Shown: positions 1 through 64,000 of the stretch, one piece after another
Position numbering within the stretch: position 1 is the first letter of the stretch
Layout of the letters: every line of letters starts with the position of its first letter
Assembly (NCBI GenBank): GCA_036262055.1
Contig: DATAJP010000002.1
Coordinates: 702,177 to 766,176, forward strand
DNA length: 64,000 nucleotides
DNA from: Ignavibacteria bacterium
GTDB taxonomy: Bacteria; Bacteroidota; Ignavibacteria; Tepidaquicellales; Tepidaquicellaceae
Reading direction: 5' to 3'
Made by a program: the position numbers and the translations under genes
Notes under the pieces: generated by a model
The model's database searches: none
The model's input: only the letters and a program-made list of their open reading frames with translations
What the model was told of the DNA's origin: nothing

Positions 1-2
1 TT

Positions 3-701
3 AATACTAATACCTCGGAATTCTGGACATGGGTTGGAACAACTGCAAGACAGCCAAATGGACTTTTTGTAGATAAGCCGCGCAATAGAATCCTCGCCTG
101 CACATGGGGAGCATCTGCGATTGTCTACAGTATTCCGTTGAATGATTCAGCAAACGTTCAGACAATTTTATCGACTTCATATGGAAACTTTGACGGCATT
201 TCACTTGACAGAAATGACCATGTTTATATTTCAACATGGAGCGCGCAGTCAGTAATTAGATATGACATAAATTTTGCTTTACCGGCTTTTGTAGTTACAT
301 CCGGTTTATCGAATCCTGCGGATATTTACGTGAACAGATGGACAGACACGCTTGCGATACCAAACGCAGGAAATAATACTTTAGGATTGGTTCAGTTAAC
401 AATTCCGACGAGTATTTCTGACCCTGTTACGAAGGTTGAAAGCTTTGAGCTTAAACAAAATTATCCGAATCCATTTAATCCAATTTCGAATATCGAATTT
501 TCAATTTCTAATTTTGGATTTACTCAATTAAAAATCTATAATGATTTAGGGAAAGAGGTTGCTGTATTGGTTAATGAAGAGTTACCGGTTGGAAATTATA
601 AAGTTCAATGGAGTGCAGAAAATCTTCCAAGTGGGATTTATTATTATACTCTTTCAACTAAAGATTTTTCGGAAACAAAGAAGATGATTTTAGTTAAGTA
701 A
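3..701 (+). CDS. Secreted NHL/SMP-30-like beta-propeller protein with T9SS sorting domain (5' partial)
   Basis: The reading frame is open from base 3, so the start lies left of the window; the first in-frame ATG at 138 is internal. The visible part reads like beta-propeller repeats of the NHL/SMP-30 kind, with phrases such as NGLFVDKPRNRIL and DGISLDRNDHVYIS recurring at blade-like spacing. From about base 440 comes a linker and then the type IX secretion C-terminal sorting domain: KQNYPNPFNP, a hydrophobic beta stretch, the GNYKVQWSAENLPSGIYYY block and a terminal KKMILVK. The protein is therefore expected to cross the outer membrane through T9SS and stay on the surface or be released. What the propeller binds cannot be told. 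The call of T9SS cargo is firm; the fold call is moderate. Confidence 0.85.
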   Translation, partial: NTNTSEFWTWVGTTARQPNGLFVDKPRNRILACTWGASAIVYSIPLNDSANVQTILSTSYGNFDGISLDRNDHVYISTWSAQSVIRYDINFALPAFVVTSGLSNPADIYVNRWTDTLAIPNAGNNTLGLVQLTIPTSISDPVTKVESFELKQNYPNPFNPISNIEFSISNFGFTQLKIYNDLGKEVAVLVNEELPVGNYKVQWSAENLPSGIYYYTLSTKDFSETKKMILVK

Positions 702-708
702 ATTCATC

Positions 709-773
709 TGTCACCCTGGACTTGATTCAGGGTCAACAAAACGTTTATGGATTCCTGCTTTCGCAGGAATGAC
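709..773. repeat. 65 bp composite double-hairpin repeat, copy 1
   Basis: Two small palindromes joined by a short spacer: one built on CACCCTG...CAGGGT (711-734) and one on ATTCCTGCTTTCGCAGGAAT (751-770). A second copy with about four mismatches lies inverted at 50076-50140. It sits between a T9SS protein gene and the OsmC gene, and its right end overlaps the first possible OsmC start codon. There is no T-tract, so it is not a standard terminator. Confidence 0.9.
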
Positions 774-780
774 AAAAAAT

Positions 781-1194
781 ATGGTTAACATAGATATTTT
801 TTATGAAGGCGGGTTTCATTGCGTTGCAACCCACGGTCCGAGTGGAGACAAAATTGCAACAGATGCACCTGTAGATAATAAAGGTCGCGGAGAAGCATTT
901 TCTCCGACAGATTTGCTTGCAACTTCGCTTGGTGTCTGCTCTATTACAACAATGGACATAAAAAATCCTGATCCCGAAAATATAAATTTATCCGGTTCGC
1001 AGGTCAGAGTTGAAAAACACATGACAACTACTCAACCCCGAAAGCTTGCAGTCATAAAAGTTTTTTATGAACTTTCAGAAAACATTCCTGAAGACAAACG
1101 CGCAATTCTTGAAAATATTGCACGTAATTGTCCTGTGGCTCTCAGCATAAGCAGTGATGTGAAGCAAGAACACTACTTTAATTATAGTCTTTAG
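781..1194 (+). CDS. OsmC family peroxiredoxin-like protein
   Basis: OsmC/Ohr-like proteins reduce organic or lipid hydroperoxides through a cysteine pair in the cytoplasm. Both family cysteines are present: one in SLGVCSITTM (about residue 53) and one in RNCPVALSI (about residue 117). The length of 137 residues is normal for the YhfA-like branch, and the FSPTDLLATSLG block before the first cysteine is typical. I chose the ATG at 781. The in-frame ATG at 769 lies inside a dispersed palindromic repeat and adds only MTKN, but it cannot be excluded. The gene stands alone between a secreted-protein gene and an outer-membrane barrel. No regulator is nearby. Confidence 0.88.
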   Translation: MVNIDIFYEGGFHCVATHGPSGDKIATDAPVDNKGRGEAFSPTDLLATSLGVCSITTMDIKNPDPENINLSGSQVRVEKHMTTTQPRKLAVIKVFYELSENIPEDKRAILENIARNCPVALSISSDVKQEHYFNYSL

Positions 1195-1260
1195 TCTAAA
1201 TTTACTTTTTTAACATATCTATTTTATCTATTTTTATCTGAACGGGGAAAACAAAAAACA

Positions 1261-1267
1261 AAGGAGG
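1261..1267 (+). promoter_or_regulatory. Strong Shine-Dalgarno site for the GTG-started barrel gene
   Basis: AAGGAGG lies six bases before the GTG at 1274. Most genes in this window lack such a site, so it both decides the GTG start and suggests high translation of the barrel protein. Confidence 0.7.
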
Positions 1268-1273
1268 AACAAG

Positions 1274-1978
1274 GTGAAAAAATTAATTTTTACTTTTTTG
1301 TTAGTAATGATTTTTGGCAGCGCTGCTCAGGCGCAAATTTTTAAACCATCTGTAAACGTTATAGTAAGAGGAAACTATTCTTTATGGCTTTCCGACTCAA
1401 CATGGAAAAATGAGTATAAAGAATTTCCGGGAATCCAGTTAGAAGCAGTTGTCAATCTGACATCAATGTGGGGAATTTCAGGAACTTTTGCTGCGGATTT
1501 TATTTCTGCGAAAGACCGAACTTTAACAATTCCGGGTGCAACCTTTACACAGGAAAGCTCCTCGCAAATTGCTGGATATTTAGGACCAAGATATTATATA
1601 AATCTTCCTGCGAACAAAATGGTTAAAATTTACATAGATGCGGCAGCAGGTTTATATTCATTTAAACCCGGCACTTTTAAAATGACCGAAACTACAAATC
1701 CGCCAAGAGTTACAACAATAACTTTTAATTCGGTTTCACAGTTCGGATTTAATGCCGGCGCAGGAGTGAATGTTGGTTTAGGACCTTCAATGTTTGCAAA
1801 CTTTATGATAAAGTATCATAATGTATTGAAGAAAACAGATGTAGTTTTCAGAGAGAAAATAACTGTTGAACAGCAAGGTACAACAACAACTACTACTACA
1901 AATTCAACTCCCGAAGATATTCCGGCAAGAAGTTATTTACAGTTCGGTATAGGTCTTGGATTTACTTTCGGCATGTAA
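1274..1978 (+). CDS. Outer-membrane beta-barrel protein, paralogue 1
   Basis: A 234-residue exported protein starting with a GTG. It has a signal peptide of about 20 residues ending SAAQAQ, then alternating hydrophobic/polar beta strands rich in aromatic and glycine residues. Phrases such as GYLGPRYYINL, FGFNAGAGVNVGLG and a final SYLQFGIGLGFTFGM fit an eight-stranded-type outer-membrane barrel with a C-terminal aromatic strand. A Thr-rich loop (TTTTTTTNSTPED) near residue 205 is probably surface exposed. The next gene at 2099 encodes a full-length homologue of exactly equal length, so the pair arose by tandem duplication. A strong terminator follows at 2006, so each copy is transcribed separately. 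The ligand or function is unknown. Confidence 0.8.
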   Translation: MKKLIFTFLLVMIFGSAAQAQIFKPSVNVIVRGNYSLWLSDSTWKNEYKEFPGIQLEAVVNLTSMWGISGTFAADFISAKDRTLTIPGATFTQESSSQIAGYLGPRYYINLPANKMVKIYIDAAAGLYSFKPGTFKMTETTNPPRVTTITFNSVSQFGFNAGAGVNVGLGPSMFANFMIKYHNVLKKTDVVFREKITVEQQGTTTTTTTNSTPEDIPARSYLQFGIGLGFTFGM

Positions 1979-2005
1979 ATTCTATTTGAAAGAAAGTATT
2001 GTATA

Positions 2006-2033
2006 AAAAAGCGGCTTCGAGCCGCTTTTTTTA
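2006..2033 (+). terminator. Rho-independent terminator after barrel paralogue 1
   Basis: The perfect stem AAGCGGC TTCG GCCGCTT has a UUCG tetraloop and is followed by a run of T. It lies 30 bases after the stop at 1978. Confidence 0.92.
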
Positions 2034-2098
2034 TTTATATAAGATTATAATTTAATTAATTTTTAACTCGGAATGAAATTCTTTAAACATACAGAAAA

Positions 2099-2803
2099 AT
2101 GAAAAAGACATTTTACATTTTTTTATTTTTTATTTTTTTCACAGAAGCAATAAACGCACAAACGTTTAAACCTTCTGTTAACGTTATAGCAAGAGGAAAT
2201 TATTCTTTCTGGCTTTCGGACTCGGGCTGGAAAAATGCTTTTAAGAGCTTTCCCGGTTTTCAGGTTGAAGCGGTAGTGAATCTAAATTCTAACTGGGGAA
2301 TTGCAGGGACTTTTGCCAGTGATTTTATTCCTTTTGAAGACGGATACGTTGTAATTCCCGGTTCTACTGTCACTCGAACAAGCACAAATCAATTCAGCGG
2401 ATATATCGGTCCGAGATATTATATAAATATTCCGGGAAATAAAATGCTAAGAATTTATATTGATGCTGCTGCGGGTTTATATTCATTTACGCCCGGGACA
2501 TTTAAAATAACCGATTCTTCAAATCCTCCTAAAGTTACTGAAATCAGCTTCAGTTCACTTTCGCAGTTTGGATTAAATGCCGGTGCGGGGTTAAACATCA
2601 ATTTAGGAACTGCATTGTTTGGAAATATTATGGTAAGGTATCACAACATTTTAAAGAAAACGGGTGCTGTATTCAATCAGACAACTAAGATTACACAAGG
2701 CAGCTCGACAACAAGTGAATCTGTAAATCTTCCTGCAGAAACTGTTCATGGAAGAAGCTATTTTCAGATTGGGGTTGGCATTGGATATTCATTTGGATTG
2801 TAA
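2099..2803 (+). CDS. Outer-membrane beta-barrel protein, paralogue 2
   Basis: A 234-residue homologue of the preceding gene, sharing FKPSVNVI-RGNYS-WLSDS, the GPRYYIN strand and AGLYSF-PGTFK across its whole length. The signal peptide ends INAQ. The final strand IGVGIGYSFGL fits an outer-membrane barrel. The variable loop near residue 205 differs from paralogue 1 (SSTTSESVNLPAETVHG against the Thr run), as expected for diverging surface loops. Unlike paralogue 1 it starts with ATG and has no clear Shine-Dalgarno site, so the two may be expressed at different levels. A terminator follows at 2829. The function is not recognised. Confidence 0.8.
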   Translation: MKKTFYIFLFFIFFTEAINAQTFKPSVNVIARGNYSFWLSDSGWKNAFKSFPGFQVEAVVNLNSNWGIAGTFASDFIPFEDGYVVIPGSTVTRTSTNQFSGYIGPRYYINIPGNKMLRIYIDAAAGLYSFTPGTFKITDSSNPPKVTEISFSSLSQFGLNAGAGLNINLGTALFGNIMVRYHNILKKTGAVFNQTTKITQGSSTTSESVNLPAETVHGRSYFQIGVGIGYSFGL

Positions 2804-2828
2804 ATTGTTTTAAAAAAATATTATGTAT

Positions 2829-2860
2829 AAAAAAAGCGGTATGAAACCGCTTTTTGTTTT
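2829..2860 (+). terminator. Rho-independent terminator after barrel paralogue 2
   Basis: The stem AAAAAGCGGT ATGA ACCGCTTTTT is flanked by A and T runs between the convergent barrel and ppdK genes. Its symmetry means it may work in both directions. Confidence 0.88.
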
Positions 2861-2887
2861 TATAATAAATTTTATTCAACACACCCC

Positions 2888-2930
2888 GTCTCCGATTTCA
2901 TCGGAGACACCCCTCTCAAGAGGGGAATTT
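2888..2930. repeat. Two adjacent short palindromes
   Basis: GTCTCCGATTTCATCGGAGAC (2888-2908) is followed directly by ACCCCTCTCAAGAGGGGAA. They lie between a terminator and the end of ppdK. The double-hairpin layout resembles the other intergenic repeats of the window but the sequence differs. Confidence 0.7.
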
Positions 2931-2934
2931 CAAT

Positions 2935-5703
2935 TTACTTCTTTTTAGCTTTTGTTTTTTTGATTTTTGTTTCTTTTGTATTTAAGCCGTTTGCCTTTAG
3001 TTGTGCTCTTGCTGCAGCAAGACGCGCAATAGGGACTCTGAACGGCGAACAGCTTACGTAATCCAGTCCGTTGGTTTCACAAAATGAAATTGTTTCAGGG
3101 TCACCACCGTGTTCCCCGCAAATTCCAATTTTTAAATTTTTATTTACATCACGCCCTTCACGAACTGCGAATCTTATAAGCATTCCTACACCATCAACGT
3201 CAACGGTAACAAATGGGTCTTTTTCAAGCACATCTACTTCAAGGTATTTAGGGAGAAAGTGGCTTGAGTCATCACGTGAAATGCCATAAGTCATCTGAGT
3301 TAAGTCATTCGTTCCGAAAGAAAAGAATTGCGCTCTTCCGGCAATCTGACGCGCAGTCAATGCAGCGCGCGGAATTTCAATCATCGTTCCGACCATGTAA
3401 TCAATCTTGACTTTTTTCGCTTTCATAACTTCAGCGGCAACTCTGCGGATTATGTCTTCCTGAAGCTTAAATTCGTTGATATGACTCACAAGCGGAATCA
3501 TAACTTCGGGTTTCACTTTTATTCCTTTTTTGATAACCAAAGCGGCTGCTTCGAATATTGCTCTTGCCTGCATTTCGGTGATTTCAGGAAATGAAACACC
3601 AAGACGGCATCCGCGATGCCCAAGCATCGGATTGAACTCGTGCAACGAGTCGACCTTGTATTTTATTTCATCGAAGTTAGTACCTATTTGATTTGCGAGC
3701 TTACGCATTTCAATTTCTGTCTTTGGCAGAAACTCATGCAAAGGAGGGTCGAGAGTTCTTATTGTTACAGGACGGTCTTTCATTACCAAAAATATTTTTT
3801 CGAAGTCATCACGCTGGTAAGGAAGAATTTTCTCAAGCGCTTTTCTGCGACCTTCTTCGCTGTAGGCAAGAATCATTTCACGGACAGCATCGATTCTATC
3901 ACCGCCGAAGAACATATGCTCGGTTCTGCAAAGCCCTATGCCTTCCGCTCCGAATGCAATTGCATTTTCGGACTGGTCGGGCTGATCAGCGTTTGTTCTG
4001 ATTTTCAAACGCCTGTTTGCATCGACCCACTTCATGAAAGTGGAATAATAATTATATGTTACCGAATCTTTAGGTTTCATTGTTTTATCGACAAGCACCT
4101 GTAAAATTTCAGACGCTTTAGGATGAAGCTCGCCGATGATTACTTCGCCTGTAGAACCGTCTATTGATAAATAATCCTTTTCGTGAATCTTATGAGATTT
4201 ATTTTTAACGGTAATTGTTTTAAGAAGATAATCGATATCCAAATCACCGCATCCCGCAACACAGACTTTGCCCATCTGTCTTGCAACAAGCGCTGCATGC
4301 GAGGTCATGCCGCCGCGAGAAGTAAGAATTCCCTGAGCGGCATTCATTCCGCGAATGTCTTCAGGAGATGTTTCGATTCTTACGAGAATTACTTTCTCAC
4401 CGCGCGCAGCGGCGTTTACGGCATCAAAAGAATTGAAATAAACTCTTCCGCTTGCAGCTCCGGGACCTGCATTTAAACCTTTTGTAAGAAGCTTTCCCTT
4501 TTTAATCATATCATTTTTTTGTGCCTCATCGAAAATCGGTCTGAGCATCTGATTCAACTGTTCAGCTTCAACACGAATCACTGCTTCACGTTCGTTGATT
4601 AATTTTTCTTTCACCATATCAACTGCAATTTTCACCGCAGCATATCCTGTTCTTTTACCGACACGGCATTGAAGCATATATAAAACTTCTTCCTGTATCG
4701 TAAATTCAATGTCCATCATGTCACGGTAATGCTGTTCAAGAATTTCTCTTATTTCTTCAAGCTGGTCATATATTCTTTTATTTTCTTTTTTTAGTTTTGA
4801 GATTGGAAGAGGTGTTCTGATACCTGCTACAACGTCTTCACCCTGCGCATTCATAAGGAATTCACCGTAAAATTCATCTTCACCATTGGAAGGATTTCTC
4901 GTAAATGCAACGCCTGTGCCTGAGGTATCTCCCATATTTCCGAAAACCATTGATTGCACGTTGACAGCGGTGCCCCATTCTTCGGGAATGCTGTTAAGCT
5001 TTCTATAAACAATCGCGCGGTCATTCATCCAGGATTTGAAAACAGCTCCGACAGCGCCCCAAAGCTGTTTCATCGGGTCGGTCGGAAAATCTTTTCCTGT
5101 TTCGGTTTTGATAGCAGATTTAAATTCTTTGATAAGTTCTTTCAAGTCTTTTACAGTGAAATCTATATCCAGCTTTATACCGCGGGCTTCTTTTTTCTTG
5201 TGAATGATTTCTTCAAACGGGTCAACCTGGTTTTTATCTTTCGGTTTCAAGTCCATCACAACGTCGCCATACATCTGCACGAATCTTCTGTATGAATCAT
5301 AAACAAATCTTTCGTTGCCGGTCTTTTTGATGAGAGTTTCGGCTGTTTTATCATTCAAGCCGAGATTCAAAACCGTGTCCATCATTCCAGGCATTGAAGC
5401 ACGGGAGCCCGAACGCACGCTGACAAGCAAAGGATTTTTGCTGTCTCCGAATTTTGCTCCCATTTGTTTTTCAACTTTTGCAAGCGCGTCTTTAATCTGA
5501 GTTTCTAAAACTTTCGGATAAGTTTTTTTATTCTTATAATAGTATGTGCAAACCTCAGTAGTGATTGTAAATCCTGCGGGGACAGGCAAGTTGATATTAA
5601 TCATCTCGGCAAGGTTTGCGCCTTTTCCGCCAAGAAGGTCTTTCATCTCCGCATTGCCGTCGGCTTTTCCTCCGCCAAAGTAATAGACGTATTTATGAGA
5701 CAT
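2935..5703 (-). CDS. ppdK: Pyruvate, phosphate dikinase
   Basis: It interconverts pyruvate, ATP and phosphate with phosphoenolpyruvate, AMP and pyrophosphate, linking glycolysis and gluconeogenesis in the cytoplasm. The 922 residues show all three parts in order: an N-terminal nucleotide-binding domain ([26 protein letters not shown]), the swivelling phosphohistidine domain with [15 protein letters not shown] (His near 468), and the C-terminal PEP/pyruvate barrel with [16 protein letters not shown] and the [10 protein letters not shown] cysteine motif near 857. The usual family length is about 880-900, and the excess is a lysine-rich tail. It is transcribed alone, facing the barrel genes. Upstream lies a degenerate palindromic repeat. 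The identification is secure. Confidence 0.97.
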
Positions 5704-5730
5704 AAAATTTTATGATTAGATTTTGAAAAC

Positions 5731-5775
5731 TACCGGGATGACCCAAAGGGTTCCCCCCGCTTTTGCGGGAATAAA
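5731..5775. repeat. Degenerate GCGGGAAT-family palindrome
   Basis: A decayed copy of the dispersed palindrome (CCCCGCTTTTGCGGGAAT) preceded by a second small hairpin, CCGGGATGACCCAAAGGG-like. It occupies the gap between ppdK and the M61 peptidase gene. Confidence 0.6.
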
Positions 5776-5782
5776 TTCACAT

Positions 5783-7600
5783 TTATCCTTTAATCCACTT
5801 ATTAAAAACCTTAAGCTGATTTTCGGTCGGGTATTTTGTTAAACTTAGTTTGTAAACAGGAATTGCAGTTAACAAAGTAACTTTGATTTCTTTTTCGAGT
5901 CCGTCTCTGTCGATTCTTACAATAAGTTCATCACCTGTTTCGTTTGCGTTAAGGACTGCATCATAGTTTGCCTTTGTTACGGTCTCGCCGTTAATGGAAA
6001 TTATTCTGTCTTTAAAATTTAATCCTGCTTCAAATCCTGTTCCGCCTTCATAAACTTTTGTAATTTGGATTACAGAATCCAAAACAACAGTATATTCAAC
6101 ATCAAGACTGATTTTATCTTCAGCATTTTTATTTGTCATGTCAATACCGGCATAGCCAAGATATTCTTCCAAAGGCAGGTCCTTTGTTCCGGCAATGTAG
6201 TTTTTCCAGAACGATTTGAGATTCTTTCCGCTTACCTGTTCGCACAGCTCTTTTATTCTTGCGTCGTCATAACCGCGTTCAGGATTGTTCTTATAATCCT
6301 GCCACAATAATTTTAAAACATTATCGAGAGATTTTCTTGCGTTAGTTGCGCGAATTATTTCTATGTCAAGCATCATTGCAACAAGCGCACCTTTCGTGTA
6401 ATATGAAATTTGGGAGTTGCGGTTGTTTTCATCCTGGCGGTAATATTTTATCCAGTTATCGAAGCTTGATTCTTCAAGCGACTGCTTAAAGCGTCCCGAA
6501 AATCTCATTATATCATTTACATCACGTTCGATGTATTCTATATATTCTTCGTCATTAAGTATGTCAGCTCTTCTTAAAAAGACATTGTCATAGAAACTTG
6601 TCCAGCCTTCTGTTACATAATGCATTTTTGTGTAGTTCTCATTGTCGTAATCAAACGGACCAAGAGCAACAGGTCTGATTCGTTTTACATTCCATAAATG
6701 GAAAAACTCATGTGAGATTAGCCCTAAAAATCTTTTGTATCTTTCGGGATTATCAAAAAGATTTCTGTCACCAATTGCTGCAAAGGAATTTTTATGTTCA
6801 AGCCCGCCGCCGCCATTTTTTACAAGAAGAATTATGAATGTAAAATCTTCATAGGGTAAATCATCAAATAAATCTTTTTCAACTTCTACAATTTTTTTGA
6901 AATCCTTCTTTAATGTATCTGCATTATAATTTCCTTTTCCTGCCATGCAGATATAATGTTTTTTGCCGGCAACGGTGAACTCAATTATCTCCTGATTGCC
7001 GATTTCAATCGGACAGTCAATAAAGTTATCATAGTTTTCAGCTTCATATTTATTTTTAGCAATCTTTCTTAATCCGGTTGAAATTTCTTTCCAGGTTTTA
7101 TATGGATTAATTTTAAGTATGCATTTGCTGTCAAGCCGTCCGCGAACAAACATAAATACACCGGAAGAAGAAATAAATGCATGGTCGATATTCACCTGGC
7201 TTGTACGGACAGTCAGTTCATTGCAGTAAACGCTATAAGTCAGTTTGACTTCACTTGCGCCTGCGCAGTTGACCTGCCAGGTATTTTTATTTATTTTAAA
7301 TACTTCAAGCTCCTTGCCGTTTTCATTAAATGCTTTTACACGCTCTATGTGTCTGCCGAACTCACGTATTAAATAAGAACCGGGGGTCCATACGGGCATT
7401 GAAAATAGCAGAGATTCTTCCGAATCAGTTGAAACAAGAATTTCTACATCGCAATAATTATTCTGGGGTTTGGAAAAAGACAGAGTATATTGAATCTGGT
7501 TTTTTTTCAAGTCTTTAAATTCTTTGAAAGGTTTTGATTTAACGGATTGAACTAATAGGAATAAAAATAAAAATGGAAACAATAACCTTAATATCATCAT
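5783..7600 (-). CDS. M61 family glycyl-aminopeptidase-like metallopeptidase with PDZ domain
   Basis: A secreted or periplasmic zinc peptidase of the M61 family. It has a very hydrophobic signal peptide (residues 1-22, FLFLFLLVQSVKS), an N-terminal beta domain, and the zinc site HEFFH at residues 297-301 followed by LWNVKRIRP. A conserved EGWTSFYDN supplies the third ligand about 25 residues later. A PDZ domain (about 500-580) carries KVYEGGTGFEAGLNFKDRIISINGE. The length of 605 fits the family, in which members remove N-terminal glycine or similar residues. Two ATG codons occur at the start and either would serve. The next minus gene upstream is the PTS IIA-like protein, only 12 bases away, so the two may be cotranscribed. 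The family call is firm; the substrate is unknown. Confidence 0.9.
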   Translation of the reverse strand: MMILRLLFPFLFLFLLVQSVKSKPFKEFKDLKKNQIQYTLSFSKPQNNYCDVEILVSTDSEESLLFSMPVWTPGSYLIREFGRHIERVKAFNENGKELEVFKINKNTWQVNCAGASEVKLTYSVYCNELTVRTSQVNIDHAFISSSGVFMFVRGRLDSKCILKINPYKTWKEISTGLRKIAKNKYEAENYDNFIDCPIEIGNQEIIEFTVAGKKHYICMAGKGNYNADTLKKDFKKIVEVEKDLFDDLPYEDFTFIILLVKNGGGGLEHKNSFAAIGDRNLFDNPERYKRFLGLISHEFFHLWNVKRIRPVALGPFDYDNENYTKMHYVTEGWTSFYDNVFLRRADILNDEEYIEYIERDVNDIMRFSGRFKQSLEESSFDNWIKYYRQDENNRNSQISYYTKGALVAMMLDIEIIRATNARKSLDNVLKLLWQDYKNNPERGYDDARIKELCEQVSGKNLKSFWKNYIAGTKDLPLEEYLGYAGIDMTNKNAEDKISLDVEYTVVLDSVIQITKVYEGGTGFEAGLNFKDRIISINGETVTKANYDAVLNANETGDELIVRIDRDGLEKEIKVTLLTAIPVYKLSLTKYPTENQLKVFNKWIKG

Positions 7601-7612
7601 CCGGTATAAGCT

Positions 7613-8083
7613 TTAAACATCGGTAATATGCTGTTCTTCTTCCTGAAAAAGCTTTAAGACATCCGCAGAATTCTTAGCGAGCAAAAGTTTTCCTCTAAAC
7701 TCATCTTTATTCATAATTCTGGAAATTCGGCTAAGCAGTTTTATATGAACATTAAGCAAGCTGTCTTTGCCAACAAGCAGGAAAATAAATCTTACAGGTT
7801 CGGAATCAATGGAATCAAAATCAATCGGTTTTTTTGTAATGCCGAACGCCGCAACGACGTCAGAAATCTCATCTGTTTTTCCGTGGGGGATTGCAAACCC
7901 CTTGCCGACTCCCGTCGATACGAGCTTTTCACGATCGAATACGCATTCACGAACTCTCTCAAGATTCAATACTCTTCCCGAGTTGTTTGCAAGGTCAACC
8001 ATTTTATTTATTGCTTCGGTTTTATCCGCTGCATCAAGGTTAACCATAATTGTCTGCTCAGTTAAGATGTCACTTATTTTCAT
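7613..8083 (-). CDS. PTS EIIA (fructose/PtsN-type) domain protein
   Basis: A 156-residue single-domain protein of the PTS EIIA-fructose/PtsN fold, which accepts phosphate from HPr on a histidine. The motif GKGFAIPHGKTDEISD places that histidine at residue 67. The following FGITKKPIDFDSIDSEPVRFIFLLVG and the conserved HIKLLSRISRIM helix are typical. No EIIB, EIIC, HPr or EI gene is nearby, so it is more likely a regulatory EIIA of the nitrogen-PTS type than part of a sugar permease. It sits between the M61 peptidase and a solo palindromic repeat. Confidence 0.88.
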   Translation of the reverse strand: MKISDILTEQTIMVNLDAADKTEAINKMVDLANNSGRVLNLERVRECVFDREKLVSTGVGKGFAIPHGKTDEISDVVAAFGITKKPIDFDSIDSEPVRFIFLLVGKDSLLNVHIKLLSRISRIMNKDEFRGKLLLAKNSADVLKLFQEEEQHITDV

Positions 8084-8123
8084 TTTGGTATAAAATTTCT
8101 ATAAAATTAATATTTTTATTAAC

Positions 8124-8153
8124 GAAGTCATTCCCGCGAAGGCGGGAATCCCC
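8124..8153. repeat. GCGGGAAT-family palindrome, solo copy
   Basis: The core TTCCCGCGAAGGCGGGAA, preceded by GAAGTCA and followed by TCCC, matches the inverted repeats that frame the two GIY-YIG genes. No nuclease gene is attached here. It lies between the PTS IIA gene and the stop of the nucleotidyltransferase gene. Confidence 0.88.
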
Positions 8154-8156
8154 GTA

Positions 8157-10607
8157 TTATTCGGGAATATATTTTAATGCTTTTTCTTTATACTCTTTTA
8201 AAAGTTTTTCCGATTTTTCTTTTGATTCGGTTTCAATATTAAGATGAATGATATTCCTGTCTTTGTCGGGAATAAACAAAACCGTATCGACTCCCGTATC
8301 AACTCCATTGAGGAATAGTTTTACACCATCTATAAGCTGTTGTTTAAAGCTAATCGTATCTTCCATAAACTGCCTCATCACTTTCCCTTTTTCTTCTTTT
8401 GGGCAGGTAAGATTTTCCTTAACCATATACAGACGCGGTGTTTCTTTGTCGAGCTGTTCAATTGTTACGCCGCTAATTGCAAGCATTTCAAGAATTTTTG
8501 CAATTGAAAACATTCCGTCTGTTGCATGTAAAAATTCCGGGAATAAAAATCCTCCCATTACGCCGCCGACAAATTTAACTTCTTTATCCTCGCAAGCCAT
8601 CATCATTGCATAGTGCGAATCTTTTACGCGAACAACTTCAACGCCGAATTCTTTTGCAACAAGGTCAACTTCAGAAGTTGCCTGAACAGGCACGGCAACT
8701 TTTTTCACACCGGGATGAGTCATTAAAAATAATTTTAATACAAGCACAAGAAAACGGTGCCCATCGAGCTTTTTACCGTCGGGAGTTACGAGCCAGGTTT
8801 TTTCACCGCCTGCATCAATCATGAAACCTAAATCATAATCAAGCGCTTTTATTACATGAGTAAAATTCTCAAATGCTTTGTTAAACTCATTAATCGGCCG
8901 GGTGATTTTATCCTTATCGAGGTAACCGGATAACGAAACTATTTGTATGTCGAACTCACCTAAAATGTTCGGGAGTATTTCAGCAGTTATTCCGTATGAA
9001 TAATCAATTACAAGTTTAAACTTTCTTTTCTTGATAACATTAACATTAAGACAGCTTAAGAAAAAATCTTCGTACTTCTCATTGGTTCGTTCGGGAAAAC
9101 GGATGCTGCCCACATTATAAAACGATGCGCGCTGATATTCCTCACTGAAAAATAATCTTTCGATTGATTTTGTTTTGTTGCTTGATAAATCTTTTCCGTC
9201 TTTATCAAAAAATATAATGTCGGAAGTTGCTTTATCGAAAGGCGATTTGCGCACAAATATACCTCCTGAACCGTTACCGCTTTTAAGCTCCTGTCTCAAC
9301 ATCGGAATGGGAATTAACTGCAAATCAATAACCGAGCTTCCCGCTGAAAGTAGTCCGCTTGTTATTGCGCGTTTAATCATATTCGATACATCGTCGATGT
9401 CTCTGCCTATAATGATTTTTTTATTTTCACCGATGTAAGCGCCATAAACCGCGCCGAGCTTTGCAGCAAACTCGGGGTTTATCTGCAAGTTTGAAAGTCC
9501 TGAAATTCTTGAATCGGTGAACAGTTCATTAAAAAAAGTATCCTCGTAAATTAAGCTCTTTGTAATCTTTGCGTTGTTGTCGATTTGTTTCTTATCCCAG
9601 ATTTTTATGCTCGAGCTTATAAAAACATTCTTGCCGATTTCGCAATTATCGCCAATAAAAACAAAATCGTTGACTCGTGTGTTTGCTCCGATTGTGCAGT
9701 GATTTCCGATAACGTCAAAAAGCAAGTTTACTTTTGAGCCGACATGCACGTTTCGCCATAAAACCGAGTTTCTGATTACGGCACCGCTGTCGATGACGCA
9801 GTCTTTACCAATAATACTATTTTCAATAATCGCTCCGTTGCCGAATTTCACCGATTTATCAATGCAGTTTCCTGCAGCATTTTTTTGTTTTATATAATAT
9901 AAATCACCCCGAAGCGCTTCCATATTTGCAAGCATATATTCTTCCAGGTTTCCGACATCACGCCAGTAACCTTTGCATTTGTAGCCATATAATGCTTCAT
10001 TCAAGCCAAGCAATTTTGGAAATAAATCTTTTGAGAAATCATAATTCTCTCCTTTAGGTATGAAATCAAAAATTTGTTTATTGAAGCAATAAATCCCTGT
10101 GTTTATTGTATCGGAAAAAACTTCTGAAGATGAGGGCTTTTCGAGAAAGCGGACTATTTTTCCTTCATCGTTTGTGAGCACAATTCCGTACTGCAAAGGA
10201 TTTTCTGCGCTGTAAAGAGAGATGGTCGCAAGAGAATTTCTTTTGTTGTGAAACTGCATTACTTCGGTGAGATTAAAATCTGTAAGAACGTCGCCGCTTA
10301 TAACAACAAACTTATCATCAATAAATTCTTCCGTGTATTTGACTGCTCCGGCTGTTCCGTAATCTGCATCAGGAGTCACATATCTTATAGTAACACCAAA
10401 ATCTTTTCCATCTCCGAAATATTCCTGAATTTTATCAGGCATAAAATAAAGCAGCATAACAAAGTCGGTGATTCCATGAAGCTTAAGCAGATTAAAAATA
10501 TGCTCAAGCATCGGCTTGTTAACTACCGGAACCATCGGCTTTGGAATGTTATTGGTCAGGGGTCTTAACCTCGTACCGAACCCTCCCGCCATTATGACAG
10601 CCTGCAT
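8157..10607 (-). CDS. Sugar-1-phosphate nucleotidyltransferase fused to a degenerate phosphomannomutase domain
   Basis: A cytoplasmic enzyme of about 816 residues expected to make an NDP-sugar (GDP-mannose type) for surface polysaccharides. The N-terminal part has the nucleotidyltransferase signature AGGFGTRLRPLT and PKPMVPVVNKPMLEH. A left-handed beta-helix of hexapeptides (about 250-340) carries IGKDCVID and IGANTRVNDFVFIGDN. From about residue 370 there is a phosphoglucomutase/phosphomannomutase-like region, but its serine loop reads VRKSPFDK rather than TASHNP, and the metal loop reads MIDAGGEK rather than DGDxDR. It should not act as a mutase. Start: the ATG at 10607. An in-frame TTG at 10613 lies inside an intergenic repeat. 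Related fused proteins exist in other phyla. Confidence 0.85.
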   Translation of the reverse strand: MQAVIMAGGFGTRLRPLTNNIPKPMVPVVNKPMLEHIFNLLKLHGITDFVMLLYFMPDKIQEYFGDGKDFGVTIRYVTPDADYGTAGAVKYTEEFIDDKFVVISGDVLTDFNLTEVMQFHNKRNSLATISLYSAENPLQYGIVLTNDEGKIVRFLEKPSSSEVFSDTINTGIYCFNKQIFDFIPKGENYDFSKDLFPKLLGLNEALYGYKCKGYWRDVGNLEEYMLANMEALRGDLYYIKQKNAAGNCIDKSVKFGNGAIIENSIIGKDCVIDSGAVIRNSVLWRNVHVGSKVNLLFDVIGNHCTIGANTRVNDFVFIGDNCEIGKNVFISSSIKIWDKKQIDNNAKITKSLIYEDTFFNELFTDSRISGLSNLQINPEFAAKLGAVYGAYIGENKKIIIGRDIDDVSNMIKRAITSGLLSAGSSVIDLQLIPIPMLRQELKSGNGSGGIFVRKSPFDKATSDIIFFDKDGKDLSSNKTKSIERLFFSEEYQRASFYNVGSIRFPERTNEKYEDFFLSCLNVNVIKKRKFKLVIDYSYGITAEILPNILGEFDIQIVSLSGYLDKDKITRPINEFNKAFENFTHVIKALDYDLGFMIDAGGEKTWLVTPDGKKLDGHRFLVLVLKLFLMTHPGVKKVAVPVQATSEVDLVAKEFGVEVVRVKDSHYAMMMACEDKEVKFVGGVMGGFLFPEFLHATDGMFSIAKILEMLAISGVTIEQLDKETPRLYMVKENLTCPKEEKGKVMRQFMEDTISFKQQLIDGVKLFLNGVDTGVDTVLFIPDKDRNIIHLNIETESKEKSEKLLKEYKEKALKYIPE

Positions 10608-10610
10608 ACT

Positions 10611-10652
10611 CAATTAACAATTTACAATTAGCAATGTGCAATTATTCACATT
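10611..10652. repeat. AATTAGCAATG-type repeat, left of the four-helix-bundle gene
   Basis: Made of short units such as CAATTAACAATTTACAATTA followed by GCAATGTGCAATTA. The 13-base CAATGTGCAATTA recurs in inverted orientation at the other end of the adjacent small gene (11011-11044), and a related unit lies inside mtaB (16652-16690). Confidence 0.75.
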
Positions 10653-11013
10653 ACTTTTTACCCCTTGAAGTTCTTATAATACTAAATAAAATTTTACTTA
10701 TTTCCTCATTATCGTTAAACAATGATAAAAACATTTTTGGGTCAATAAACTCAGTTTCCTTCAAAAGTCTTAGCCAATAATTTGTTTCTCTTGACTCTTT
10801 ATAAGCTATTGAAAGTTTATTTGAAAAATCTGCCTTACTTATTCCACCGATTCCTTCTTCAACATTTGCACCTATAGAAGTACCACATCTTAAAACTTGT
10901 TTTGAAAGAACAAACTCTTTTTTGTTTTTAACTAAATACTTATATAGTTTGATTATTCTAACAGCAAAGTCAAAGGATTTCTTTCTAATTATATTTTCAG
11001 AATTACTTTCCAT
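10651..11013 (-). CDS. Four-helix-bundle protein (S23 / 23S rRNA intervening-sequence family)
   Basis: A 120-residue all-helical protein of the family first seen as an ORF in 23S rRNA intervening sequences. Family marks visible here are SFDFAVRIIKLYKYL, the SKQVLRCGTSIGANVEEG block and SKADFSNKLSIAYKESRETNYWLRLL. The molecular function of the family is unknown. It is a stand-alone gene wedged between lemA and the nucleotidyltransferase gene. AT-rich repeats with an inverted 13-base match lie at both ends, and the start codon itself lies in the right repeat. This is the same layout as the GIY-YIG genes and suggests a movable unit, although that is inference. Confidence 0.88.
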   Translation of the reverse strand: MESNSENIIRKKSFDFAVRIIKLYKYLVKNKKEFVLSKQVLRCGTSIGANVEEGIGGISKADFSNKLSIAYKESRETNYWLRLLKETEFIDPKMFLSLFNDNEEISKILFSIIRTSRGKK

Positions 11014-11044
11014 TGTTCATTGTTCTTTGCTAATTGCACATTGA
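11011..11044. repeat. AATTAGCAATG-type repeat, right of the four-helix-bundle gene
   Basis: On the minus strand it reads TCAATGTGCAATTAGCAAAG and runs into the ATG of the four-helix-bundle gene. It shares CAATGTGCAATTA with the left copy in opposite orientation. Confidence 0.72.
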
Positions 11045-11046
11045 CT

Positions 11047-11679
11047 TCATTTTTCTTTTTTATTAAAATCGAAATTTACGTCAGGAGCGTTTTCACTTCC
11101 TTCTTTTCCTTTAAAGTATGCTTTTTCTTTGAAGCCGAATATCTTTGCCACTATAAGCGTAGGAAAGCTTCTTACATTTGAATTAAACTCCTGAACAACT
11201 TCATTAAATCTTCTGCGTTCAACTGAAATTCTGTTTTCCGTTCCTTCAAGCTGCGACTGAAGCTGAAGAAAACTTTCGTTTGCTTTCAGCTGAGGATAAT
11301 TTTCTGCAACAACCAATAATCTGGAAAGAGCACTTGAAAGCTGGTCTTGTGCCTGCTGGAATTGCTGGAATTTTGCCGGGTCACTTAAATCACCTGCAGT
11401 AATATTTGTTTGTCCGACTCTGCTTCTAGCATCGGTTACTTCAGTTAAAACAGATTTTTCAAAATCAGCCGCGCCCTGAACGGTTTTTACAAGATTCGGG
11501 ATAAGGTCAGCTCTTCTTTGGTATTGGTTTTCAACCTGCGCCCATGCGGAATTGACTGCTTCCTCCTGGCTCACGAGGGTATTATAACCGCATCCTGAAA
11601 AGTTCAAAGAAACAAATGCCAAAAGTATTATTGCAATAAAATATTTAATTTTCATATAATTATAATTTAATTTCCTCAT
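11047..11679 (-). CDS. lemA: LemA family lipoprotein
   Basis: LemA proteins are membrane-anchored helical proteins of unclear role. This one has a hydrophobic leader and a lipobox SGC (FSGCGYN), so it is probably lipidated. It continues with the family core AVNSAWAQVENQYQRRADLIPNLVKTVQGAADFEKSVL, the YPQLKANESFLQLQSQLEGTENRISVERRRFNEVVQEFN block, and SFPTLIVAKIFGFKEKAYF. The length of 210 is normal. The ATG at 11679 begins MRKLNYNY; a second ATG at 11655 starts exactly at a standard lipoprotein leader (MKIKYF) and may be the true start. The usual TPM-domain partner gene is not adjacent; the four-helix-bundle gene follows instead. Confidence 0.93.
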   Translation of the reverse strand: MRKLNYNYMKIKYFIAIILLAFVSLNFSGCGYNTLVSQEEAVNSAWAQVENQYQRRADLIPNLVKTVQGAADFEKSVLTEVTDARSRVGQTNITAGDLSDPAKFQQFQQAQDQLSSALSRLLVVAENYPQLKANESFLQLQSQLEGTENRISVERRRFNEVVQEFNSNVRSFPTLIVAKIFGFKEKAYFKGKEGSENAPDVNFDFNKKEK

Positions 11680-11795
11680 TTTCAGTAAGAATTTCGGAGG
11701 TTCATAAAAATACCATTTGGCATTTTTAGATACAATTCGAAAGGGATGTTGTAAAAATATTACTTTTAAAGAAAAACTCTGATTTATAAAAAGGT

Positions 11796-12659
11796 TTATT
11801 CTTTTTCAACACTTTTAAATCCGGCTAAAAGCAGTGATTCCAATTCGGGTCTCAAGTCCGTTTTGTAGATTTCTTCATAAAGTTCTAATGCTTCCTCATA
11901 ATCTTCAATTCCAAGCTTTGCAACAGCTAACCCCCAAAGAAAAATGCTGTAATGAGCCGGTCCGACTGCTACACCATTGACAAGGTATAATTTATCGGCT
12001 TCAAGAGTTTTTACAAAATCAAGCCTGCCGCCTATTGATTCTTTTTTTATGTAAGTTTCGATATCGCCAAGACTTAAAGATTTTATACTCATCAAATCTT
12101 TAGAAAGCCCGGTAACTTCTGATTTTAATTCTTTATAGTTTTGAACTTTATATTTTGCATTTTGAAATTCAAATAATTTTATTCCATTTTCAAAGTATAT
12201 TTTTGCTTTGGAGTCAACCTTAAGTCTGACCAATTCTTCAGCCCGTTTCTCGCTTATAGCACCTGTAACAGTACATGGAAATAGTGCGTTTTTTTTGGAG
12301 CCTGGAAAAATAACATTATAAAAATATTTTGTTTTTCCATCTTCAACTTTTATGATTGGCATTATCATGAACTGGACGTTTCTATTTTCGTGAATGATAA
12401 AGAAATATGACGGCAAACTTCTTGCGAATTTTATGTAATCTTCCTTTGTAGGGTTATCATTCATGTAAACCGATGATTCATCGTTTGCAATGTTATCATC
12501 AATCGTATAATATCCGCAGTCAATTTCAAAATCATCAACTTCGTCTTCACTTAATATAACACTATTAAAAATCGGATTTCCATGACGGTCATACTGACAA
12601 TAACCTTTGGAAGAAAAAAGAATTGCAAAAAAAATAATTGTAAAAATTAGAAATTTCAT
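11796..12659 (-). CDS. Exported protein of unknown function
   Basis: I do not recognise this 287-residue protein. It has a clear signal peptide (FLIFTIIFFAILFSSKGYCQ), so it is exported. After that come acidic stretches (SEDEVDDFEIDCGYY), a central alpha/beta region with DYIKFARSLPSYFFIIHENRNVQFMIMPIIKVEDGK, and a C-terminal helical part (YSIFLWGLAVAKLGIEDYEEALELYEEIYK) that looks like one or two TPR-like repeats. It lies upstream of lemA on the same strand, with about 115 bases between them. Nothing in the context suggests a function. Confidence 0.65.
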   Translation of the reverse strand: MKFLIFTIIFFAILFSSKGYCQYDRHGNPIFNSVILSEDEVDDFEIDCGYYTIDDNIANDESSVYMNDNPTKEDYIKFARSLPSYFFIIHENRNVQFMIMPIIKVEDGKTKYFYNVIFPGSKKNALFPCTVTGAISEKRAEELVRLKVDSKAKIYFENGIKLFEFQNAKYKVQNYKELKSEVTGLSKDLMSIKSLSLGDIETYIKKESIGGRLDFVKTLEADKLYLVNGVAVGPAHYSIFLWGLAVAKLGIEDYEEALELYEEIYKTDLRPELESLLLAGFKSVEKE

Positions 12660-12831
12660 TGGGGGTATGTTTGTTGGAAATGAAAATAAGTAAATAATAA
12701 AATACTATAAATACTTTAACTCGATAAGTATTATAATTCATTGATTTTTTAATAACTTAATTCAAATTATTTATATTAATAAATTAATTTTGGCATAAAA
12801 TTTGTTCTAATAATGGCGATTTTTGAAGATT

Positions 12832-13215
12832 ATGGCAGACGAAATAAAATATACAGAAAGAGAAGCGCAATTAAAGTTCGCAGGTGACCTGTTCACCGAT
12901 GTGTGGAAATTGCTTGAAAAGAAAAACCGCACTGAAGCTGAAGATGATGAGATGGTAAATGCGGCTCATGCGTCATTGCATTTCTGGACTCAGTTCGGAA
13001 AACCGAAAAATCTTGCGACGGGACATTGGCAGGTATCGCGCGTTTATTCCGTTTTGAAAAGACCTGAGCCGGCTTTATATCACGCTAAGAAATGTCTAGA
13101 GATATGCGAGAAGAATAAAATCTCCGAGAACGAATTTGACATTGCATGGGCTTATGAAGCAATCGCCGCCGCATATGCTGCAAAAGCACAGTTAGTAAAA
13201 GAAAAGAAAAAATAA
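12832..13215 (+). CDS. Small helical (TPR-like) protein of unknown function
   Basis: A 127-residue, mostly helical protein. The middle and end read like TPR-type helix pairs: NLATGHWQVSRVYSVLKRPEPALYHAKKCLEICEKN, then EFDIAWAYEAIAAAYAAKAQ. It has a lysine-rich tail and no signal peptide or membrane segment, so it is cytoplasmic. I use the ATG at 12832 (MADEIKY). An upstream in-frame TTG at 12823 adds only three residues. It is the single plus-strand gene between two minus-strand blocks, with about 170 bases of AT-rich leader that may hold its promoter. A TAATTTTG resembling the Bacteroidetes -7 box lies at 12785. The function is unknown. Confidence 0.72.
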   Translation: MADEIKYTEREAQLKFAGDLFTDVWKLLEKKNRTEAEDDEMVNAAHASLHFWTQFGKPKNLATGHWQVSRVYSVLKRPEPALYHAKKCLEICEKNKISENEFDIAWAYEAIAAAYAAKAQLVKEKKK

Positions 13216-13239
13216 TTTTTTGCTATAAGCAAAAAATTA
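13214..13239. terminator. Bidirectional terminator-like hairpin
   Basis: TTTTTTGCT ATA AGCAAAAAA forms a nine-base stem directly at the stop of the plus gene and before the end of the convergent DUF192 gene. T runs are present on both strands. Confidence 0.6.
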
Positions 13240-13262
13240 TTCCCGCGAAGCGAGAACCCCAG
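13239..13262. repeat. Degenerate GCGGGAAT-family palindrome
   Basis: TTCCCGCGAAGCGAGAACCCC is a decayed copy of the palindrome found at 8124 and around the GIY-YIG genes. Several bases of the right arm have changed. Confidence 0.65.
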
Positions 13263-13274
13263 CACAATTAATTA

Positions 13275-13871
13275 TTAATTCTTTCTAAACTCGATTATAT
13301 CACCTTCCGCAATTCCAAACTTATCACTCAGGCCACCATTTATTTCCACGACATACATAGCATTTTTTTCCGATGGCAATGAATCAAGACTGAAAGGTTT
13401 TGTCATTTTATAAATCTTTACAACTTCATTTTTTTCATTGATATAAATTATATCAAGCGGAATTTTTGTATTCTTCATCCAGAAGGATTGAGGTTCCGAT
13501 CTTGGAAATAGAAAAATCATCGCTTCGTCTGTTCCCATCTGCGCGCGGTACATCAAACCCTGAGCACGTTCCTTGTCTTCATCTGAAACTTCAACATTAA
13601 ATTTATGCAAAATTTTCTTGCCCCCTTTCTTCATAAAGGTAACCTCTCCTTCTTTTGTGAATATTGTATCAGTTATCGGAGGCGGCTGATACTGTTGAAT
13701 TGTAGGTTGATGCGGAGGCGTCATCACTTCTTCTTTTTTGATAAAAAAGATATAAATCAAATATGCAGCAACTAAAACCAATACACCTATAAAAATATAT
13801 TTCGGCATATTGCTGTTATTCTTATTGCTGTTCTGTTTGTTAACTTTATTTGTTTGTTTTGATTTAGACAT
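13275..13871 (-). CDS. Membrane-anchored DUF192 domain protein
   Basis: A 198-residue protein with a short Lys/Asn-rich cytoplasmic start, one membrane segment (about 24-45, YIFIGVLVLVAAYLIYIFFI), a proline-rich linker (PPHQPTIQQYQPPP), then a DUF192 domain facing the periplasm. The domain shows the family pattern ERAQGLMYRAQMGTDEAMIFLFP, FWMKNTKIPLDIIYINEKNEVV, and the closing YVVEINGGLSDKFGIAEGDIIEF. The biochemical role of DUF192 is not known. It is the last gene of a tightly packed minus-strand run (enoyl-CoA hydratase 8 bases upstream). Confidence 0.9.
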   Translation of the reverse strand: MSKSKQTNKVNKQNSNKNNSNMPKYIFIGVLVLVAAYLIYIFFIKKEEVMTPPHQPTIQQYQPPPITDTIFTKEGEVTFMKKGGKKILHKFNVEVSDEDKERAQGLMYRAQMGTDEAMIFLFPRSEPQSFWMKNTKIPLDIIYINEKNEVVKIYKMTKPFSLDSLPSEKNAMYVVEINGGLSDKFGIAEGDIIEFRKN

Positions 13872-13879
13872 ATAATATA

Positions 13880-14644
13880 TTATTTCTTATTTAGGAAGTT
13901 AGAAACACCCTTTTTGCATTCATCGGTCATGCGGGTGATTGCATTAAGGTCAACTGCATAGTCAAGCGCAGACTCAAAGCTCATAGAAGAAATATTTCTG
14001 AACATTTCTTTAGTAAGCATCATTGAGCTTAAAGGAAGCTTATTAAAATCATCGCACAACTTCATTGTAAAGTCTTCAAGCTCGTTTTGTTTTACGGCAT
14101 AATTTGCAAACCCGATTCTGACCGCTTCATCTGCGTTAATAAATCTGGATGATAAGAGTAAATCTTTCGCGTGAGTTTCGCTAACACGCTTTAATAAAAA
14201 AATCATCACAATTGCAGGAATGAAACCGATTTTCACCTCAGTATATCCGAACTGTGCTTTGTCCGAAGAAATGATTATATCACACGCTGAAGCAATTCCG
14301 CATCCTCCTGCAAGAGCATAACCATCAACCATTGCAATGACCGGTTTTCTGCAGTTATATATTGCCATCAGCATATTTTTAAACTTCGTTGAGTCTTCTT
14401 TGTTCTGTAAAACATCAAACTCGGAAATTTTTTGAAGGTAATCGAGGAATAATCCCGAGCAGAAATTCCCTCCGGCTCCTGTGATTACAATTGATTTTGA
14501 GTCCTTGTCACCAGAAAACGAATTCATCGCATCGGTAATTTCAAAAATCATTTCTTCGTCAAGCGAATTTCGTTTCTCAGGACGGTTTAAAATTATTTTC
14601 CTTGTCTGATTGTAATGCTCAATTAAAATTTTATTGTAAGCCAT
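13880..14644 (-). CDS. Enoyl-CoA hydratase/isomerase family protein
   Basis: A crotonase-fold enzyme of 254 residues, acting on an acyl-CoA in the cytoplasm. Marks are ILNRPEKRNSLDEEM, the oxyanion-hole region AMVDGYALAGGCGIASACDIIISSDKAQFGYTEVKIGFIPA, and the MLTKEMFRNI segment after the LSSRFINADEAVRIGF helix. The glutamate in TEVKIGF sits at the position of one catalytic acid. I cannot tell hydratase from isomerase or a more specialised crotonase. It is tail to head with the ABC ATPase gene (stop and start adjacent) and so is probably cotranscribed with it, though no shared pathway is obvious. Confidence 0.9.
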   Translation of the reverse strand: MAYNKILIEHYNQTRKIILNRPEKRNSLDEEMIFEITDAMNSFSGDKDSKSIVITGAGGNFCSGLFLDYLQKISEFDVLQNKEDSTKFKNMLMAIYNCRKPVIAMVDGYALAGGCGIASACDIIISSDKAQFGYTEVKIGFIPAIVMIFLLKRVSETHAKDLLLSSRFINADEAVRIGFANYAVKQNELEDFTMKLCDDFNKLPLSSMMLTKEMFRNISSMSFESALDYAVDLNAITRMTDECKKGVSNFLNKK

Positions 14645-15442
14645 TTATAATATTATGTGATTATTATTCTGAATGTTGATTAATTTTGCTTCGGTTAAAA
14701 AAAATTTTAGCAGATTTATTTCGTTTAATATATCTCTGGGTTTTCCCGCAGCGGCAATTTTTCCGTTATCCATAACAAGAACCCTGTTAGAATATTTTAA
14801 AGCAAGATTCAAGTCGTGGATTACATTAACTATTGTAAGTCCTTTACAAGCATTTAAAAATTTTAATATCTCAAAAATTTCTTTCTGATGATGAATGTCC
14901 AAAAACGTTACCGGCTCATCTATTATTAAAACCTTTCCCGACAAATCGGATGTAACATCAAGCTGAACTAACGCAAGTCCCAGCAGGCATTTTTGTTTTT
15001 CTCCTCCCGAAAGCTGACTCACAAGCTTATCTCTATAATGCTCGAAATTAGTCAGCTTTAAAACTTCATCGACAATTCTTCTGTCTATATTATTATAAGT
15101 ATATTCAAAATTATTTTTATATGCATATCTCCCGAGAAGTAAAAACTCTGATACTTTAATGTCGTATGTTTCATTAATTGCAAATTGTGGAAGATAGCTG
15201 AATGATTTTGCGAGTTCTTTTCGCTTTATTTGCAGAATATTGTTATTATTATGAAGAATTTCTCCGCTATAATGATGAAATATTCCTGCAAGACATTTTA
15301 TCAAGGTGGATTTTCCCGAACCGTTTCTTCCCGTAACACTTAAAAAATCTTTTTCAAAAATTTCTAAGTTAACATCAGATAACCTGAAACCGTTATTGGA
15401 ATACTCAAAGTTCAGATTTTTTATTTCAACTAATGTTTTCAT
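14645..15442 (-). CDS. ABC transporter ATP-binding protein (FecE/HmuV-like)
   Basis: A 265-residue ATPase subunit with Walker A GRNGSGKSTLIKCLAG, Q-loop FSYLPQFAINETYD, signature QLSGGEKQKCLLGLALVQL, Walker B VLIIDEPVTFLDI and switch histidine VIHDLNLALKYSNR. The general form (SVTGRNGSGKST...HHYSGEI...KELAKSFSYLPQ) is that of iron-siderophore, haem or cobalamin importers. No permease or binding-protein gene lies in the window, so it must partner with a distant membrane subunit. The last residues drift from the family. It lies between sixA and the enoyl-CoA hydratase gene in one minus-strand run. Confidence 0.9.
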   Translation of the reverse strand: MKTLVEIKNLNFEYSNNGFRLSDVNLEIFEKDFLSVTGRNGSGKSTLIKCLAGIFHHYSGEILHNNNNILQIKRKELAKSFSYLPQFAINETYDIKVSEFLLLGRYAYKNNFEYTYNNIDRRIVDEVLKLTNFEHYRDKLVSQLSGGEKQKCLLGLALVQLDVTSDLSGKVLIIDEPVTFLDIHHQKEIFEILKFLNACKGLTIVNVIHDLNLALKYSNRVLVMDNGKIAAAGKPRDILNEINLLKFFLTEAKLINIQNNNHIIL

Positions 15443-15460
15443 TAAGAAAAAATATCAGAA

Positions 15461-15967
15461 TTAAAATTCATAGATAAAATTCATTTCATCAGGGTCGAAA
15501 TACCACTCAAGCTCACCTTTAACATTTTCAACATCAAAGTTAATTTTACACACCGCAGCTTTCTTAAAACCGGTATTGGTTATATTCTGTCCTGTTAAAT
15601 GAAACATAAGTTTTCCCATCGTCGGTTCATGACCGACACAGCATACTTCATCATGACCGGTGTTCTCAAGGAGTCCGATTATTTTCGCAATTGTTGTGTC
15701 AGTGCTCAGTTCATTTTTCAATTCAACGTTTATTTCTGCTTCGCTTGGAAAAACCAATCTGCTCGCAAGAATCTCCGCAGTCTGAACAGCTCTTATCAGC
15801 GGGCTTGAATAAATTAATCTGAGGTCACGCAGCTCATCTTTTAAACCATGAAAAACTGTGTTTGCTGTTAATCTTCCTTCCGGAGTTAGAAAACGAAATT
15901 CATCGCTCTGAACTACATCGGTTTCAAAAGATATAGCATCAGCATGTCTGATTAGATAAACTTTCAA
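15461..15967 (-). CDS. sixA: SixA-type phosphohistidine phosphatase
   Basis: A histidine phosphatase of the RHG branch, expected to remove phosphate from phosphohistidine in signalling or PTS proteins. The N-terminal VYLIRHADA holds the nucleophile His8. IYSSPLIRAVQTAEIL provides the second arginine, and CCVGHEPTMGKLMFHLTG provides the second histidine (GHEP). The length of 168 is typical. The start codon is a TTG at 15967, required because the conserved strand begins at residue 2. A PTS IIA-like protein is encoded 7 kb away and could be a target, but that is conjecture. It lies eight bases downstream of mtaB. Confidence 0.88.
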   Translation of the reverse strand: MKVYLIRHADAISFETDVVQSDEFRFLTPEGRLTANTVFHGLKDELRDLRLIYSSPLIRAVQTAEILASRLVFPSEAEINVELKNELSTDTTIAKIIGLLENTGHDEVCCVGHEPTMGKLMFHLTGQNITNTGFKKAAVCKINFDVENVKGELEWYFDPDEMNFIYEF

Positions 15968-15974
15968 AGGTTGA

Positions 15975-17309
15975 TTATTTTTGCATTATTTTAGCAGTGA
16001 CGGGCAAAGCTCCGTTTGGAGACTCAAGAATAACATCCGAGATTTGATTTTCGATATCGTTTTCGGAATCAACTTTTACGCGGATATAATTTGTTGTGTA
16101 TCCTTCAACAGTGCCGTCATTTTTTTGCGCTTCAAATAAAACCGATTGCTTGGTTCCGATATATTTAGAGTAAAACGCAGAGCGTTTTTCGGTTGATAAT
16201 GTTCTTAATTGTTCGCTTCTGTGACGGCGTTCGCTGATTTCAACCCTGCCGGGCAGTGTTACCGCAGTGGTATTTCTTCGTTCGGAGTATGTGAAAACGT
16301 GCAGATAGCTTATCGGCAACGACTCGAGGAAGTTATAAGTATTTTCAAAATGCGTTTTTGTCTCACCCGGGAATCCTGTGATGACATCAACACCGATTCC
16401 GACGTCTTTGATTTTATCATTTAGTTTGTAAATTAAATTTTCATAATAATCATTCGTGTATCTTCTTCTCATTAGCTTTAAAACATCTTTATCACCGCTT
16501 TGCAACGGAATATGAAAATGATTGCAGAATTTTTTTGATGAGCTTACAAGGTCAATGATTTCATCGTTCAGTAAATTTGGTTCAATGGAGCTTATTCTTA
16601 TGCGTTGAATGTCGAGCTTTTCAAGCATATATAAAACATCAATCAATTTGTATGTTAATTGCTCATTACCCATTGCTAATTGATGATTGTAATCGCCTGT
16701 GTTTACACCCGTTAAAATAATTTCTTTATATCCGGCATCGATGATTTTCTTTGCGTTGTCGAGAACTTCGTTGATTGGAAGGCTTCGTGATTTGCCGCGT
16801 GCAAGTGGAATTGTGCAGAACGAACATTTGTAATCGCATCCGTCCTGAATTTTCAGAAACGCTCTTGTGCGTGAGTCTATATCCGCAGAATATGCGCCGT
16901 TGATATTTTTTATTTCGGTTTCTGGGCTTCTGAACACACATGACACGTCATTCTTTTCGAAGTTCTGAATGTAATCGAACAGCTTAAATTTTTCGTTTGC
17001 TCCGAGCACAACATCGACACCGTTTATCGAAGCAATTTCATCAGGCTGAAGCTGTGCATAACAGCCCGTCACAATAATATATGTATCGGGATTTTGACGT
17101 AAGATGCTCCTTACGATTTGACGGCATTCTTTGTCAGCATTTTCCGTCACTGAACATGTATTCAAAACAAAAACATCGGATTTATCCCCGTAATTTTTGA
17201 TTTTGAACCCGCGCGACTCGAACTGCTTAGCCAAAGTCGAGGTCTCGCTATAGTTTAGCTTACACCCAAGCGTATGTAGAGCAACACTTTTTACACTAGT
17301 ATCCATCAT
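15975..17309 (-). CDS. mtaB: tRNA t6A37 methylthiotransferase MtaB, with an in-frame repeat
   Basis: A radical-SAM enzyme that adds a methylthio group to N6-threonylcarbamoyladenosine 37 of tRNA. The 444 residues show the N-terminal UPF0004 domain (HTLGCKLNYSE, LNTCSVTENADKECRQ, VTGCYAQ), whose three cysteines bind one cluster, the radical-SAM motif DGCDYKCSFCTIPLARG, and a C-terminal TRAM-like region. An unusual point is the loop after ILTGVNTGDY (bases 16652-16690), which reads NHQLAMGNEQLT and is the translation of an AATTAGCAATG-type repeat. Its relatives lie between genes at 10611-10652 and 11011-11044. The loop lies where the family is variable, so the enzyme should still work. ATG codons at 17309 and 17306 are both possible starts. 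Confidence 0.93.
   Translation of the reverse strand: MMDTSVKSVALHTLGCKLNYSETSTLAKQFESRGFKIKNYGDKSDVFVLNTCSVTENADKECRQIVRSILRQNPDTYIIVTGCYAQLQPDEIASINGVDVVLGANEKFKLFDYIQNFEKNDVSCVFRSPETEIKNINGAYSADIDSRTRAFLKIQDGCDYKCSFCTIPLARGKSRSLPINEVLDNAKKIIDAGYKEIILTGVNTGDYNHQLAMGNEQLTYKLIDVLYMLEKLDIQRIRISSIEPNLLNDEIIDLVSSSKKFCNHFHIPLQSGDKDVLKLMRRRYTNDYYENLIYKLNDKIKDVGIGVDVITGFPGETKTHFENTYNFLESLPISYLHVFTYSERRNTTAVTLPGRVEISERRHRSEQLRTLSTEKRSAFYSKYIGTKQSVLFEAQKNDGTVEGYTTNYIRVKVDSENDIENQISDVILESPNGALPVTAKIMQK
16652..16690. repeat. AATTAGCAATG-type repeat inside mtaB
   Basis: On the minus strand the units CAATTAGCAATGGG and TAATGAGCAATTAACA occur, matching the intergenic repeats at 10611 and 11011 in unit and order. 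It is in frame and adds about 12 residues to MtaB. Confidence 0.72.
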
Positions 17310-17433
17310 ACAAAATTAACGATTTTAATGCTTTTAAATAAGGTTATAAATCAGTAAGACAGGAGTAAAAACGTTGAATTTTGAGTAAAAATAAGCTAAT
17401 TTAATAAACTCAAACCTAAACTTTTAAATCAAA

Positions 17434-17886
17434 ATGCTTCACAGAATCTCAGCCAGGGGTTATCTTGAAAAAGATAATAAAGTATTATTCATTGAATATA
17501 AAGATGAATTTGGAATTTTCTATGCTTTGCCGGGAGGAAGACAGGAAGTAAATGAATTTTTAGCGGAAACTTTAGTGCGCGAGTTTAAAGAAGAAGTCTG
17601 TCTTGATGTTGAAGTGGCAGAAGTTATAATGGTCAGGGAGTTCACAAGGGAAACTTCAGAATTTGAACCCTGGCGAAACGGGATTCACCAGGTTGAGGTA
17701 ATTTTTAGATGCAAATGCACCGATGAAAGCCAGACTGCATGCGATGGAAGTGTTCCTGACCCGGGTTCGAGAGGGCTTAAATGGATAGATAAATCGGATT
17801 TTAATAAATACAGAATTTATCCGCTCCAAAATTTAATAGAAGAAATAGAAAATCCGAGCTTTTCTTATCTCACTTCACGGGATTAA
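17434..17886 (+). CDS. NUDIX hydrolase
   Basis: A 150-residue hydrolase that cleaves a nucleoside diphosphate linked to another group. The Nudix box runs from Gly35 to Leu57: GRQEVNE, then REFKEEVCL, with the glutamates for metal binding in place. The glycine usually found near the end of the box (EExG) is Cys56 here, a small departure. The segment after the box (VEVIFRCKCTDESQTACDGSVPDPGSRGLKWIDKSDF) is the usual last sheet and helix, with a long loop. The substrate cannot be read from sequence. It is divergent from mtaB, with 124 bases of AT-rich DNA that must hold both promoters. Confidence 0.9.
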   Translation: MLHRISARGYLEKDNKVLFIEYKDEFGIFYALPGGRQEVNEFLAETLVREFKEEVCLDVEVAEVIMVREFTRETSEFEPWRNGIHQVEVIFRCKCTDESQTACDGSVPDPGSRGLKWIDKSDFNKYRIYPLQNLIEEIENPSFSYLTSRD

Positions 17887-17960
17887 ACCATTTCATAATT
17901 ATTTCAAAATCTTTAACTTTCCTTAATAGGCTATCGATTAATTTTTCATAAATTTTGCGT

Positions 17961-18773
17961 ATGAAAAAATCACTACTACTTGTCATAACACTTTTCTTAA
18001 TTAGTATTTCAAACGTTTCTTTTGCTCAGGATGATGAAGGTAATACTTCCGATTCTGTTACCAGTTCCATAGTCGACCCGATAAGCGAGTTTGTTTTTGC
18101 AACAATGAAAACTGTTAATGAAAACTGGCTTGAGATGAACGACATAAAAGCAACAGGAACAATTAAGATTAATACACGCAGCATTGATGAAACAGCGGAC
18201 ATTGAGTCAGTTGTGAGAAAGAAAGATGATTTGTATTTTAAAATTGACGGACCGCTTGGTGTTGATGTCGGTGCAGGACATTTCAACAGAAAGAAATTTG
18301 TGTTTTGCGACTATTTGAATGAAAAGTGCTACACGGGGACTACGAATAATCTGAACATTTCATCACTTACAAAAATCAGCGTATCGTTCGATGAGCTTAT
18401 GAATATCATTTCCGGGGGAGCAAGAATCAGAAAATATACGACCGATTCCGTCTGGTACACCGAGGAAGGTAATGATATCGTTTTGCAATTTATGTCTGCG
18501 AAAAAAACTTATAGAAAATTTTATGTTGATAAATCCTCAATGCTTGTGAAGAAGTTTATTTATATGAATGAAAAACGCCAGGTAGTGCTGAACGTTGAGT
18601 ATGCGAATCTTGTGTATTACGGCAACGGCGCATTCGCAAAAACAATTTATGCCTCAAGACCTTTCAAAGGTGAGTCGTTCATAATTCAGTACGAAACATT
18701 TAATAATAACAATCCGTATTTAAGCTTTAATGTAAGTGTTCCCGGTGATTTTAGGAGAGTTGCTTTGAAATGA
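17961..18773 (+). CDS. Exported LolA-like / DUF4292-type protein
   Basis: An exported protein of about 270 residues with signal peptide KKSLLLVITLFLISISNVSFAQ. The rest is beta-rich and resembles the half-barrel of LolA/DUF4292 lipoprotein-carrier relatives: MNDIKATGTIKIN, ESVVRKKDDLYFKIDGPLGVDVGAGHFNRKKFVFCDY, and the FYVDKSSMLVKKFIYM strand. There is no lipobox cysteine, so it is periplasmic and soluble. I use the ATG at 17961; an in-frame TTG two codons upstream is less likely. The gene stands alone and is followed by a perfect hairpin. The assignment to the LolA superfamily is moderate and rests on pattern only. Confidence 0.68.
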   Translation: MKKSLLLVITLFLISISNVSFAQDDEGNTSDSVTSSIVDPISEFVFATMKTVNENWLEMNDIKATGTIKINTRSIDETADIESVVRKKDDLYFKIDGPLGVDVGAGHFNRKKFVFCDYLNEKCYTGTTNNLNISSLTKISVSFDELMNIISGGARIRKYTTDSVWYTEEGNDIVLQFMSAKKTYRKFYVDKSSMLVKKFIYMNEKRQVVLNVEYANLVYYGNGAFAKTIYASRPFKGESFIIQYETFNNNNPYLSFNVSVPGDFRRVALK

Positions 18774-18777
18774 TTAT

Positions 18778-18801
18778 GTTGTTGGTGAAAACACCAACAA
18801 C
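18778..18801. repeat. Perfect hairpin GTTGTTGGTG-AAAA-CACCAACAAC
   Basis: A ten-base perfect stem with an AAAA loop, five bases after a stop codon. No T run follows, so it may be a repeat or a rho-type end rather than an intrinsic terminator. Confidence 0.75.
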
Positions 18802-18890
18802 GGCAATTAAAAGAAGTTCAGTTAAGTAAAAATTGTTGAAGTTTTTTTATGAGTATTCTTTGAGTCTTAGCGCCTTTGCGGCAAGATGTT

Positions 18891-19526
18891 TTACGGCTTA
18901 GGTGCGTTCAATCCGGGAATTAATTGCAAAAGTCCTGAAATTATCATTTCAACAGCAATAGCAGCAACCAAAATTCCGGAAATTCTTGTCAGCACATCAA
19001 CACCATTTTCTTTTAAGTAAACCTGCATCTTTGCGGAGCCCCTTAGTGCAAGCCATGTTGCAATCGCAACAATGACAATCACAACGCTAATCATAAGGTC
19101 ATTCCAGATGCTTGTGCTTTGTGTTGCATAAAGAATTACACTACTGATTGGTCCCGGTCCTGCAAGAAGAGGAGTTGCCAGAGGAACTATTGCAATATTC
19201 TTTTTAGTTGGAGTTGCTGCAGGAGAATTATTGTCATCACCCAAAACCATTTTTAAAGCAATGAGAAAAATTATTGTTCCGCCTGCAAGTGTGAACGCGG
19301 GAATGGTAATTGCAAATATCTGCAGAATTAATTTGCCGAGGAATAATGCGATTAAAAGAATCACCGCAACACCGATGGCGGCAGTCTTAGCAATTTTTTG
19401 TTTTTGCTCGTCGGGCATTGTGGAAGTTGAAGCGAGATAAACAGGTATGCCTTCAAGCGGATTAACAAGAACAAAGATTGAAATGAAAATTTTTATGTAA
19501 TAAGCTATTCCCTGTGCAATTTCCAT
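18891..19526 (-). CDS. MarC family integral membrane protein
   Basis: A 211-residue inner-membrane protein with about six hydrophobic segments. The MarC/UPF0056 family signature is clear: FVLVNPLEGIPVYLASTSTMPDEQKQKIAKTAAIGVAVILLIALFLG, then AGGTIIFLIALKMVLG and VPLATPLLAGPGPISSVILYA, ending LTRISGILVAAIAVEMIISGL. The role of the family is not established; an earlier link to antibiotic resistance did not hold. It is a single gene, converging with the LolA-like gene and divergent from the ABC exporter at 19644. Confidence 0.93.
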   Translation of the reverse strand: MEIAQGIAYYIKIFISIFVLVNPLEGIPVYLASTSTMPDEQKQKIAKTAAIGVAVILLIALFLGKLILQIFAITIPAFTLAGGTIIFLIALKMVLGDDNNSPAATPTKKNIAIVPLATPLLAGPGPISSVILYATQSTSIWNDLMISVVIVIVAIATWLALRGSAKMQVYLKENGVDVLTRISGILVAAIAVEMIISGLLQLIPGLNAPKP

Positions 19527-19643
19527 ACATTTAAGTTAATTTATTCCTGTTAAAAATTACAGATATAAAACTTAACTCTGCATTTTTTTCTAACCTAAAT
19601 CAAAATTATAATTTGCATATTTTAATGCTCTCAGAAAAATAAA

Positions 19644-21428
19644 GTGAAACTCTTATATTCATACTTACAAAACTATCGCGGATTGGTTATTCTTGCGCTT
19701 GTTCTTGCGGCTATTAATCAGGTTTTTTCACTTCTTGACCCGTTTGTGTTCAGGTATGTAATTGATAACTATGCAACAAAATACGAACAATATACAACGA
19801 ATCAATTTTTGCAGGGAGTGATAGGATTGCTTCTTCTCGCTGTCGGCGCGGCTCTTGTGTCAAGGATTGCAAAAAACTTTCAGGATTACTATATCAATGT
19901 AATCACACAGCGCCTTGGCGCGCAGATTTATTCTGATGGAATAAAGCACTCGCTTGAGCTTCCATATCAGGAGTTTGAAGACCAGAGAAGCGGGCAAACA
20001 CTTGGGATACTTCAAAAAGTTCGCATAGATGTTGAGAAATTAATTCAGACATTCATAAATATTTTATTTACTTCACTTGTCGGAGTAATCTTTGTGGGTG
20101 TTTATGCGTTTACAGTTCACTGGATTATTGCACCGGTGTATTTGCTTACTATTCCGGTAATCGGACTTTTAAGTTCGGTGATGAGCAAAAAAATTAAGAA
20201 GATTCAGAAAACAATTGTTGCTGAAACAACGGGACTTGCAGGCTCTACAACGGAATCGCTCAGAAACATTGAGCTTGTTAAATCACTCGGACTTTCTAAT
20301 CAGGAAATTAACCGTCTTAATACAACGACAAATAAAATTCTTGCTCTTGAGCTTAACAAAGTAAAATACATCCGCCGTCTGAGCTTCATTCAGGGAACAA
20401 TTGTGAACTTAATCCGCACGTCGATTCTGCTTATGATGATGTATTTTATTTTTACACAGCAGATTACCGTTGGTCAGTTTTTCACACTGTTTATTTATTC
20501 GTTTTTTATTTTTGGTCCTTTGCAGGAGCTTGGAAATGTGATTAATATATACCGTGAAACTGAAGTATCGCTGGAGAACTTTAAGAAAATTCTTGAGATA
20601 CCTGCGGAGAAAAAACCTAAGAATCCGGTTATTATTAATAAATTGACTGAGCTTCAGTTTGATAAAGTATTTTTTAAACATCGCTCTGCGATGGTGCATG
20701 CACTTGAACATGTCTCGTTTGATGTAAACATAAGGCAGACAGTTGCGTTTGTGGGTCCGTCGGGTTCAGGAAAAACAACGCTTGTAAAATTGCTTGTTGG
20801 TTTATACCAGCCGGAGAAAGGCGATATATTTTATAACCATATTAACTCAAAAGAAATCGACCTCGATGCTTTCCGCGAGAAGATTGGGTTTGTAACTCAG
20901 GATACGCAGTTGTTTTCAGGAACGATTCGCGAAAATTTGTTATTCGTAAACCCGAAAGCTACAGATGAACAATGCATGGATGTTCTCCAAAAAGCTCAAT
21001 GCAACAGTTTGCTTGCCCGTGCTGATAAGGGACTTGATACGGTGATTGGCGAGGGCGGTGTGAAAGTTTCAGGTGGTGAGAAACAGCGTCTTTCGATAGC
21101 AAGAGCACTACTCAGGCATCCCGACTTGCTTGTATTTGATGAGGCGACGTCTTCGCTTGATTCTATTACTGAAGAAGAAATAAATAAGACAATAAGAAAA
21201 ATTTCAGAATCACAGGAACATATAACGGTAATGATTGCGCACAGGTTATCGACTATTATGCATGCGGACATGATTCACGTGCTTGAAAAAGGTCATATTG
21301 TTGAGTCAGGCAAGCATCTCGAACTTCTTGAGCTTAAGGGACTTTACTATGCAATGTGGCGCCAGCAAATCGGTGAGCGTGAAAGTATTCAGAAAGCTCT
21401 CACAACTGAAAAACCGGGAATGAATTGA
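19644..21428 (+). CDS. ABC transporter, fused permease and ATPase (ABCB/MsbA type)
   Basis: A 594-residue half-transporter. Residues about 1-320 contain six membrane helices, and the ATPase follows. The ATPase has Walker A VGPSGSGKTTLVKLL, Q-loop FVTQDTQLFSGTIRENL, signature KVSGGEKQRLSIARALL, Walker B LLVFDEATSSLD and switch MIAHRLSTI. Such proteins form homodimers that export lipids, drugs or peptides. The substrate cannot be given. The start is GTG at 19644 with no clear Shine-Dalgarno. The stop overlaps the ATG of the following alpha/beta hydrolase gene by one base (TGATG), so the two are translationally coupled. The MsbA resemblance is general only. Confidence 0.93.
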   Translation: MKLLYSYLQNYRGLVILALVLAAINQVFSLLDPFVFRYVIDNYATKYEQYTTNQFLQGVIGLLLLAVGAALVSRIAKNFQDYYINVITQRLGAQIYSDGIKHSLELPYQEFEDQRSGQTLGILQKVRIDVEKLIQTFINILFTSLVGVIFVGVYAFTVHWIIAPVYLLTIPVIGLLSSVMSKKIKKIQKTIVAETTGLAGSTTESLRNIELVKSLGLSNQEINRLNTTTNKILALELNKVKYIRRLSFIQGTIVNLIRTSILLMMMYFIFTQQITVGQFFTLFIYSFFIFGPLQELGNVINIYRETEVSLENFKKILEIPAEKKPKNPVIINKLTELQFDKVFFKHRSAMVHALEHVSFDVNIRQTVAFVGPSGSGKTTLVKLLVGLYQPEKGDIFYNHINSKEIDLDAFREKIGFVTQDTQLFSGTIRENLLFVNPKATDEQCMDVLQKAQCNSLLARADKGLDTVIGEGGVKVSGGEKQRLSIARALLRHPDLLVFDEATSSLDSITEEEINKTIRKISESQEHITVMIAHRLSTIMHADMIHVLEKGHIVESGKHLELLELKGLYYAMWRQQIGERESIQKALTTEKPGMN

Positions 21429-22123
21429 TGAAGAAAAATCTTTTACTCTTACATGGTGCGCTTGGTTCGAAGGAACAATTAACTGAGCTTGAAGAAAAAC
21501 TTTCGAGTGATTTTAAGATTTATAAAATGAATTTTTCGGGTCATGGAGGGGAGAATTTTCCGGATGAACCTTTTTCAATAAAATTATTTTCAGATGAACT
21601 TGTAAAATTCATAAATGAAAATAATCTTCAAGGTATAGATGTTTTTGGTTACAGCATGGGCGGGTATGTCGCGCTGCATGCGGCTTTGAATAATGCGGGC
21701 ACAGGATTGATTAACAAAATTTTTACAACTGCTACGAAATTTGACTGGAACGAAGAGACCTCAAAGAAAGAAGCAGGTATGCTGAATCCCGAAAAAATCG
21801 AAGAGAAGATTCCTGCATTTGCTGAGCAGTTGAAGCAGCGGCATGCACCGCAAGATTGGAAGCAGGTTTTAAACAAAACTGAGGAAATGATGCTGAATTT
21901 GGGAAAAAATCCTGAATTAAAAGAATCCGATTTTGAAAAAATTCAGAATGAAGTTTTGATTAGCGTGGGTGATAAAGATAATATGGTTTCGATTCAAGAA
22001 ACGAAAAATACATCAGAAAAAATTCCGAATGCAAAGTTTTTACTTTTGGAAAATACTCCGCATCCGATAGAAAAGATTTCTGTGGATTTGCTTTCAGGTG
22101 AAATAAAAAAGTTTTTTAAATAA
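21428..22123 (+). CDS. Alpha/beta hydrolase
   Basis: A 231-residue alpha/beta hydrolase, probably an esterase or thioesterase-like enzyme of the MenH/BioH kind. LLLHGALGS is the oxyanion loop, the nucleophile elbow GYSMGGY puts the serine at residue 76, DKDNMV offers an acid, and the histidine is in ENTPHPIE near the end. The middle cap is helical and charged. The ATG at 21428 overlaps the stop of the ABC exporter gene, and the TTG just upstream is not needed. The coupling suggests a linked function but gives no substrate. A large inverted repeat follows before the RidA gene. Confidence 0.88.
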   Translation: MKKNLLLLHGALGSKEQLTELEEKLSSDFKIYKMNFSGHGGENFPDEPFSIKLFSDELVKFINENNLQGIDVFGYSMGGYVALHAALNNAGTGLINKIFTTATKFDWNEETSKKEAGMLNPEKIEEKIPAFAEQLKQRHAPQDWKQVLNKTEEMMLNLGKNPELKESDFEKIQNEVLISVGDKDNMVSIQETKNTSEKIPNAKFLLLENTPHPIEKISVDLLSGEIKKFFK

Positions 22124-22135
22124 AAAACTAATATT

Positions 22136-22216
22136 TACTACGAATTATACAAATTACAATAATTAAAAGATTTTTGAAAAATTAAATTAGTATAATTAGT
22201 ATAATTCGTAGTTATT
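22136..22216. repeat. Imperfect long inverted repeat around TACGAATTATAC
   Basis: The left arm ACTACGAATTATACAAATTA (from 22137) pairs with the right arm, which reads TATAATTAGTATAATTCG then TAGT and ends near 22213. About 25-30 bases per arm surround an AT-rich centre. The repeat fills the gap between the hydrolase and RidA genes. Confidence 0.75.
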
Positions 22217-22225
22217 AAAATAATC

Positions 22226-22609
22226 ATGACAGAAAAAAAATTATATTCAACGGGAACGGTCTGGGAAGAAAAAGTCGGTTACTCACGCGCAGTACAAGCG
22301 GGCAACATGATTTTTATTTCGGGAACGACCGCAGTAACTGACGGCAAAGTTGTCGGAATCGATAATCCTTATGAACAGACAAAAATCATTCTCGAAAAAA
22401 TAAAAACTGCTCTTGAACAGTTTAATTCAAGTTTAAAAGATGTTGTCCGTGTCAGGATTTTTGTTACTAAGATAGACCATTTTGAACAGGTTGGCAGTGT
22501 TTTAGGTGAATATTTTAAGGACATAAAACCGGCAATGACATTGATGGAAGTATCGGCTTTTGTTGTGAGAGAAATGCTTATAGAAATCGAAGCTGATGCA
22601 GTGATTTAA
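22226..22609 (+). CDS. RidA/YjgF family protein (enamine/imine deaminase-like)
   Basis: A 127-residue protein of the RidA family; members form trimers and often hydrolyse reactive enamines made by PLP enzymes. Visible marks are the N-terminal YSRAVQAGNMIFISGTTAV strand, the NPYEQTKIILEKIKTALEQF helix, and VVRVRIFVTKIDHFEQVG, where an arginine corresponds to the catalytic arginine. The final strand usually reads P-x-R-x-x-V; here the same area reads PAMTLMEVSAF, which is a common variant. The stop overlaps the rsmA start (TAATG), so it is probably translated together with rsmA. Confidence 0.9.
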   Translation: MTEKKLYSTGTVWEEKVGYSRAVQAGNMIFISGTTAVTDGKVVGIDNPYEQTKIILEKIKTALEQFNSSLKDVVRVRIFVTKIDHFEQVGSVLGEYFKDIKPAMTLMEVSAFVVREMLIEIEADAVI

Positions 22610-23424
22610 TGTCAGAGCTCGATAAAAAATATGAAAAATTTCGTCCGAAGAAATTTCTCGGACAGAATTTTTTGGTTGATGAAAACATTGCCAAGAAAAT
22701 AATTTCATTCCTTGACATAAAAGATGGTGATAATGTTCTTGAAATTGGTCCGGGACATGGAGCTTTAACAAAGCATCTTATAAAGTTTAACATAAATTAC
22801 ACTGCTGTAGAACTTGACAAATTTATTGTAGAAGAGCTTACGAATAAGTATGGTGATAAGATTAATCTTATACATAAAGATTTTTTAGAATTTGATTTTT
22901 CACAACTTCACAACTTTACAACTTCACCAATTAAAGTTATTGGCAATATTCCATATAATATCACAACGGAAATTTTGTTTAAACTTTATGACAATAAACA
23001 ATTTGTTCAAAGTGCGGTTTTGATGATGCAAAAAGAAGTCGCACAGAGACTGACTGCAAAACCTAATACAAAAGATTATGGGATTCTTGCAATCCTGACG
23101 CAGGTGAATGCTGTTCCGAAAATTGTTTATAATGTTCCACCGACAGCTTTTTTTCCAAAGCCAAAGGTAACGTCATCAGTTGTTAGGCTGGAACTCAAAA
23201 ATGATTCTTATGTTATAAAAGATGTTGATTTATTCAAAAAAATCGTTAAAAGTTCATTTAACCAGCGGAGAAAAGTGATGCGAAATTCATTAAAAAAACT
23301 TTTTGAAGAAAAGGGCATTGAATTTGAGTCCGTGAATTTCGATTTTTCAAAACGTCCGGAACAGCTTTCTATTCAGGAATTTGTTGAATTGACGAATTCT
23401 ATTAACAATATTTTAAGAAGTTAA
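22609..23424 (+). CDS. rsmA: 16S rRNA dimethyladenosine transferase (RsmA/KsgA), with an in-frame repeat
   Basis: It dimethylates two adjacent adenines near the 3' end of 16S rRNA with S-adenosylmethionine during small-subunit assembly. The 271 residues show KKFLGQNFLVDENIAKKI, SAM motif VLEIGPGHGALT, acidic loop AVELDKF, catalytic GNIPYNITTEILF and the C-terminal helical domain with FFPKPKVTSSVVRL. Between FLEFDF and IKVIGNIPYN there is SQLHNFTTSP, encoded by TCACAACTTCACAACTTTAC and its continuation (22900-22930). This is a phased repeat seen outside genes at 39262. The extra residues lie in a surface loop where lengths vary, so activity should be kept. Confidence 0.96.
   Translation: MSELDKKYEKFRPKKFLGQNFLVDENIAKKIISFLDIKDGDNVLEIGPGHGALTKHLIKFNINYTAVELDKFIVEELTNKYGDKINLIHKDFLEFDFSQLHNFTTSPIKVIGNIPYNITTEILFKLYDNKQFVQSAVLMMQKEVAQRLTAKPNTKDYGILAILTQVNAVPKIVYNVPPTAFFPKPKVTSSVVRLELKNDSYVIKDVDLFKKIVKSSFNQRRKVMRNSLKKLFEEKGIEFESVNFDFSKRPEQLSIQEFVELTNSINNILRS
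22900..22930. repeat. ACTTCACAACTT-type repeat inside rsmA
   Basis: Tandem units of CACAACTTCACAACTTTACA then ACTTCACCA. The intergenic relative on the other strand lies at 39262-39293. It is in frame within rsmA. Confidence 0.7.
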
Positions 23425-23425
23425 T

Positions 23426-23520
23426 TTGTGTAAACCTGTAATCTGTGGTTAGTTATTAACTTTTTTATCAGCGTTAAATTGTTTTGAAGCTTGCGTCTTT
23501 GTGACTTTGTGGCTATAATT
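23426..23520. repeat. Repeat-like fragments upstream of mfd
   Basis: The gap between rsmA and mfd contains GTGTAAACCTGTAATCTGTG and, further on, TTGCGTCTTTGTGACTTTGT. A related unit, CTTAGCGCCTTTGCGGCAAG, lies at 18865. They look like pieces of a low-complexity intergenic repeat and not like coding sequence, although the mfd frame stays open through the second piece. Confidence 0.45.
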
Positions 23521-23523
23521 TTT

Positions 23524-26500
23524 GTGAAAGACTTAAAAAAGAAAATTTTTCATTCCTCACAGTTCCAGTCCTTAAAAAGTTTTAAGGAAAGGGAATCCTA
23601 TTGTCTTACCGGAGTTAACGGCTCGCTTACCTCATTCATTCTTGAATACATTTCTCAAAACGTTAATCCTAAAGTTTTTTTAATCTCATCAGAGAAAGAC
23701 AGAATTAATAATCTGAAAGATGATTTGGATACAATCAGCTCATCTGAAAATGTTTCAATTATTCAGACGGGTGAACCCGATGATGAAGAACAAATCTCAA
23801 AATCACTGACACTTCTTTCAGAGGATGATTCATTTATAATTATATGTAACTCAAAAGAGCTTTCCAAAAAATTTATTGCGAAAGATAAATTTGTAGTTTC
23901 TATTATAGAGCTTGGAAAGGAAAAGGATTTTCCATTTAATGATTTGATTGCAAAGCTTTCAGCGTTTCATTATACGAGAAAAGATTTTGTCGAAGAGGTC
24001 GGTGATTTTTCTGTTCGCGGAGGTATTATCGATATTTATCCAGAGTCGCTCTCGACTCCAGTTCGTGTTGAGTTTTTTGGAGATACGGTTGAGTCTATCC
24101 GTGAGTTTGATATTACTACTCAACGTTCGTTAAAAGAAATTAGCTCGGTAAAATTCGGAATGAATCTTTCAACGCAGACAGACGAAGATGAAAATTATAA
24201 ACCCGACAGCTCGATTTTTGAGTATATAAGTAATGATACATTAATCGTTCTTGATAATCCTGAAGTAACTCTCGCAGAGGTTGAGGATTTAAGCTTTATG
24301 GATATGCATCAGATTTGTTTGATAACTCAGTTTGAAAATCTGAATGTTCTTGAATCTCAAAATCTTTTACCCACCGGACAAAACTTTATTTTAGAAAATT
24401 TTTCAAGTAAACCACAGCCCGATTTTCATTCAAACCTCAGACATTTCTATTCAAATATATGCAACTATCAGCGTGACGGTTATGATGTTTATATTCTAAG
24501 TTCTGATGAAGTTCAAGCAGAGCGCTTTGAATCCTTGCTTGAAGATTTCAAAGATGAAGAAATTTTTAACAGAGATACACAGATACATTCAGTCAATTTT
24601 GATGAAGATAACGAAGAAGATAATTATAAAAAAGAAAGCTCTGCTTCGCTTGACATATCAAGAGTAAAATTTCTTAGTGATTCTTTGCATGAAGGATTTA
24701 TTTTTAATGATGCCAACACGGTTGTTTATACAGAGCATCAGGTTTTTGGAAGATATTTCAGACAGTTCAAAAAGCGAAAACATAAGTTCAAAGGTTTAAC
24801 CTTCAATGAATTAAAAGAACTTACGTATGGTGATTACATTGTTCACAGGGATTTCGGCATAGGTAAATTTGAGGGGCTGAAAAAAATTAAGGTTGGTAGC
24901 AATGAACAGGAAGCAGTGAAGCTGACCTATGATGCAGGGGATACGGTTTTTGTAAATCTGAATTACATTCATCTTATAAAAAAATATTCCAGCACGGAAG
25001 GATATGTTCCAAAACTTACAAGTCTTGGCGGCGGTGAATGGGATAAGCTTAAGCTTCGAGCAAAGAAAAAAGTTCAGGATATTGCCCGTGATTTAATTTT
25101 ACTTTATGCAAAGCGAAAGTCCGAACAGGGTTTTAGTTTTTCACAGGACACACACTGGCAGAGAGAACTTGAAGCGAATTTTATGTACGAGGATACTCCT
25201 GACCAGTATAAAGCAACTGTCGATGTGAAGAACGATATGCAATCGCAAAGTCCGATGGACAGATTGGTTTGCGGTGATGTTGGCTTTGGAAAAACAGAAG
25301 TTGCTGTCCGCGCTGCATTCAAGGCGGTGCTCGATAATAAACAAGTTGCGGTGCTTGTGCCGACAACCATTCTTGCGGTTCAGCATTATAACACTTTCCG
25401 TGACCGTCTCTCACCGTTTGCGGTTGAGGTTGCGGTGCTTACAAGGTTTCAGACAAAGAAAGAACAAAAAGAGATTCTCGAAAAACTTGCCGAAGGAAAA
25501 ATAAATATTATCATAGGCACTCATAGAATTTTGTCAAAGGACATACAATTCAAAGATATTGGTTTGCTTATAATCGATGAGGAGCAGAGATTTGGTGTGA
25601 AAGCAAAAGAAAAGATTCGTTCCATCCAACCGAATATTGATACATTAACTCTTACAGCTACACCAATTCCAAGAACGATGAATTTTTCATTGCTTGGCGC
25701 AAGAGATTTGTCGATTATTAATACACCGCCGAAAAACAGAAAACCGATTCATACTGAAATTATAAAAATGGACTGGGATAAACTTCATGAGATAATGAGT
25801 TATGAATTAAAACGCGGCGGACAGATTTATTTTGTAAATGATACAATTGAAAGACTATATACTCTTGCAGATAAAATAAGGCATGAGATTCCTCATGCAA
25901 AACCAAGCATTGCTCACGGGCAGATGGAGGCGCATCAGCTTGAAGATGCAGTTATAAACTTCATCGAGAAAAAAACTAATGTGCTTGTGTGCACAAAGAT
26001 TATTGAGTCAGGATTGGATATTCCGAACGTTAACACGATTATAATAAATAACGCCGACAGATACGGCTTGTCGGAGCTTTACCAGCTTCGCGGACGCGTC
26101 GGCAGAAGCGAAACACAGGCATTTGCTTATCTCATCTCGTCGGGCAAGCTGACAAAGACCGCGATTAAACGTCTGCAGGCGATTGAGGAATTTACGGAAC
26201 TTGGCTCGGGAATTAATTTATCTATGCGTGACATGGAAATTCGCGGAGTCGGGAATCTTTTGGGCAAAGAACAAAGCGGTTTTGTTCAACAGATTGGTTT
26301 TGAGCTATTTATGAGTATTATAGATGAAGCAGTTTCAGAACTTAAAGAAAATGAATTTTCGGAATTATTCAGAGAATTTGGAGATAAGGATAAAGCAATC
26401 GAACAGGATGAAAAGAAAGATGAAACTCAAAAACTCGGAAAGAAAATCGAAAAGAAACCAAGTCTTGTTACTATTAAGAGAGACCCTACTGTTATAGAAA

Positions 26501-26937
26501 ACGACTTGAATGCTCTCATTCCGAAAGACTATATTGAGAATGACACCGAGCGTCTTAATATCTATAGAAAATTATATGAAGCTTCATTTGAAGAAGAGCT
26601 GAAAGAAATTAGAGCAGAGCTTATCGACAGATTTGGTGAGTTTCTTGAAGATGTTGAAAATCTTTTCGAGCTTGTGAGATTAAAAATCAAAGCAACGAAT
26701 CTCGGTTTGGAAAAAATTTCAATTCAGGATAATTTGATTTCATTATATTTCCCGAAAGATAAAGAGCATCCGATTTTTCAGGGTGAATATTTTACGAATT
26801 TAATTGACAGGATTTCAAAAGATAATACAAAGAAGTTTAATATTTCAGGCGCAAAAGACCAGCTTATAATTGAAAAAGAAACAAATTCTGTGAAGGATAT
26901 TGACCGCTTAAAAGAATTGGATAATATTTTAAATTAA
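23524..26937 (+). CDS. mfd: Transcription-repair coupling factor Mfd
   Basis: It pushes or removes RNA polymerase stalled at DNA damage and recruits UvrA. The protein has about 1137 residues. The order is: a UvrB-like N-terminal module (YTRKDFVEEVGDFSVRGGIIDIYP and RVEFFGDTVESIREFD), the RNA polymerase interaction domain starting TYGDYIVHRDFGIGKFEGLKKI, a RecG-like motor with Walker A CGDVGFGKTEVAVRAAFKA (from residue 584) and DEEQRFG (Asp685), motif VI QLRGRVGRSETQAFAYL, and the C-terminal TRCF domain. I use the GTG at 23524 (MKDLKKKIFHS). A TTG 11 codons earlier falls in a repeat-like stretch. The identification is secure. Confidence 0.96.
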   Translation: MKDLKKKIFHSSQFQSLKSFKERESYCLTGVNGSLTSFILEYISQNVNPKVFLISSEKDRINNLKDDLDTISSSENVSIIQTGEPDDEEQISKSLTLLSEDDSFIIICNSKELSKKFIAKDKFVVSIIELGKEKDFPFNDLIAKLSAFHYTRKDFVEEVGDFSVRGGIIDIYPESLSTPVRVEFFGDTVESIREFDITTQRSLKEISSVKFGMNLSTQTDEDENYKPDSSIFEYISNDTLIVLDNPEVTLAEVEDLSFMDMHQICLITQFENLNVLESQNLLPTGQNFILENFSSKPQPDFHSNLRHFYSNICNYQRDGYDVYILSSDEVQAERFESLLEDFKDEEIFNRDTQIHSVNFDEDNEEDNYKKESSASLDISRVKFLSDSLHEGFIFNDANTVVYTEHQVFGRYFRQFKKRKHKFKGLTFNELKELTYGDYIVHRDFGIGKFEGLKKIKVGSNEQEAVKLTYDAGDTVFVNLNYIHLIKKYSSTEGYVPKLTSLGGGEWDKLKLRAKKKVQDIARDLILLYAKRKSEQGFSFSQDTHWQRELEANFMYEDTPDQYKATVDVKNDMQSQSPMDRLVCGDVGFGKTEVAVRAAFKAVLDNKQVAVLVPTTILAVQHYNTFRDRLSPFAVEVAVLTRFQTKKEQKEILEKLAEGKINIIIGTHRILSKDIQFKDIGLLIIDEEQRFGVKAKEKIRSIQPNIDTLTLTATPIPRTMNFSLLGARDLSIINTPPKNRKPIHTEIIKMDWDKLHEIMSYELKRGGQIYFVNDTIERLYTLADKIRHEIPHAKPSIAHGQMEAHQLEDAVINFIEKKTNVLVCTKIIESGLDIPNVNTIIINNADRYGLSELYQLRGRVGRSETQAFAYLISSGKLTKTAIKRLQAIEEFTELGSGINLSMRDMEIRGVGNLLGKEQSGFVQQIGFELFMSIIDEAVSELKENEFSELFREFGDKDKAIEQDEKKDETQKLGKKIEKKPSLVTIKRDPTVIENDLNALIPKDYIENDTERLNIYRKLYEASFEEELKEIRAELIDRFGEFLEDVENLFELVRLKIKATNLGLEKISIQDNLISLYFPKDKEHPIFQGEYFTNLIDRISKDNTKKFNISGAKDQLIIEKETNSVKDIDRLKELDNILN

Positions 26938-26970
26938 ATCCAAAGAGATTTCTTTTTCGTTTATACATAT

Positions 26971-28722
26971 ATGAAAAAAGCTTTATTCATATTGTTTCTT
27001 TTAATTTCCTCAAGTAATCTGTTCAGCCAGATCTATCCTTTTCCGCAAAACCAAACCTATCCCTTTGGAATAATGCCATCTAATCGCAATGCAGTCGATG
27101 CCGATTCTGTTTATGCTAACTGGAAAAATCGTCACATTACAACTGACGGCGCAGGTGCATTCAGGAGAGTTGTCTGGGATACCCTGCGTGCAACCGTCTC
27201 GGAAGGCATCGGATATGGAATGCTTCTTGCAGCTAACCGCGGCGATCAGGCATTGTTCAATGATTTGTGGGGATATTACAATTTGCATCTCGACCCGACA
27301 GGATTGATGATATGGATAATCGATTCACTTGGCAATCCATTCAGCATAGGCGGCTTTACTGCGGATGGCTCTGCAACTGATGCAGAAGAAGACGTTGCAT
27401 ATGCGCTGGTGATGGCACACAGGCAATGGGGAAGCGGAGGTGCAATAAATTATTTACAGGCAGCGCAGACACAGATAAATAAAGTTTTTCAGTATGAAAT
27501 TGACTCGACATATTTTTTACCGAAATCAGGAAATGAACCAGGGGGAATTTACAGAGTCAACTTTTCATACTTTGCCCCTGCATATTACAGGGTGTTCAGA
27601 GAAATAACAAATAATCCGGGATGGGACAGCGTGCTGAATAATACTTATAATTTTTTATCGCTGTTTGTTTCAACTCATTCGTTAACAACAGGAATCGTTC
27701 CTGACTGGTGTTTTCCCGATGGAACACCATTCACACTTTGCCCGCCTGAATTTCCATGCAGATATACTTATTATTACGACGCATGCAGGACGCCATGGCG
27801 CATCGCAATGGATTATGTTTGGTTTGGCGACCCCCGTTCATTGGCTTTTTGTTCATTGATAAGTAATTTTGCCAGAAGTGTGGGTTCTGTGAATATTGTG
27901 GACGAATATACTTTGGGTGGAACACCGCTGGGTGTATATCATAACAATGCTTTTGTCGGACCTTTCGGTGTTGGCGCAATGGCGACTACATCGCTTAATC
28001 AGAACTTTCTCGACAGCATATATGCAGAAAATGTGAGCACTTTCAGCGGAAGATGGAATTATTATAATTCAAGTTTGAAAGCATTAACATTATTTATGCA
28101 GACGGGAAATTTCATCAGCGGACAAATCATATTACCCGTTAATTTGCAAAATTTCAGTTCACAAATTGCAAATAACACCGTTAATTTATTCTGGCAAACA
28201 TCACAAGAAATAAATAATGAGAGGTTTGAGATTGAAAGATGTCAATTGTCAAGCGTGGGGTACTCTCCGGGTCATGGTGAATGGAAAAAAATCGGCACGG
28301 TTGCAGGGAGCGGAACCATAAATAGTGTGCAAAATTATTCTTTCACAGATGCAAATTTAAATTCCGGATTTTATAAATATAGATTAAAACAAATTGACTA
28401 TAACGGTAACTATGAATACCATTCCTTGAAGGAAGAGATTATAATCGGTACTCCAAATAAATTTTACTTATCCCAAAATTATCCTAATCCGTTTAATCCT
28501 TCCACAAAAATAACCTATCAATTACCTTCTGATGGTTTTGTTAAGCTAAATGTTTATGACATTACGGGAAAACTTATTGCAAGTTTAGTAAATGAATTTC
28601 AAAAAGCCGGATATTATAATATTGAGTTTAATTCAACATTCCAGCTACCAAGCGGAATTTATTTCTACAGAATAATCTCTCACAGTTTTATTGAGACCAA
28701 AAAGATGTTATTAATTAAATAA
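26971..28722 (+). CDS. Glycoside hydrolase family 8 protein with T9SS sorting domain
   Basis: A secreted GH8 enzyme (endoglucanase, xylanase or chitosanase type). It has a signal peptide ending SSNLFSQ. The GH8 signature SEGIGYGMLLAANRGDQ puts the likely acid at Glu78, and the second site SATDAEEDVAYALVMAHRQW starts near residue 135 (Asp137). Further (alpha/alpha)6-barrel helices follow to about residue 380. Next are a fibronectin-like linker (VNLFWQTSQEINNERFEIERC) and the sorting domain with QNYPNPFNPSTKI and a final KKMLLIK. An odd segment, CQLSSVGYSPGHGEW near residues 428-442, interrupts the usual linker strand and may be a repeat-derived insertion. It is followed by a second T9SS cargo gene and glgB. 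Confidence 0.88.
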   Translation: MKKALFILFLLISSSNLFSQIYPFPQNQTYPFGIMPSNRNAVDADSVYANWKNRHITTDGAGAFRRVVWDTLRATVSEGIGYGMLLAANRGDQALFNDLWGYYNLHLDPTGLMIWIIDSLGNPFSIGGFTADGSATDAEEDVAYALVMAHRQWGSGGAINYLQAAQTQINKVFQYEIDSTYFLPKSGNEPGGIYRVNFSYFAPAYYRVFREITNNPGWDSVLNNTYNFLSLFVSTHSLTTGIVPDWCFPDGTPFTLCPPEFPCRYTYYYDACRTPWRIAMDYVWFGDPRSLAFCSLISNFARSVGSVNIVDEYTLGGTPLGVYHNNAFVGPFGVGAMATTSLNQNFLDSIYAENVSTFSGRWNYYNSSLKALTLFMQTGNFISGQIILPVNLQNFSSQIANNTVNLFWQTSQEINNERFEIERCQLSSVGYSPGHGEWKKIGTVAGSGTINSVQNYSFTDANLNSGFYKYRLKQIDYNGNYEYHSLKEEIIIGTPNKFYLSQNYPNPFNPSTKITYQLPSDGFVKLNVYDITGKLIASLVNEFQKAGYYNIEFNSTFQLPSGIYFYRIISHSFIETKKMLLIK

Positions 28723-28790
28723 TTCCCACCAAATTATTTCTCTTTTACCCTTAATAAATGATGCTTAAATTAGGTTGTTAATTTTACTTT

Positions 28791-30356
28791 ATGAAAACAT
28801 TAATCCTGACTTTCATTTTCATACCTTCAATAATTTTTGCTCAATATACTAACGTTCAGATAACAAATATTTCAAATCCTGAAGAAGTTTCCATAATGAT
28901 GGACCCGAAAAATACAAATAGACTTGTAGCGGGATGCAATATTAATGCATATTTTTATTCCTCAAACGGAGGACTGAACTGGACAAGAGGCACACTTTCG
29001 TCGACATACGGCGTATGGGGAGACCCCTGCATCATTATAGATACGCTTGGTCATTTTTATTATTTTCATTTATCAAATCCTTCATCAGGCGGTAGCTGGA
29101 TTGACAGAATGGTGGTTCAGAAATCTACTAACGGAGGAGTGAACTGGTCAACTCCGGGCGCATACTTCGGATTATTTCCTCCAAAACAGCAAGACAAAGA
29201 ATGGGCAGTTGTTGATACAAGAAATAATAATATTTATGTAACATGGACGCAGTTTGATTCTTACGGAAGTGCAAGTCCATTGGACAGCTCGATAATATTT
29301 TTTTCCAAATCGACAAATGCCGGAACAAACTGGTCAACTGCAATGAGAATAAACACAAAAGCAGGTGATTGCATCGATGAGGATAATACTGTTGAAGGCG
29401 CTGTTCCTGCAGTCGGACCAAACGGAGAAATTTATGTCGCATGGACAGGACCGCTCGGGCTTGTTTTTGACCGCTCTACAGACGCAGGCAACACCTGGCT
29501 TTCAAACGATATTCCGATAACTTCACAGCCGGGAGGCTGGGACTATTCGATTCCGGGACTTCAGCGATGCAACGGACTTCCTATAACCTGTTGTGATTTA
29601 AGCAGCGGACCAAATCGCGGAACTGTTTATGTTAACTGGTCTGACCAGAGAAACGGTTCAACCGACACGGATGTATTTTTAATTAAATCCACAAACGGTG
29701 GAACTAATTGGAGCACAATTAAACGTGTAAATGACGACCCTCCGGGCAAGCATCAGTTTTTCACATGGATGACCGTTGACCAGAAAACAGGTTATTTATA
29801 TTTTGTTTTTCACGACAGAAGAAACTACACGGATACAAGAACGGATGTTTATATTGCCCGTTCAACCGATGGAGGAGAAACTTTTCAAAACATAAAAGTC
29901 AGCGCAACGCCGTTTACACCAAGCGCTTCAGTATTTTTTGGTGATTATAATAATATAATTGCTCACGATAATGTTGTCCGTCCAATCTGGACGCGTCTTG
30001 ATGGAATGCAGTTAAGCATCTGGACGGCAATTGTTGATTTCACGACAGGTGTTTCGGATCCTGCCGGAAATATTCCCGAAAACTTTTCTTTATCACAAAA
30101 TTATCCCAATCCCTTTAATCCTGAGACAAAAATAAAATTTGAAGTTCCCGTTACAAACGGCGCGGACCAGACTGAAGTCAAGCTTATTATATATGATGCT
30201 TTGGGTAAGGAAGTTACCCGGCTGGTTGAAGGACTTCTTCATCACGGAACGTACGAAGTTACATGGCTTGGCCTGGGATATCCGAGCGGAACGTATTTTT
30301 ATAAGCTTGTATCCGGTGATTTTTCCGACACAAAAAAAATGGTTTTGATAAGGTAG
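28791..30356 (+). CDS. Secreted Asp-box (BNR/sialidase-like propeller) protein with T9SS sorting domain
   Basis: A 521-residue exported protein with signal peptide TLILTFIFIPSIIFAQ. Several Asp-box repeats mark a six-bladed propeller: SSNGGLNWTRG, STNGGVNWSTPG, STNAGTNWSTA, STDAGNTWLS, STNGGTNWST and STDGGETFQN. This is the fold of sialidases and related glycan-binding or cleaving proteins. The arginine triad of true sialidases cannot be confirmed by eye, so enzyme activity is open. The C-terminus carries QNYPNPFNPETKI and KKMVLIR, the T9SS sorting domain. It lies 68 bases after the GH8 gene and 16 bases before glgB, so it may share their transcript. Confidence 0.87.
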   Translation: MKTLILTFIFIPSIIFAQYTNVQITNISNPEEVSIMMDPKNTNRLVAGCNINAYFYSSNGGLNWTRGTLSSTYGVWGDPCIIIDTLGHFYYFHLSNPSSGGSWIDRMVVQKSTNGGVNWSTPGAYFGLFPPKQQDKEWAVVDTRNNNIYVTWTQFDSYGSASPLDSSIIFFSKSTNAGTNWSTAMRINTKAGDCIDEDNTVEGAVPAVGPNGEIYVAWTGPLGLVFDRSTDAGNTWLSNDIPITSQPGGWDYSIPGLQRCNGLPITCCDLSSGPNRGTVYVNWSDQRNGSTDTDVFLIKSTNGGTNWSTIKRVNDDPPGKHQFFTWMTVDQKTGYLYFVFHDRRNYTDTRTDVYIARSTDGGETFQNIKVSATPFTPSASVFFGDYNNIIAHDNVVRPIWTRLDGMQLSIWTAIVDFTTGVSDPAGNIPENFSLSQNYPNPFNPETKIKFEVPVTNGADQTEVKLIIYDALGKEVTRLVEGLLHHGTYEVTWLGLGYPSGTYFYKLVSGDFSDTKKMVLIR

Positions 30357-30372
30357 CGTATCATTAAAGGAT

Positions 30373-32739
30373 ATGAAGACAAAGGATGAACTAAATAAAA
30401 TTACCTCTTTTGAATCTTCATCGCCGTTTTCGGTCCTTGGACCTAAGCTTGATACGAAAAACAAAACACTAACCATTACATCCTACCTTCCCTTTGCTCT
30501 TGATGCATGGATTAAGCTCAAAAAGAAGCACAGAGAAAAATTTGAATTGCACGGCAAGATTCAGATGAAGCGTATCAACCCGCAGAATATTTATCAGGCG
30601 GAGTTTGAGAACGTAAAGGAAATTTTCCCTTACTCAATTTTATTTGAAGACCAAAACGGAACCTCATATGAAATTCAAGACCCCTATGCATATCCGCTTC
30701 AAATCACTGATTATGATTTATATTTAATCGGTGAAGGAAATCATTTTAAGATTTATGAAAAGCTCGGCGCAAAAATACGAAAGATTAACAAAGCTACTGG
30801 TGTTCATTTTGCTGTGTGGGCTCCTCATGCGAAGGCGGTGAGCGTAATCGGAGATTTTAATAACTGGAAAGAAGGTGTTCATCCGATGGAAAATCTCAAC
30901 GGTCAGGGAGTATGGAGCTTGTTTGTACCGGGCATTAATGAAGGGGAAAAATATAAATACGCAATCAAGTCGCAGAGAAATGAAATAAAAATTAAATCCG
31001 ACCCGTTTGCGTTTCAGGCGGAGGTTCGTCCGCAAACTGCATCGGTTGTCTGTTCACTTAAAGATTATAAATGGAAAGATAGTGATTGGATGAAAGAACG
31101 TGCAAGAAATAATTTTAAACGCAAGCCGATGTCGATTTACGAAGTTCATCTTGGCTCGTGGAAAAGAAACTTGAATGAAGAATCCGAGTATCCCCAAAAC
31201 GAATGGGGCTTTATGAATTACCGTGAGCTTGCTCACAAGATTGTTGAATATGCAAAGGAAATGGGTTTCACACATCTCGAGCTTTTGCCGGTGATGGAGC
31301 ATCCGCTTGATACATCGTGGGGATATCAGGTTGTAAATTATTTTGCGCCTACAAGCAGATTTGGCACGCCGGAGGACTTTATGTATTTTGTTGACTACTG
31401 TCACTGTAACAATATCGGAGTAATACTCGACTGGGTTCCCGCGCATTTCCCGACTGATGAGCACGGCTTGAATGATTTTGACGGCGAGCAGATTTATGCT
31501 TACCAAAACCCGAAGAAAGCTTTTCATAAAGATTGGGGAACACTTATTTTCGACTATGGAAAAAATGAAGTAGTGAATTTTCTCGTATCAAATGCACTGT
31601 TTTGGTTTAGCAAATATCACATAGACGGACTTCGTGTCGATGCTGTTGCATCAATGCTGTATCTTGATTACTCACGAAATGACGGCGAGTGGGAGCCGAA
31701 CATCCATGGCGGCAATGAAAATCTTGAAGCGGTTGAATTCATAAAAAAGTTAAACAAGTCGGTTCATAAATATAACAAAGGCATTGTGATGATTGCCGAG
31801 GAATCAACAAACTGGCAGGGAGTTACAAAACCCGTTCATCTCGGAGGACTCGGCTTTGATATGAAATGGAACATGGGCTGGATGCATGACGTGCTGAAAT
31901 ATTTTTCGACTGACCCGATTTATAGAAAGTATAATCATAACCAGATTACTTTTTCGCTTTGGTATTCATTTAATGAAAATTATTTGCTGCCGATTTCTCA
32001 TGATGAAGTTGTTCATGGCAAACGTTCATTAATTGACAAAATGCCGGGAGACCAATGGCAGAAATTTGCGAACTTGCGTTTGTTTTTTGGGTTTATGTAC
32101 GGGCATCCCGGAAAAAAATTGAATTTTATGGGAAGCGATTTTGCTCAGTTCAGGGAATGGAACTGTGAGTGGCAGCTTGATTGGAATTTGTTTGAGAATG
32201 ATTATAACAAAAAACTAAATTTATATTTTAAAGATTTACAGAAATTATATCTTGCTCATAAGGAGTTCTGGGAAGTGGATTTTGAAAGCAGGGGATTCAA
32301 CTGGATTGATTTTTCAGACGCAGAGCAAAGCGTTTTGAGCTTTATCCGATACTCAAATGACAAAAAAGATTTTCTTGTATTCACTTGCAATATGACGCCG
32401 GTACTTCGCGAAAATTATCTGATTGGTGTTCCGGAAGCCGGATTTTATAAGGAAATTTTTAACAGTGATGCAGTAATTTATGGGGGAAGCGGAAAAGGAA
32501 ATCTTGGCGGTGTTGAATCATTCGAAGAAAAGAGATTTCATCATGATAACTCTTTAAGTCTCACCCTTCCTCCGCTTGCAATAAATATTTTTAAGATTGA
32601 GCAAAGGTCTTCTAAAGTTGAAAGAAATTTAGAAGACCAAAATTTATCAGATGATATTATGAATGATGCTGAGAGTATAGTTCATAACGTAAATTTAACT
32701 GAGCAGGCACAATCCCCTGAAAGAATTATCGATAATTAA
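30373..32739 (+). CDS. glgB: 1,4-alpha-glucan branching enzyme
   Basis: It makes alpha-1,6 branches in glycogen, in the cytoplasm. The 788 residues comprise an N-terminal beta module, a CBM48 module (FAVWAPHAKAVSVIGDFNNWKEGVHPME), and the GH13 barrel. The nucleophile is Asp423 in DGLRVDAVASMLYLDYSR, the acid is Glu476 in MIAEESTNW, and the third acid is Asp544 in PISHDEVVHGKRSL. An all-beta C-domain follows, and then a roughly 40-residue acidic tail (SSKVERNLEDQNLSDD and on), which most GlgB proteins lack. No other glycogen gene is in the window; the PPDK and nucleotidyltransferase genes lie far away. Identification is firm. Confidence 0.96.
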   Translation: MKTKDELNKITSFESSSPFSVLGPKLDTKNKTLTITSYLPFALDAWIKLKKKHREKFELHGKIQMKRINPQNIYQAEFENVKEIFPYSILFEDQNGTSYEIQDPYAYPLQITDYDLYLIGEGNHFKIYEKLGAKIRKINKATGVHFAVWAPHAKAVSVIGDFNNWKEGVHPMENLNGQGVWSLFVPGINEGEKYKYAIKSQRNEIKIKSDPFAFQAEVRPQTASVVCSLKDYKWKDSDWMKERARNNFKRKPMSIYEVHLGSWKRNLNEESEYPQNEWGFMNYRELAHKIVEYAKEMGFTHLELLPVMEHPLDTSWGYQVVNYFAPTSRFGTPEDFMYFVDYCHCNNIGVILDWVPAHFPTDEHGLNDFDGEQIYAYQNPKKAFHKDWGTLIFDYGKNEVVNFLVSNALFWFSKYHIDGLRVDAVASMLYLDYSRNDGEWEPNIHGGNENLEAVEFIKKLNKSVHKYNKGIVMIAEESTNWQGVTKPVHLGGLGFDMKWNMGWMHDVLKYFSTDPIYRKYNHNQITFSLWYSFNENYLLPISHDEVVHGKRSLIDKMPGDQWQKFANLRLFFGFMYGHPGKKLNFMGSDFAQFREWNCEWQLDWNLFENDYNKKLNLYFKDLQKLYLAHKEFWEVDFESRGFNWIDFSDAEQSVLSFIRYSNDKKDFLVFTCNMTPVLRENYLIGVPEAGFYKEIFNSDAVIYGGSGKGNLGGVESFEEKRFHHDNSLSLTLPPLAINIFKIEQRSSKVERNLEDQNLSDDIMNDAESIVHNVNLTEQAQSPERIIDN

Positions 32740-32741
32740 AA

Positions 32742-33152
32742 TTAATTATTTTCAAAAGCCTGGTTATCGAGTATATACCATCTGTCTCCGAACTTTTGAA
32801 ATCTTAAAGGATAAGGAAAAGTTATATTATCAAAAGTCGCAATCTTTTGAACGGTATTTATTGTAGGCTGCATGTTTTTTGCGGTTTTTAATGCTCGTAA
32901 TAATTGTTCTCTTTTATCCATGTTAAATTCGGTCAGCATTGCCGAAGCACCATCTTTTCTCGAAACCAATCTTGGGTCAACATACATATTAATAAAATCA
33001 GTATATAAACCTTTTTCCATCATGTTTATCATTGGTTGAAATTGATTTTGCAGTTCCTGCCAATCGGCGGCATATTCCGGTGAGGTTGAACAACCAGATG
33101 AATAAAAAATTAATCCGGTTAAAATTATAAAAGCGAGTAATAATTTTTTCAT
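32742..33152 (-). CDS. Small lipoprotein of unknown function
   Basis: A 136-residue lipoprotein with signal peptide LLLAFIILTGLIFYSSGCS; the lipobox SSGC gives lipidation at cysteine 21. The mature part is alpha/beta: DWQELQNQFQPMINMMEKGLYTDFINMYVDPRLVSRKDG, helices around LLRALKTAKN, and a final RFQKFGDRWYILDN. This resembles the small NTF2-like folds that end with a strand containing GxxWYI, but I cannot prove it. It converges with glgB, with two bases between their stop codons. The role is unknown. Confidence 0.68.
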   Translation of the reverse strand: MKKLLLAFIILTGLIFYSSGCSTSPEYAADWQELQNQFQPMINMMEKGLYTDFINMYVDPRLVSRKDGASAMLTEFNMDKREQLLRALKTAKNMQPTINTVQKIATFDNITFPYPLRFQKFGDRWYILDNQAFENN

Positions 33153-33235
33153 AAGTTAATTTAAATTATTGTTCATATATCGTAATTTATAATAACATAA
33201 CATATTACAAAATTCAAAATTTTATCAATTTTAAG

Positions 33236-33790
33236 TTATAATAAATCTAAAAATATATATATAATTAAACCACTAAATAGAAGCATTGTAAATCCCCATA
33301 AAAGCAATTGTCTGAAAACTTTGCTTCTATCGTGTTCCTCGAGGGAAGCAATGCATAAAGCACCTAATGTGGAAAGCGGGCTTACGTCCACCAAATGAGA
33401 GCCTACATTAATTGCAACAATCATTTCTTTGGCGCTTCCGGTTCCGAATTTTTCCAGAAGACCGGGAACCAGATTTATGAAAGTCGGCATAACAACTCCC
33501 GATGAGCTGCTGTATAAAGAAACAAATCCCGCTAAGACAGCAAGAACGGTATTTATATAACTAACAGATGTCTTACCGGCAATAAAATCAGTTGCAAGCA
33601 TTAGCCCTCCGGTTTTTGCAATTAATCCTATTAGAACTGTAATTCCCGATATGAGCAGAATCGGAGACCATGGAATTTCATTAATTGCCTGCTCAAGGTG
33701 GCTGAGTTTTAAGACAGACATAATTACTACTATAGTAAAAGCCCCCAATCCTATCGGAACATCAAATAATATGACGAATAATATCAGCAT
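33236..33790 (-). CDS. C-terminal half of a MatC/SLC13-like carrier, separated by a frameshift
   Basis: Hydrophobic protein with about five membrane segments: DVPIGLGAFTIVVIMSVL, WSPILLISGITVLIGLIAKTGGLML, the loop SLYSSSSGVVMPTFINLVPG, and the final SLEEHDRSKVFRQLLLWGFTM segment. It is the second half of a MatC-like dicarboxylate carrier (ion-transporter superfamily). The frame continues open upstream through KPTKRQFITIFFIAM, which is the normal family linker, but it is out of register with the first half (33808-34488). The ATG at 33790 is inside that helix and is unlikely to be a natural start. A single-base indel near 33830-33890 would restore one protein of about 415 residues. Confidence 0.7.
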   Translation of the reverse strand: MLILFVILFDVPIGLGAFTIVVIMSVLKLSHLEQAINEIPWSPILLISGITVLIGLIAKTGGLMLATDFIAGKTSVSYINTVLAVLAGFVSLYSSSSGVVMPTFINLVPGLLEKFGTGSAKEMIVAINVGSHLVDVSPLSTLGALCIASLEEHDRSKVFRQLLLWGFTMLLFSGLIIYIFLDLL

Positions 33791-33807
33791 AGCAATAAAA
33801 AAAATTG

Positions 33808-34488
33808 TTATGAATTGTCTTTTGGTGGGCTTCGAAGGTGAAGATGATTTAAATGCTTGTCATGGTCAATGTGGTCTTGCTTTTTATAGCCCTTGAAAAG
33901 AAAGTAAGCAGCAATTGCAGCTAAGCTTTGAAGTATGAGGGTTAATAAAAAAATTTCGAACCATAAACTACTATCTTCAATACCTATACCTTTCATTAAT
34001 GACTGATTTATAATTCCCGTCGGGGATATAGGTGAGAATGTACCTGCATTCGCTCCTGTGCAAATCATTATTGAACTTAACAAAGGATTTATCTTAAATT
34101 TATATGCAATAGGCATTCCTATCGGAGCAATTATTGCAACTGCAGCAATGTTGCCTGCTCCGATTGCAGATAAGATAGATGCTAATGCAAACAACAATAT
34201 TGGTATCAGATAGCTTTTACCCTTTGTAAGCCAGATTGCAAATCTTGTAATCTTCTCAAGCGTTCCGTTGTCTTTAGCCATATAAAACATGAGAGTAATG
34301 CCGACTAATATGAGAAACAGCTCTGAAGGAAAAAAAGAAGATATCTCGTATATACTGAACCCCGCAGCATAAAATCCTATTCCAAACGCCAGTGCAATAG
34401 AAATAATGCCCGTATTGATATCACTTCTTATGCTTCCTAAAATAATTGCAATAATAAATCCAGCTAATGATAATATCTCTATGCTCAT
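33808..34488 (-). CDS. N-terminal half of a MatC/SLC13-like carrier, ends in a frameshift
   Basis: First half of the same carrier. From the ATG at 34488 (MSIEILSLAG) it has about seven hydrophobic segments, including ISIALAFGIGFYAAGFSIYEISSFFPSELFLILVGITLMFYMAKDNG and the family motif GANAGTFSPISPTGII, which lies in the substrate-site hairpin of this superfamily. The frame ends in a histidine-rich run (DHIDHDKHLNHLHLRSPPKDN) that does not look like family sequence. The first few residues of that run may be real. Upstream ATG codons to 34548 add an unlikely extension. The gene diverges from copA. Confidence 0.75.
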   Translation of the reverse strand: MSIEILSLAGFIIAIILGSIRSDINTGIISIALAFGIGFYAAGFSIYEISSFFPSELFLILVGITLMFYMAKDNGTLEKITRFAIWLTKGKSYLIPILLFALASILSAIGAGNIAAVAIIAPIGMPIAYKFKINPLLSSIMICTGANAGTFSPISPTGIINQSLMKGIGIEDSSLWFEIFLLTLILQSLAAIAAYFLFKGYKKQDHIDHDKHLNHLHLRSPPKDNS

Positions 34489-34581
34489 TAATATAAAATT
34501 AAACGTAAAAACTTTTAATATCAGCTTAAAATAACAAATTATTTGCATTTAGACTAATGCTATATATTTATAATTTAGAAT

Positions 34582-36849
34582 ATGGACACAAATGAAAATG
34601 AAAGCATAAAGAAAATTATTCTTCCTGTCTCGGGTTTGTCGTGTGCATCATGTGCGATAAGCGTTGAGTCAATATTGAAGGCGCAGGAAGGGGTGAAGGA
34701 TGTAAATGTTAACTTTGCAGATAAGTCAACATTGATAAGATATAATCCCGATAAGATTACTATTGCTCAAATGCAGAAAGCAGTTGACAGCATCGGGTAT
34801 AAATTAATTGATGATACGAAAAAGGATAAACATGAAGGGATGAAGAATGATATGCAAGGAATGAATGGTATGGACCATTCGCAGCATATGATGATGACGG
34901 ATGAAGCAGTCCTTAAAAGAAAAGTAATTGTTGCAATAATTTTTTCTTTACCGCTTGTGGTTATTGCGATGTTCATCCATCACATGCACAACGCAAATTA
35001 CATAATGTTTGCATTAAGCTTACCGGTGATTTTTTATTCGGGTATCGAGTTTTACATAACAGCATTTAAGCAGCTCAGGCATCTGTCGTCGAATATGGAT
35101 ACGCTTGTATCGTTGGGTACAGGTGCAGCTTTTATATTAAGTGTGATAAATACTTTCTTTCCGAGTTATTTGCTTGAAAGCGGACTTGAAGCAACAGTTT
35201 ATTACGAAGCTGCTGCGGTGGTTATTACGCTTGTGTTACTTGGCAGATATTTTGAAGCAAAAGCAACGGGAAAAACATCCGATGCTTTGAAAAAGTTAAT
35301 TAATCTTCAGCCAAAGATTGCAACGGTTATTCGTCTCGGGCAGGAACAGCAAATTCCTGTTAGCGATATTGTTGTCGGTTATATAATTTTGATTAAGCCG
35401 GGTGAAAGCATTCCCGTCGATGGAATTATTTCCGAGGGATATTCTGTCATTGATGAAAGCGCTGTAACGGGCGAACCGCTTCCTGTTGAGAAGAAAACAG
35501 GTGATACAGTGATTAGCGGAACGATTAATAAATCGGGCAGCTTCAAAATGAAAGCGCGGAAGGTCGGCTCCGAAACTATGCTGGCAAAAATCATTGAGCT
35601 TGTACGTGAGGCACAGGTTAGCAAAGCGCCGATTCAGAAAATCGCCGATAAAATTTCGGGTATTTTCGTCCCGGTAGTTTTGGTAATTGCTGTCATTACT
35701 TTTATAGTATGGATGATTGCGGGTCCGCTTCCGCCGTTTGCTTATGCGTTTGTTACTTCGGTTACCGTGCTTGTGATTGCGTGTCCGTGCGCGCTCGGGC
35801 TTGCGACACCGACTGCGATAATGGTCGGTATCGGCAAAGCGGCTAATCACGGGATTTTATTTAAGGATGCAGCAAGCTTAGAAAAATTCAGAACTGCAAA
35901 TTGTATTTTAATGGACAAGACAGGAACAATCACCGAGGGCAAGCCGCAGGTTGAAAACGTTGAGTGGTTCGTGCCGTTTGATGATGTGAATAAATACTCA
36001 CAGATTTTACTTTCGATTGAAAGCTTATCGGAGCATCCGCTTGCGAAATCGATTTCGGATTACTTCAAGAATCTAAAAATCGAAAAAATTTCTCTTGAAA
36101 AGTTTGATAACATTCCCGGCTCGGGAATTATTGCAGTTAGCAATAATGTAAAATATTATGTCGGCTCAAAACAGTTTGTAGTAAAAAATGAAAACTGGGT
36201 TCCGGATGAAAATAAAATCAAAGACGCAATCACGGGCTCGGTTGTTTATTTTGCTTCGGATAATGAACTGCTTGCGAGAGTTTTCATAAGCGATAAAGTT
36301 AAAGATACTTCTAAGCTTGCAATCTCGACTTTGCAGAGCGAAGGACTTGAGGTGTTCATGGCAACGGGTGATAACCGGATTACCGCAGAAAAAGTTGCAG
36401 GCGAGGTCGGAATAAATCCGCAGCATGTTTATGCGGGAGTAACACCTGATAAGAAAAATGAAATCGTGAAAGAGCTTCAGTCAAAGGGGAAAAAAGTTAT
36501 TATGGTCGGTGACGGGATCAATGATTCGCCCGCGCTTGCGCAGGCGGATATCGGTGTTGCGGTCGGGAGCGGAACGGATATTGCAATCGAGAGCGCATCG
36601 GTCGTGCTGATGAAAAACGATTTGCTGAATCTTGTTTATGCGCTCAAGATTTCGAATCAGACAGTTAAGACAATTAAAGAAAATCTTTTCTGGGCGTTTA
36701 TATATAATGTAATCGGCATCCCGATTGCCGCCGGAGTTTTATATCCGATTAACGGCTACCTGCTCAATCCAATGCTCGCCGGTGCCGCAATGGCATTTAG
36801 TTCGTTGTCAGTTGTGTTAAATTCGTTGAGGTTGAAGGCGAAGAAGTGA
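34582..36849 (+). CDS. copA: Copper-translocating P1B-type ATPase
   Basis: It exports Cu(I) from the cytoplasm using ATP. Order in 755 residues: an N-terminal heavy-metal domain with GLSCASC (Cys21, Cys24), a Met/His-rich linker (MKNDMQGMNGMDHSQHMMM), two membrane helices, further helices, and the actuator loop with TGEP. Then come the CPC motif (401-403) in the sixth helix, DKTGT with the phosphorylated Asp445, SEHPLAK in the nucleotide domain, and GDGINDSPALAQADIGVAVGSG. The CPC, MxxSS-like end (MAFSSLSVVLNSLRL) and Met-rich linker point to copper(I). No CsoR or CueR gene is adjacent. It diverges from the frameshifted carrier. Confidence 0.95.
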   Translation: MDTNENESIKKIILPVSGLSCASCAISVESILKAQEGVKDVNVNFADKSTLIRYNPDKITIAQMQKAVDSIGYKLIDDTKKDKHEGMKNDMQGMNGMDHSQHMMMTDEAVLKRKVIVAIIFSLPLVVIAMFIHHMHNANYIMFALSLPVIFYSGIEFYITAFKQLRHLSSNMDTLVSLGTGAAFILSVINTFFPSYLLESGLEATVYYEAAAVVITLVLLGRYFEAKATGKTSDALKKLINLQPKIATVIRLGQEQQIPVSDIVVGYIILIKPGESIPVDGIISEGYSVIDESAVTGEPLPVEKKTGDTVISGTINKSGSFKMKARKVGSETMLAKIIELVREAQVSKAPIQKIADKISGIFVPVVLVIAVITFIVWMIAGPLPPFAYAFVTSVTVLVIACPCALGLATPTAIMVGIGKAANHGILFKDAASLEKFRTANCILMDKTGTITEGKPQVENVEWFVPFDDVNKYSQILLSIESLSEHPLAKSISDYFKNLKIEKISLEKFDNIPGSGIIAVSNNVKYYVGSKQFVVKNENWVPDENKIKDAITGSVVYFASDNELLARVFISDKVKDTSKLAISTLQSEGLEVFMATGDNRITAEKVAGEVGINPQHVYAGVTPDKKNEIVKELQSKGKKVIMVGDGINDSPALAQADIGVAVGSGTDIAIESASVVLMKNDLLNLVYALKISNQTVKTIKENLFWAFIYNVIGIPIAAGVLYPINGYLLNPMLAGAAMAFSSLSVVLNSLRLKAKK

Positions 36850-36860
36850 AACTTTTGTTG

Positions 36861-36914
36861 GGGTAGGACAGACATTCTTGTCTGTCCCGACAGGCAGGAA
36901 TGCCTGTCGTACCC
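36861..36914. repeat. Nested double hairpin after copA
   Basis: GGACAGACATTCTTGTCTGTCC is followed by GACAGGCAGGAATGCCTGTC, all within GGGTA...TACCC arms. Two neighbouring stems share the CTGTC word. It lies between the convergent copA and receiver-like genes and could stop transcription, but there is no T run. Confidence 0.8.
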
Positions 36915-36928
36915 GTAATTTATTAGGT

Positions 36929-37297
36929 TCAAAACGAAAACAAATTATTTGCCACTACCTTTAGCTCATCTTCGCGCATGACGCTGTCGCAGCCGGCTTC
37001 GAATGCCTGTGATTTCAAAAACTCATTGTCTTTATAAAAAGCAATAAGTTTTTTGCTTGAGGTCGGGCATCTTTTGCGGAATTTTCTTATAAGGTCTATC
37101 ACGTTCACATCTTTTAAATCCAAGTCAAGCAAAATCATATTTACGTTTTCATCACCGCTGCGCCTTATGTATTTTTCTTCGGTATCGACTTCTTCAAACG
37201 TAACCTGATGATTAAGCTTCGTCAGCGTAAGTGCAGTAATGCTTAATAAGTCGATTAAATCTTTTTTATCCGAAAAAATTAAAATTCGTCGTGTCAT
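36929..37297 (-). CDS. Response-regulator receiver-like domain, stand-alone
   Basis: A 122-residue single domain with the alternating alpha/beta pattern of CheY. RILIFSDKKDLIDLL is the first strand and helix; the second aspartate of the usual acidic pair is shifted. NMILLDLDLKDVNVIDLIRKFR holds the likely phosphorylated aspartate (58 or 60), and LIAFYKDNEFLKSQAFEAGCDSVM has the lysine at the end of strand 5. There is no output domain and no histidine kinase near it. It may be a phosphorylation sink or an unorthodox receiver. The stop lies about 15 bases after the HAD gene end, on the same strand, so they may be cotranscribed. Confidence 0.78.
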   Translation of the reverse strand: MTRRILIFSDKKDLIDLLSITALTLTKLNHQVTFEEVDTEEKYIRRSGDENVNMILLDLDLKDVNVIDLIRKFRKRCPTSSKKLIAFYKDNEFLKSQAFEAGCDSVMREDELKVVANNLFSF

Positions 37298-37311
37298 GTT
37301 ATCAAATTTTT

Positions 37312-38034
37312 TTAATTTAAAATTAGTTCTCTTAAGTGCTTAATTTGTGCATCCGGGATTATTGGTTTATCATATTTCCATCGTTGCTGAGTTTCCACCC
37401 AGATTGCTTTTATTCCAATTGATTGTGCTCCCAATACATCTCTTATTAAGTGGTCTCCGACATAGACAATCTTTTCAAGCGGAACATCGAAATTTTTTAC
37501 TGCTTCCTGAAAAATCTTTGGAGAGGGTTTTATAAAATTATGTTCAGAAGAAAAAACCACGACTTCAAACAAATCTGAAATACCTGCCGCATCAAATGCC
37601 TGTTTAAAAATTTTACTATTGGAACAGATGTTTGATATAATTCCAAGTTCATATTTTTTAGAAAGTTTTTTAAGAATATCAATATATTCCTGAGAGACAG
37701 TTCCGACTTCATGCAATTCAAACACCCGTTCTATTTTAAATTTTTCTTCCTCAGATAAATTTTTTGAGATTTCCAATCGATTAATATATTCGTGTATTGG
37801 AGGAATTGATTCAAAAAGCGTTTCGTTACGGCTTTCAGTTACCATTAATTTGAGAAGTTCACTAATTATCTTCTTAATTTCATCTGGATTTAAATTATTT
37901 CCTCCAATCTTTTTATAAGTTTCAAGATAATTTTCCTTTTCCGAAAACCTGTCAGTTCCAAACATAAAAGTGTTACAAACATCAAACAGCATTACTTCGC
38001 AATTATTAAGAATAGTATGCAGATTTTCGCTCAT
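37312..38034 (-). CDS. HAD-like hydrolase with an altered first motif
   Basis: A 240-residue haloacid dehalogenase fold protein with a helical cap of the class I type. Motif I reads MLFDVCNTF: the nucleophile Asp18 is present but the usual acid two residues later is Cys20. Motif II is GIISNICS, the lysine is in FIKPSPKIF, and motif IV is VYVGDHLIRDVLGAQSIGIKAIWV. Such a change at motif I weakens ordinary phosphatase chemistry, though some HAD proteins have other residues there. The substrate is unknown. It is upstream of the receiver-like gene on the same strand. Confidence 0.85.
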   Translation of the reverse strand: MSENLHTILNNCEVMLFDVCNTFMFGTDRFSEKENYLETYKKIGGNNLNPDEIKKIISELLKLMVTESRNETLFESIPPIHEYINRLEISKNLSEEEKFKIERVFELHEVGTVSQEYIDILKKLSKKYELGIISNICSNSKIFKQAFDAAGISDLFEVVVFSSEHNFIKPSPKIFQEAVKNFDVPLEKIVYVGDHLIRDVLGAQSIGIKAIWVETQQRWKYDKPIIPDAQIKHLRELILN

Positions 38035-38203
38035 AATAACAGTTTTGACGAGTATTTTCGAGGTTTTTTCCCTTAAATCTTTCCTAAAAATTAGGTAATT
38101 TTATGGTTTATGTTAAGTCATTCCTACCCGTTGTTTGAATTTTCACAATTTCATAAAATAATAGAGTTTTCAATATAATAAATCAAAGGAGATATTTTAA
38201 TTA

Positions 38204-39247
38204 ATGAAAAAAATCGGAATACTGTTTGGCCAGGAAAATACATTTCCCCAGGCGTTTGTAGATAAAGTAAATTCAAAGTGTGAAGAGCGCGGCGAAAAAG
38301 ATATAGTCGCCGAGTTCGTAAAAATAGATAAAGTTGTTCAGTCAGAGCCGACAGATTATGCGGTTATCATCGACAGAATTTCTCAGGATGTTCCTTTCTA
38401 CCGCGGCTTTTTGAAAAATGCTGCAATTTCAGGAACAGCGGTTATCAATAATCCTTTCTGGTGGAGCGCTGATGAAAAGTTTTTCAACAATGCTCTTGCA
38501 GTTAAAGTCGGTGTGCCTGTTCCGAAAACAGTTCTGCTTCCTTCAAATGAAAATCCGCCTGATACCACAGGCAACTCTTTCAGAAATCTTGCATTCCCGT
38601 TAGACTGGGAAGGAATTTTTGATTACATCGGATTCCCTGCATACTTTAAACCGTTTTCAGGCGGCGGATGGAAGAGCGTTTATAAAGTTGAAAACCCTGA
38701 AGAATTTTTTAAAGCATACAACGAAACAGGTCAGCTTGTCATGATGCTTCAGGAAGAAATAAAATTTGAAAGCTACTTCAGATGCTATTGCATCGACAGA
38801 CAAGATGTGCACTTAATGCCTTATGAGCCGAGAAACCCTCATCATTTAAGATACATCAGTGAAAGTCCGAACAAAGACCCGAAGCTTTTAGAAACAATCA
38901 GAGATTATGTTTTGAGATTGAACAATGCGCTTGGATATGATTTCAACACAGTTGAGTTTGCAGTCCGTGACGGCGTGCCGTATGCAATCGATTTCTGCAA
39001 CCCAGCACCTGATGCTGATATAAACTCAATCGGTGAAGTTAACTTCAACTGGATTGTCGAAGCTGCATCGGAAATGGCAATCAGAAGAGCGAAAGCTTAT
39101 AAGCCAGGACAGAACAACTGCACCTGGGGCGGATTCATCCAGAGCTTCGCAAATGATGAAAGTATCAACGACATCATTAAAAAAAAAAGCACTAAATCTG
39201 TATTGAAGAAGAAAGATAAAGAACCGAAAGAAAAGAAAGTCGGATAA
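38204..39247 (+). CDS. ATP-grasp domain protein (putative carboxylate-amine/peptide ligase)
   Basis: A 347-residue protein with an ATP-grasp fold, expected to activate a carboxylate with ATP and join it to an amine. After an N-terminal pre-ATP domain (KKIGILFGQENTFPQAFVDKVNSK) come the ATP-binding strands FPAYFKPFSGGGWKSVYKVENPEEF and QLVMMLQEEIKFESYFRCYCI. The metal site is TVEFAVRDGVPYAIDFCNPAPDAD. The lysine-rich tail is disordered. A good AAAGGAG site lies 12 bases before the ATG. The next gene encodes a GCS2-type ligase, so the two may act on one product. The exact substrate is unknown. Confidence 0.82.
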   Translation: MKKIGILFGQENTFPQAFVDKVNSKCEERGEKDIVAEFVKIDKVVQSEPTDYAVIIDRISQDVPFYRGFLKNAAISGTAVINNPFWWSADEKFFNNALAVKVGVPVPKTVLLPSNENPPDTTGNSFRNLAFPLDWEGIFDYIGFPAYFKPFSGGGWKSVYKVENPEEFFKAYNETGQLVMMLQEEIKFESYFRCYCIDRQDVHLMPYEPRNPHHLRYISESPNKDPKLLETIRDYVLRLNNALGYDFNTVEFAVRDGVPYAIDFCNPAPDADINSIGEVNFNWIVEAASEMAIRRAKAYKPGQNNCTWGGFIQSFANDESINDIIKKKSTKSVLKKKDKEPKEKKVG

Positions 39248-39261
39248 GAAGAAGAAATAAA

Positions 39262-39293
39262 TGTGAAGTTGTGAAATGGTGAAGTAGTGAAGC
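39262..39293. repeat. GTGAAGTAGTGAAG-type low-complexity repeat
   Basis: TGTGAAGTTGTGAAATGGTG and its continuation GAAGTAGTGAAGC. It is the reverse complement class of the repeat embedded in rsmA at 22900-22930. A related stretch of ACTTTATAACTTTATAAAC lies near 45550. Confidence 0.7.
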
Positions 39294-39355
39294 AATAAAG
39301 ACAAGGATATACCAAAGAAACACGATAATTAGTTAAAAGATTTATATATTAACGA

Positions 39356-39385
39356 CTGGGATTCCCGCCTGCGCGGGAATGACTT
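39356..39385. repeat. GCGGGAAT-family palindrome, solo copy in a gene leader
   Basis: TTCCCGCCTGCGCGGGAA with CTGGGA before and TGACTTC after. It ends 13 bases before the ATG of the GCS2 ligase gene, so a hairpin would form in that leader. No nuclease gene is attached. Confidence 0.88.
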
Positions 39386-39398
39386 CATATAAAATAAT

Positions 39399-40502
39399 AT
39401 GCTTTACACATTAGGTATTGAAGAAGAATTTCAGATAGTTGACCCCGAAACACGGGAATTGCATTCTCACGTTCAGCAGATGTTTGATTCAGGAAAGCAG
39501 GTTTTAAAAGAAAATCTGAAACCCGAAATGCATCAGTCCGTTGTTGAAATTGGAACTGATATTTGTAAAGACATAAAAGACGCCCGCAGGCAGGTAACAA
39601 AGATGCGAAGCGACCTTGCGCAGATTGCAATTGCAAACGGAATGAGAATTGCTGCTGCGGGAACGCATCCGTTCTCTCACTGGCATGACCAGAAAATCAC
39701 CGACCATCCAAGATACAGAGAAATCATAAACGAAATGCAGGAGACCGCACGCGCAAACTTAATTTTCGGTCTGCACGTTCACGTTGGTCTCGATAACCGT
39801 GAGCTTGGCGTGCAAATTATGAACGCTGCGAGATATTTTATCCCTCACATTTTTGCGTTATCAACTAATTCTCCTTTCTGGCTCGGAAGAGATACAGGTT
39901 TTAAATCTTACCGTGTAAAAGTTTTCGATAAATTTCCGAGAACAGGCATACCTGATTATTTCGCAAGTGTCGGTGAGCTTGATACTTTTACGAACCTGCT
40001 TGTAAAAACAAACTGCATAGACAACGCAAAGAAAATATGGTGGGATATCCGCTTGCATCCGATTTTTAACACACTTGAATTCCGCGCATGCGACGTTACG
40101 ATGAGAATTGATGAAACGATTGCGATTGCCGCGCTTGTGCAGGCAGTCGTTGCAAAGCTTCACAAGCTTGTAAAGCAGAATCTCGATTTCAGGATTTACC
40201 GTCAGGCACTTATCATGGAAAACAAATGGCGTGCATCGAGATACGGAATTTCCGGAAAACTAATTGACTTCGGAAAACAAAAAGAAGTTGAGTTTGTTTC
40301 TCTTGCAAAGGAACTTCTTGAGTTTATCGATGACGTTGTTGATGAGCTTGGAAGCCGCGAGGAAGTAAGTTATATCTTCCGAATATTGCAAGAAGGAACA
40401 GGCGCTGACAGGCAGCTGCAAGTTTACAAAGAAACAGGCGATTTAAAAAAAGTCGTTGATTACATTATCGAAGAAACCCACAGGGGTTTAAAAATAAATT
40501 AA
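39399..40502 (+). CDS. GCS2-family carboxylate-amine ligase (YbdK-like)
   Basis: A 367-residue member of the glutamate-cysteine ligase 2 family, which joins an amino acid side-chain carboxylate (often glutamate) to an amine, with ATP. Family marks are the start LGIEEEFQIVDPETREL (metal glutamates), QSVVEIGTDICKDIKDARRQV, IAAAGTHPFSHWHDQKIT, the FGLHVHVGLDNRELGVQIMNAARYF strand and RLHPIFNTLEFRACDV. The real acceptor is unknown for this branch. It sits between an ATP-grasp gene and an M29 aminopeptidase gene on the same strand. A palindromic repeat lies in its leader. Confidence 0.92.
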   Translation: MLYTLGIEEEFQIVDPETRELHSHVQQMFDSGKQVLKENLKPEMHQSVVEIGTDICKDIKDARRQVTKMRSDLAQIAIANGMRIAAAGTHPFSHWHDQKITDHPRYREIINEMQETARANLIFGLHVHVGLDNRELGVQIMNAARYFIPHIFALSTNSPFWLGRDTGFKSYRVKVFDKFPRTGIPDYFASVGELDTFTNLLVKTNCIDNAKKIWWDIRLHPIFNTLEFRACDVTMRIDETIAIAALVQAVVAKLHKLVKQNLDFRIYRQALIMENKWRASRYGISGKLIDFGKQKEVEFVSLAKELLEFIDDVVDELGSREEVSYIFRILQEGTGADRQLQVYKETGDLKKVVDYIIEETHRGLKIN

Positions 40503-40546
40503 CATTATTCATTTTATTATAATTACTCTAATTTTTCAAAATACTT

Positions 40547-41578
40547 ATGCTCTCTGAAATTCAAAACATTACTTTTGACAGCGATCTTTCCGAAGGCGCA
40601 AAAAATGCAGTTAACACTTGTCTAAGACTAAAACCAAATGAAAGAGTTACGATTATTACCGATAACAATGCTCTTGAGATTGCGGCGGCGTTAGCTTCCG
40701 AAGTAAAAAAAGTCGGTTCAGAATATTCCGTTTTCGTAATGGAAGATTATGCACAGCGACCGCTGAAGCATATGCCTCAGCCGATTCTTGATGACCTTGC
40801 AAAGTCACAGGTGAGCATTTTTGCCGCACATCCTGAAACTGGGGAGCTTCGTTCAAGAATCGATATGACTGAAGTTGTCGATGCCAACAGAATAAGACAC
40901 GCGCATATGGTGAACATAACGAAGCAGATTATGAACGAAGGCATGAGAGCTGATTTCTTAAAGATAGATGAGTTAAGCCAGAAATTAATTGAGAAAGCCA
41001 GAAGAGCAAAGTTTATCAAAGCTACTTCAGAAAACGGGACGAACATAGTCGGAGAGTTTTCACCAAACATAAAATGGCTTAAGACAAGCGGAATAATTTC
41101 AGTTGAAAAATGGGGAAATCTTCCCGGTGGTGAAATTTTTACTTCTCCTAAAAATGTTAATGGAATATTTGTTGTAGATGGTGTTGTTGGTGATTACTTA
41201 TGTTCAAAGTATGGTGATTTGATTAATACACCTCTTACAATAGAAATTGAAAACGCACGCATCAAAAAAATGGAATGCGTAAATAAAGAATTACTCGAAG
41301 AGTTTACTGCATACACGATGACTGACGACAACAGCAACAGAGTCGGCGAGTTTGCAATAGGAACAAATCTTGCCTGCAAAAAAGTTATCGGAAATATATT
41401 GCAGGATGAAAAGCTTCCGACAATTCATATGGCGTTCGGACATCCGTATTCGAAATATACAGGCGCAGACTGGGTCTCGACTACTCATATTGACTGCGTG
41501 AGCATAAAAAACTCCATCTGGTTTGACTACGGTGATTCTGTTGAACAGGTAATGGACAAAGGAAAATTTTTAATATAA
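40547..41578 (+). CDS. M29 family aminopeptidase (AmpS-like)
   Basis: A 343-residue metallo-aminopeptidase of the thermophilic M29 family, which releases N-terminal residues from short peptides in the cytoplasm. The metal ligands fall in the expected blocks: WGNLPGGEIFTSPKN (Glu), NRVGEFAIGTN (Glu), and HMAFGHPYSKYTGADWVSTTHIDCVSI (two His and an Asp). The length is a little under the usual 370-410 because the N-terminal domain is short. It follows the GCS2 ligase by 44 bases, so the cluster contains both peptide-bond making and breaking enzymes. Confidence 0.9.
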   Translation: MLSEIQNITFDSDLSEGAKNAVNTCLRLKPNERVTIITDNNALEIAAALASEVKKVGSEYSVFVMEDYAQRPLKHMPQPILDDLAKSQVSIFAAHPETGELRSRIDMTEVVDANRIRHAHMVNITKQIMNEGMRADFLKIDELSQKLIEKARRAKFIKATSENGTNIVGEFSPNIKWLKTSGIISVEKWGNLPGGEIFTSPKNVNGIFVVDGVVGDYLCSKYGDLINTPLTIEIENARIKKMECVNKELLEEFTAYTMTDDNSNRVGEFAIGTNLACKKVIGNILQDEKLPTIHMAFGHPYSKYTGADWVSTTHIDCVSIKNSIWFDYGDSVEQVMDKGKFLI

Positions 41579-41593
41579 TTTTTTAAAGTATTT

Positions 41594-41983
41594 ATGAAAA
41601 ATTTTTTACTGATTGTCTTATTCCTTTTTGCATTTGCATCATGCAGAGAAGCAATCAATAACAATAATCCTATAACCCCAACCAATAGTCCTCCTGATGT
41701 GCCTTCAAACCCAAATCCGGCAGACAATGCATCGAATATAGGACGATTTATTACAGTCAGCTGGCTGGGAGGTGACCCCGATGCATCTGATACGGTGAAA
41801 TATGATGTTATTATGGGAACCGTTAATCCTCCTATAACAGTGGTTGAGAGTAATACTACGGCGACGATAGTTGATGTCGGCTTGGTTGCCGCGAATACAG
41901 TATTTTACTGGAAAGTTATTGCTAAGGATAACCATAATTCTTTCACTGAAAGTCCAATCTGGAAATTTACAACCGGTAATTAA
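41594..41983 (+). CDS. Small lipoprotein with a fibronectin-III-like domain
   Basis: A 129-residue lipoprotein with leader NFLLIVLFLFAFASC; the lipobox FASC gives lipidation at cysteine 17. After an Asn/Pro linker (NNNNPITPTNSPPDVPSNPNP) comes one beta-sandwich domain: GRFITVSWLGGDPDASDTVKYDVIMGT ... VFYWKVIAKDNHNSFTESPIWKFTT, a pattern seen in many cell-surface fibronectin-like domains of Bacteroidetes relatives. It is probably periplasmic or outer-membrane attached and has no catalytic site. It is packed 15 bases after the aminopeptidase and 3 bases before the next gene, so it belongs to that transcript. Confidence 0.82.
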   Translation: MKNFLLIVLFLFAFASCREAINNNNPITPTNSPPDVPSNPNPADNASNIGRFITVSWLGGDPDASDTVKYDVIMGTVNPPITVVESNTTATIVDVGLVAANTVFYWKVIAKDNHNSFTESPIWKFTTGN

Positions 41984-41986
41984 AGT

Positions 41987-43180
41987 ATGATTCCTGAGCT
42001 TCGAAAAAAATATAACGCCGAATTTACTTACGAAAAGTATAAAAAATTTTTAGAAGCCCTCGATAAAGAGTTTGATACAGAAATTGAATTCAGGATTTCT
42101 GAAACTCCGGTTTTTATAACTCCCAAATTTAAGAACGAACTAATTAAAGCTGCAGATGACATTCTGAATTTTCTGCAATCCGATAAATTTAAAGAAATTT
42201 CAAAAAAGGCAATTCCTCCCGGGCTTGAAGTTCCCAATGAAAGCGCTCATACTGATGTTCTTGCAATTGATTTTGCTGTTGGACTTGATAAAAATGGGAA
42301 TTACATACCTCAGTTAATCGAGCTTCAGGGTTTCCCGTCACTTTATTGCTACCAGGAAATTTTAAATCAAAAGTTTAAAGAATACTTTAATATTCCTGAA
42401 AATTATGCTCATTATTTCAACGGGTTGAATCACGAAACTTACATTCAAAAGCTGAAAGAAGTTTTAATCGGTGACTCAAATCCCGAGAATGTAATACTTC
42501 TTGAAATCGAACCTGAAAAACAAAAGACATACATAGATTTTCTTGCAACAGAGCGAATGCTCGGTATAAGTCCAGTATGTCTCACCAAAATTCAGAAAGA
42601 AGGGAAGAAGTTGTTTTATGAAAAGAATGGAAAGAAAATTCCTATTGAAAGAATTTATAACCGTGTAATTTATGATGAGCTGAAGGGAAGAAAAGATATT
42701 AAATATAATTTTAAGTTTACAGAAGACCTTGATGTAAAATGGGTAACGCATCCAAACTGGTTTTTCAAAATAAGCAAATACTTGCTTCCGTTTATTGAAA
42801 GCAAGTATGTCCCGAAGAGTTATTTTGTGAATGAGCTGAAAGAAATTCCGTCTGATTTGGAAAATTATGTATTAAAACCTCTTTATTCTTTCGCAGGAGC
42901 AGGAGTTAAGTTCGATGTAACATCTGAGGACATCACGTCTATTCCCGAGAATGAAAAGCATAATTACGTTCTGCAAAGAAAAATAGTTTTTTCGCCCTGC
43001 GTGGAAACCCTTGATGAGCCTGCAAAAGCAGAGATTCGCCTGCTTGCCGTTTGGCCCCAGAACGGAAAACCCGAACTTATGATAAACTTAGTAAGGATGG
43101 GAAAAGGAAAAATGATGGGCGTGGATTTCAACAAAAACAAAACCTGGGTCGGTTCTAGTATAGGGTATTTTAAACAATGA
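41987..43180 (+). CDS. ATP-grasp-like protein of unknown function (possibly permuted)
   Basis: A 397-residue cytoplasmic protein. The C-terminal third reads like an ATP-grasp domain: SYFVNELKEIPSDLENYVLKPLYSFAGAGVKFDV, then NYVLQRKIVFSPCVETLDEPAKAEIRLLAVWPQNGKPELMINLVRMGKGKMMGVDF, where the lysine and acidic residues match ATP and metal positions. The N-terminal part (LAIDFAVGLDKNGNYIPQLIELQGFPSLYCYQEIL) contains an IELQG segment that could supply the Glu of the metal site, as in circularly permuted ATP-grasp proteins. I do not know the family name or the substrate. It ends the five-gene plus run that begins at 38204. Confidence 0.68.
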   Translation: MIPELRKKYNAEFTYEKYKKFLEALDKEFDTEIEFRISETPVFITPKFKNELIKAADDILNFLQSDKFKEISKKAIPPGLEVPNESAHTDVLAIDFAVGLDKNGNYIPQLIELQGFPSLYCYQEILNQKFKEYFNIPENYAHYFNGLNHETYIQKLKEVLIGDSNPENVILLEIEPEKQKTYIDFLATERMLGISPVCLTKIQKEGKKLFYEKNGKKIPIERIYNRVIYDELKGRKDIKYNFKFTEDLDVKWVTHPNWFFKISKYLLPFIESKYVPKSYFVNELKEIPSDLENYVLKPLYSFAGAGVKFDVTSEDITSIPENEKHNYVLQRKIVFSPCVETLDEPAKAEIRLLAVWPQNGKPELMINLVRMGKGKMMGVDFNKNKTWVGSSIGYFKQ

Positions 43181-43195
43181 ATAAATGATTTTTCA

Positions 43196-43226
43196 GAAGT
43201 CATTCCCGCGAAAGCGGGAATCCCAG
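43196..43226. repeat. GCGGGAAT-family palindrome, left inverted copy of GIY-YIG element 1
   Basis: Core TTCCCGCGAAAGCGGGAA within a 31-base unit starting GAAGTCA and ending TCCCAG. On the minus strand bases 43200-43226 are the last eight codons and the stop of the GIY-YIG gene. Confidence 0.93.
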
Positions 43227-43538
43227 TTTAATTTCTAATAACTCATCAGTTCCACCAATTTCATAAAATAAATCTTTCCAGTTATTGTTTACTTTCTCAA
43301 TTAACTCATTTTTCCAACTTCGATTCCATTTTTTTAATTGTTTTTCTCGTTCAATTGCTAATTCTACTCTTTCAAATTGTTCATAATAAATTAATCTATC
43401 AGTATTATATTGATATGAAAATCCTTTTATAGTTTTTTGTTTATGTTCAATAATGCGGCGTAATAAATTGTTAGTGACACCAATATATAAAACTTCATTG
43501 GATTTATTTGCTAAAATATAAACGAAGAAGTTTTTCAT
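43200..43538 (-). CDS. GIY-YIG nuclease-like protein, repeat-framed copy 1
   Basis: A 112-residue single-domain GIY-YIG protein. Motifs are FVYILANKSNEVLYIGVTNNLLRR (the GIY and YIG strands, here VYI and YIG), then IEHKQK, and YYEQFERVELAIEREKQLKKWNR, with the acidic and basic residues of the fold. It has no DNA-binding extension. It is about 80% identical to the copy at 56601 (90 of 112 by hand count). The palindrome at 43196 encodes its C-terminus GFPLSRE, and the inverse palindrome at 43547 lies eight bases before its ATG. Such small proteins are common in this phylum and their role is unknown. Here they look like the coding part of a repeat-bounded element. Confidence 0.9.
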   Translation of the reverse strand: MKNFFVYILANKSNEVLYIGVTNNLLRRIIEHKQKTIKGFSYQYNTDRLIYYEQFERVELAIEREKQLKKWNRSWKNELIEKVNNNWKDLFYEIGGTDELLEIKLGFPLSRE

Positions 43539-43546
43539 TTTTTATA

Positions 43547-43573
43547 CTGGGATTCCCGCTTTCGCGGAATGAC
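43547..43573. repeat. GCGGGAAT-family palindrome, right inverted copy of GIY-YIG element 1
   Basis: CTGGGATTCCCGCTTTCGCG then GAATGAC, inverted relative to 43196. One G is lost in the right arm compared with element 2. It precedes the start codon of the nuclease gene. Confidence 0.92.
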
Positions 43574-43586
43574 AAGTCTTTGATAT

Positions 43587-44678
43587 TCATTCCCACCTGA
43601 ACACCTTAATCGCAATCGCATAAACCACAATTCCCCAGATACATAAAATTCCGATTTCAGAACCGACGTCGAAAATTGATGCGCCTTCAAAAGAAATTTT
43701 TCTCAAAGCATCGTTCAAATATGTAAGAGGTAAAAAGTTACTAACCGGCTGAAGCCATGTAGGAAAGTTTGAAATCGGAAAAAATGTTCCCGCAAGCAAA
43801 AATTGAGGAAGCGTTATAAGGTTTGCAATTGCCGGCACTGAATTTTGGTTTGTGGCAACTCCCGAAACAACAAAACCAAAGCCAAGAAAAATTATGAGCG
43901 CGATTACGCATAGCAAAAGCATATTTATAAATGTTATGAATCCATTTACAAGAGTAAACCCGAAGATGTAATGCCCGAAGACAATCAAAATGATTGCGGT
44001 AAAAATCGAAAAGATTAACCTGCTCAGTCCCTCACCGCAGACGATTGCAAATCTGCTTACAGGAGTTGCAAAAAATCTTTTTATTACGAGTGTTTCTCTT
44101 AGTATCAAAAAAATAAACGCAGTCCCGAAAACTCCGGCGGAAAGCAAAGAAAATCCAAGCTGTCCCGGTAAAATGAAATCAATCATTTTATATCTACGCC
44201 CCTGAACGGTTTCTTCTTTCAGAACTGCAACAGGTCTGTCGATTTTTACTGTTGAGAGATTTACTTTATCGATTAATTGTGACAAAATCATTTTTAAAAC
44301 ATTTCCGCCTGTTGGTGATGCCGAGGTCATCTTCAGGTCAACAACATAACTTCCGTTTGCATCTTTCTGGATGCTCACCACCCCTTCAATTACACCCTTA
44401 GATAAATCCGAAATTATGTCGTCGTCTTTTTTGTCTTCTATGAGCTTTATAGATTGAATTTCTTTTAGAGAGTTATATATCGGATTATTTTTGTCCGAGT
44501 TTTTATCTATTGCAACATCAATCGAGAAACCGCCGCCGGCAATGAATCCAAATACGACAATAAAAATTAAAGGGAATAGCAAATTAAAAACAAATGCGGA
44601 TGGATTTCTGAAAATTGCTTTTAAGCTTCCTTTGGTGATCGCCCAAAGCGCGCGGAATTGAGAATACTTTTTATTCAT
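43587..44678 (-). CDS. ABC-2 type exporter permease
   Basis: A 363-residue membrane subunit. One N-terminal helix (FVFNLLFPLIFIVVFGFIAGGG) is followed by a large extracytoplasmic domain (about 45-170), then five helices, including LILRETLVIKRFFATPVSRFAIVCGEGLSRLIFSIFTAIILIVFGHYIFG and the LAGTFFPISNFPTWLQPVSNFLPLTYLNDALRKI signature of ABC-2 exporters. It is expected to pair with the ATPase encoded just upstream (44671-45432); the reading frames overlap by eight bases, which suggests coupled translation. The cargo is unknown; relatives export drugs, lipids or polysaccharide precursors. Confidence 0.92.
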   Translation of the reverse strand: MNKKYSQFRALWAITKGSLKAIFRNPSAFVFNLLFPLIFIVVFGFIAGGGFSIDVAIDKNSDKNNPIYNSLKEIQSIKLIEDKKDDDIISDLSKGVIEGVVSIQKDANGSYVVDLKMTSASPTGGNVLKMILSQLIDKVNLSTVKIDRPVAVLKEETVQGRRYKMIDFILPGQLGFSLLSAGVFGTAFIFLILRETLVIKRFFATPVSRFAIVCGEGLSRLIFSIFTAIILIVFGHYIFGFTLVNGFITFINMLLLCVIALIIFLGFGFVVSGVATNQNSVPAIANLITLPQFLLAGTFFPISNFPTWLQPVSNFLPLTYLNDALRKISFEGASIFDVGSEIGILCIWGIVVYAIAIKVFRWE

Positions 44679-45432
44679 CTCTAAGCTCCCTTCCGGTCAG
44701 CTCAAGAAAGACGTCTTCCAGACTTGCCTCTTTTAGTTGCGCGTGTCTCTTAAATCCCCGAGTCAGCAAATCGTCTATCAGGTTGCCGGGCGATTCTATT
44801 ACAAGAATTTTTCCATGGTCGATTATTCCCACGCGTTCGCATAAATATTCCGCTTCATCCATGTAATGCGTTGTCAGCATTACAGTTGTACCTTTATCCT
44901 GAATTTTTTTCACAAGCTGCCAGAGATTTCTTCGTGCCTGCGGGTCAAGTCCGGTTGTGGGTTCATCGAGAAAAATTATTTTAGGTCTGTTAATGAGAGT
45001 GGTTGCAATTGAAAATCGTTGCTTTTGTCCGCCTGAAAGCTCTTTGTATTTGCTCTTTGCTTTTTCTTTCAGGTCAACAAGATTTAAAATCTCATCAATG
45101 TTAACATCAACGTTATAAAGTCCGCCGAACAATTCAACCAATTCATCAAGATGCAGATTAGGATAATATCCCGCCGCCTGAAGCTGAACTCCGATTATTT
45201 GTTTTATTTTATTCTGGTCCTTATCGATTGAAAGCCCGTCAATGATAACTTCACCCGAAGTTTTCGGACGGAGTGTTTCCATAATTTCGAGTGTAGTTGT
45301 CTTGCCCGCACCGTTTGGTCCAAGCAGTCCAAATATCTCGCCTTTATAAACGTCAAAGCTGATGCCATTCACGGCAGTCAGGTCTTTATATTTCTTAACT
45401 AAATTTCGGACTTCGATTATTTTTTCCTTCAT
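44671..45432 (-). CDS. ABC-2 type exporter ATP-binding protein
   Basis: A 253-residue ATPase. It has Walker A GLLGPNGAGKTTTLEIM, Q-loop IGVQLQAAGYYPNLHLDEL, signature KELSGGQKQRFSIATTLI, Walker B IIFLDEPTTGLDPQARRNLW and the switch MLTTHYMDEAEYL. The tail SLEDVFLELTGRELRDE is the usual end of drug or lipid export ATPases of the DrrA/CcmA kind. It forms one unit with the permease that overlaps it. The leader contains a decayed palindromic repeat at 45513. Confidence 0.93.
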   Translation of the reverse strand: MKEKIIEVRNLVKKYKDLTAVNGISFDVYKGEIFGLLGPNGAGKTTTLEIMETLRPKTSGEVIIDGLSIDKDQNKIKQIIGVQLQAAGYYPNLHLDELVELFGGLYNVDVNIDEILNLVDLKEKAKSKYKELSGGQKQRFSIATTLINRPKIIFLDEPTTGLDPQARRNLWQLVKKIQDKGTTVMLTTHYMDEAEYLCERVGIIDHGKILVIESPGNLIDDLLTRGFKRHAQLKEASLEDVFLELTGRELRDE

Positions 45433-45512
45433 ACGTTGTACATATAATAAAAGGGCAATGCCCTTTTAAATTTCGTGTCACTCTGAAAGAAGTGAAGAGT
45501 CCCCTTAGTAAT

Positions 45513-45541
45513 TGGATTCTCGCTTCCGCGGTAATGACTTC
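45513..45541. repeat. Degenerate GCGGGAAT-family palindrome
   Basis: TTGGATTCTCGCTTCCGCGG then TAATGACTTC, a worn copy of the palindrome around the GIY-YIG genes. It lies between the ABC ATPase start and the AAA+ gene end, and the low-complexity ACTTTATAACTTTATAAAC repeat follows. Confidence 0.62.
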
Positions 45542-45586
45542 ATTTTGAATGACTTTATAACTTTATAAACTTACAAACCTTATAAC

Positions 45587-47089
45587 TCAATTATAAAAAT
45601 CTTCATCCTTGAATGATGAACCTGAGAAGATTGTATTCACCATGTCTTTGTATGATGCGCCGGATTCGATTTCGTCTTTCGCGATTTTGGAGTTCTGGTG
45701 CAAACCATCAAGGACAAACTCCATTAATGATGCAAGCTCATACTCGGATTCGAAATACTGCGGATACTTTTTTACGAACGACTCAAGACCTTTTACTTTT
45801 TTCAGCTCGGCAAAATATTCCTTAAAGGTCATGTTGTCATAAATATTAATCTTGCCTCCGTCCTGAAACCACTCAACTATATCTGAATACTCATCTTTCA
45901 CTTCTCTACCATCTTTCTTTTTTCTCTGAAGCGGGTCAGGAAAATATTTTTTATAAACTTCGCGAGTAGATTTTGCGATGAGTGCTTTTGCAACTTTGAT
46001 TGCGCCTTCCTGTTCACCCTCAAAGACAAGCTCAATCTTTCCTGTTATTCCCGGAATAATTGCCATCAAATCACTGATGCGCGGCATAATGTAATTATCA
46101 TTGTTCACGATTGCACGACGCTCAGCATTGCTGACAAGATTTTCAATCGATGAAATTGTAAGGCGAGCACTTACACCGGATTTTTGGTCAACGAACTCAC
46201 TTGTCCTTGCCTGAAACGCAACCATCTCAACAATTTCTTTGAAGTAATATGGAATAATTAAATTTTGCTTCTCGTTACGCTTCATCCATGACTGCGATTC
46301 CGTAATTGCAATGCCCTCATCAAGCTCTTTCGGATAGTGAGTCGTTATCTGCGAATCAATTCTGTCTTTGAGCGGAGTAATAATGTTTCCGCGGTTTGTA
46401 TAATCTTCCGGGTTAGCCGTGAATACAATCATAACGTCGAGAGGAATGCGAATGTTGAAACCCCGAATCTGAATGTCTTTTTCCTGCATTATGTTAAGAA
46501 GCCCAACCTGAATCCTTGGCTGCAAATCAGGAAGCTCGTTGATAACAAAAATCCCGCGGTTAGTTCTGGGAATAAGTCCGTAATGAATCGCCCCCTCGTG
46601 CGAGTAATGCAAGCGCTGGTTCGCGGCTTTTATCGGATCAATATCCCCGATTAAATCCGCGATGTTCACGTCAGGGGTTGCAAGCTTCTCGCTGTAACGC
46701 TGATCGCGTGAAATCCACTCAATTTCGGTTTCATCCCCATACTGTTCGATTAAATCTTTTGAATGTTTTGAAATTGGATTTAGAGGATTGTCATTTATCT
46801 CCGAACCCTTTATGATTGGAATGTATTCATCAAGCAGCTGCGGAAGCATCCTTGCGATTTTTGTTTTTGCCTGTCCCCGGAGTCCGAGCAAAATCAAATC
46901 ATGCTTTGCAAGAATCGAATTTACAATTGAAGGGATTACGGTATTATCGTATCCGATAATTCCGTCAAATACAATCTCTTTGCTTTTAAGCTTTTTTATT
47001 AAGTTATCTCGAACTTCATCTTTAACTGACTTAACTACATATCCGTGTCTTTTTAAGTCGCCAATGGTTTTCAAATCTGTAATTTTCAT
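45587..47089 (-). CDS. MoxR/ChlI-type AAA+ ATPase
   Basis: A 500-residue AAA+ protein of the magnesium-chelatase subunit I type. The Walker A region is LLGLRGQAKTKIARML, an unusual P-loop, with Walker B NRGIFVINELPDLQPRIQVGLLNIMQEKDIQIRGF and the sensor FTANPEDYTNRGNIITPLKDRIDSQITTHYP. A large helical C-terminal part follows from about residue 330. Relatives are often listed as magnesium chelatase or sigma-54 interacting proteins, but no chelatase substrate pathway or VWA-domain partner gene lies nearby. It may be a chaperone-like remodeller for an unknown complex. The next upstream minus gene is a CBS protein, 23 bases away. Confidence 0.85.
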   Translation of the reverse strand: MKITDLKTIGDLKRHGYVVKSVKDEVRDNLIKKLKSKEIVFDGIIGYDNTVIPSIVNSILAKHDLILLGLRGQAKTKIARMLPQLLDEYIPIIKGSEINDNPLNPISKHSKDLIEQYGDETEIEWISRDQRYSEKLATPDVNIADLIGDIDPIKAANQRLHYSHEGAIHYGLIPRTNRGIFVINELPDLQPRIQVGLLNIMQEKDIQIRGFNIRIPLDVMIVFTANPEDYTNRGNIITPLKDRIDSQITTHYPKELDEGIAITESQSWMKRNEKQNLIIPYYFKEIVEMVAFQARTSEFVDQKSGVSARLTISSIENLVSNAERRAIVNNDNYIMPRISDLMAIIPGITGKIELVFEGEQEGAIKVAKALIAKSTREVYKKYFPDPLQRKKKDGREVKDEYSDIVEWFQDGGKINIYDNMTFKEYFAELKKVKGLESFVKKYPQYFESEYELASLMEFVLDGLHQNSKIAKDEIESGASYKDMVNTIFSGSSFKDEDFYN

Positions 47090-47112
47090 ATAGTATTAAA
47101 TTATTCTGCGAA

Positions 47113-47544
47113 CTAACCCGCGTATTGAATAAAAGTATTCAGCTGTTTTATCTGTTCGGTTTTTTCACCGAGGTCATGCAACATAAGATCCTTAATGGAT
47201 AAAATCCCGATCAATGTTTTATCCTCTATTATAGGAAGGTGCCGGAAATTCTTTTGTTTCATAACCTGCAATGCCTGTTCCGGTGAATCATGCGCCTCGA
47301 TTACAATTACTTCTTTGGTCATTACGTCATCTACAATCGTATCGTATAAGTTCATCTCATTTACAATTACGCGTCGCAACAAATCACGCTCTGAAAAAAT
47401 CCCTATCAATCGTTTTTCTTCGTTAAGAACAGGAACTGCGCCTACGTTGTGCAAATCCATAAATTTAATTACGTCTATAACAGGTGTTCCTTTGTTAACA
47501 TAATGAATCCTGTCACCTTTCAATAAATCTTTAAGTGTTTTCAT
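47113..47544 (-). CDS. Two-CBS-domain protein
   Basis: A 143-residue protein consisting of two CBS repeats, each of which binds adenosine nucleotides. They run from about residues 12-70 (VIDVIKFMDLHNVGAVPVLNEEKRLIGIFSERDLLRRVI) and 75-130 (DVMTKEVIVIEAHDSPEQALQVMKQKNFRHLPIIEDKTLIGILSIKDLMLHDL). No catalytic domain is attached, so it probably regulates another protein according to energy state. It is in the same strand and spacing as the AAA+ and M48 genes and may be their partner, which is inference. Confidence 0.92.
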   Translation of the reverse strand: MKTLKDLLKGDRIHYVNKGTPVIDVIKFMDLHNVGAVPVLNEEKRLIGIFSERDLLRRVIVNEMNLYDTIVDDVMTKEVIVIEAHDSPEQALQVMKQKNFRHLPIIEDKTLIGILSIKDLMLHDLGEKTEQIKQLNTFIQYAG

Positions 47545-47574
47545 ATATCATCCCCTTCTATTAATTAATAAAAA

Positions 47575-48699
47575 TTATGACCTGAAATTTCTTGCAAAAT
47601 CAATCCTCTTTGATAAGGATGGATGCGAATGAAAAAGAAACTCGATGAATCTGTTGGGTTCTTTTTCTGCAAGATTCTGGTCTGCCAGTTTTTCTAAAGC
47701 AGAAATGTAAGCAGTATTATTTTTTGTAACTTCAAGTGCGTAAGTATCAGCTTCCCACTCAAATTTTCTCGAAAGAATATTCGTAATCGGTGAAGTAACA
47801 AGACTATATAAACTTAAATATAAAAACAATAAAGGTAAAGCAGCTATTTCATATATTTGCGTAAAACCGAAAAAAGATAAAGAAGATTTGTATAAAAGCG
47901 CTGTAAGATACAACCCTCCGAAAGTTAAAATGGTTGAAACAGCAACAAGCTTTATTATATGTTTTCTCGTATAATGCCCCATTTCGTGAGCAAATACAGT
48001 TTCTATCTCATCTTCAGTAAAATTATTTAACAGAGTATCGCCTAAAATAATTCGTTTCGTTTTGCCCATTCCTGTAAATGCGGCATTGGCTTTTTTTGTA
48101 TTTTTGCTCATATCAAACACAAATATGCCTTTCACCATAACACCTGTTTTTTTACATAAATCAATTAACCGGCTTTTGATGTTTTCATTTTCGATGGGTC
48201 TGAATTTATAAAACAGAGGCATAATTAAAACCGGAGCAAGCTGTCCAATTATAACTGTGAACAAAAATAGAATACATCCAAATACAAGCCACCAATTATC
48301 ACCCGTGTTGCTTAATATATAATAAAAGAGCAGTAAAAGCGGAATTCCTAATGCTAATCCTAAGACCAAACCTTTTAATTTTTCTTTAAAGTAACCACCG
48401 ATGGTTTGATTTGACATTCCGTATTTATGTTCGAGAATGTAATCGGAATAAAAACCGATTGGGAATGTAATGATGCTTTCACCGATTCCGATTATAGCAA
48501 CAAAAATTAAAAGAGCAATATAATCATTTGCTGAATACTCATAAGCTATCGCTGAAATATTTTTTGATAAACCTGTGAATAGTAAAATTAAAACTACCGC
48601 AAAAAATATAACCGTAGAAGTTAATGATAGTATTCTCCTGGTCTTAGCATATTTTTTTGCTAATTGTTCTTTGCTTTGATATTCGGAATAATCTTCCAT
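47575..48699 (-). CDS. M48 family (Ste24/CAAX-type) membrane metallopeptidase
   Basis: A 374-residue inner-membrane protease with several hydrophobic segments in the N-terminal half and the active site on the cytoplasmic side. The zinc motif HEMGH is at residues 238-242 in ETVFAHEMGHYTRKHI, and the third ligand comes from EWEADTYALE about 70 residues later. The Ste24-like form (YSDYILEHKYGMSNQTIGGYFKEKLKG) is clear. It is placed one base from the YIP1 gene, so these are cotranscribed. The substrate is unknown in bacteria; quality control of membrane proteins is one idea. Confidence 0.93.
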   Translation of the reverse strand: MEDYSEYQSKEQLAKKYAKTRRILSLTSTVIFFAVVLILLFTGLSKNISAIAYEYSANDYIALLIFVAIIGIGESIITFPIGFYSDYILEHKYGMSNQTIGGYFKEKLKGLVLGLALGIPLLLLFYYILSNTGDNWWLVFGCILFLFTVIIGQLAPVLIMPLFYKFRPIENENIKSRLIDLCKKTGVMVKGIFVFDMSKNTKKANAAFTGMGKTKRIILGDTLLNNFTEDEIETVFAHEMGHYTRKHIIKLVAVSTILTFGGLYLTALLYKSSLSFFGFTQIYEIAALPLLFLYLSLYSLVTSPITNILSRKFEWEADTYALEVTKNNTAYISALEKLADQNLAEKEPNRFIEFLFHSHPSLSKRIDFARNFRS

Positions 48700-48700
48700 A

Positions 48701-49474
48701 TTATGTTAATAAACCTCTTACTACTGTTAAGAGAAGCCATACCCCATATAATGTAACAGCAACTGAAGTCAATGAAACCTTGCCAAGCTTAGACAATCCT
48801 ATGGACATAACGGCAATTGCCCAGATTGAAAAAACATCGATTCCTGAAAGAACGGCATACGCTTTTGCTCCAACCGATTCTTCACTTAAAATTAAACCCG
48901 GACCTAATGTCTGCAAATCACCCATCAGAACCGAGATGATGCTTGTTACCACTGAACTGATAGCAAATATAGTCAACGACAAACCCACAACATTTAATAT
49001 GTTATAAAATGAGATGGGACTTCTCATAATTTTCATAATTATTAAAATCAAAACACTCATAAAGAATAAAAGAAAAAACGGTGAAATTATATTTGCTCCG
49101 TATCCGGTTACTTTAACGAACCAACCGTTAGGGTCGAGGAATGGTTCGGTAACGGCCATTTGCTGGTCTGCCTGCTCTTGTGTTAAATCGCCTGCTTTTA
49201 CTTTTTCATCGAGACCTTTTTGAATGTCAGCTTTACGCTTATCCATGGTTTTAGTCACAAGCTCCGTATCATTAAGAAATAAAAATGCGCCAATAAGAGC
49301 TGCAACCATAAATAAAAGAGTAGGCATAATCCAATAATTCGTCTTAGGAGTAACCGCAATGGTCTCAAAAGTATCTGAAGGAGCCGTAATTACACCCGAT
49401 ATTGCCTCAAATTTGGACAGAGGTTCAACTTGCTGGGTTATTTCTTCTCCGGTTACTTGGTTATTTTCTTCCAT
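48701..49474 (-). CDS. YIP1 family membrane protein
   Basis: A 257-residue protein with about five membrane helices and a soluble start. Family marks include SGVITAPSDTFETIAVTPKTNYWIMPTLLFMVAALIGAFLF, the FMSVLILIIMKIMRSPISFYNILNVVGLSLTIFAISSVVTS segment, and the final LTSVAVTLYGVWLLLTVVRG. The region DKRKADIQKGLDEKVKAGDLTQEQADQQMAVTEPF is a helical loop between the first two helices. The family is found throughout bacteria without a proven role. It is flanked by nadD (two bases) and the M48 gene (one base). Confidence 0.85.
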   Translation of the reverse strand: MEENNQVTGEEITQQVEPLSKFEAISGVITAPSDTFETIAVTPKTNYWIMPTLLFMVAALIGAFLFLNDTELVTKTMDKRKADIQKGLDEKVKAGDLTQEQADQQMAVTEPFLDPNGWFVKVTGYGANIISPFFLLFFMSVLILIIMKIMRSPISFYNILNVVGLSLTIFAISSVVTSIISVLMGDLQTLGPGLILSEESVGAKAYAVLSGIDVFSIWAIAVMSIGLSKLGKVSLTSVAVTLYGVWLLLTVVRGLLT

Positions 49475-49476
49475 TT

Positions 49477-50067
49477 TTAAATGTATAATTTGTTTTTATA
49501 AATGTAATTTTCTACTTCAGGATGAACAAGATATTTAATTGATTTGCCGTTCCTGATATATTCTCTTATGATAGATGAGGAAATTTCGATATTAAGAACG
49601 CTGAGATATTTTACTCTCCGCGAATATTCAGGATTTACTTCATTAACATAAAAATTTGGTCGGTTAATTACAATTACTTCGGAAAGCAGAAAAAGCTTCT
49701 CCGGATTCTTCCATTTAGGAAAATCAAGCAGGTTATCTACTCCCAAAATCAGATAAAAATTTATAAAATCATCTTTATGTTGCTCTTTAAGTTTGATTAA
49801 AGTGTCAACAGTATATGATTTTTTTGTTAAATCTTTCATTTCAATATCACTCACTTCAAAATTTTTATCATTTTCGAAAGCAAGCTTAGCCATATTGAGA
49901 CGGTGCTCAGGCGACGCAACTTCAATGCCTTCTTTAAGCGGGGGATTGCCTGATGGAATAAAGATAATTTTATCAAGATGCATTTGTTCGCGAACATCTT
50001 CTGCCATTATTGAATGCGCAATATGCGGAGGATTAAATGCTCCGCCAAATATACCGTAACGTTTCAT
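49477..50067 (-). CDS. nadD: Nicotinate-nucleotide adenylyltransferase
   Basis: It joins nicotinate mononucleotide and ATP to make deamido-NAD in NAD synthesis. The 196 residues contain the nucleotidyltransferase signatures GIFGGAFNPPHIAHSIMAE near the start and ISSSIIREYIRNGKSI near the end, and the KIIFIPSGNPPLK loop. The length matches the family. The order nadD-YIP1-M48-CBS-AAA+ on minus is tight, so nadD may head this transcript. The start ATG lies eight bases from the 65 bp repeat at 50076. Confidence 0.95.
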   Translation of the reverse strand: MKRYGIFGGAFNPPHIAHSIMAEDVREQMHLDKIIFIPSGNPPLKEGIEVASPEHRLNMAKLAFENDKNFEVSDIEMKDLTKKSYTVDTLIKLKEQHKDDFINFYLILGVDNLLDFPKWKNPEKLFLLSEVIVINRPNFYVNEVNPEYSRRVKYLSVLNIEISSSIIREYIRNGKSIKYLVHPEVENYIYKNKLYI

Positions 50068-50075
50068 AATACCTT

Positions 50076-50140
50076 GTCATTCCTGCGAAAGCAGGAATCC
50101 ATCAACATTTTGTTGACCCTGAAACAAGTTCAGGGTGACA
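50076..50140. repeat. 65 bp composite double-hairpin repeat, copy 2
   Basis: Inverted copy of the unit at 709, with about four mismatches in 65 bases: CATTCCTGCGAAAGCAGGAA, spacer, then CCCTGAAACAAGTTCAGGG. On the minus strand it supplies the final codons MSP and the TGA of the GT9 gene at 50130. Confidence 0.92.
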
Positions 50141-51221
50141 TTTTAAAATTTTTAATTAATTCTTTAAACTCCTCAAAAACCATTTCAACACTTATGTCTC
50201 TCATGCAGGCATTATCAATCATATAACAAATAAATTTATCATCACACCAGTATTTAGGATTATTTTTATCACGGGCAGTTTCAGGTGTATAGCACGGACT
50301 GCATGCAATATTAAGCCAGATATTTTTATGAATGACAGTGCCGGTTGATTCAGGTGCGACAAGATTCGGGTCGGACGGTCCAAAAATTCCGATTGTATTA
50401 ACACCGAAACCGCTTGCAATATGCAAAGGACCCGTATCATTGCTAATAAAAATATCACACATTGAGATTAGGTCTATGTTAATTTTAGTAATTTTAATAT
50501 CTTTATCAAATTCAGTTTTTATATCTTCTTTTATGCTTTCTTCCGGCAGTTTTCCTTCAAAAAAAATAATTTTGACGTTCGAAAATTTATTTTTAATTCT
50601 TTGTGTCAGTTCAATATACTTATGAAGTGACCAGCGCTTTATGTTCATATCTGTTCCGGGATTGATTCCGCCGAAAGGAAACATTCCGATTACTAAGTCA
50701 TTTTCATTAAATCCGTTTTGCTTTTTTAATTCATTTTTATTTTTTGATGGCTTTAATACCAAATTATCGTCACAATCTGTAATGCCGTTATTTTCTAATA
50801 TTGTTAAATATCTTTTAGATTCTTTTAAGTTGTAATTAAACGGTGCGGTATAATTGAGATGCTTTGTTTCAGAAAAACCAAGGCGGTATTTTATTCCCGC
50901 TAACTTTAGCAATAATCCGAAGCGGTTATCCGTATGACCAAGAAATGCTAAATCAAATTTTTCTTTTCTGAGCATTCTTAAAATTTTAAGGCCGCCCGCT
51001 AATAATTTTATTTTGTTTTTCTCAAACGGGTTTTCAAAGTTTATTGAATTATTAATATAAGGCAGATAGGGAATTAAATCTTTTACCCACTCGGAATACA
51101 GTAAAGTAATTTCGGCCTTAGGAAATCTTTTTCTTAATGCGCATATAGCAGGAGTGATGAATACTATATCACCGAAACAGCACAACTTAACAATCAATAT
51201 TTTTTTTACATCTTTAAACAT
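50130..51221 (-). CDS. Glycosyltransferase family 9 protein (heptosyltransferase-like)
   Basis: A 363-residue GT9 enzyme, probably adding a heptose or related sugar to lipopolysaccharide core on the cytoplasmic face. It has two Rossmann halves: KILIVKLCCFGDIVFITPAICALRKRFPKAEITLL, then LVIGMFPFGGINPGTDMNIKRWSLHKYIELTQRI and CDIFISNDTGPLHIASGFGVNTIGIFGPSDP, the donor-binding signature. A cysteine-rich end (IACSPCYTPETARDK and KFICYMIDNACMRDIS) is common in this family. The last three residues MSP and the stop come from the repeat at 50076. The stop of the O-antigen ligase gene upstream overlaps its start. Confidence 0.92.
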   Translation of the reverse strand: MFKDVKKILIVKLCCFGDIVFITPAICALRKRFPKAEITLLYSEWVKDLIPYLPYINNSINFENPFEKNKIKLLAGGLKILRMLRKEKFDLAFLGHTDNRFGLLLKLAGIKYRLGFSETKHLNYTAPFNYNLKESKRYLTILENNGITDCDDNLVLKPSKNKNELKKQNGFNENDLVIGMFPFGGINPGTDMNIKRWSLHKYIELTQRIKNKFSNVKIIFFEGKLPEESIKEDIKTEFDKDIKITKINIDLISMCDIFISNDTGPLHIASGFGVNTIGIFGPSDPNLVAPESTGTVIHKNIWLNIACSPCYTPETARDKNNPKYWCDDKFICYMIDNACMRDISVEMVFEEFKELIKNFKMSP

Positions 51222-52536
51222 TACTGTCTTTATCTTTAATGCACATATTGTTAAGTGAAAGGATAAAAAATATTACACTGATTAATAAAAAATATGTATA
51301 ATATGGAGCATAACTTGAAACTGCTGCCGCAATCAATAAATTAATAAAAAAAACCATTGAAGTATAAAGCTTTTTCTTTAAGTAATATAAAAAAATTAAC
51401 AGGATAAGAATTATAAAGATTATAAATCCGATAATACCGCCTTCAGTTAGAATTGCAAGTATTAAGCTGTGAGGATTTACGCTGTTAATTTCAAAATAAT
51501 TAGGTTCAGAAGGATTATCTATATTAATATTTTTTGAAATAAGCACCTGACGAAGATAATCCTGGCTTGAATGAAAAAAGCAATCGGGTCCGACACCAAA
51601 AACAGGATTAGTTCTAAAAGCATTGAAGTCAGCTTCCCAGATTAAAGGTCTACCTACAGAGACCTCCTCTTGCATCTGTTTTTTATCGAAGAACTGCAAT
51701 ATTCTCGATTGAGTCTGCGGAGTAATAAGCTGAACGATAATATAGATGGCCGCATAAATATATAGTTCTTTTCTGGTAACAGCTTTTGAAAAAAAGAGAT
51801 ATATAAGAATTATAATACAGAAAATAAGTGAACTGCGCGATACCAGCATTCCCAACGCAAAGCTGCCCAGAACATAAAAACATATTCTGAAATACTGATT
51901 GAATTTTTTATTATTAAGCAGCATAAGCAAGCTCGCAAGAGTTATGCTGAGTGCGGCAAGATTTGATTCGGTAATAAACCCCATGGGACGCATCAAAATT
52001 TCATCATTATACTTAATGAAAGAATGTTTAACAAGCGGTCTTCCGAAATAATCTACCAAAAGCTGATGAAAAGCAGGGACATAAAAATCCATAATACACG
52101 CAATGATTATAAAGAGATTAACATACACAAAACTCTTAATAAGAAATTCATTTAACCCCGCAAAATATTTTAATGCAAATACAAGATATAACAATATCAA
52201 GAAATAAATTGTAAACCTTGTCATAAATGCAAACCCAACACGCGGGTTTTCGGATAAACTTGCTGAAACAAATCCTGAAATTATTAATATTGTAATGACA
52301 AGAAAAATTTTAAATAAATGGTGATTTATTTGAGATTTGTATGCGTTTAACGGAAGAATTAATAATGCAATAATCACAAAAGGGATAAATTTAAAATTTT
52401 GGATTTTGGAAAAATTTATTATAGGTATGTAATTTTTTCCCAATGGATAATGAAAATCTATTATCGTGATTAATAAAAAATAAACCCACGCAACCATGAA
52501 AAGTTTATATGCAGTATCTTTTTTAAGCATTTGCAT
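51214..52536 (-). CDS. O-antigen ligase family protein (WaaL-like)
   Basis: A membrane protein of about 440 residues with roughly eleven hydrophobic segments and one large loop (about 310-360). The Wzy/WaaL loop is visible as GRPLIWEADFNAFRTNPVFGVGPDCFFHSSQDYL, with the conserved HSLILAILTEGGIIGFIIF after it. It should transfer finished O-antigen to lipid A core in the periplasm, or polymerise repeat units. I use the ATG at 52536. A TTG at 52554 begins an unlikely extension, and the ATG at 52530 is a second option. Both ATG starts overlap the end of the GT9 gene at 52523. Confidence 0.88.
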   Translation of the reverse strand: MQMLKKDTAYKLFMVAWVYFLLITIIDFHYPLGKNYIPIINFSKIQNFKFIPFVIIALLILPLNAYKSQINHHLFKIFLVITILIISGFVSASLSENPRVGFAFMTRFTIYFLILLYLVFALKYFAGLNEFLIKSFVYVNLFIIIACIMDFYVPAFHQLLVDYFGRPLVKHSFIKYNDEILMRPMGFITESNLAALSITLASLLMLLNNKKFNQYFRICFYVLGSFALGMLVSRSSLIFCIIILIYLFFSKAVTRKELYIYAAIYIIVQLITPQTQSRILQFFDKKQMQEEVSVGRPLIWEADFNAFRTNPVFGVGPDCFFHSSQDYLRQVLISKNINIDNPSEPNYFEINSVNPHSLILAILTEGGIIGFIIFIILILLIFLYYLKKKLYTSMVFFINLLIAAAVSSYAPYYTYFLLISVIFFILSLNNMCIKDKDSNV

Positions 52537-53785
52537 TAAAAGTTTTGTCAACAACTGATTTTACAAATTCTATCGAAATATTTCCAAGGCACGGTCTTGT
52601 CTCGCACCCAATATCAAAACAGGGATTACACCATATCGGGTAATGTATTGCAACATGTCCGAACTGTCCTTTACTTTTATAAGCAACAGCACCGGCCGGT
52701 GACCTTTCTATTGCTTGATAATCTTCAAACTCATACGGTTTCCATAATGGCAAAGACCCGGACCCAAAAATGACAATTGATTTAATATACTGAGAAATAA
52801 AATGCGCCTGTCCGCCGTCATAACATAGAAATAATCTTGCGCCGGCAACGTCTTCAAGCATATCTGTTATAAAATTATATAATTTAAATTGAATATTTGA
52901 AAAATTTTTAAATTCTTCTTTTAGATTTCTAAATCCTTCGGTATTTCCTGCGTCTGTAATGATTAATCTGTAATCCGATAAACTTTTTATTAATTCCCTT
53001 TCTTTTTCGTAGGGAAATTTTCTATATACGGAACCGCCCAGATGAATTATTATATCGGTTTTAATATTTTCTTCTTTATGAAATTCAAAATTCAGTAACG
53101 GTAAGGATTTATTTTTTTGACTCAGGTCAAGATTTAACGCTTCTGACATAGCGTTGCCAATTTTCCTCGACATAAAATCTTCATTAATCGTGGTAACCCA
53201 GTTTGTTTTTATGTAATAAGAGTAAAGCCAGAATAAGCCAAACACTTTTGAACCGACGGTGAACTTTGAAATCATTCTTGAAAGAACAATATTTCTTCTT
53301 GAACCGACAAGGTCAACAACAGCATCGTAATTTCTTGTTTTTAAACTTTTTATATCCTGCTTGAATTTTTTATTAAAGAAATACGGAATCAAAAAAAAAC
53401 GAATGAACTGCAAAATATGTCCGATGAAAAAAAATTTATAAATCCTGTTTCTTAGCTTATCAGTGTCCCAGCCCTCAGGAGAAAATTTTATTAATTCATC
53501 CACATAACTGAAATTTTTAAACAAGAATTCATTTCTGTCAGAAACCAACACATCTATTTTTATATCGGGATAATTATACTTAATCGTTCGCATAACAGGA
53601 AGCGTTACCATTGCATCACCTATTTTATCGTTACGAATCAGCAAAACCTTTTTGGGAATTCCTTTGAATTTTTTCGGCGGTTTTATTCTCGAGATAATAT
53701 TGTCAAAAAATCTGAAATAAGGAGTGTTCTTTGCGCGGTGAACTTTTAATCTGAACGGTATTTTATGTTTATCTCTGTTTAGCAA
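52523..53785 (-). CDS. Glycosyltransferase family 9 protein, second copy
   Basis: A 420-residue GT9 enzyme, longer than the first because of an N-terminal extension (HKIPFRLKVHRAKNTPYFRFFDNIISRI). The fold signatures are VLLIRNDKIGDAMVTLPVMRTIKYNYPDIKIDVLVS and ARLFLCYDGGQAHFISQYIKSIVIFGSGS, with the cysteine-containing end IWCNPCFDIGCETRPCLG. The start is a TTG at 53785, since no ATG lies near the conserved region; it overlaps the flippase gene stop by 17 bases. The overlaps across this block (flippase, GT9, ligase, GT9) show one tightly coupled lipopolysaccharide operon. Confidence 0.9.
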   Translation of the reverse strand: MLNRDKHKIPFRLKVHRAKNTPYFRFFDNIISRIKPPKKFKGIPKKVLLIRNDKIGDAMVTLPVMRTIKYNYPDIKIDVLVSDRNEFLFKNFSYVDELIKFSPEGWDTDKLRNRIYKFFFIGHILQFIRFFLIPYFFNKKFKQDIKSLKTRNYDAVVDLVGSRRNIVLSRMISKFTVGSKVFGLFWLYSYYIKTNWVTTINEDFMSRKIGNAMSEALNLDLSQKNKSLPLLNFEFHKEENIKTDIIIHLGGSVYRKFPYEKERELIKSLSDYRLIITDAGNTEGFRNLKEEFKNFSNIQFKLYNFITDMLEDVAGARLFLCYDGGQAHFISQYIKSIVIFGSGSLPLWKPYEFEDYQAIERSPAGAVAYKSKGQFGHVAIHYPIWCNPCFDIGCETRPCLGNISIEFVKSVVDKTFNANA

Positions 53786-55007
53786 GACGTGATTTAAATT
53801 CTTTATTTATCATTATTAAGCTTAAAACAAAAATTATGAACTCGCAAATTCCCACGGATAAAGCCGAACCGTAAACACTGTATTGAGGAACAAGAATTAT
53901 TCCAAGCGCTACATTGAATATAAGCACCAGGCTCAAAATAAAGGCGTATTTCAAATTTTTATCCAGTGCAATCAATGATTGCGAAAGCAGATAGTTTGGA
54001 TAAATTATGAATAATGCCAATGTCATGTATCTCAATACTATATATGAATCTGCATAGTCGCTTCCGAGCAGTGAAAAAAACATTTCACCGAAAAACCAGC
54101 AGATTAAAACTGCAATTGCACCTAATGAACACAGCAGAAGCAAAACTTTTTTAAACTGAGTTTTAAATTCAGGCATATTCTCGACGGATAATCTTGCAAA
54201 GTTCGGAAACAATACTATCATTAAAATTGCCGGTATATTTGTAAATACTTCAACAAATTTATATGAAGCTCCGTAAACTCCCACAGCATCAAATCCCTGA
54301 TGTGCTTCGAGGATAATCTGTGTTACCCTGAAATATATAATCGAAAAAACCTCAACAAGAGCGAGAGACATAACGTCTTTTATATAATCCCTGAACTGAA
54401 TTTTCTTTTCATCATTTGTAAAATCAAAATTATGCTTTTTCTTATTAAAAATTAGCAAAATTATCATCCATGCAATGAGCATGCTTAAACAAAACGACAT
54501 CAAAACATTCGACGCTGTTTTGTTTATCATTATCAATGCAAACGCAGAAGCTATAAAGATAACTTTTTGTATAATGAGAACAATTGCTTCATAGCTCATT
54601 TTGCTTATTCCTCTGAAGAAAGCAAAATATAAATTCATCAGCGAGCTGAATGCAATTCCGATTAGAGCATACAGGATATTTGTAATGTTGTTGCTGTATA
54701 ACCCAAATAGGTTCAATACAGCAAATGTTACAACTATTGCAATTATTATCGAAGCAAGGCGGAATTTAAGCGAGTAAGCAAAACTTGAATAAAGTCCCCG
54801 GGCAACATGCTTAGTGAGAATAATATTACCGCCAAGCTCATAAAAAACGCCGATTAAATATCCGAACGATAAAGCAAAATCATATTTTCCGTATTCCTCA
54901 CTGCCGAGAACTCCCGCAATATAAAACGTGAACACAAACATCAACGCTCGTGGTATAATTTGTGCCGATGTCTGGTAAGAAATATTTTTTAAATTTGCTT
55001 TAATCAA
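53769..55007 (-). CDS. Polysaccharide flippase (Wzx/MATE-like)
   Basis: A 412-residue membrane protein with about twelve hydrophobic segments, of the oligosaccharide flippase type. The start NLKNISYQTSAQIIPRALMFVFTFYIAGVLGSEEYGKYDFALSFGYL is the normal first helix pair, and MLYPNYLLSQSLIALDKNLKYAF-type helices follow near residue 340. It would flip lipid-linked sugar units into the periplasm for the ligase gene downstream. The start is TTG at 55007, since the frame is closed just above. It opens a minus-strand block of four overlapping genes for polysaccharide assembly. Confidence 0.9.
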   Translation of the reverse strand: MIKANLKNISYQTSAQIIPRALMFVFTFYIAGVLGSEEYGKYDFALSFGYLIGVFYELGGNIILTKHVARGLYSSFAYSLKFRLASIIIAIVVTFAVLNLFGLYSNNITNILYALIGIAFSSLMNLYFAFFRGISKMSYEAIVLIIQKVIFIASAFALIMINKTASNVLMSFCLSMLIAWMIILLIFNKKKHNFDFTNDEKKIQFRDYIKDVMSLALVEVFSIIYFRVTQIILEAHQGFDAVGVYGASYKFVEVFTNIPAILMIVLFPNFARLSVENMPEFKTQFKKVLLLLCSLGAIAVLICWFFGEMFFSLLGSDYADSYIVLRYMTLALFIIYPNYLLSQSLIALDKNLKYAFILSLVLIFNVALGIILVPQYSVYGSALSVGICEFIIFVLSLIMINKEFKSRLAKQR

Positions 55008-55049
55008 ATTTTAAGATATGGCAATAATACAAAACGATGAGAATCTATA

Positions 55050-56066
55050 TCATGATTTATTTTCTTGCGGTATATTATTATACGGCAAGCCCGCATGATA
55101 ATAAATCATCTGAATTTTATAACGGTGCAGTTCGACTTCTTTCCAATACTCAGTTTTTTTGCTGCCGGAAATATTTCTGTGCTGATACTTTCTTAAAGCA
55201 AGCTTAACCGAAAGCCGTATGTATTCTTTCTGGTTAACTTTTGGGGGAAGCCATCCTCGACTGTTCCTGCGAGTTACGTAAGGAAGATAGTGCAAATGGT
55301 CTTTGTGAATTACTCCCTGTAAAGATTCATCATGAAGCTCCTTTGCAATTGTTTTGCTTTCGAGATAAAGTGCAATCTGGAACACAGCAACGATTGCCAT
55401 AAGATATAAAACCAAAAATGCAAATCCCACTAAAGTTGTTTCTTCAAAACTTACTGTCAGGTTCCATACAAAATGTAAAAATACAGCAAGAAAATATCCT
55501 GTCGGAATCAATATTATTTTATATATGAACGGCTTAAACTTAGCATACCCGAGGAAAGCTCCGAACGATGCCTGCGCAAGACAGTGCATTACCGCGGAGA
55601 ATAAAGTTCTTATTATAACAATCATCACCCAGCTTACAGGGGTTGTTCCGTAAAAAAGAAAATACATAAAGTTCTCCGTCATTCCGAATCCAAGCCCTAT
55701 TGCACCGCCATAAACTACACCATCAACGACGCCGTCAAATCTTTTTGTCATCGACATTAACACAAGAAAAATTCCTTTTGTGAATTCTTCAACCAAAGGA
55801 GCAGTGATTACCGCACCCGATAAGTCAAGAAGCTCACTTGGGTCGCCGTCTGCAACGCTTTCTATTAAAACGTTCAAAGGGATCTGGAAAATTATGCTTC
55901 CGAGAATTGCAAGAAAAATCGCTCCCGTTGCTCCCCAGAAAAAATTCAGGAGTATAAGCCAGAAAGGTTCGCGTTCGTTCCTGTCCATCCACCATATTAT
56001 CATTAAATAGGCGAACATAGGAATGACGGCGGCAAATAACGATGCTACTGCTAAGAATAAGTCCAT
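55050..56066 (-). CDS. PrsW-type intramembrane metalloprotease
   Basis: A 338-residue inner-membrane protein, about eight helices, of the PrsW family (CPBP-related proteases). FAYLMIIWWMDRNEREPFWLILLNFFWGATGAIF is the usual start, the paired glutamates are in PLVEEFTKGIFLVLM, and the histidine is in FSAVMHCLAQASFGAFLGYAKF. In other bacteria PrsW cuts anti-sigma factors in response to envelope stress. No anti-sigma gene is visible in the window, so the target is unknown. A hydrophilic C-terminal tail of about 90 residues, which ends EVELHRYKIQMIYYHAG, is added. It is next to the biotin carrier gene, five bases away. Confidence 0.92.
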   Translation of the reverse strand: MDLFLAVASLFAAVIPMFAYLMIIWWMDRNEREPFWLILLNFFWGATGAIFLAILGSIIFQIPLNVLIESVADGDPSELLDLSGAVITAPLVEEFTKGIFLVLMSMTKRFDGVVDGVVYGGAIGLGFGMTENFMYFLFYGTTPVSWVMIVIIRTLFSAVMHCLAQASFGAFLGYAKFKPFIYKIILIPTGYFLAVFLHFVWNLTVSFEETTLVGFAFLVLYLMAIVAVFQIALYLESKTIAKELHDESLQGVIHKDHLHYLPYVTRRNSRGWLPPKVNQKEYIRLSVKLALRKYQHRNISGSKKTEYWKEVELHRYKIQMIYYHAGLPYNNIPQENKS

Positions 56067-56071
56067 ATTTG

Positions 56072-56560
56072 TTATTTACATTCTAAAGAAATCAGGAGCT
56101 GATTTTTATCAACGTTCTTTTTTTCTTCGATGAATATTTTTTTAATTCTGCAATCGAAAGGTGCTTTTATTTCATTTTCCATTTTCATCGCTTCAAGCAC
56201 AAGCAAAACATCACCTTGTTTCAGCTCATCATTCTCTTTAACGTTAAGTTTAACAATTGCACCGGGCATCGGAGATTTAATATCATTATTGATTTTCCGG
56301 TGATTTCTGCCGCCCGTGAGCCGCTCTTTTATTAAGTCCGTCTCGCTTTTGCAAGTAATATTATATACTTCGTTTTTAATACGCAATCTCAAATTATCAC
56401 CCTCTTGTTCAATATTCACAATGTAATTCTTGTTGTTAATTTTCACCGAAGCAAAATTTTCCGAAAGCTTTTCATACTCAAACGGAAAAGACTTACCATC
56501 GATGTTGATTGAATCGGTGTCGAGGTTTACTTTTTTATTGTTTATTAAATATTTGGTCAT
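56072..56560 (-). CDS. Biotin carboxyl carrier protein
   Basis: A 162-residue carrier whose biotinyl domain (about 90-162) contains SPMPGAIVKLNVKENDELKQGDVLLVLEAMKMENEIKAPFDCRI; Lys126 in EAMKMEN takes the biotin. The N-terminal half (NINNKKVNLDTDS-like beta strands) resembles the tail of acyl-CoA carboxylase alpha subunits. It is the carrier for the biotin carboxylase gene at 57004-58512, which is upstream on the same strand. The pair is split by GIY-YIG element 2 (56597-56981). No carboxyltransferase gene lies nearby, so the acyl-CoA it serves (acetyl, propionyl or other) is not shown. Confidence 0.92.
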   Translation of the reverse strand: MTKYLINNKKVNLDTDSINIDGKSFPFEYEKLSENFASVKINNKNYIVNIEQEGDNLRLRIKNEVYNITCKSETDLIKERLTGGRNHRKINNDIKSPMPGAIVKLNVKENDELKQGDVLLVLEAMKMENEIKAPFDCRIKKIFIEEKKNVDKNQLLISLECK

Positions 56561-56596
56561 TAAGAAATCATTTATTTTAAATTAAAATAAAGAAAA

Positions 56597-56627
56597 GAAG
56601 TCATTCCCGCGAAAGCGGGAATCCCAG
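56597..56627. repeat. GCGGGAAT-family palindrome, left inverted copy of GIY-YIG element 2
   Basis: 31 bases with core TTCCCGCGAAAGCGGGAA. It is a perfect inverted match of 56951-56981. On the minus strand bases 56601-56627 code for the last eight residues and the stop of the GIY-YIG gene. Confidence 0.95.
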
Positions 56628-56939
56628 CCTCTTTTGTAATAGCTCATCATTTCCACCAATTTCATAAAATAAATCTTTCCATTCTGAATTAATCTTATTA
56701 CCGTGTTCATTTTTCCAGACTCTATTCCATTTCTTCAATGTCTTTTCTCGTTCAATAACAAAATCGCTTCTTTCAAACTGTTCGTAGTAAATCAGTTTAT
56801 CCGTATTGTATTTATACGAAAACCCTTTTATAGCTTTTTGTTTATGTTCAATAACCCTTCGTAATAAATTATTAGTAACTCCAATATATAAAACTTCATT
56901 CGATTTATTTGTTAAGATATAAACAAAGAAGTCTTTCAT
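56601..56939 (-). CDS. GIY-YIG nuclease-like protein, repeat-framed copy 2
   Basis: A 112-residue GIY-YIG protein, homologue of 43200-43538. Visible residues are Val6-Tyr7-Ile8 and Tyr18-Ile19-Gly20, the Arg27/Arg28 and His32 region (NLLRRVIEHK), and EREKTLKKWNRVWKN at 63-77. The last eight residues (LGFPLSRE) are written by the palindrome. The start ATG lies 11 bases inside the other palindrome and no Shine-Dalgarno is seen, so expression may depend on readthrough from the biotin carboxylase transcript. It interrupts the carboxylase/carrier operon. Nuclease activity is assumed from the family, not shown. Confidence 0.9.
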   Translation of the reverse strand: MKDFFVYILTNKSNEVLYIGVTNNLLRRVIEHKQKAIKGFSYKYNTDKLIYYEQFERSDFVIEREKTLKKWNRVWKNEHGNKINSEWKDLFYEIGGNDELLQKRLGFPLSRE

Positions 56940-56950
56940 TATTTTTGGTA

Positions 56951-56981
56951 CTGGGATTCCCGCTTTCGCGGGAATGACTTC
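56951..56981. repeat. GCGGGAAT-family palindrome, right inverted copy of GIY-YIG element 2
   Basis: 31 bases, CTGGGATTCCCGCTTTCGCG then GGAATGACTTC, the exact inverse of 56597-56627. Together they bound a 385-base element. Confidence 0.95.
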
Positions 56982-57003
56982 AAAAAAATAGTTTTTGATA
57001 AAG

Positions 57004-58512
57004 TTATCTATAATACTTCAGATTCTGTTCTTTCCATTTTGATGTTTGTTTCAGAACAGAATTATTATTCGCAACATCATTTTTACTTTCTCTTTGCATT
57101 AACACCGCAACAAAAGCTGCTGCTTCCGCGTCTTCGTTATCAAATTTATCTTTTGTACTATTCTTATATCTTTCTAAAAAAGTTTTTTCTATGAACTGTG
57201 TGTCATAACCCCCGTTTATGAACTCAGGACATTCAAGCAGGCTGTATAAAAACGAAATATTGGTTTTAATCCCGTCCAGCAAATAGCTTTCAAGACCGCG
57301 TTTCATTTTTTCAATTGCTTGTTCTCGAGTATCTGCATACGATACAAGCTTTGCAATCATTGAGTCATAATAAACCGATACTTCATCACCCTGCTCAATT
57401 CCTGTGTCTTCACGCAGACCATTGCCAAGCAATCTGCTCAGGTAAGTTATTTTTCCTGTCGAAGGAATAAAATTATTGTCAGGGTCTTCGGCGCTTATCC
57501 TGCATTCAATTGAATGTCCTTTGAACTTTATGTCTTCTTGTTTGAATGAAAGCTTTTCGCCGTAAGCTACTTTTAACTGCTCTTTCACCAAGTCAATGCC
57601 GGTTCGCATTTCAGTAATCGGATGCTCAACCTGCAGACGGGTATTCATTTCGAGGAAATAAAAATTTTTGTTTTTATCTACGATGAACTCAATTGTTCCT
57701 GCGTTTGAATAATTCGCTTCTTTCGCAAGCTGCACTGCGCAATCACCCATTTTTTTTCGCAGCTCATCATCGATGATTGTCGAGGGAGTTTCTTCAATTA
57801 CTTTTTGCAAGCGTCTTTGCATCGAGCATTCGCGCTCGCCGAGATGAATAACGTTACCGTGTTCATCTGCAAGAATCTGAAATTCTACATGTCTTGGTGC
57901 AAGAATATATTTTTCGATAAACACACTGTCATCACCGAAAGACGAACGTGCTTCGTTCTGCGCCATGCGGAACATACTTTCAAGTTCGTCTTCACTCTGA
58001 ACAATTCTCATTCCTTTTCCGCCGCCGCCTGCAGATGCTTTTATCAGAACAGGGTAACCTATTTTTTTAGCAATATCATTTGCTTCATTAAAATCTTTCA
58101 GTGGGGTTACAGTTCCCGGAACGATCGGTACTTTTGCATCAACCGCAATTTTCTTTGCGTTAGTTTTGCTTCCGAGAAAATCAATTGCTTTTGAGGAAGG
58201 ACCTATGAATTTTATTCCCGATTTCTCACACATCTCTGCAAAATAACTTCGTTCGGATAAAAACCCATACCCGGGATGAATTGCTTCCGCCCCGGATTTT
58301 TTTGCAACGTCAATTATTTTGTCAGCAAGCAAATAACTTTTTGAGGCAGGTGATTCGCCTATATGAAATGCTTCATCAGCAAGACGGACATTAAGTGAAT
58401 TTTTATCGAAATCAGAATAAACCGCAACAGATTTTATACCCATTTCGCGTGCTGTATTTATCACGCGGACTGCAATTTCACCACGGTTTGCTATTAAGAT
58501 TTTTTTAAACAA
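57004..58512 (-). CDS. accC: Biotin carboxylase subunit of an acyl-CoA carboxylase
   Basis: It carboxylates the biotin of the carrier protein with bicarbonate and ATP. The 502 residues have FKKILIANRGEIAVRVINTAREMGIKSVAVYSDFDK, the ATP-grasp glycine loop KASAGGGGKGMRIV, HVEFQILADEHGNVIHLGERECSMQRRLQKVIEETPS, and the metal and biotin site FYFLEMNTRLQVEHPITEMRTGIDLV. The C-terminal part is longer than AccC of fatty-acid synthesis, in keeping with propionyl- or methylcrotonyl-CoA carboxylases. The start is TTG at 58512. A CTGAATTTTCAG word lies five bases before it. The carrier gene follows after the GIY-YIG element. Confidence 0.95.
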   Translation of the reverse strand: MFKKILIANRGEIAVRVINTAREMGIKSVAVYSDFDKNSLNVRLADEAFHIGESPASKSYLLADKIIDVAKKSGAEAIHPGYGFLSERSYFAEMCEKSGIKFIGPSSKAIDFLGSKTNAKKIAVDAKVPIVPGTVTPLKDFNEANDIAKKIGYPVLIKASAGGGGKGMRIVQSEDELESMFRMAQNEARSSFGDDSVFIEKYILAPRHVEFQILADEHGNVIHLGERECSMQRRLQKVIEETPSTIIDDELRKKMGDCAVQLAKEANYSNAGTIEFIVDKNKNFYFLEMNTRLQVEHPITEMRTGIDLVKEQLKVAYGEKLSFKQEDIKFKGHSIECRISAEDPDNNFIPSTGKITYLSRLLGNGLREDTGIEQGDEVSVYYDSMIAKLVSYADTREQAIEKMKRGLESYLLDGIKTNISFLYSLLECPEFINGGYDTQFIEKTFLERYKNSTKDKFDNEDAEAAAFVAVLMQRESKNDVANNNSVLKQTSKWKEQNLKYYR

Positions 58513-58516
58513 ATAG

Positions 58517-58605
58517 CTGAATTTTCAGTAAAATAGGTATTTTTTAAGGAAATTTCCTCGTATAAAAGAAGTTAATTTGGTCATTTTTATGCACTGAATT
58601 TTCAG
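58517..58605. promoter_or_regulatory. Paired CTGAATTTTCAG words in a divergent promoter region
   Basis: The near-palindrome CTGAATTTTCAG occurs at 58517-58528, right before the accC start, and again at 58594-58605. Two copies 77 bases apart in the 184-base gap between divergent genes look like operators. The regulator is unknown. Confidence 0.35.
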
Positions 58606-58628
58606 TTCACAAACAGCCAAATTTGTCT

Positions 58629-58659
58629 TTTGCAGAAACAATTAATTATGTTATTTTAT
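58629..58659 (+). promoter_or_regulatory. Possible Bacteroidetes-type promoter for the T9SS cargo gene
   Basis: TTTG at 58629 and TATTTTAT at 58652 are 19 bases apart, the layout of the TTTG/TAnnTTTG promoters of Bacteroidetes. The -7 box matches only six of eight consensus positions at best. The gene starts 37 bases further on. Confidence 0.25.
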
Positions 58660-58696
58660 TATAAGGATAACTAATGATCCGACTAAATTAAGATAA

Positions 58697-61177
58697 ATGA
58701 GGAACATAAAAATTTTTTTTCTCGTTATAATCATCTCAATTTTTATTTCAGGTAAATTGTTTTCGCAGATTTACAGATGGTATTCCGTTAATTTGGGAAC
58801 AACTCAGAAGTTAAATTCAATCTCTTCTCTTTACATTACAGGAAATAATGGGACATTATTTTATAGTCCTACAGGAACTATACCCTGGGCATCAATTACT
58901 TCAGGCACACCAAATAATCTCTTGTGTGATTTTTCATTAACAGGAACTAAATTTATTGGTGGAAGCAACGGAGTAATTTTAAAATCCACAACATCACAGA
59001 CTACATTTCAAGTTGTTCAGACAGTGACATCAAACGATATACGTTCCATAAACTTAACAGTTGCCGGGACAACAGCAAGATATGTTGCTGTTGGCAGCAA
59101 TGGTACACTTTTGTATTCCACAAATACAGGAACAAATTGGAGTCTGGTCCCGCAAGTTATTTCCGATAATTTAAATTATGTTTTGTTTGGAAATATGCAG
59201 CAAAGAAAATTTGGTTGGATTGCTGCAGACAATGGGAAAATCTTGAGGACTACCAATTCGGGAGATAACTGGACTGTTGTTAATACAGGATTCGCAGGAA
59301 ACTTAAAGTCAATGTATTATGTTGATTCACTAAAAATTTTTGCGGTTGGTTCAGGCGGTTTAATTATTAAAACTACAAATGGTGGATTAAATTGGGCAAG
59401 TTTAAGTATACCAACTTCAGCTGATTTGAACGCAATTCATTTTCACTCTTTTCCCGGAAACGGTTCAATGAAAAACGGCTATATAGCTGGAAATAATGGG
59501 ACAATTTTAAGAACTATTGATAGCGGAAAAACATGGACACCAAACATTTCCAACACAATTCAAAATCTAAACAGTATAATTGCATTGGATAATGAGTTAG
59601 CATTGGCGGTCGGTGATAATGGAACGCTGATGCAAAGAAAAAGCGACCCTTTATATCATCCATTACAGACTTTTACACCAAATAATATTAATACATTCAT
59701 AAAAAGTTGGGGAATTTTTAATCAAAATACAGATGTGCAAAATCAGGCTGGACTTCAATGGCCTGCAGGAAGTAATAATTATATGATATTTACAAGCGGT
59801 TTGACAATTGCCGCAATGGTGAACAGTGAATTGCTTATGGCAGCGGGTTCATACAGAGGAGAATACTTACCTGGTTATGTTAATAGCAGCGGACAATTTG
59901 AAACAAATGATAACATGAAAATTTACCGCGTATCAAAATCCGATGTTCCTTTAGAAAGTTATGACTGGATGAACTGGGGATTGATGGTGCCTTTCGGCGC
60001 GCCATATGTTGATGTGAATGGAAATTTTCAGTATGACCCCCTTGTTGATACACCCGGAGTCAAGAATGCAAGTCAGACAGTGTTCTGTGTAATGACTGAC
60101 GCAAACCCTTCTTCACACACATTAGGTGAAGGTTTCGGAGGAGGAACAGAACCGCTTAATGCAGAATTAAGATTAACTGCGTGGGGTTATAATTTTGACC
60201 CTCTAAAGGATGCGATGTTTTATAAATGGGATATTATAAATAAGAGCTCTTCTGACTGGAATGGAACTCATTTTACTATTTACAGTGAAGGTGAAGTTGG
60301 TGACCCGAATGATAATTATTCGGGTTGTGATACATTAAGAGATATGTCATATATGTACAACGGTGATAATGAGGATGCTGAATATGGGGTTGCTCCTCCT
60401 GCCGTCGGGACAATGTTTTTACGAACACCGGGAAATTTTGGTATGACATCCTCAGCCAGATTTTCTTATGGTGCATCAGCTACCCCATGTGAATATGACC
60501 CCAACGGTGAGCCCCAAGGCGCTTATAATTTTATGAGGGGATTTAAAAAAGATTTAACTCCTTGGGTAATCCCAAACACAAATCCTCCGCAAATAACAAA
60601 ATTTAATTATTCGGGGGACCCGCAGGAAAATCTCGGATGGACGGAGTTTAAAGGCAGTGTTGAAAACTGCGGCGGGAATTTGACGGGTTTTACAACCCCT
60701 ATAAATAATAAAGGTCCCCGGAAACAAATTCATTCTTCAGGAAATGATAATCAAACTATACACCCTAATCAAAAAGTTACTCTTGTAATTGCACAGCTTA
60801 TTGCAAAGGGTGATACATATTTGAACTCGGTTACGAAATTAAAACAGTATGCCGATCAGATAAAAAGCTTTTATGAAACAGTTAATATAAAAAATATTTC
60901 AGGTGTTGTTCCATCATCGTTTGAGTTATTCCAGAATTATCCTAATCCATTTAATCCTAATACGACAATCAGCTTCAATCTTCCTCGAGCTGAATTTCTA
61001 AAACTGCGTGTTTTTGACATTACAGGCAAGGAAATAGCTATTCTTATAAATCAGCAAATGGATTTAGGTGCATATAAAATTACTTGGAACGGCGCAAGGT
61101 TCTCAAGCGGGGTATATTTTTATAAATTGGAAACACCTAATTTTACTGACACCAAAAAAATGGTGCTCGTAAAATGA
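58697..61177 (+). CDS. Large secreted YCF48/Asp-box-like propeller protein with T9SS sorting domain
   Basis: An exported 826-residue protein. The signal peptide is FFLVIIISIFISGKLFSQ. Residues about 25-310 hold propeller-type repeats of the YCF48/Asp-box kind, with STNTGTNWSLV, TTNSGDNWTVV, TTNGGLNWASL and TIDSGKTWTPN at roughly 40-50 residue spacing. Residues about 340-740 form a second region, full of aromatic and Asp/Asn residues (AGLQWPAGSNNYMIF, DDMKIYR-like, WNGTHFTIYSEGEVGDPNDNYSGCDT), that I do not recognise. The sorting domain has QNYPNPFNPNTTIS and ends KKMVLVK. It is divergent from accC and convergent with FkbM, so it stands alone. Confidence 0.83.
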   Translation: MRNIKIFFLVIIISIFISGKLFSQIYRWYSVNLGTTQKLNSISSLYITGNNGTLFYSPTGTIPWASITSGTPNNLLCDFSLTGTKFIGGSNGVILKSTTSQTTFQVVQTVTSNDIRSINLTVAGTTARYVAVGSNGTLLYSTNTGTNWSLVPQVISDNLNYVLFGNMQQRKFGWIAADNGKILRTTNSGDNWTVVNTGFAGNLKSMYYVDSLKIFAVGSGGLIIKTTNGGLNWASLSIPTSADLNAIHFHSFPGNGSMKNGYIAGNNGTILRTIDSGKTWTPNISNTIQNLNSIIALDNELALAVGDNGTLMQRKSDPLYHPLQTFTPNNINTFIKSWGIFNQNTDVQNQAGLQWPAGSNNYMIFTSGLTIAAMVNSELLMAAGSYRGEYLPGYVNSSGQFETNDNMKIYRVSKSDVPLESYDWMNWGLMVPFGAPYVDVNGNFQYDPLVDTPGVKNASQTVFCVMTDANPSSHTLGEGFGGGTEPLNAELRLTAWGYNFDPLKDAMFYKWDIINKSSSDWNGTHFTIYSEGEVGDPNDNYSGCDTLRDMSYMYNGDNEDAEYGVAPPAVGTMFLRTPGNFGMTSSARFSYGASATPCEYDPNGEPQGAYNFMRGFKKDLTPWVIPNTNPPQITKFNYSGDPQENLGWTEFKGSVENCGGNLTGFTTPINNKGPRKQIHSSGNDNQTIHPNQKVTLVIAQLIAKGDTYLNSVTKLKQYADQIKSFYETVNIKNISGVVPSSFELFQNYPNPFNPNTTISFNLPRAEFLKLRVFDITGKEIAILINQQMDLGAYKITWNGARFSSGVYFYKLETPNFTDTKKMVLVK

Positions 61178-61184
61178 AAATTAA

Positions 61185-61910
61185 TTAATCTCTGAAAAAT
61201 ATTCCGTCAACCTGAAGCATCTTGCCGGAGTTTTTATCGGTAAATGACGGTTCGACTTGCTGCAAGCTGAAACCGAGTGATGTAATTTTTTTCACCATTT
61301 CATCAAAAAGTTTTTGTCCTTCGTAAAGCTTAACAAGAGATAACTCAACCTGCATTCCTTTGCATAGCTTAATTGTTTCTTTAGCTCCTTCGATGACATT
61401 ATCTTCATAACCCTGCGTATCGATTTTTATCAACAAGTTTTTTGCACTGCCGGTATACTGTTTCGCAATTGTATCGAGTTTATGAATCTTAACTTTTTCC
61501 TGTTTTGTCGTTCTCGATGAAGGTTCGGCTTTTGTGTGTTCATCCATAACTTTCATAATTGAACTGCTAACGGAATTTTCAGAAATGTTAATATCTATCT
61601 CGCCATCAAACTCTCCGATAGCGCATTGCTCTGCCGCAATCCAGTTAGGATTTCGTTCACTTTTATTTTTCATTGCTCTATAAGCATCAGAAAGCGGCTC
61701 GAAACTTACAATCTTACCTTTATAACCTAGCGAAAAGAGCATCTCGGCATACTGTCCCGTGTTTGCGCCAATGTCAAAAATTAAATCAATGTTATGATGC
61801 TTGATGAGAAGCATAAATCTTTCCTCATCGGTCATCTTCAGGTCAAGCCCGAATTTTCCTCCGAGTTTTCTCAGCATCATCTCATATTTTATTTTTAAAA
61901 CTTTCAGCAT
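61185..61910 (-). CDS. FkbM family methyltransferase
   Basis: A 241-residue SAM-dependent O-methyltransferase of the FkbM kind, often found in polysaccharide and glycolipid clusters. The SAM-binding loop is LIFDIGANTGQYAEML, the acidic strand is KIVSFEPLSDAYRAMKN, and the later LLIKIDTQGYEDNVIEGAKETI is the family's second motif. It likely methylates a sugar or lipid in the surface-glycan pathway with the GT2 and GT4 enzymes upstream. It is the last gene of this minus block and ends seven bases from the stop of the T9SS cargo gene. Confidence 0.93.
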   Translation of the reverse strand: MLKVLKIKYEMMLRKLGGKFGLDLKMTDEERFMLLIKHHNIDLIFDIGANTGQYAEMLFSLGYKGKIVSFEPLSDAYRAMKNKSERNPNWIAAEQCAIGEFDGEIDINISENSVSSSIMKVMDEHTKAEPSSRTTKQEKVKIHKLDTIAKQYTGSAKNLLIKIDTQGYEDNVIEGAKETIKLCKGMQVELSLVKLYEGQKLFDEMVKKITSLGFSLQQVEPSFTDKNSGKMLQVDGIFFRD

Positions 61911-61931
61911 CGATTGGAATAAATGTATTAA

Positions 61932-62684
61932 TTAATATAATTTCCGTTTGTTGGTTATGTAATATTTTGCAAATTTAAATGACATATCTATGTGACTCAG
62001 CAAAACCTTTGATATTGAAAAATGTTTTGTTAATATTTTAAAGCGTTCCTTATTCGATGGGATAATATTTTCTTTTGAATACCCGCCGATTAAAAACTTA
62101 GATAAAATCAAATTTGTATTCTGAATTACTTTACATTTCTTTAACGAGCGAATCATCCAGTCAAGGTCAGCGCAGTATTTATAATCAAGGTTATATTTCG
62201 CGGCATATTTTTTCTTCAGAATAATCGACTGATGCGAAACAATCATGCCGTTCTTAAAATCTTCCCATGATAAGTTTTTAGGCGGCTTCTTTAAAGTCCG
62301 TGTCCCGAGATTTTTTCCATTTTCATCTATATATTGCACATCTCCATAATATGCATCCGCATTTTGTCCGGTTTTAAAAACTTTATCTAAAGTATTTTTA
62401 GAATAAACTTCATCACCTGCATTTATAAACCAGATGTAATCACCTGTTGCAAGCTCAATTCCTTTGTTCATTGCATCATAAAGTCCTTTATCCCGCTCGC
62501 TCACCCACTTTGAAACAAACTTTTCATTTTTTTTGATAATATCAATTGTATTATCTTCGGATTTTCCATCAATAATTATATATTCGATGTTGTCATAAGC
62601 CTGAGACTTAATGCTGTTTAAAGTGTTCTGCAATAACTCACCTGCGTTATATGTAACCGTTATTATGCTGACTTTCGGATTCAT
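61932..62684 (-). CDS. Glycosyltransferase family 2
   Basis: A 250-residue GT-A enzyme. The nucleotide-sugar site begins KVSIITVTYNAGELLQNTLNSIKSQ, then YIIIDGKSEDNTIDIIKKN and a DXD-like region NAGDEVY, with GLYDAMNKGIELATGDYIWFINAGDE characteristic of the family branch that builds surface glycans. The acceptor region has DLDWMIRSL. It overlaps the GT4 gene stop by one base (TAATG), so it is coupled. The specific sugar is unknown. Confidence 0.93.
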   Translation of the reverse strand: MNPKVSIITVTYNAGELLQNTLNSIKSQAYDNIEYIIIDGKSEDNTIDIIKKNEKFVSKWVSERDKGLYDAMNKGIELATGDYIWFINAGDEVYSKNTLDKVFKTGQNADAYYGDVQYIDENGKNLGTRTLKKPPKNLSWEDFKNGMIVSHQSIILKKKYAAKYNLDYKYCADLDWMIRSLKKCKVIQNTNLILSKFLIGGYSKENIIPSNKERFKILTKHFSISKVLLSHIDMSFKFAKYYITNKRKLY

Positions 62685-63784
62685 TACTTGTTCAAAATTT
62701 GTTTATAATATTCATAAGTCTCGTCAGCCGTTTTTTGCCAGCTGAAATTTTTTCTCCATTCCTTTGCTTTGTTTTGCAGATCATTTCTTACATCTTCTTT
62801 TGTTAAACTAATTTCAAGCTTTTCTTTTAAGTCATCGGGACTATCAGGATTGAAGTACAAACACGCCGGACCTCCGATTTCGGGAATCGAACTTATATTA
62901 CTTGCAACAATCGGGCAATCCATATTCATTGCCTCAAGAAGCGGTACTCCGAACCCCTCATATTTAGACGGATAAACAAAAACCGAAGCATATTTGTAAT
63001 AATCGGCAAGTTTTTCATCTGCTCCCGTATCAAATATTACTTTATCTTTAATTCCGAGCTTGTCCATGTATTCGAGTTCTTCGGCAGAAAATTTTCCACC
63101 GCCGAATGCAGCTATTTTAAAATTTGTTTTCAAATGAGTTGAACCTGCAAATACATCAAGAAGCATTCTGAAATTTTTATATACCCACCTGCCCCCCACA
63201 TACAAAATATAAGGTTCTTTTACTATGCGTTCAGACGTTACGTTTGTGTTCATTGAATTTGCGAGATGAATAATTTTTATTTTCTCTTCAGGCACGTTAT
63301 AAATCTTCATTAAATCTATTTTTGTAGCATGCGAAATTGAGATAATTCCATCGGCTTTCCGGACTGCTTCCTTTTTCCATTCCGCTGATTTGTCAAATTT
63401 ACTAAAAGCAGCAGGCATAAGTTCATGCATCATATCTAATATTGTTACGATTCTCTTTCCTTTGAAGGAAGGGACAAGATATTTATAATAAGTTGTATGG
63501 TAAATATCAGGGTTAGATTTTTTTAAAAAACTCTTGAACAAAAAATTATCAAGATGAAACATAAACATCTTGGATTTTTTTATCTCGTTGTATTTCTTAC
63601 CGTTGAAATTCGCAAAATGATTTTTAAAATTTTCCAGACCATATTCATTTATGAAATATCCCATGAAAAGCGAAACATCGACACCTTTCTTTTGCGCCAT
63701 TCGGCTTATCATTTCGACAAAATACCGCGAAGCCCCTCCGAATTTTGAAATTATGAATATTTGATGGTCATAAGTTACTTTCAT
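62684..63784 (-). CDS. Glycosyltransferase family 4
   Basis: A 366-residue GT-B enzyme. The N-terminal half has MKVTYDHQIFIISKFGGASRYFVEMISRMAQK, which includes the glycine-rich acceptor loop. The donor half has ILYVGGRWVYKNFRMLLDVF and the signature ASVFVYPSKYEGFGVPLLEAMNMDCPIVASN, where the two glutamates bind the nucleotide sugar. The relation to mannosyl or glucosyl transferases is general. The start overlaps the stop of the flippase-like frame upstream by four bases (ATGA), so the genes of this block are coupled. Confidence 0.94.
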   Translation of the reverse strand: MKVTYDHQIFIISKFGGASRYFVEMISRMAQKKGVDVSLFMGYFINEYGLENFKNHFANFNGKKYNEIKKSKMFMFHLDNFLFKSFLKKSNPDIYHTTYYKYLVPSFKGKRIVTILDMMHELMPAAFSKFDKSAEWKKEAVRKADGIISISHATKIDLMKIYNVPEEKIKIIHLANSMNTNVTSERIVKEPYILYVGGRWVYKNFRMLLDVFAGSTHLKTNFKIAAFGGGKFSAEELEYMDKLGIKDKVIFDTGADEKLADYYKYASVFVYPSKYEGFGVPLLEAMNMDCPIVASNISSIPEIGGPACLYFNPDSPDDLKEKLEISLTKEDVRNDLQNKAKEWRKNFSWQKTADETYEYYKQILNK

Positions 63785-64000
63785 CTTGCGAAACCGAACC
63801 TTCTTAAAACTTTTATGAATTTTTCATTTACATCTTCAGAAATTTTTAACAAAAGTATAGTACCGAAATAAAATCCTCCGACCAAACAGCTCCTGTATAA
63901 AATATCTATCCATACATTACCGATTACAGGCAAATAAATACCGATTAATAGTGCTGCGCCGGCAATCAGCAAAACAATTAAATGTTTCAATCCGAATGGC
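63781..64000 (-). CDS. C-terminal end of a probable polysaccharide flippase (5' partial)
   Basis: The frame is open to the right edge of the window and continues PFG before LKHLIVLLIAG. The only start-like codon inside (TTG at 63990) is an internal leucine. The visible 70 or so residues have two membrane helices (HLIVLLIAGAALLIGIYLPVIG and SCLVGGFYFGTILLLKIS) and the basic tail NEKFIKVLRRFGFAR. This is the pattern of the last helices of Wzx-like flippases, which fits the GT4, GT2 and FkbM genes downstream. The call rests on hydrophobic pattern and context; it could be another polytopic protein. Confidence 0.62.
   Translation of the reverse strand, partial: PFGLKHLIVLLIAGAALLIGIYLPVIGNVWIDILYRSCLVGGFYFGTILLLKISEDVNEKFIKVLRRFGFAR

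Follow-up and report, generated by a model that had tools for sequence, protein, structure and literature searches.

Two small genes for GIY-YIG nucleases in the DNA analysed here are each enclosed by a pair of inverted palindromes, and the same arrangement recurs in bacteria of many phyla. We read such a unit as an element composed of a nuclease and its cognate palindromes, in which the enzyme (of what we call group A) would cut REP hairpins and spread them in a RAYT/REPIN-like manner, and we give this reading a probability of about 0.58. The association between nuclease and REPs is strong, and we met no earlier account of it: in the library searched, no paper was found that joins GIY-YIG nucleases with REPs, and RepRanger (2025) mentions neither nucleases nor transposases. 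The function that we infer for the nuclease is a good and testable candidate.

The window, by which we mean the whole stretch of 64,000 nucleotides that was analysed, contains two units. Unit A (43199-43573) consists of a single minus-strand gene bounded by two inverted palindromes, the left of which starts at 43199 and reads GTC-ATTCCCGC-GAAA-GCGGGAAT-CCCAG. Unit B (56600-56978) is its sister. Their features are the following:

43196-43226, plus strand: left CGTC-type REP of unit A, GAA-GTC-ATTCCCGCGAAAGCGGGAAT-CCCAG, GTC outward
43200-43538, minus strand: GIY-YIG nuclease gene of unit A, 112 aa (Pfam PF01541, E=5.6e-17)
43547-43573, minus strand: right CGTC-type REP of unit A, inverse of the left, one stem G lost
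56597-56627, plus strand: left REP of unit B, intact
56601-56939, minus strand: GIY-YIG nuclease gene of unit B, 112 aa
56951-56981, minus strand: right REP of unit B, inverted and intact, its GAC-TTC end mirroring GAA-GTC

The initial annotation had already paired these units, counting about 90 of 112 identical residues by hand, noting the same inverted palindromes in both and finding the right palindrome of the unit at 43196-43573 short by one base. All three observations hold, with 90/112 residues identical, both palindromes of unit B intact and one G gone from unit A. It also spoke of the same gene order; a gene is indeed present in both, but with one gene per unit the claim adds nothing. 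At the DNA level A and B agree in 82% of 387 aligned columns, 12 of which have gaps. On either side their homology ends precisely with the outer GTC...GAC; the pair is therefore no segmental duplication. The alignment of the flanks thus bears out what had been proposed from the palindromes, as only AGAA (left) is common beyond them. Estimates of dS range from 0.78 (NG86; 0.778) to 1.6 (YN00), and dN/dS lies at about 0.1-0.2 (approximately 0.17 by NG86, 0.133/0.778). By these values A and B split long ago and are kept under purifying selection on protein function. The stop codon and last seven residues of the unit A protein (GFPLSRE) are the translated left palindrome; this tail is disordered in the structure model and missing from the other family members in the genome, which stop before the palindrome.

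The palindromes of both units match, by sequence, the CGTC-tagged REP superfamily (Di Nocera 2013), characterized by stems of 8-9 bp, loops of 4-5 nucleotides and a CCA tail (PMC3733652). Such REPs have been recorded in Chlorobi, Bacteroidetes and Proteobacteria, and the superfamily takes in the neisserial dRS3 as well as the rickettsial RPE-4 and RPE-6 elements (PMC3733652). In the genome under study the repeats likewise carry a GTC tag (CGTC/TGTC) at one end, a stem of 8-9 bp, a loop of 4-5 nucleotides and a CCA tail, and occur in many dispersed, mainly intergenic copies (55/67 outside ORFs). Allowing up to three mismatches, the 24-mer palindrome has eight copies in the window (0.00 expected); the 18-base core, with up to two mismatches, has 141 copies in the 2.87-Mb genome versus 0 for the reversed control, and a looser tagged pattern gives 169 copies, again with a control of 0. 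Ahead of perfect hairpins (8-bp stem, 4-5-nt loop) in 800 kb of one contig, GTC is the top trinucleotide (61/518). Solo REPs share the form GAA-GTC-hairpin-CCCAGTAT, and some REPs are paired as doublets with the GTC ends outward and a constant 17-nt gap. Besides units A and B, the window contains:

710-773 (C2:702886-702949), no strand assigned: gene-less doublet (REPIN-like) of two inverted tagged palindromes, GTC outward, 17-nt gap
8127-8150, plus strand: solo REP of the family of units A and B
39360-39383, minus strand: solo REP of the same family
45515-45538, minus strand: diverged solo REP, 3 mismatches
50076-50139 (C2:752252-752315), no strand assigned: gene-less doublet (REPIN-like) of the type at 710-773, 17-nt gap

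Folded as DNA, a solo REP gives a hairpin with -9 kcal/mol and a z of -6. The fold of a doublet is a multi-way junction (z -5.2), which the doublet's paired GTCA/TGAC tags close. No known RNA family was found in the window with Rfam.

A wider search for such units, as the initial annotation had proposed, uncovered six GIY-YIG homologues in the genome, of which five, forming group A, carry a palindrome at each end, with several different stems. Outside the window these stems are GTCATTCCAGCGAAAGCTGGAATC (L003), GTCGTCCCTGCGAAAGCAGGGATCC (L004) and GTGTCATTCTGAGCGAAGCGAAGAATC (L005). The sixth homologue belongs to group B, is 37% identical and lies without palindromes. This 80-aa gene (L006:1471-1713; G000:C3:967144-967356) sits among clustered tRNAs and has a tRNA-like fragment (GGTGACCTTCCCGCCTTG...GGGATGCTCTACC) on either side, which gives the impression of an insertion into a tRNA-Gly-like gene or next to one, and tandem duplicates of group B genes occur elsewhere (L097:339-921 in G026:C14; L117 in G009:C12). 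When the homologues in 40 relatives were split by score into the two groups, outward GTC-tagged hairpins stood on both sides of 16/51 group A genes, 0/38 group B genes and none of the shuffled group A flanks. Across phyla, 95 group A loci, drawn from many phyla and from plasmid records with a narrow alignment as query (so that the sample leans to near homologues), have a hairpin on the left in 62 cases, on the right in 65, on both sides in 51 and on either in 76; for shuffled flanks the figure is 0.036 per side, with none on both. Of these 95 loci about one-fifth lack the strict tagged hairpin on both sides, as do roughly half of the 51 from nearer relatives.

These counts, in the genome and across phyla, extend the earlier argument that two whole units speak against a chance pairing of gene and repeat. 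REPs might nevertheless serve as terminators or spacers that pile up beside short, weakly constrained genes, and their mostly intergenic position would suit such a role. We find this hardly credible, as the pattern occurs in just 2 of 721 ordinary ORFs of the contig (one being the unit at 56600) and in none of the 38 same-size GIY-YIG paralogues, and as it leaves aside the hairpin orientation, the left-right match and the cross-phylum recurrence.

Matches on plasmids come from Azospirillum lipoferum, Novosphingobium aromaticivorans, Sphingobium, Sinorhizobium and Neisseria, and these organisms overlap those listed with CGTC repeats (PMC3733652). On a Planktothrix agardhii plasmid (L136) a group A gene has a type IIL restriction enzyme (MmeI) on one side and the DISARM gene drmA on the other. 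A phage-borne element and a defence gene were considered and dismissed, since the phage search gave three weak matches only and the PADLOC match was marginal.

Palindrome type follows protein type. The cross-phylum palindromes have stems of 8 or 9 bp and fall into three loop classes, namely 4-nt loops (GAAA, GAAG, GCAG), 5-nt loops (CTTGA, CTTGT) and 9-nt loops (e.g., GTGCTCTTA). On the protein tree, which is built from few columns and in which near-copies help the clustering, loop class changes 19 times compared with 33.7 times when shuffled, and 0/200 shuffles went as low. In the relatives, left and right loop classes always agree where both flanks could be called. The 5-nt palindrome CTGAACTTGTTTCAG is found genome-wide in 6/6 relatives with a unit flanked by 5-nt-loop palindromes versus 10/34 others. 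In Bradyrhizobium the type of the right palindrome and a C-terminal protein motif co-segregate in 21/21 alleles, with hybrid alleles (L286, L295, L330) marking recombination within the unit. Shared descent partly accounts for both the clustering and the co-segregation.

The number of REPs is also linked to the nuclease. Among 147 genomes of the phylum, the median count of tetra-loop REPs is 8 with group A (n=65) versus 1 without (n=82; P=2.7e-6), at least ten such REPs occur in 30/65 versus 7/82 genomes, and REP count correlates with group A copy number (rho 0.47). Several group A genomes have zero tetra-loop REPs. A within-family permutation gives P=0.033, and in the nearest 40 genomes the counts differ modestly by gene presence (P=0.012), the phylum-wide set being stronger.

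The enzyme itself retains the complete GIY-YIG catalytic set of Tyr/Tyr/Arg/His/Glu/Asn (Y7, Y18, R28, H32, E65, N84), and these residues are invariant in the family together with G20. Its structure model (pLDDT 90.5) matches UPF0213 and then the branched-DNA nuclease Slx1 and UvrC in Foldseek. Pfam finds only GIY-YIG and T5orf172 domains and no HUH (Y1) transposase domain in the nuclease, and no NCBIfam family scores above its cut-off. With repair nucleases as its closest folds and purifying selection acting on it, the protein could instead be a guardian that trims or resolves REP cruciforms in replication or repair, in the manner of UvrC, Slx1 or Cho, and adjoins REPs for the sake of regulation; Caulobacter COG2827 genes have indeed been proposed as repair enzymes, one of them with an SOS box (PMC1839093). 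We consider this unlikely: genomes with the gene have more REPs rather than fewer, and a house-keeping gene would not be expected to turn up at different sites of the same genome, each time within a matched pair of palindromes.

As the host gene pairs are adjacent and nuclease-free in relatives, units A and B look like insertions. At the unit A site the convergent host genes almost touch in two relatives (G003 and G017), and a third (G006) has a solo REP only. At the orthologous site of another (L353 in G018, about 470-530) a REP is seemingly split by a further small palindrome inserted within the stem-loop. Unit B lies between the genes for a biotin carrier protein (56072-56560) and biotin carboxylase (57004-58512), which are adjacent in relatives, mostly with a gap of about 20 bp and in none with the nuclease. 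Elsewhere, sufB and sufC enclose the unit of A. lipoferum, a site that is empty in four related species, and the Sphingobium fnrL site is filled in seven records, holds a single GTC...GAC hairpin in two and is without a hairpin in two more. As in an insertion sequence, terminal inverted repeats bound the mobile unit, homology ends at the palindromes and empty sites exist; no known transposase domain was recognised in the unit. No target-site duplication is visible at the two window units, for which no relative is close enough to give base-exact junctions, and in Azospirillum, Sphingobium and Bradyrhizobium the intergenic DNA is too diverged for clear junctions or target duplications.

One Bradyrhizobium site, located in 117 of 118 genomes, offers the broadest range of states. 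Its 66 readable alleles comprise 27 with the gene, 10 with a GAAG-type doublet alone, 12 with a CTTGT doublet alone, 3 with a single symmetric CTTGA hairpin, 1 gene-less GAAG/CTTGA hybrid, 9 with another repeat and 4 with nothing recognised. That other, unrelated repeat (CCTCTCCCCGC...GTGAGGGG; alleles L278, L285, L287, L291, L303, L310, L319, L321 and L341) never occurs together with the nuclease gene. At several loci (L149, L150, L167 and L200 in Bradyrhizobium, L130 in Azospirillum) a doublet instead of a single palindrome stands on either side of the nuclease gene. Being direct copies, these doublets could recombine and drop the gene, and some gene-less states could thus have arisen with no need for the nuclease.

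The coexistence of filled and gene-less doublet alleles at this site would also fit a homing nuclease that cuts gene-less alleles and is copied into them from a filled allele by double-strand-break repair. GIY-YIG is a homing-nuclease fold, and the single-hairpin GTC...GAC alleles of Bradyrhizobium and Sphingobium resemble uninterrupted targets (or remnants). Homing genes, however, interrupt their own recognition site, whereas both palindromes are intact here; the units occupy many unrelated sites, and the protein is barely more than a catalytic domain, scoring under the cut-off of the intron-endonuclease family TIGR01453. All this renders homing quite improbable.

Conversely, the nuclease gene may be a passenger carried between two CGTC REPs or doublets that another enzyme moves, be it a Y1/RAYT or some other transposase. 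The unit lacks a recognised transposase, Y1 transposases exist in the genome and REP hairpins are known substrates of RAYTs (PMC8266576). The Y1 genes, however, sit between palindromes of their own that are unrelated to the REPs of units A and B, and in those species with CGTC repeats that were examined, neither a RAYT nor any other transposase gene is reported to have such repeats on its flanks (PMC3733652). Random cargo, moreover, would not be one gene family in many phyla with a loop type that tracks its tree, and we hold this explanation to be unlikely as well. Three of the four Y1 transposases (L037, L039, L040) are bounded by inverted palindromes, as described for TIR-associated transposases (e.g., GTTGTTGGTG-TTTT-CACCAACAAC in L039 and GAGACGCAA-TATT-TTGCGTCTC in L040).

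We therefore return to the nuclease as the agent acting on its own palindromes. In this proposal, the group A endonuclease would recognise the hairpins of CGTC-type REPs, whose defining features are GTC as tag at the 5' end, a stem of 8-9 bp, a loop of 4, 5 or 9 nt and CCA/CT as tail at the 3' end, and would cut at or near the tag, probably on extruded or single-stranded hairpins. The simplest mechanism would be a structure- and tag-specific nicking of extruded REPs, after which repair or copying could spread the palindromes, both singly and in doublets with GTC outward, while now and then the whole palindrome-bounded gene would move. If REPs are recognised, cut and spread in this way, the system would be RAYT/REPIN-like, but its enzyme would be a nuclease of the UvrC/Slx1 type and not an HUH tyrosine transposase. 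The recurrence of the pairing in many phyla suggests that the nuclease is the missing partner of the CGTC-type REPs. More tentatively, and at somewhat less than even odds, GIY-YIG nucleases may be the dedicated mobilisers of this superfamily across bacteria, acting on extruded hairpins in a UvrC/Slx1-type, HUH-independent manner.

CGTC-type REPs are widespread, and their 2013 description closes by asking which enzyme moves them (PMC3733652). With one candidate whose palindrome and protein types are matched in many phyla, the question can be tested with one protein and one hairpin. Should the proposal be true, it would give a role to the big and vaguely annotated 'GIY-YIG nuclease family protein' (COG2827), hitherto guessed to comprise repair enzymes, and would imply that REPIN-like systems also arose with an unrelated enzyme. 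In Caulobacter, three small COG2827 genes were noted without an assigned role (PMC1839093).

Of the known systems, four invite comparison. Slx1, the UvrC N-domain and UPF0213 (YhbQ-like) proteins share the fold; they are not known to be repeat-bounded or mobile. Slx1 has an additional RING domain and a partner, Slx4, and as it cuts branched DNA it is a plausible model for an activity on REP cruciforms. GIY-YIG homing endonucleases of the I-TevI type have the catalytic domain and residues in common with the enzymes described here, which differ in being free-standing intergenic genes with no intron or intein, no DNA-binding tail and recognition-like palindromes that are intact on both sides. The CGTC-tagged REPs (PMC3733652) agree in their GTC tag, 8-9-bp stem, 4-5-nt loop, CCA tail, dispersed intergenic copies and doublets; they were described as lacking a dedicated transposase, whereas the present data link them with a nuclease gene, and a 9-nt loop class is added. 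A parallel in architecture is RAYT/REPIN (PMC2817692, PMC3116915, PMC8266576), where an enzyme gene likewise lies between inverted REPs that also occur genome-wide as solo copies and inverted doublets, with several cognate enzyme-REP pairs per genome and co-variation of enzyme and REP. RAYTs, on the other hand, are described as single-copy (PMC3116915), whereas several related nuclease copies per genome are common here. The enzyme is a GIY-YIG nuclease and not an HUH/Y1 transposase, and the palindromes bear a GTC tag and CCA tail in place of GTAG; with both enzyme and tag different, the nuclease is not a RAYT.

Follow-up and report, generated by a model that had tools for sequence, protein, structure and literature searches.

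The 64,000-nucleotide stretch of Ignavibacteria bacterium DNA analyzed here, referred to as the window, contains at positions 56597 to 56981 what is probably a REP-bounded mobile unit (unit 1), composed of a small GIY-YIG nuclease gene of the Ssn type and a CGTC-type REP hairpin that is most likely the target of the nuclease. This reading is supported by several observations: the framing of the gene by inverted REPs, their prevailing outward orientation, the presence or absence of units at corresponding sites in related genomes, an internally deleted copy, and a match between nuclease lineage and REP type. We infer that the nuclease itself drives the movement of the unit. Such a unit may explain how widespread bacterial repeats without a known enzyme arise and, if the reading is true, would represent a transposition-like route by way of a nuclease class whose members are, to our knowledge, not known as transposases.

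A previous sequence-only reading of this DNA had described a 385-base unit with identical, inverted 31-base ends, each of them itself palindromic, enclosing a gene for a 112-residue GIY-YIG protein, and all of these elements are borne out here. The left REP (56597..56627, plus strand) and the right REP (56951..56981, minus strand) are identical 31-nt arms in inverted orientation, 100% complementary to each other and with their tags facing outward, and these hairpins mark the ends of the unit. As single-stranded DNA, each arm folds into an 8-bp stem with a 4-nt loop (GAAA or TTTC) at energies of -9.0 and -8.8 kcal/mol, with equal folding in 0 of 200 shuffles. The layout is AGTC-ATTCCCGC-GAAA-GCGGGAAT-CCCA, in which the GTC of the tag abuts the stem. 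Between the arms, an open reading frame of 112 amino acids (56601..56939, minus strand) matches the GIY-YIG family PF01541 with an E value of 1e-15. This frame overlaps the left palindrome, as its final codons and stop codon lie within that arm, while the right REP ends 11 bp ahead of the start codon. Upstream of the unit lies a biotin carboxylase-like gene (57004..58512, minus strand), used as a flank in the empty-site comparison, and downstream a biotin carboxyl carrier-like gene (56072..56560, minus strand).

The REPs of unit 1 show the features of CGTC-1 REPs as described in PMC3733652: a GTC tag, an 8-bp stem starting with AT, a 4-nt loop, and a tail close to CCA, the one difference noted being that the full tag is AGTC here. 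The palindrome also satisfies the dRS3 pattern ATTCCC(N8)GGGAAT given in PMC3898611, and CGTC-1 REPs in Neisseria are identified with dRS3 in Di Nocera 2013 (PMC3733652). Within the 2.87-Mb genome, the hairpin core has 141 matches at no more than 2 mismatches and a broader tagged pattern is matched exactly 146 times, with no match for the reversed control in either search; at least one match to the broader pattern is present in 39 of 59 genomes, the window's own included. A script found 48 tagged hairpins in a 464-kb sample comprising 20 stretches and the window, and 47 of these are intergenic, compared to 814 of 4200 random points. The commonest loops in the own-genome sample, GAAG and GCAG, frame none of the nucleases of that genome.

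The intergenic position of gene-less REPs, together with their occurrence between convergent genes (12 of the 45 with known context, against 26 of 247 gaps overall), would be in keeping with ordinary terminator or regulatory hairpins that flank a small gene by chance. We regard this explanation as barely credible in view of the identity of the 31-nt arms, their outward orientation, the dispersed copies, and the recurrence of the hairpins around homologous genes.

A second gene-bearing unit, absent from the sequence-only reading, lies at approximately 43199-43573. Its nuclease gene (43200..43538, minus strand) likewise encodes 112 amino acids, 80% identical to the protein of unit 1, and is bounded by a left REP (43199..43226, plus strand) and a right REP whose stem is short by one base (43548..43573, minus strand). 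The two units are paralogues 13 kb apart, with unrelated genes as neighbours. A search of the window for an 18-nt core, allowing 3 mismatches, gave 10 matches where shuffles predict 0.07: two in unit 1, two in unit 2 (43203 and 43553), and six outside both, confirming that solo copies of the palindrome are present. Gene-less copies include loop variants GAAG (8131..8148, plus strand) and GCAG (39362..39379, minus strand) and two weak copies with 3 mismatches (5754..5771 and 45517..45534, both minus strand). An Rfam scan of the window gave no hit at gathering scores.

Gene-less two-REP elements of 64 bp with outward tags were also found, at 50076..50139 (plus strand) and 710..773 (minus strand). 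This element is constant in length, with five copies in 464 kb (the two in the window and those at L078, L083, and L090), and joins one CGTC-1-like REP to a different REP of the CTGAA type; of the eight REPs of this CGTC-1-like type, five sit inside such elements. It looks like a REPIN/MITE-like unit. The possibility that own-genome gene-less pairs are gene remnants was rejected, as alignment of four pairs with five units revealed nothing clear beyond the REP sequence.

Fourteen alignment columns are invariant in 31 homologous proteins, among them catalytic-type residues of GIY-YIG enzymes, and from this conservation it is suggested that nuclease function is under selection. The invariant residues include Y7, Y18, G20, R28, H32, E65, and N84, which we take to be the GIY-YIG catalytic positions. 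An AF2 model of the unit 1 protein (pLDDT 88.9, pTM 0.81) was compared with known structures by Foldseek, where only 1zg2 (UPF0213) passes an E value of 0.001 (9.8e-4, TM 0.44), followed by Slx1 (0.025) and the UvrC N-domain (0.27). Sequence search of the PDB gave weak matches to Slx1 and two sialyltransferases at an E value of 0.17 or worse, and the single NCBIfam match lies far under its cut-off. A phage origin was rejected, with no match at an E value of 1e-5 among 50,697 phage records, as was membership of a defence-system family, PADLOC finding nothing for unit 1 and a single weak match (E 9e-4) for unit 2. A homologue in Neisseria gonorrhoeae, which is presumably Ssn, is 42.7% identical over 79% of the window protein and lies inside a dRS3 array.

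The genome of the window contains eight GIY-YIG matches. Two of these have long frames (650 and 573 amino acids), are presumably UvrC-like, and carry no REP frame. Among the six small genes, five are framed by REPs, of four kinds, and the other (L003) belongs to a different small subfamily. This L003 gene (1150-2200; about 967 kb on contig C3) has an 80-amino-acid frame, is flanked by direct repeats of a tRNA-like fragment with a long palindrome, and adjoins tRNA-Thr and tRNA-Gly genes. Other members of this second small GIY-YIG group often have a tRNA gene nearby as well, in seven of the nine loci of relatives that were scanned (L037, L136, L137, L139, L140, L142, and L143), with none at L138 and L141.

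Homologues were gathered from 59 genomes including the window's own (42 with a match), from named genomes, which added five loci in Alphaproteobacteria, Bacteroidota, and Verrucomicrobia, and from PLSDB, where 32 records matched and 11 were retrieved. Two records labelled as plasmids in PLSDB, NZ_CP119140.1 and NZ_AP026896.1, are of chromosome-like length (2.2 and 4.9 Mb). From the 92 loci scored, 75 homologues with full flanks were counted after omission of L009 (the same gene as L006) and of 4 of 79 with short flanks; the 75 include five from the own genome and one gene counted twice (L031 and L133), which fails both times. An inverted-repeat score of at least 26 is reached by 54 of these 75, compared to 31 of 1000 random own-genome intervals and 3 of 12 small GIY-YIG genes that are more distantly related. 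On this result and the identity of the 31-nt arms, flanking by chance was rejected; nor is the nuclease family usually found without the palindromes, the outcome that the sequence-only reading had named as fatal to the mobile-element idea. As 21 of the 75 fail the test, the inverted-REP frame is usual and not universal. With a stricter test, for outward-tagged hairpins on both sides, the count is 30 of 75 against 9 of 2000 random intervals, whereas inward-tagged hairpins on both sides occur at 8 of 75. One nuclease subfamily retains its REP frame across phyla. In Azospirillum lipoferum (L098), a REP-framed GIY-YIG gene sits within the suf operon, between sufB and sufC.

Sites were also compared among relatives, and gene-bearing copies at sites empty in relatives, whose lack the sequence-only reading had named as another refuting outcome, were found at three places. 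The first is the accC-accB junction, where unit 1 lies between the biotin carboxylase stop and the carrier start 443 bases past it; in all 25 relatives that could be evaluated, out of 29, nothing interrupts the junction, the carrier-protein frame being open from the biotin carboxylase stop. The second is in genus g17, where 10 loci from 13 searched genomes were compared at a junction of genes that we take, from sequence motifs, to be purK and purE: a gene-bearing unit is present in 3 of 10 species, gene-less REPs in 2, and no REP in 5. Strongly supported sisters differ there, with a gene in G039 and an empty site in G035, and a gene in G029 and a REP remnant, a collapsed two-tag hairpin, in G032; at least three changes, whether gains or losses, must therefore have occurred. 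At another site, for which 13 genomes were searched and 12 compared, G035 alone carries a unit, while the other 11 species have no REP tag and flanks 138-251 bp apart. A single gain is a simpler account of this site than repeated scarless losses. G039, the sister of G035, has a related nuclease (one clade, 100/100) at purK-purE.

On a Sinorhizobium replicon, a full unit is accompanied by a neighbouring copy with an internal deletion, in which the REPs at both ends and the gene's last codons are retained. In a relative that is 95.5% identical in the aligned pieces, full unit and deleted copy are both missing, and the place of the deleted copy is taken by one hairpin tagged on either side; the locus is otherwise REP-rich and the alignment gapped. 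The full and deleted copies resemble the autonomous and non-autonomous pairs of mobile elements. The two-tag hairpin could represent a scar of excision or else a target. In this closest pair compared, the junctions fall inside the REP loop. Target-site duplications could not be discerned: the nearest empty sites have diverged too far or, as in Sinorhizobium, are themselves REP-rich.

These sites also bear on a different role for the nuclease, in which an Ssn-type enzyme polices single-stranded DNA that enters the cell or becomes exposed (in natural transformation, for instance), with REPs as target marks and with the gene and its flanks moving mainly by homologous recombination between REPs. 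Ssn in Neisseria is said to cut single-stranded DNA site-specifically and to modulate transformation, and both the gonococcal homologue within its dRS3 array and the invariant catalytic-type residues would fit such a role. However, units are found where relatives are REP-free (5 of 10 species at purK-purE and 11 of 12 at the G035 site), so that recombination between REPs would be insufficient by itself, and an internally deleted, REP-ended copy exists. We consider surveillance with passive spread unlikely, though deserving of attention, and a REP-bounded mobile unit the better description.

The type of REP follows the lineage of the nuclease. On the protein tree, REP class requires 5 changes, compared to a mean of 17.2 in shuffles, and 0 of 200 shuffles are as low; the tree covers the 35 of 79 homologues with a REP that could be classed from its letters (6 of 40 rows omitted, L001 added), and classes were assigned by eye ahead of any view of the tree. 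In one clade (86/88, unstarred), CTGA-type sequences belonging to the window genome's order fall together with those of an alphaproteobacterial and a verrucomicrobial assembly, the latter on a long branch, and the own-genome L002 nuclease (CTGA/CTGAG-type) falls outside the main clade of its REP class. Distances between nucleases correlate with those between REPs across genomes (rho 0.25, p 0.0005) and weakly across taxonomic families (rho 0.08, p 0.025), the test within genomes being not significant (rho 0.33, 17 pairs, p 0.22). The match could partly be a product of shared descent. At the genome level, nuclease and REPs are associated over 58 relatives (p 0.0002), but in the two families sampled best the difference in counts is only borderline (p 0.053). 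Of the 32 relatives that lack a nuclease match reaching 60 bits, 15 have REPs, and in G003 there are 12 REPs of the CTGAG type while no homologue was matched. Such genomes, like the commonest loops that frame no nuclease of the own genome, speak against a strict dependence at the present day or point to nucleases having been lost.

Could this match reflect vertical descent only, with old units inherited in place, often lost, and unmoved since? Loss alone could account for the differences between sisters at purK-purE, and the collapsed two-tag hairpin retained in G032 would agree with it. The G035 site, by contrast, requires either one gain or repeated losses that left 11 species REP-free, and the window holds paralogous units at two sites. 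To descent without movement we therefore give very little credence, and retain the interpretation that the units move.

It might also be supposed that Y1 transposases of the RAYT type spread the REPs and that the GIY-YIG gene is a passenger between two of them, as the own genome has four Y1 transposase matches and 12 of 13 genomes of g17 have Y1 transposases as well. Yet tagged CGTC hairpins are found at 0 of 9 evaluable Y1 loci (4 of 4 in the own genome and 5 of 8 retrieved from g17; 3 of 12 had no usable frame), and 7 of these 9 are flanked by other inverted repeats. No Y1 match was found in G035, whose unit occupies a site that 11 relatives have empty, and the frame kept by one nuclease subfamily across phyla likewise speaks against a passenger gene. 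Y1/RAYT transposases were accordingly rejected as carriers of these REPs, and a passenger role for the nuclease appears highly unlikely. The Y1 transposase genes L197, L198, L199, and L204 have their own flanking inverted repeats, which at L198 begin with GTAG, and it may be that a GTAG-Y1 and a CGTC-GIY-YIG system coexist.

A route by which the REP-bounded unit could move can be envisaged. When a strand becomes single-stranded, during replication or transformation, each REP would fold, and the nuclease would recognise its own REP as a single-stranded hairpin and cut it at the tag, stem, or loop. The cut ends could then become linked to another copy bearing a REP, or be repaired with the help of such a copy, so that the unit is inserted or removed and the gene-bearing form may reach new intergenic sites, with gene-less REPs and two-tag hairpins remaining as derivatives or scars. 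The single-strand step draws on the stability of the hairpins and, by analogy, on what is reported for Ssn.

This route would have consequences for a larger group of repeats. A catalogue of CGTC REPs spanning five phyla (PMC3733652) states that they "apparently lack a dedicated transposase", with no association with transposase genes reported and no mention of GIY-YIG in the portion searched; PMC3898611 gives almost 700 dRS3 repeats in meningococcus. We tentatively raise the possibility that the CGTC REP superfamily has its missing dedicated enzymes in small GIY-YIG nucleases, which would form with their REPs a joint mobile element, or transposase-less REPtron, that would move by way of single-stranded hairpins, give rise to internally deleted and two-REP derivatives, and exist in parallel to REP-RAYT in the same genomes. 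If the framed nuclease makes or moves CGTC REPs, a single small protein and a single hairpin would be enough to test the question left in 2013.

Several known systems are comparable in part. GIY-YIG homing endonucleases carry the same nuclease domain and active-site residues, but in the present case there is no intron or conserved host gene, the ends are hairpins, and each genome holds many target-like copies. REP-RAYT systems (REPtrons, with GTAG REPs) share the arrangement of an enzyme gene between inverted REPs and of solo and paired REPs dispersed in the genome, and differ in that the enzyme here is a GIY-YIG protein and not a Y1 HUH transposase, and the tag GTC and not GTAG. The proposal that this is the REP-RAYT layout with another enzyme class is upheld by the framed homologues and the existence of empty sites. 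Our literature search found nothing tying GIY-YIG nucleases to REPs or CGTC palindromes, and among the matches listed for GIY-YIG, palindromes, and mobile elements none is by its title about bacterial REPs. Neither the link to the CGTC REP question nor evidence for movement of a gene-bearing unit was found in print by these searches, although the Ssn paper may hold either.

The closest relationship is with the Ssn family, and the earlier statement that no named system of this type exists was for this reason too strong. A paper in Nature Communications in 2025 reportedly describes Ssn proteins as Neisseria GIY-YIG single-strand nucleases with a cognate dispersed repeat, NTS, and thousands of homologues. 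The units in the window are placed with this kind on the basis of that account and of the gonococcal homologue amid dRS3. Both comprise a small GIY-YIG protein and a cognate dispersed repeat, and the palindromic repeat, said to be a feature of Ssn, is found here around the gene and dispersed in the genome. What sets the present units apart are the perfect inverted REPs at both ends and the evidence of whole units changing place.
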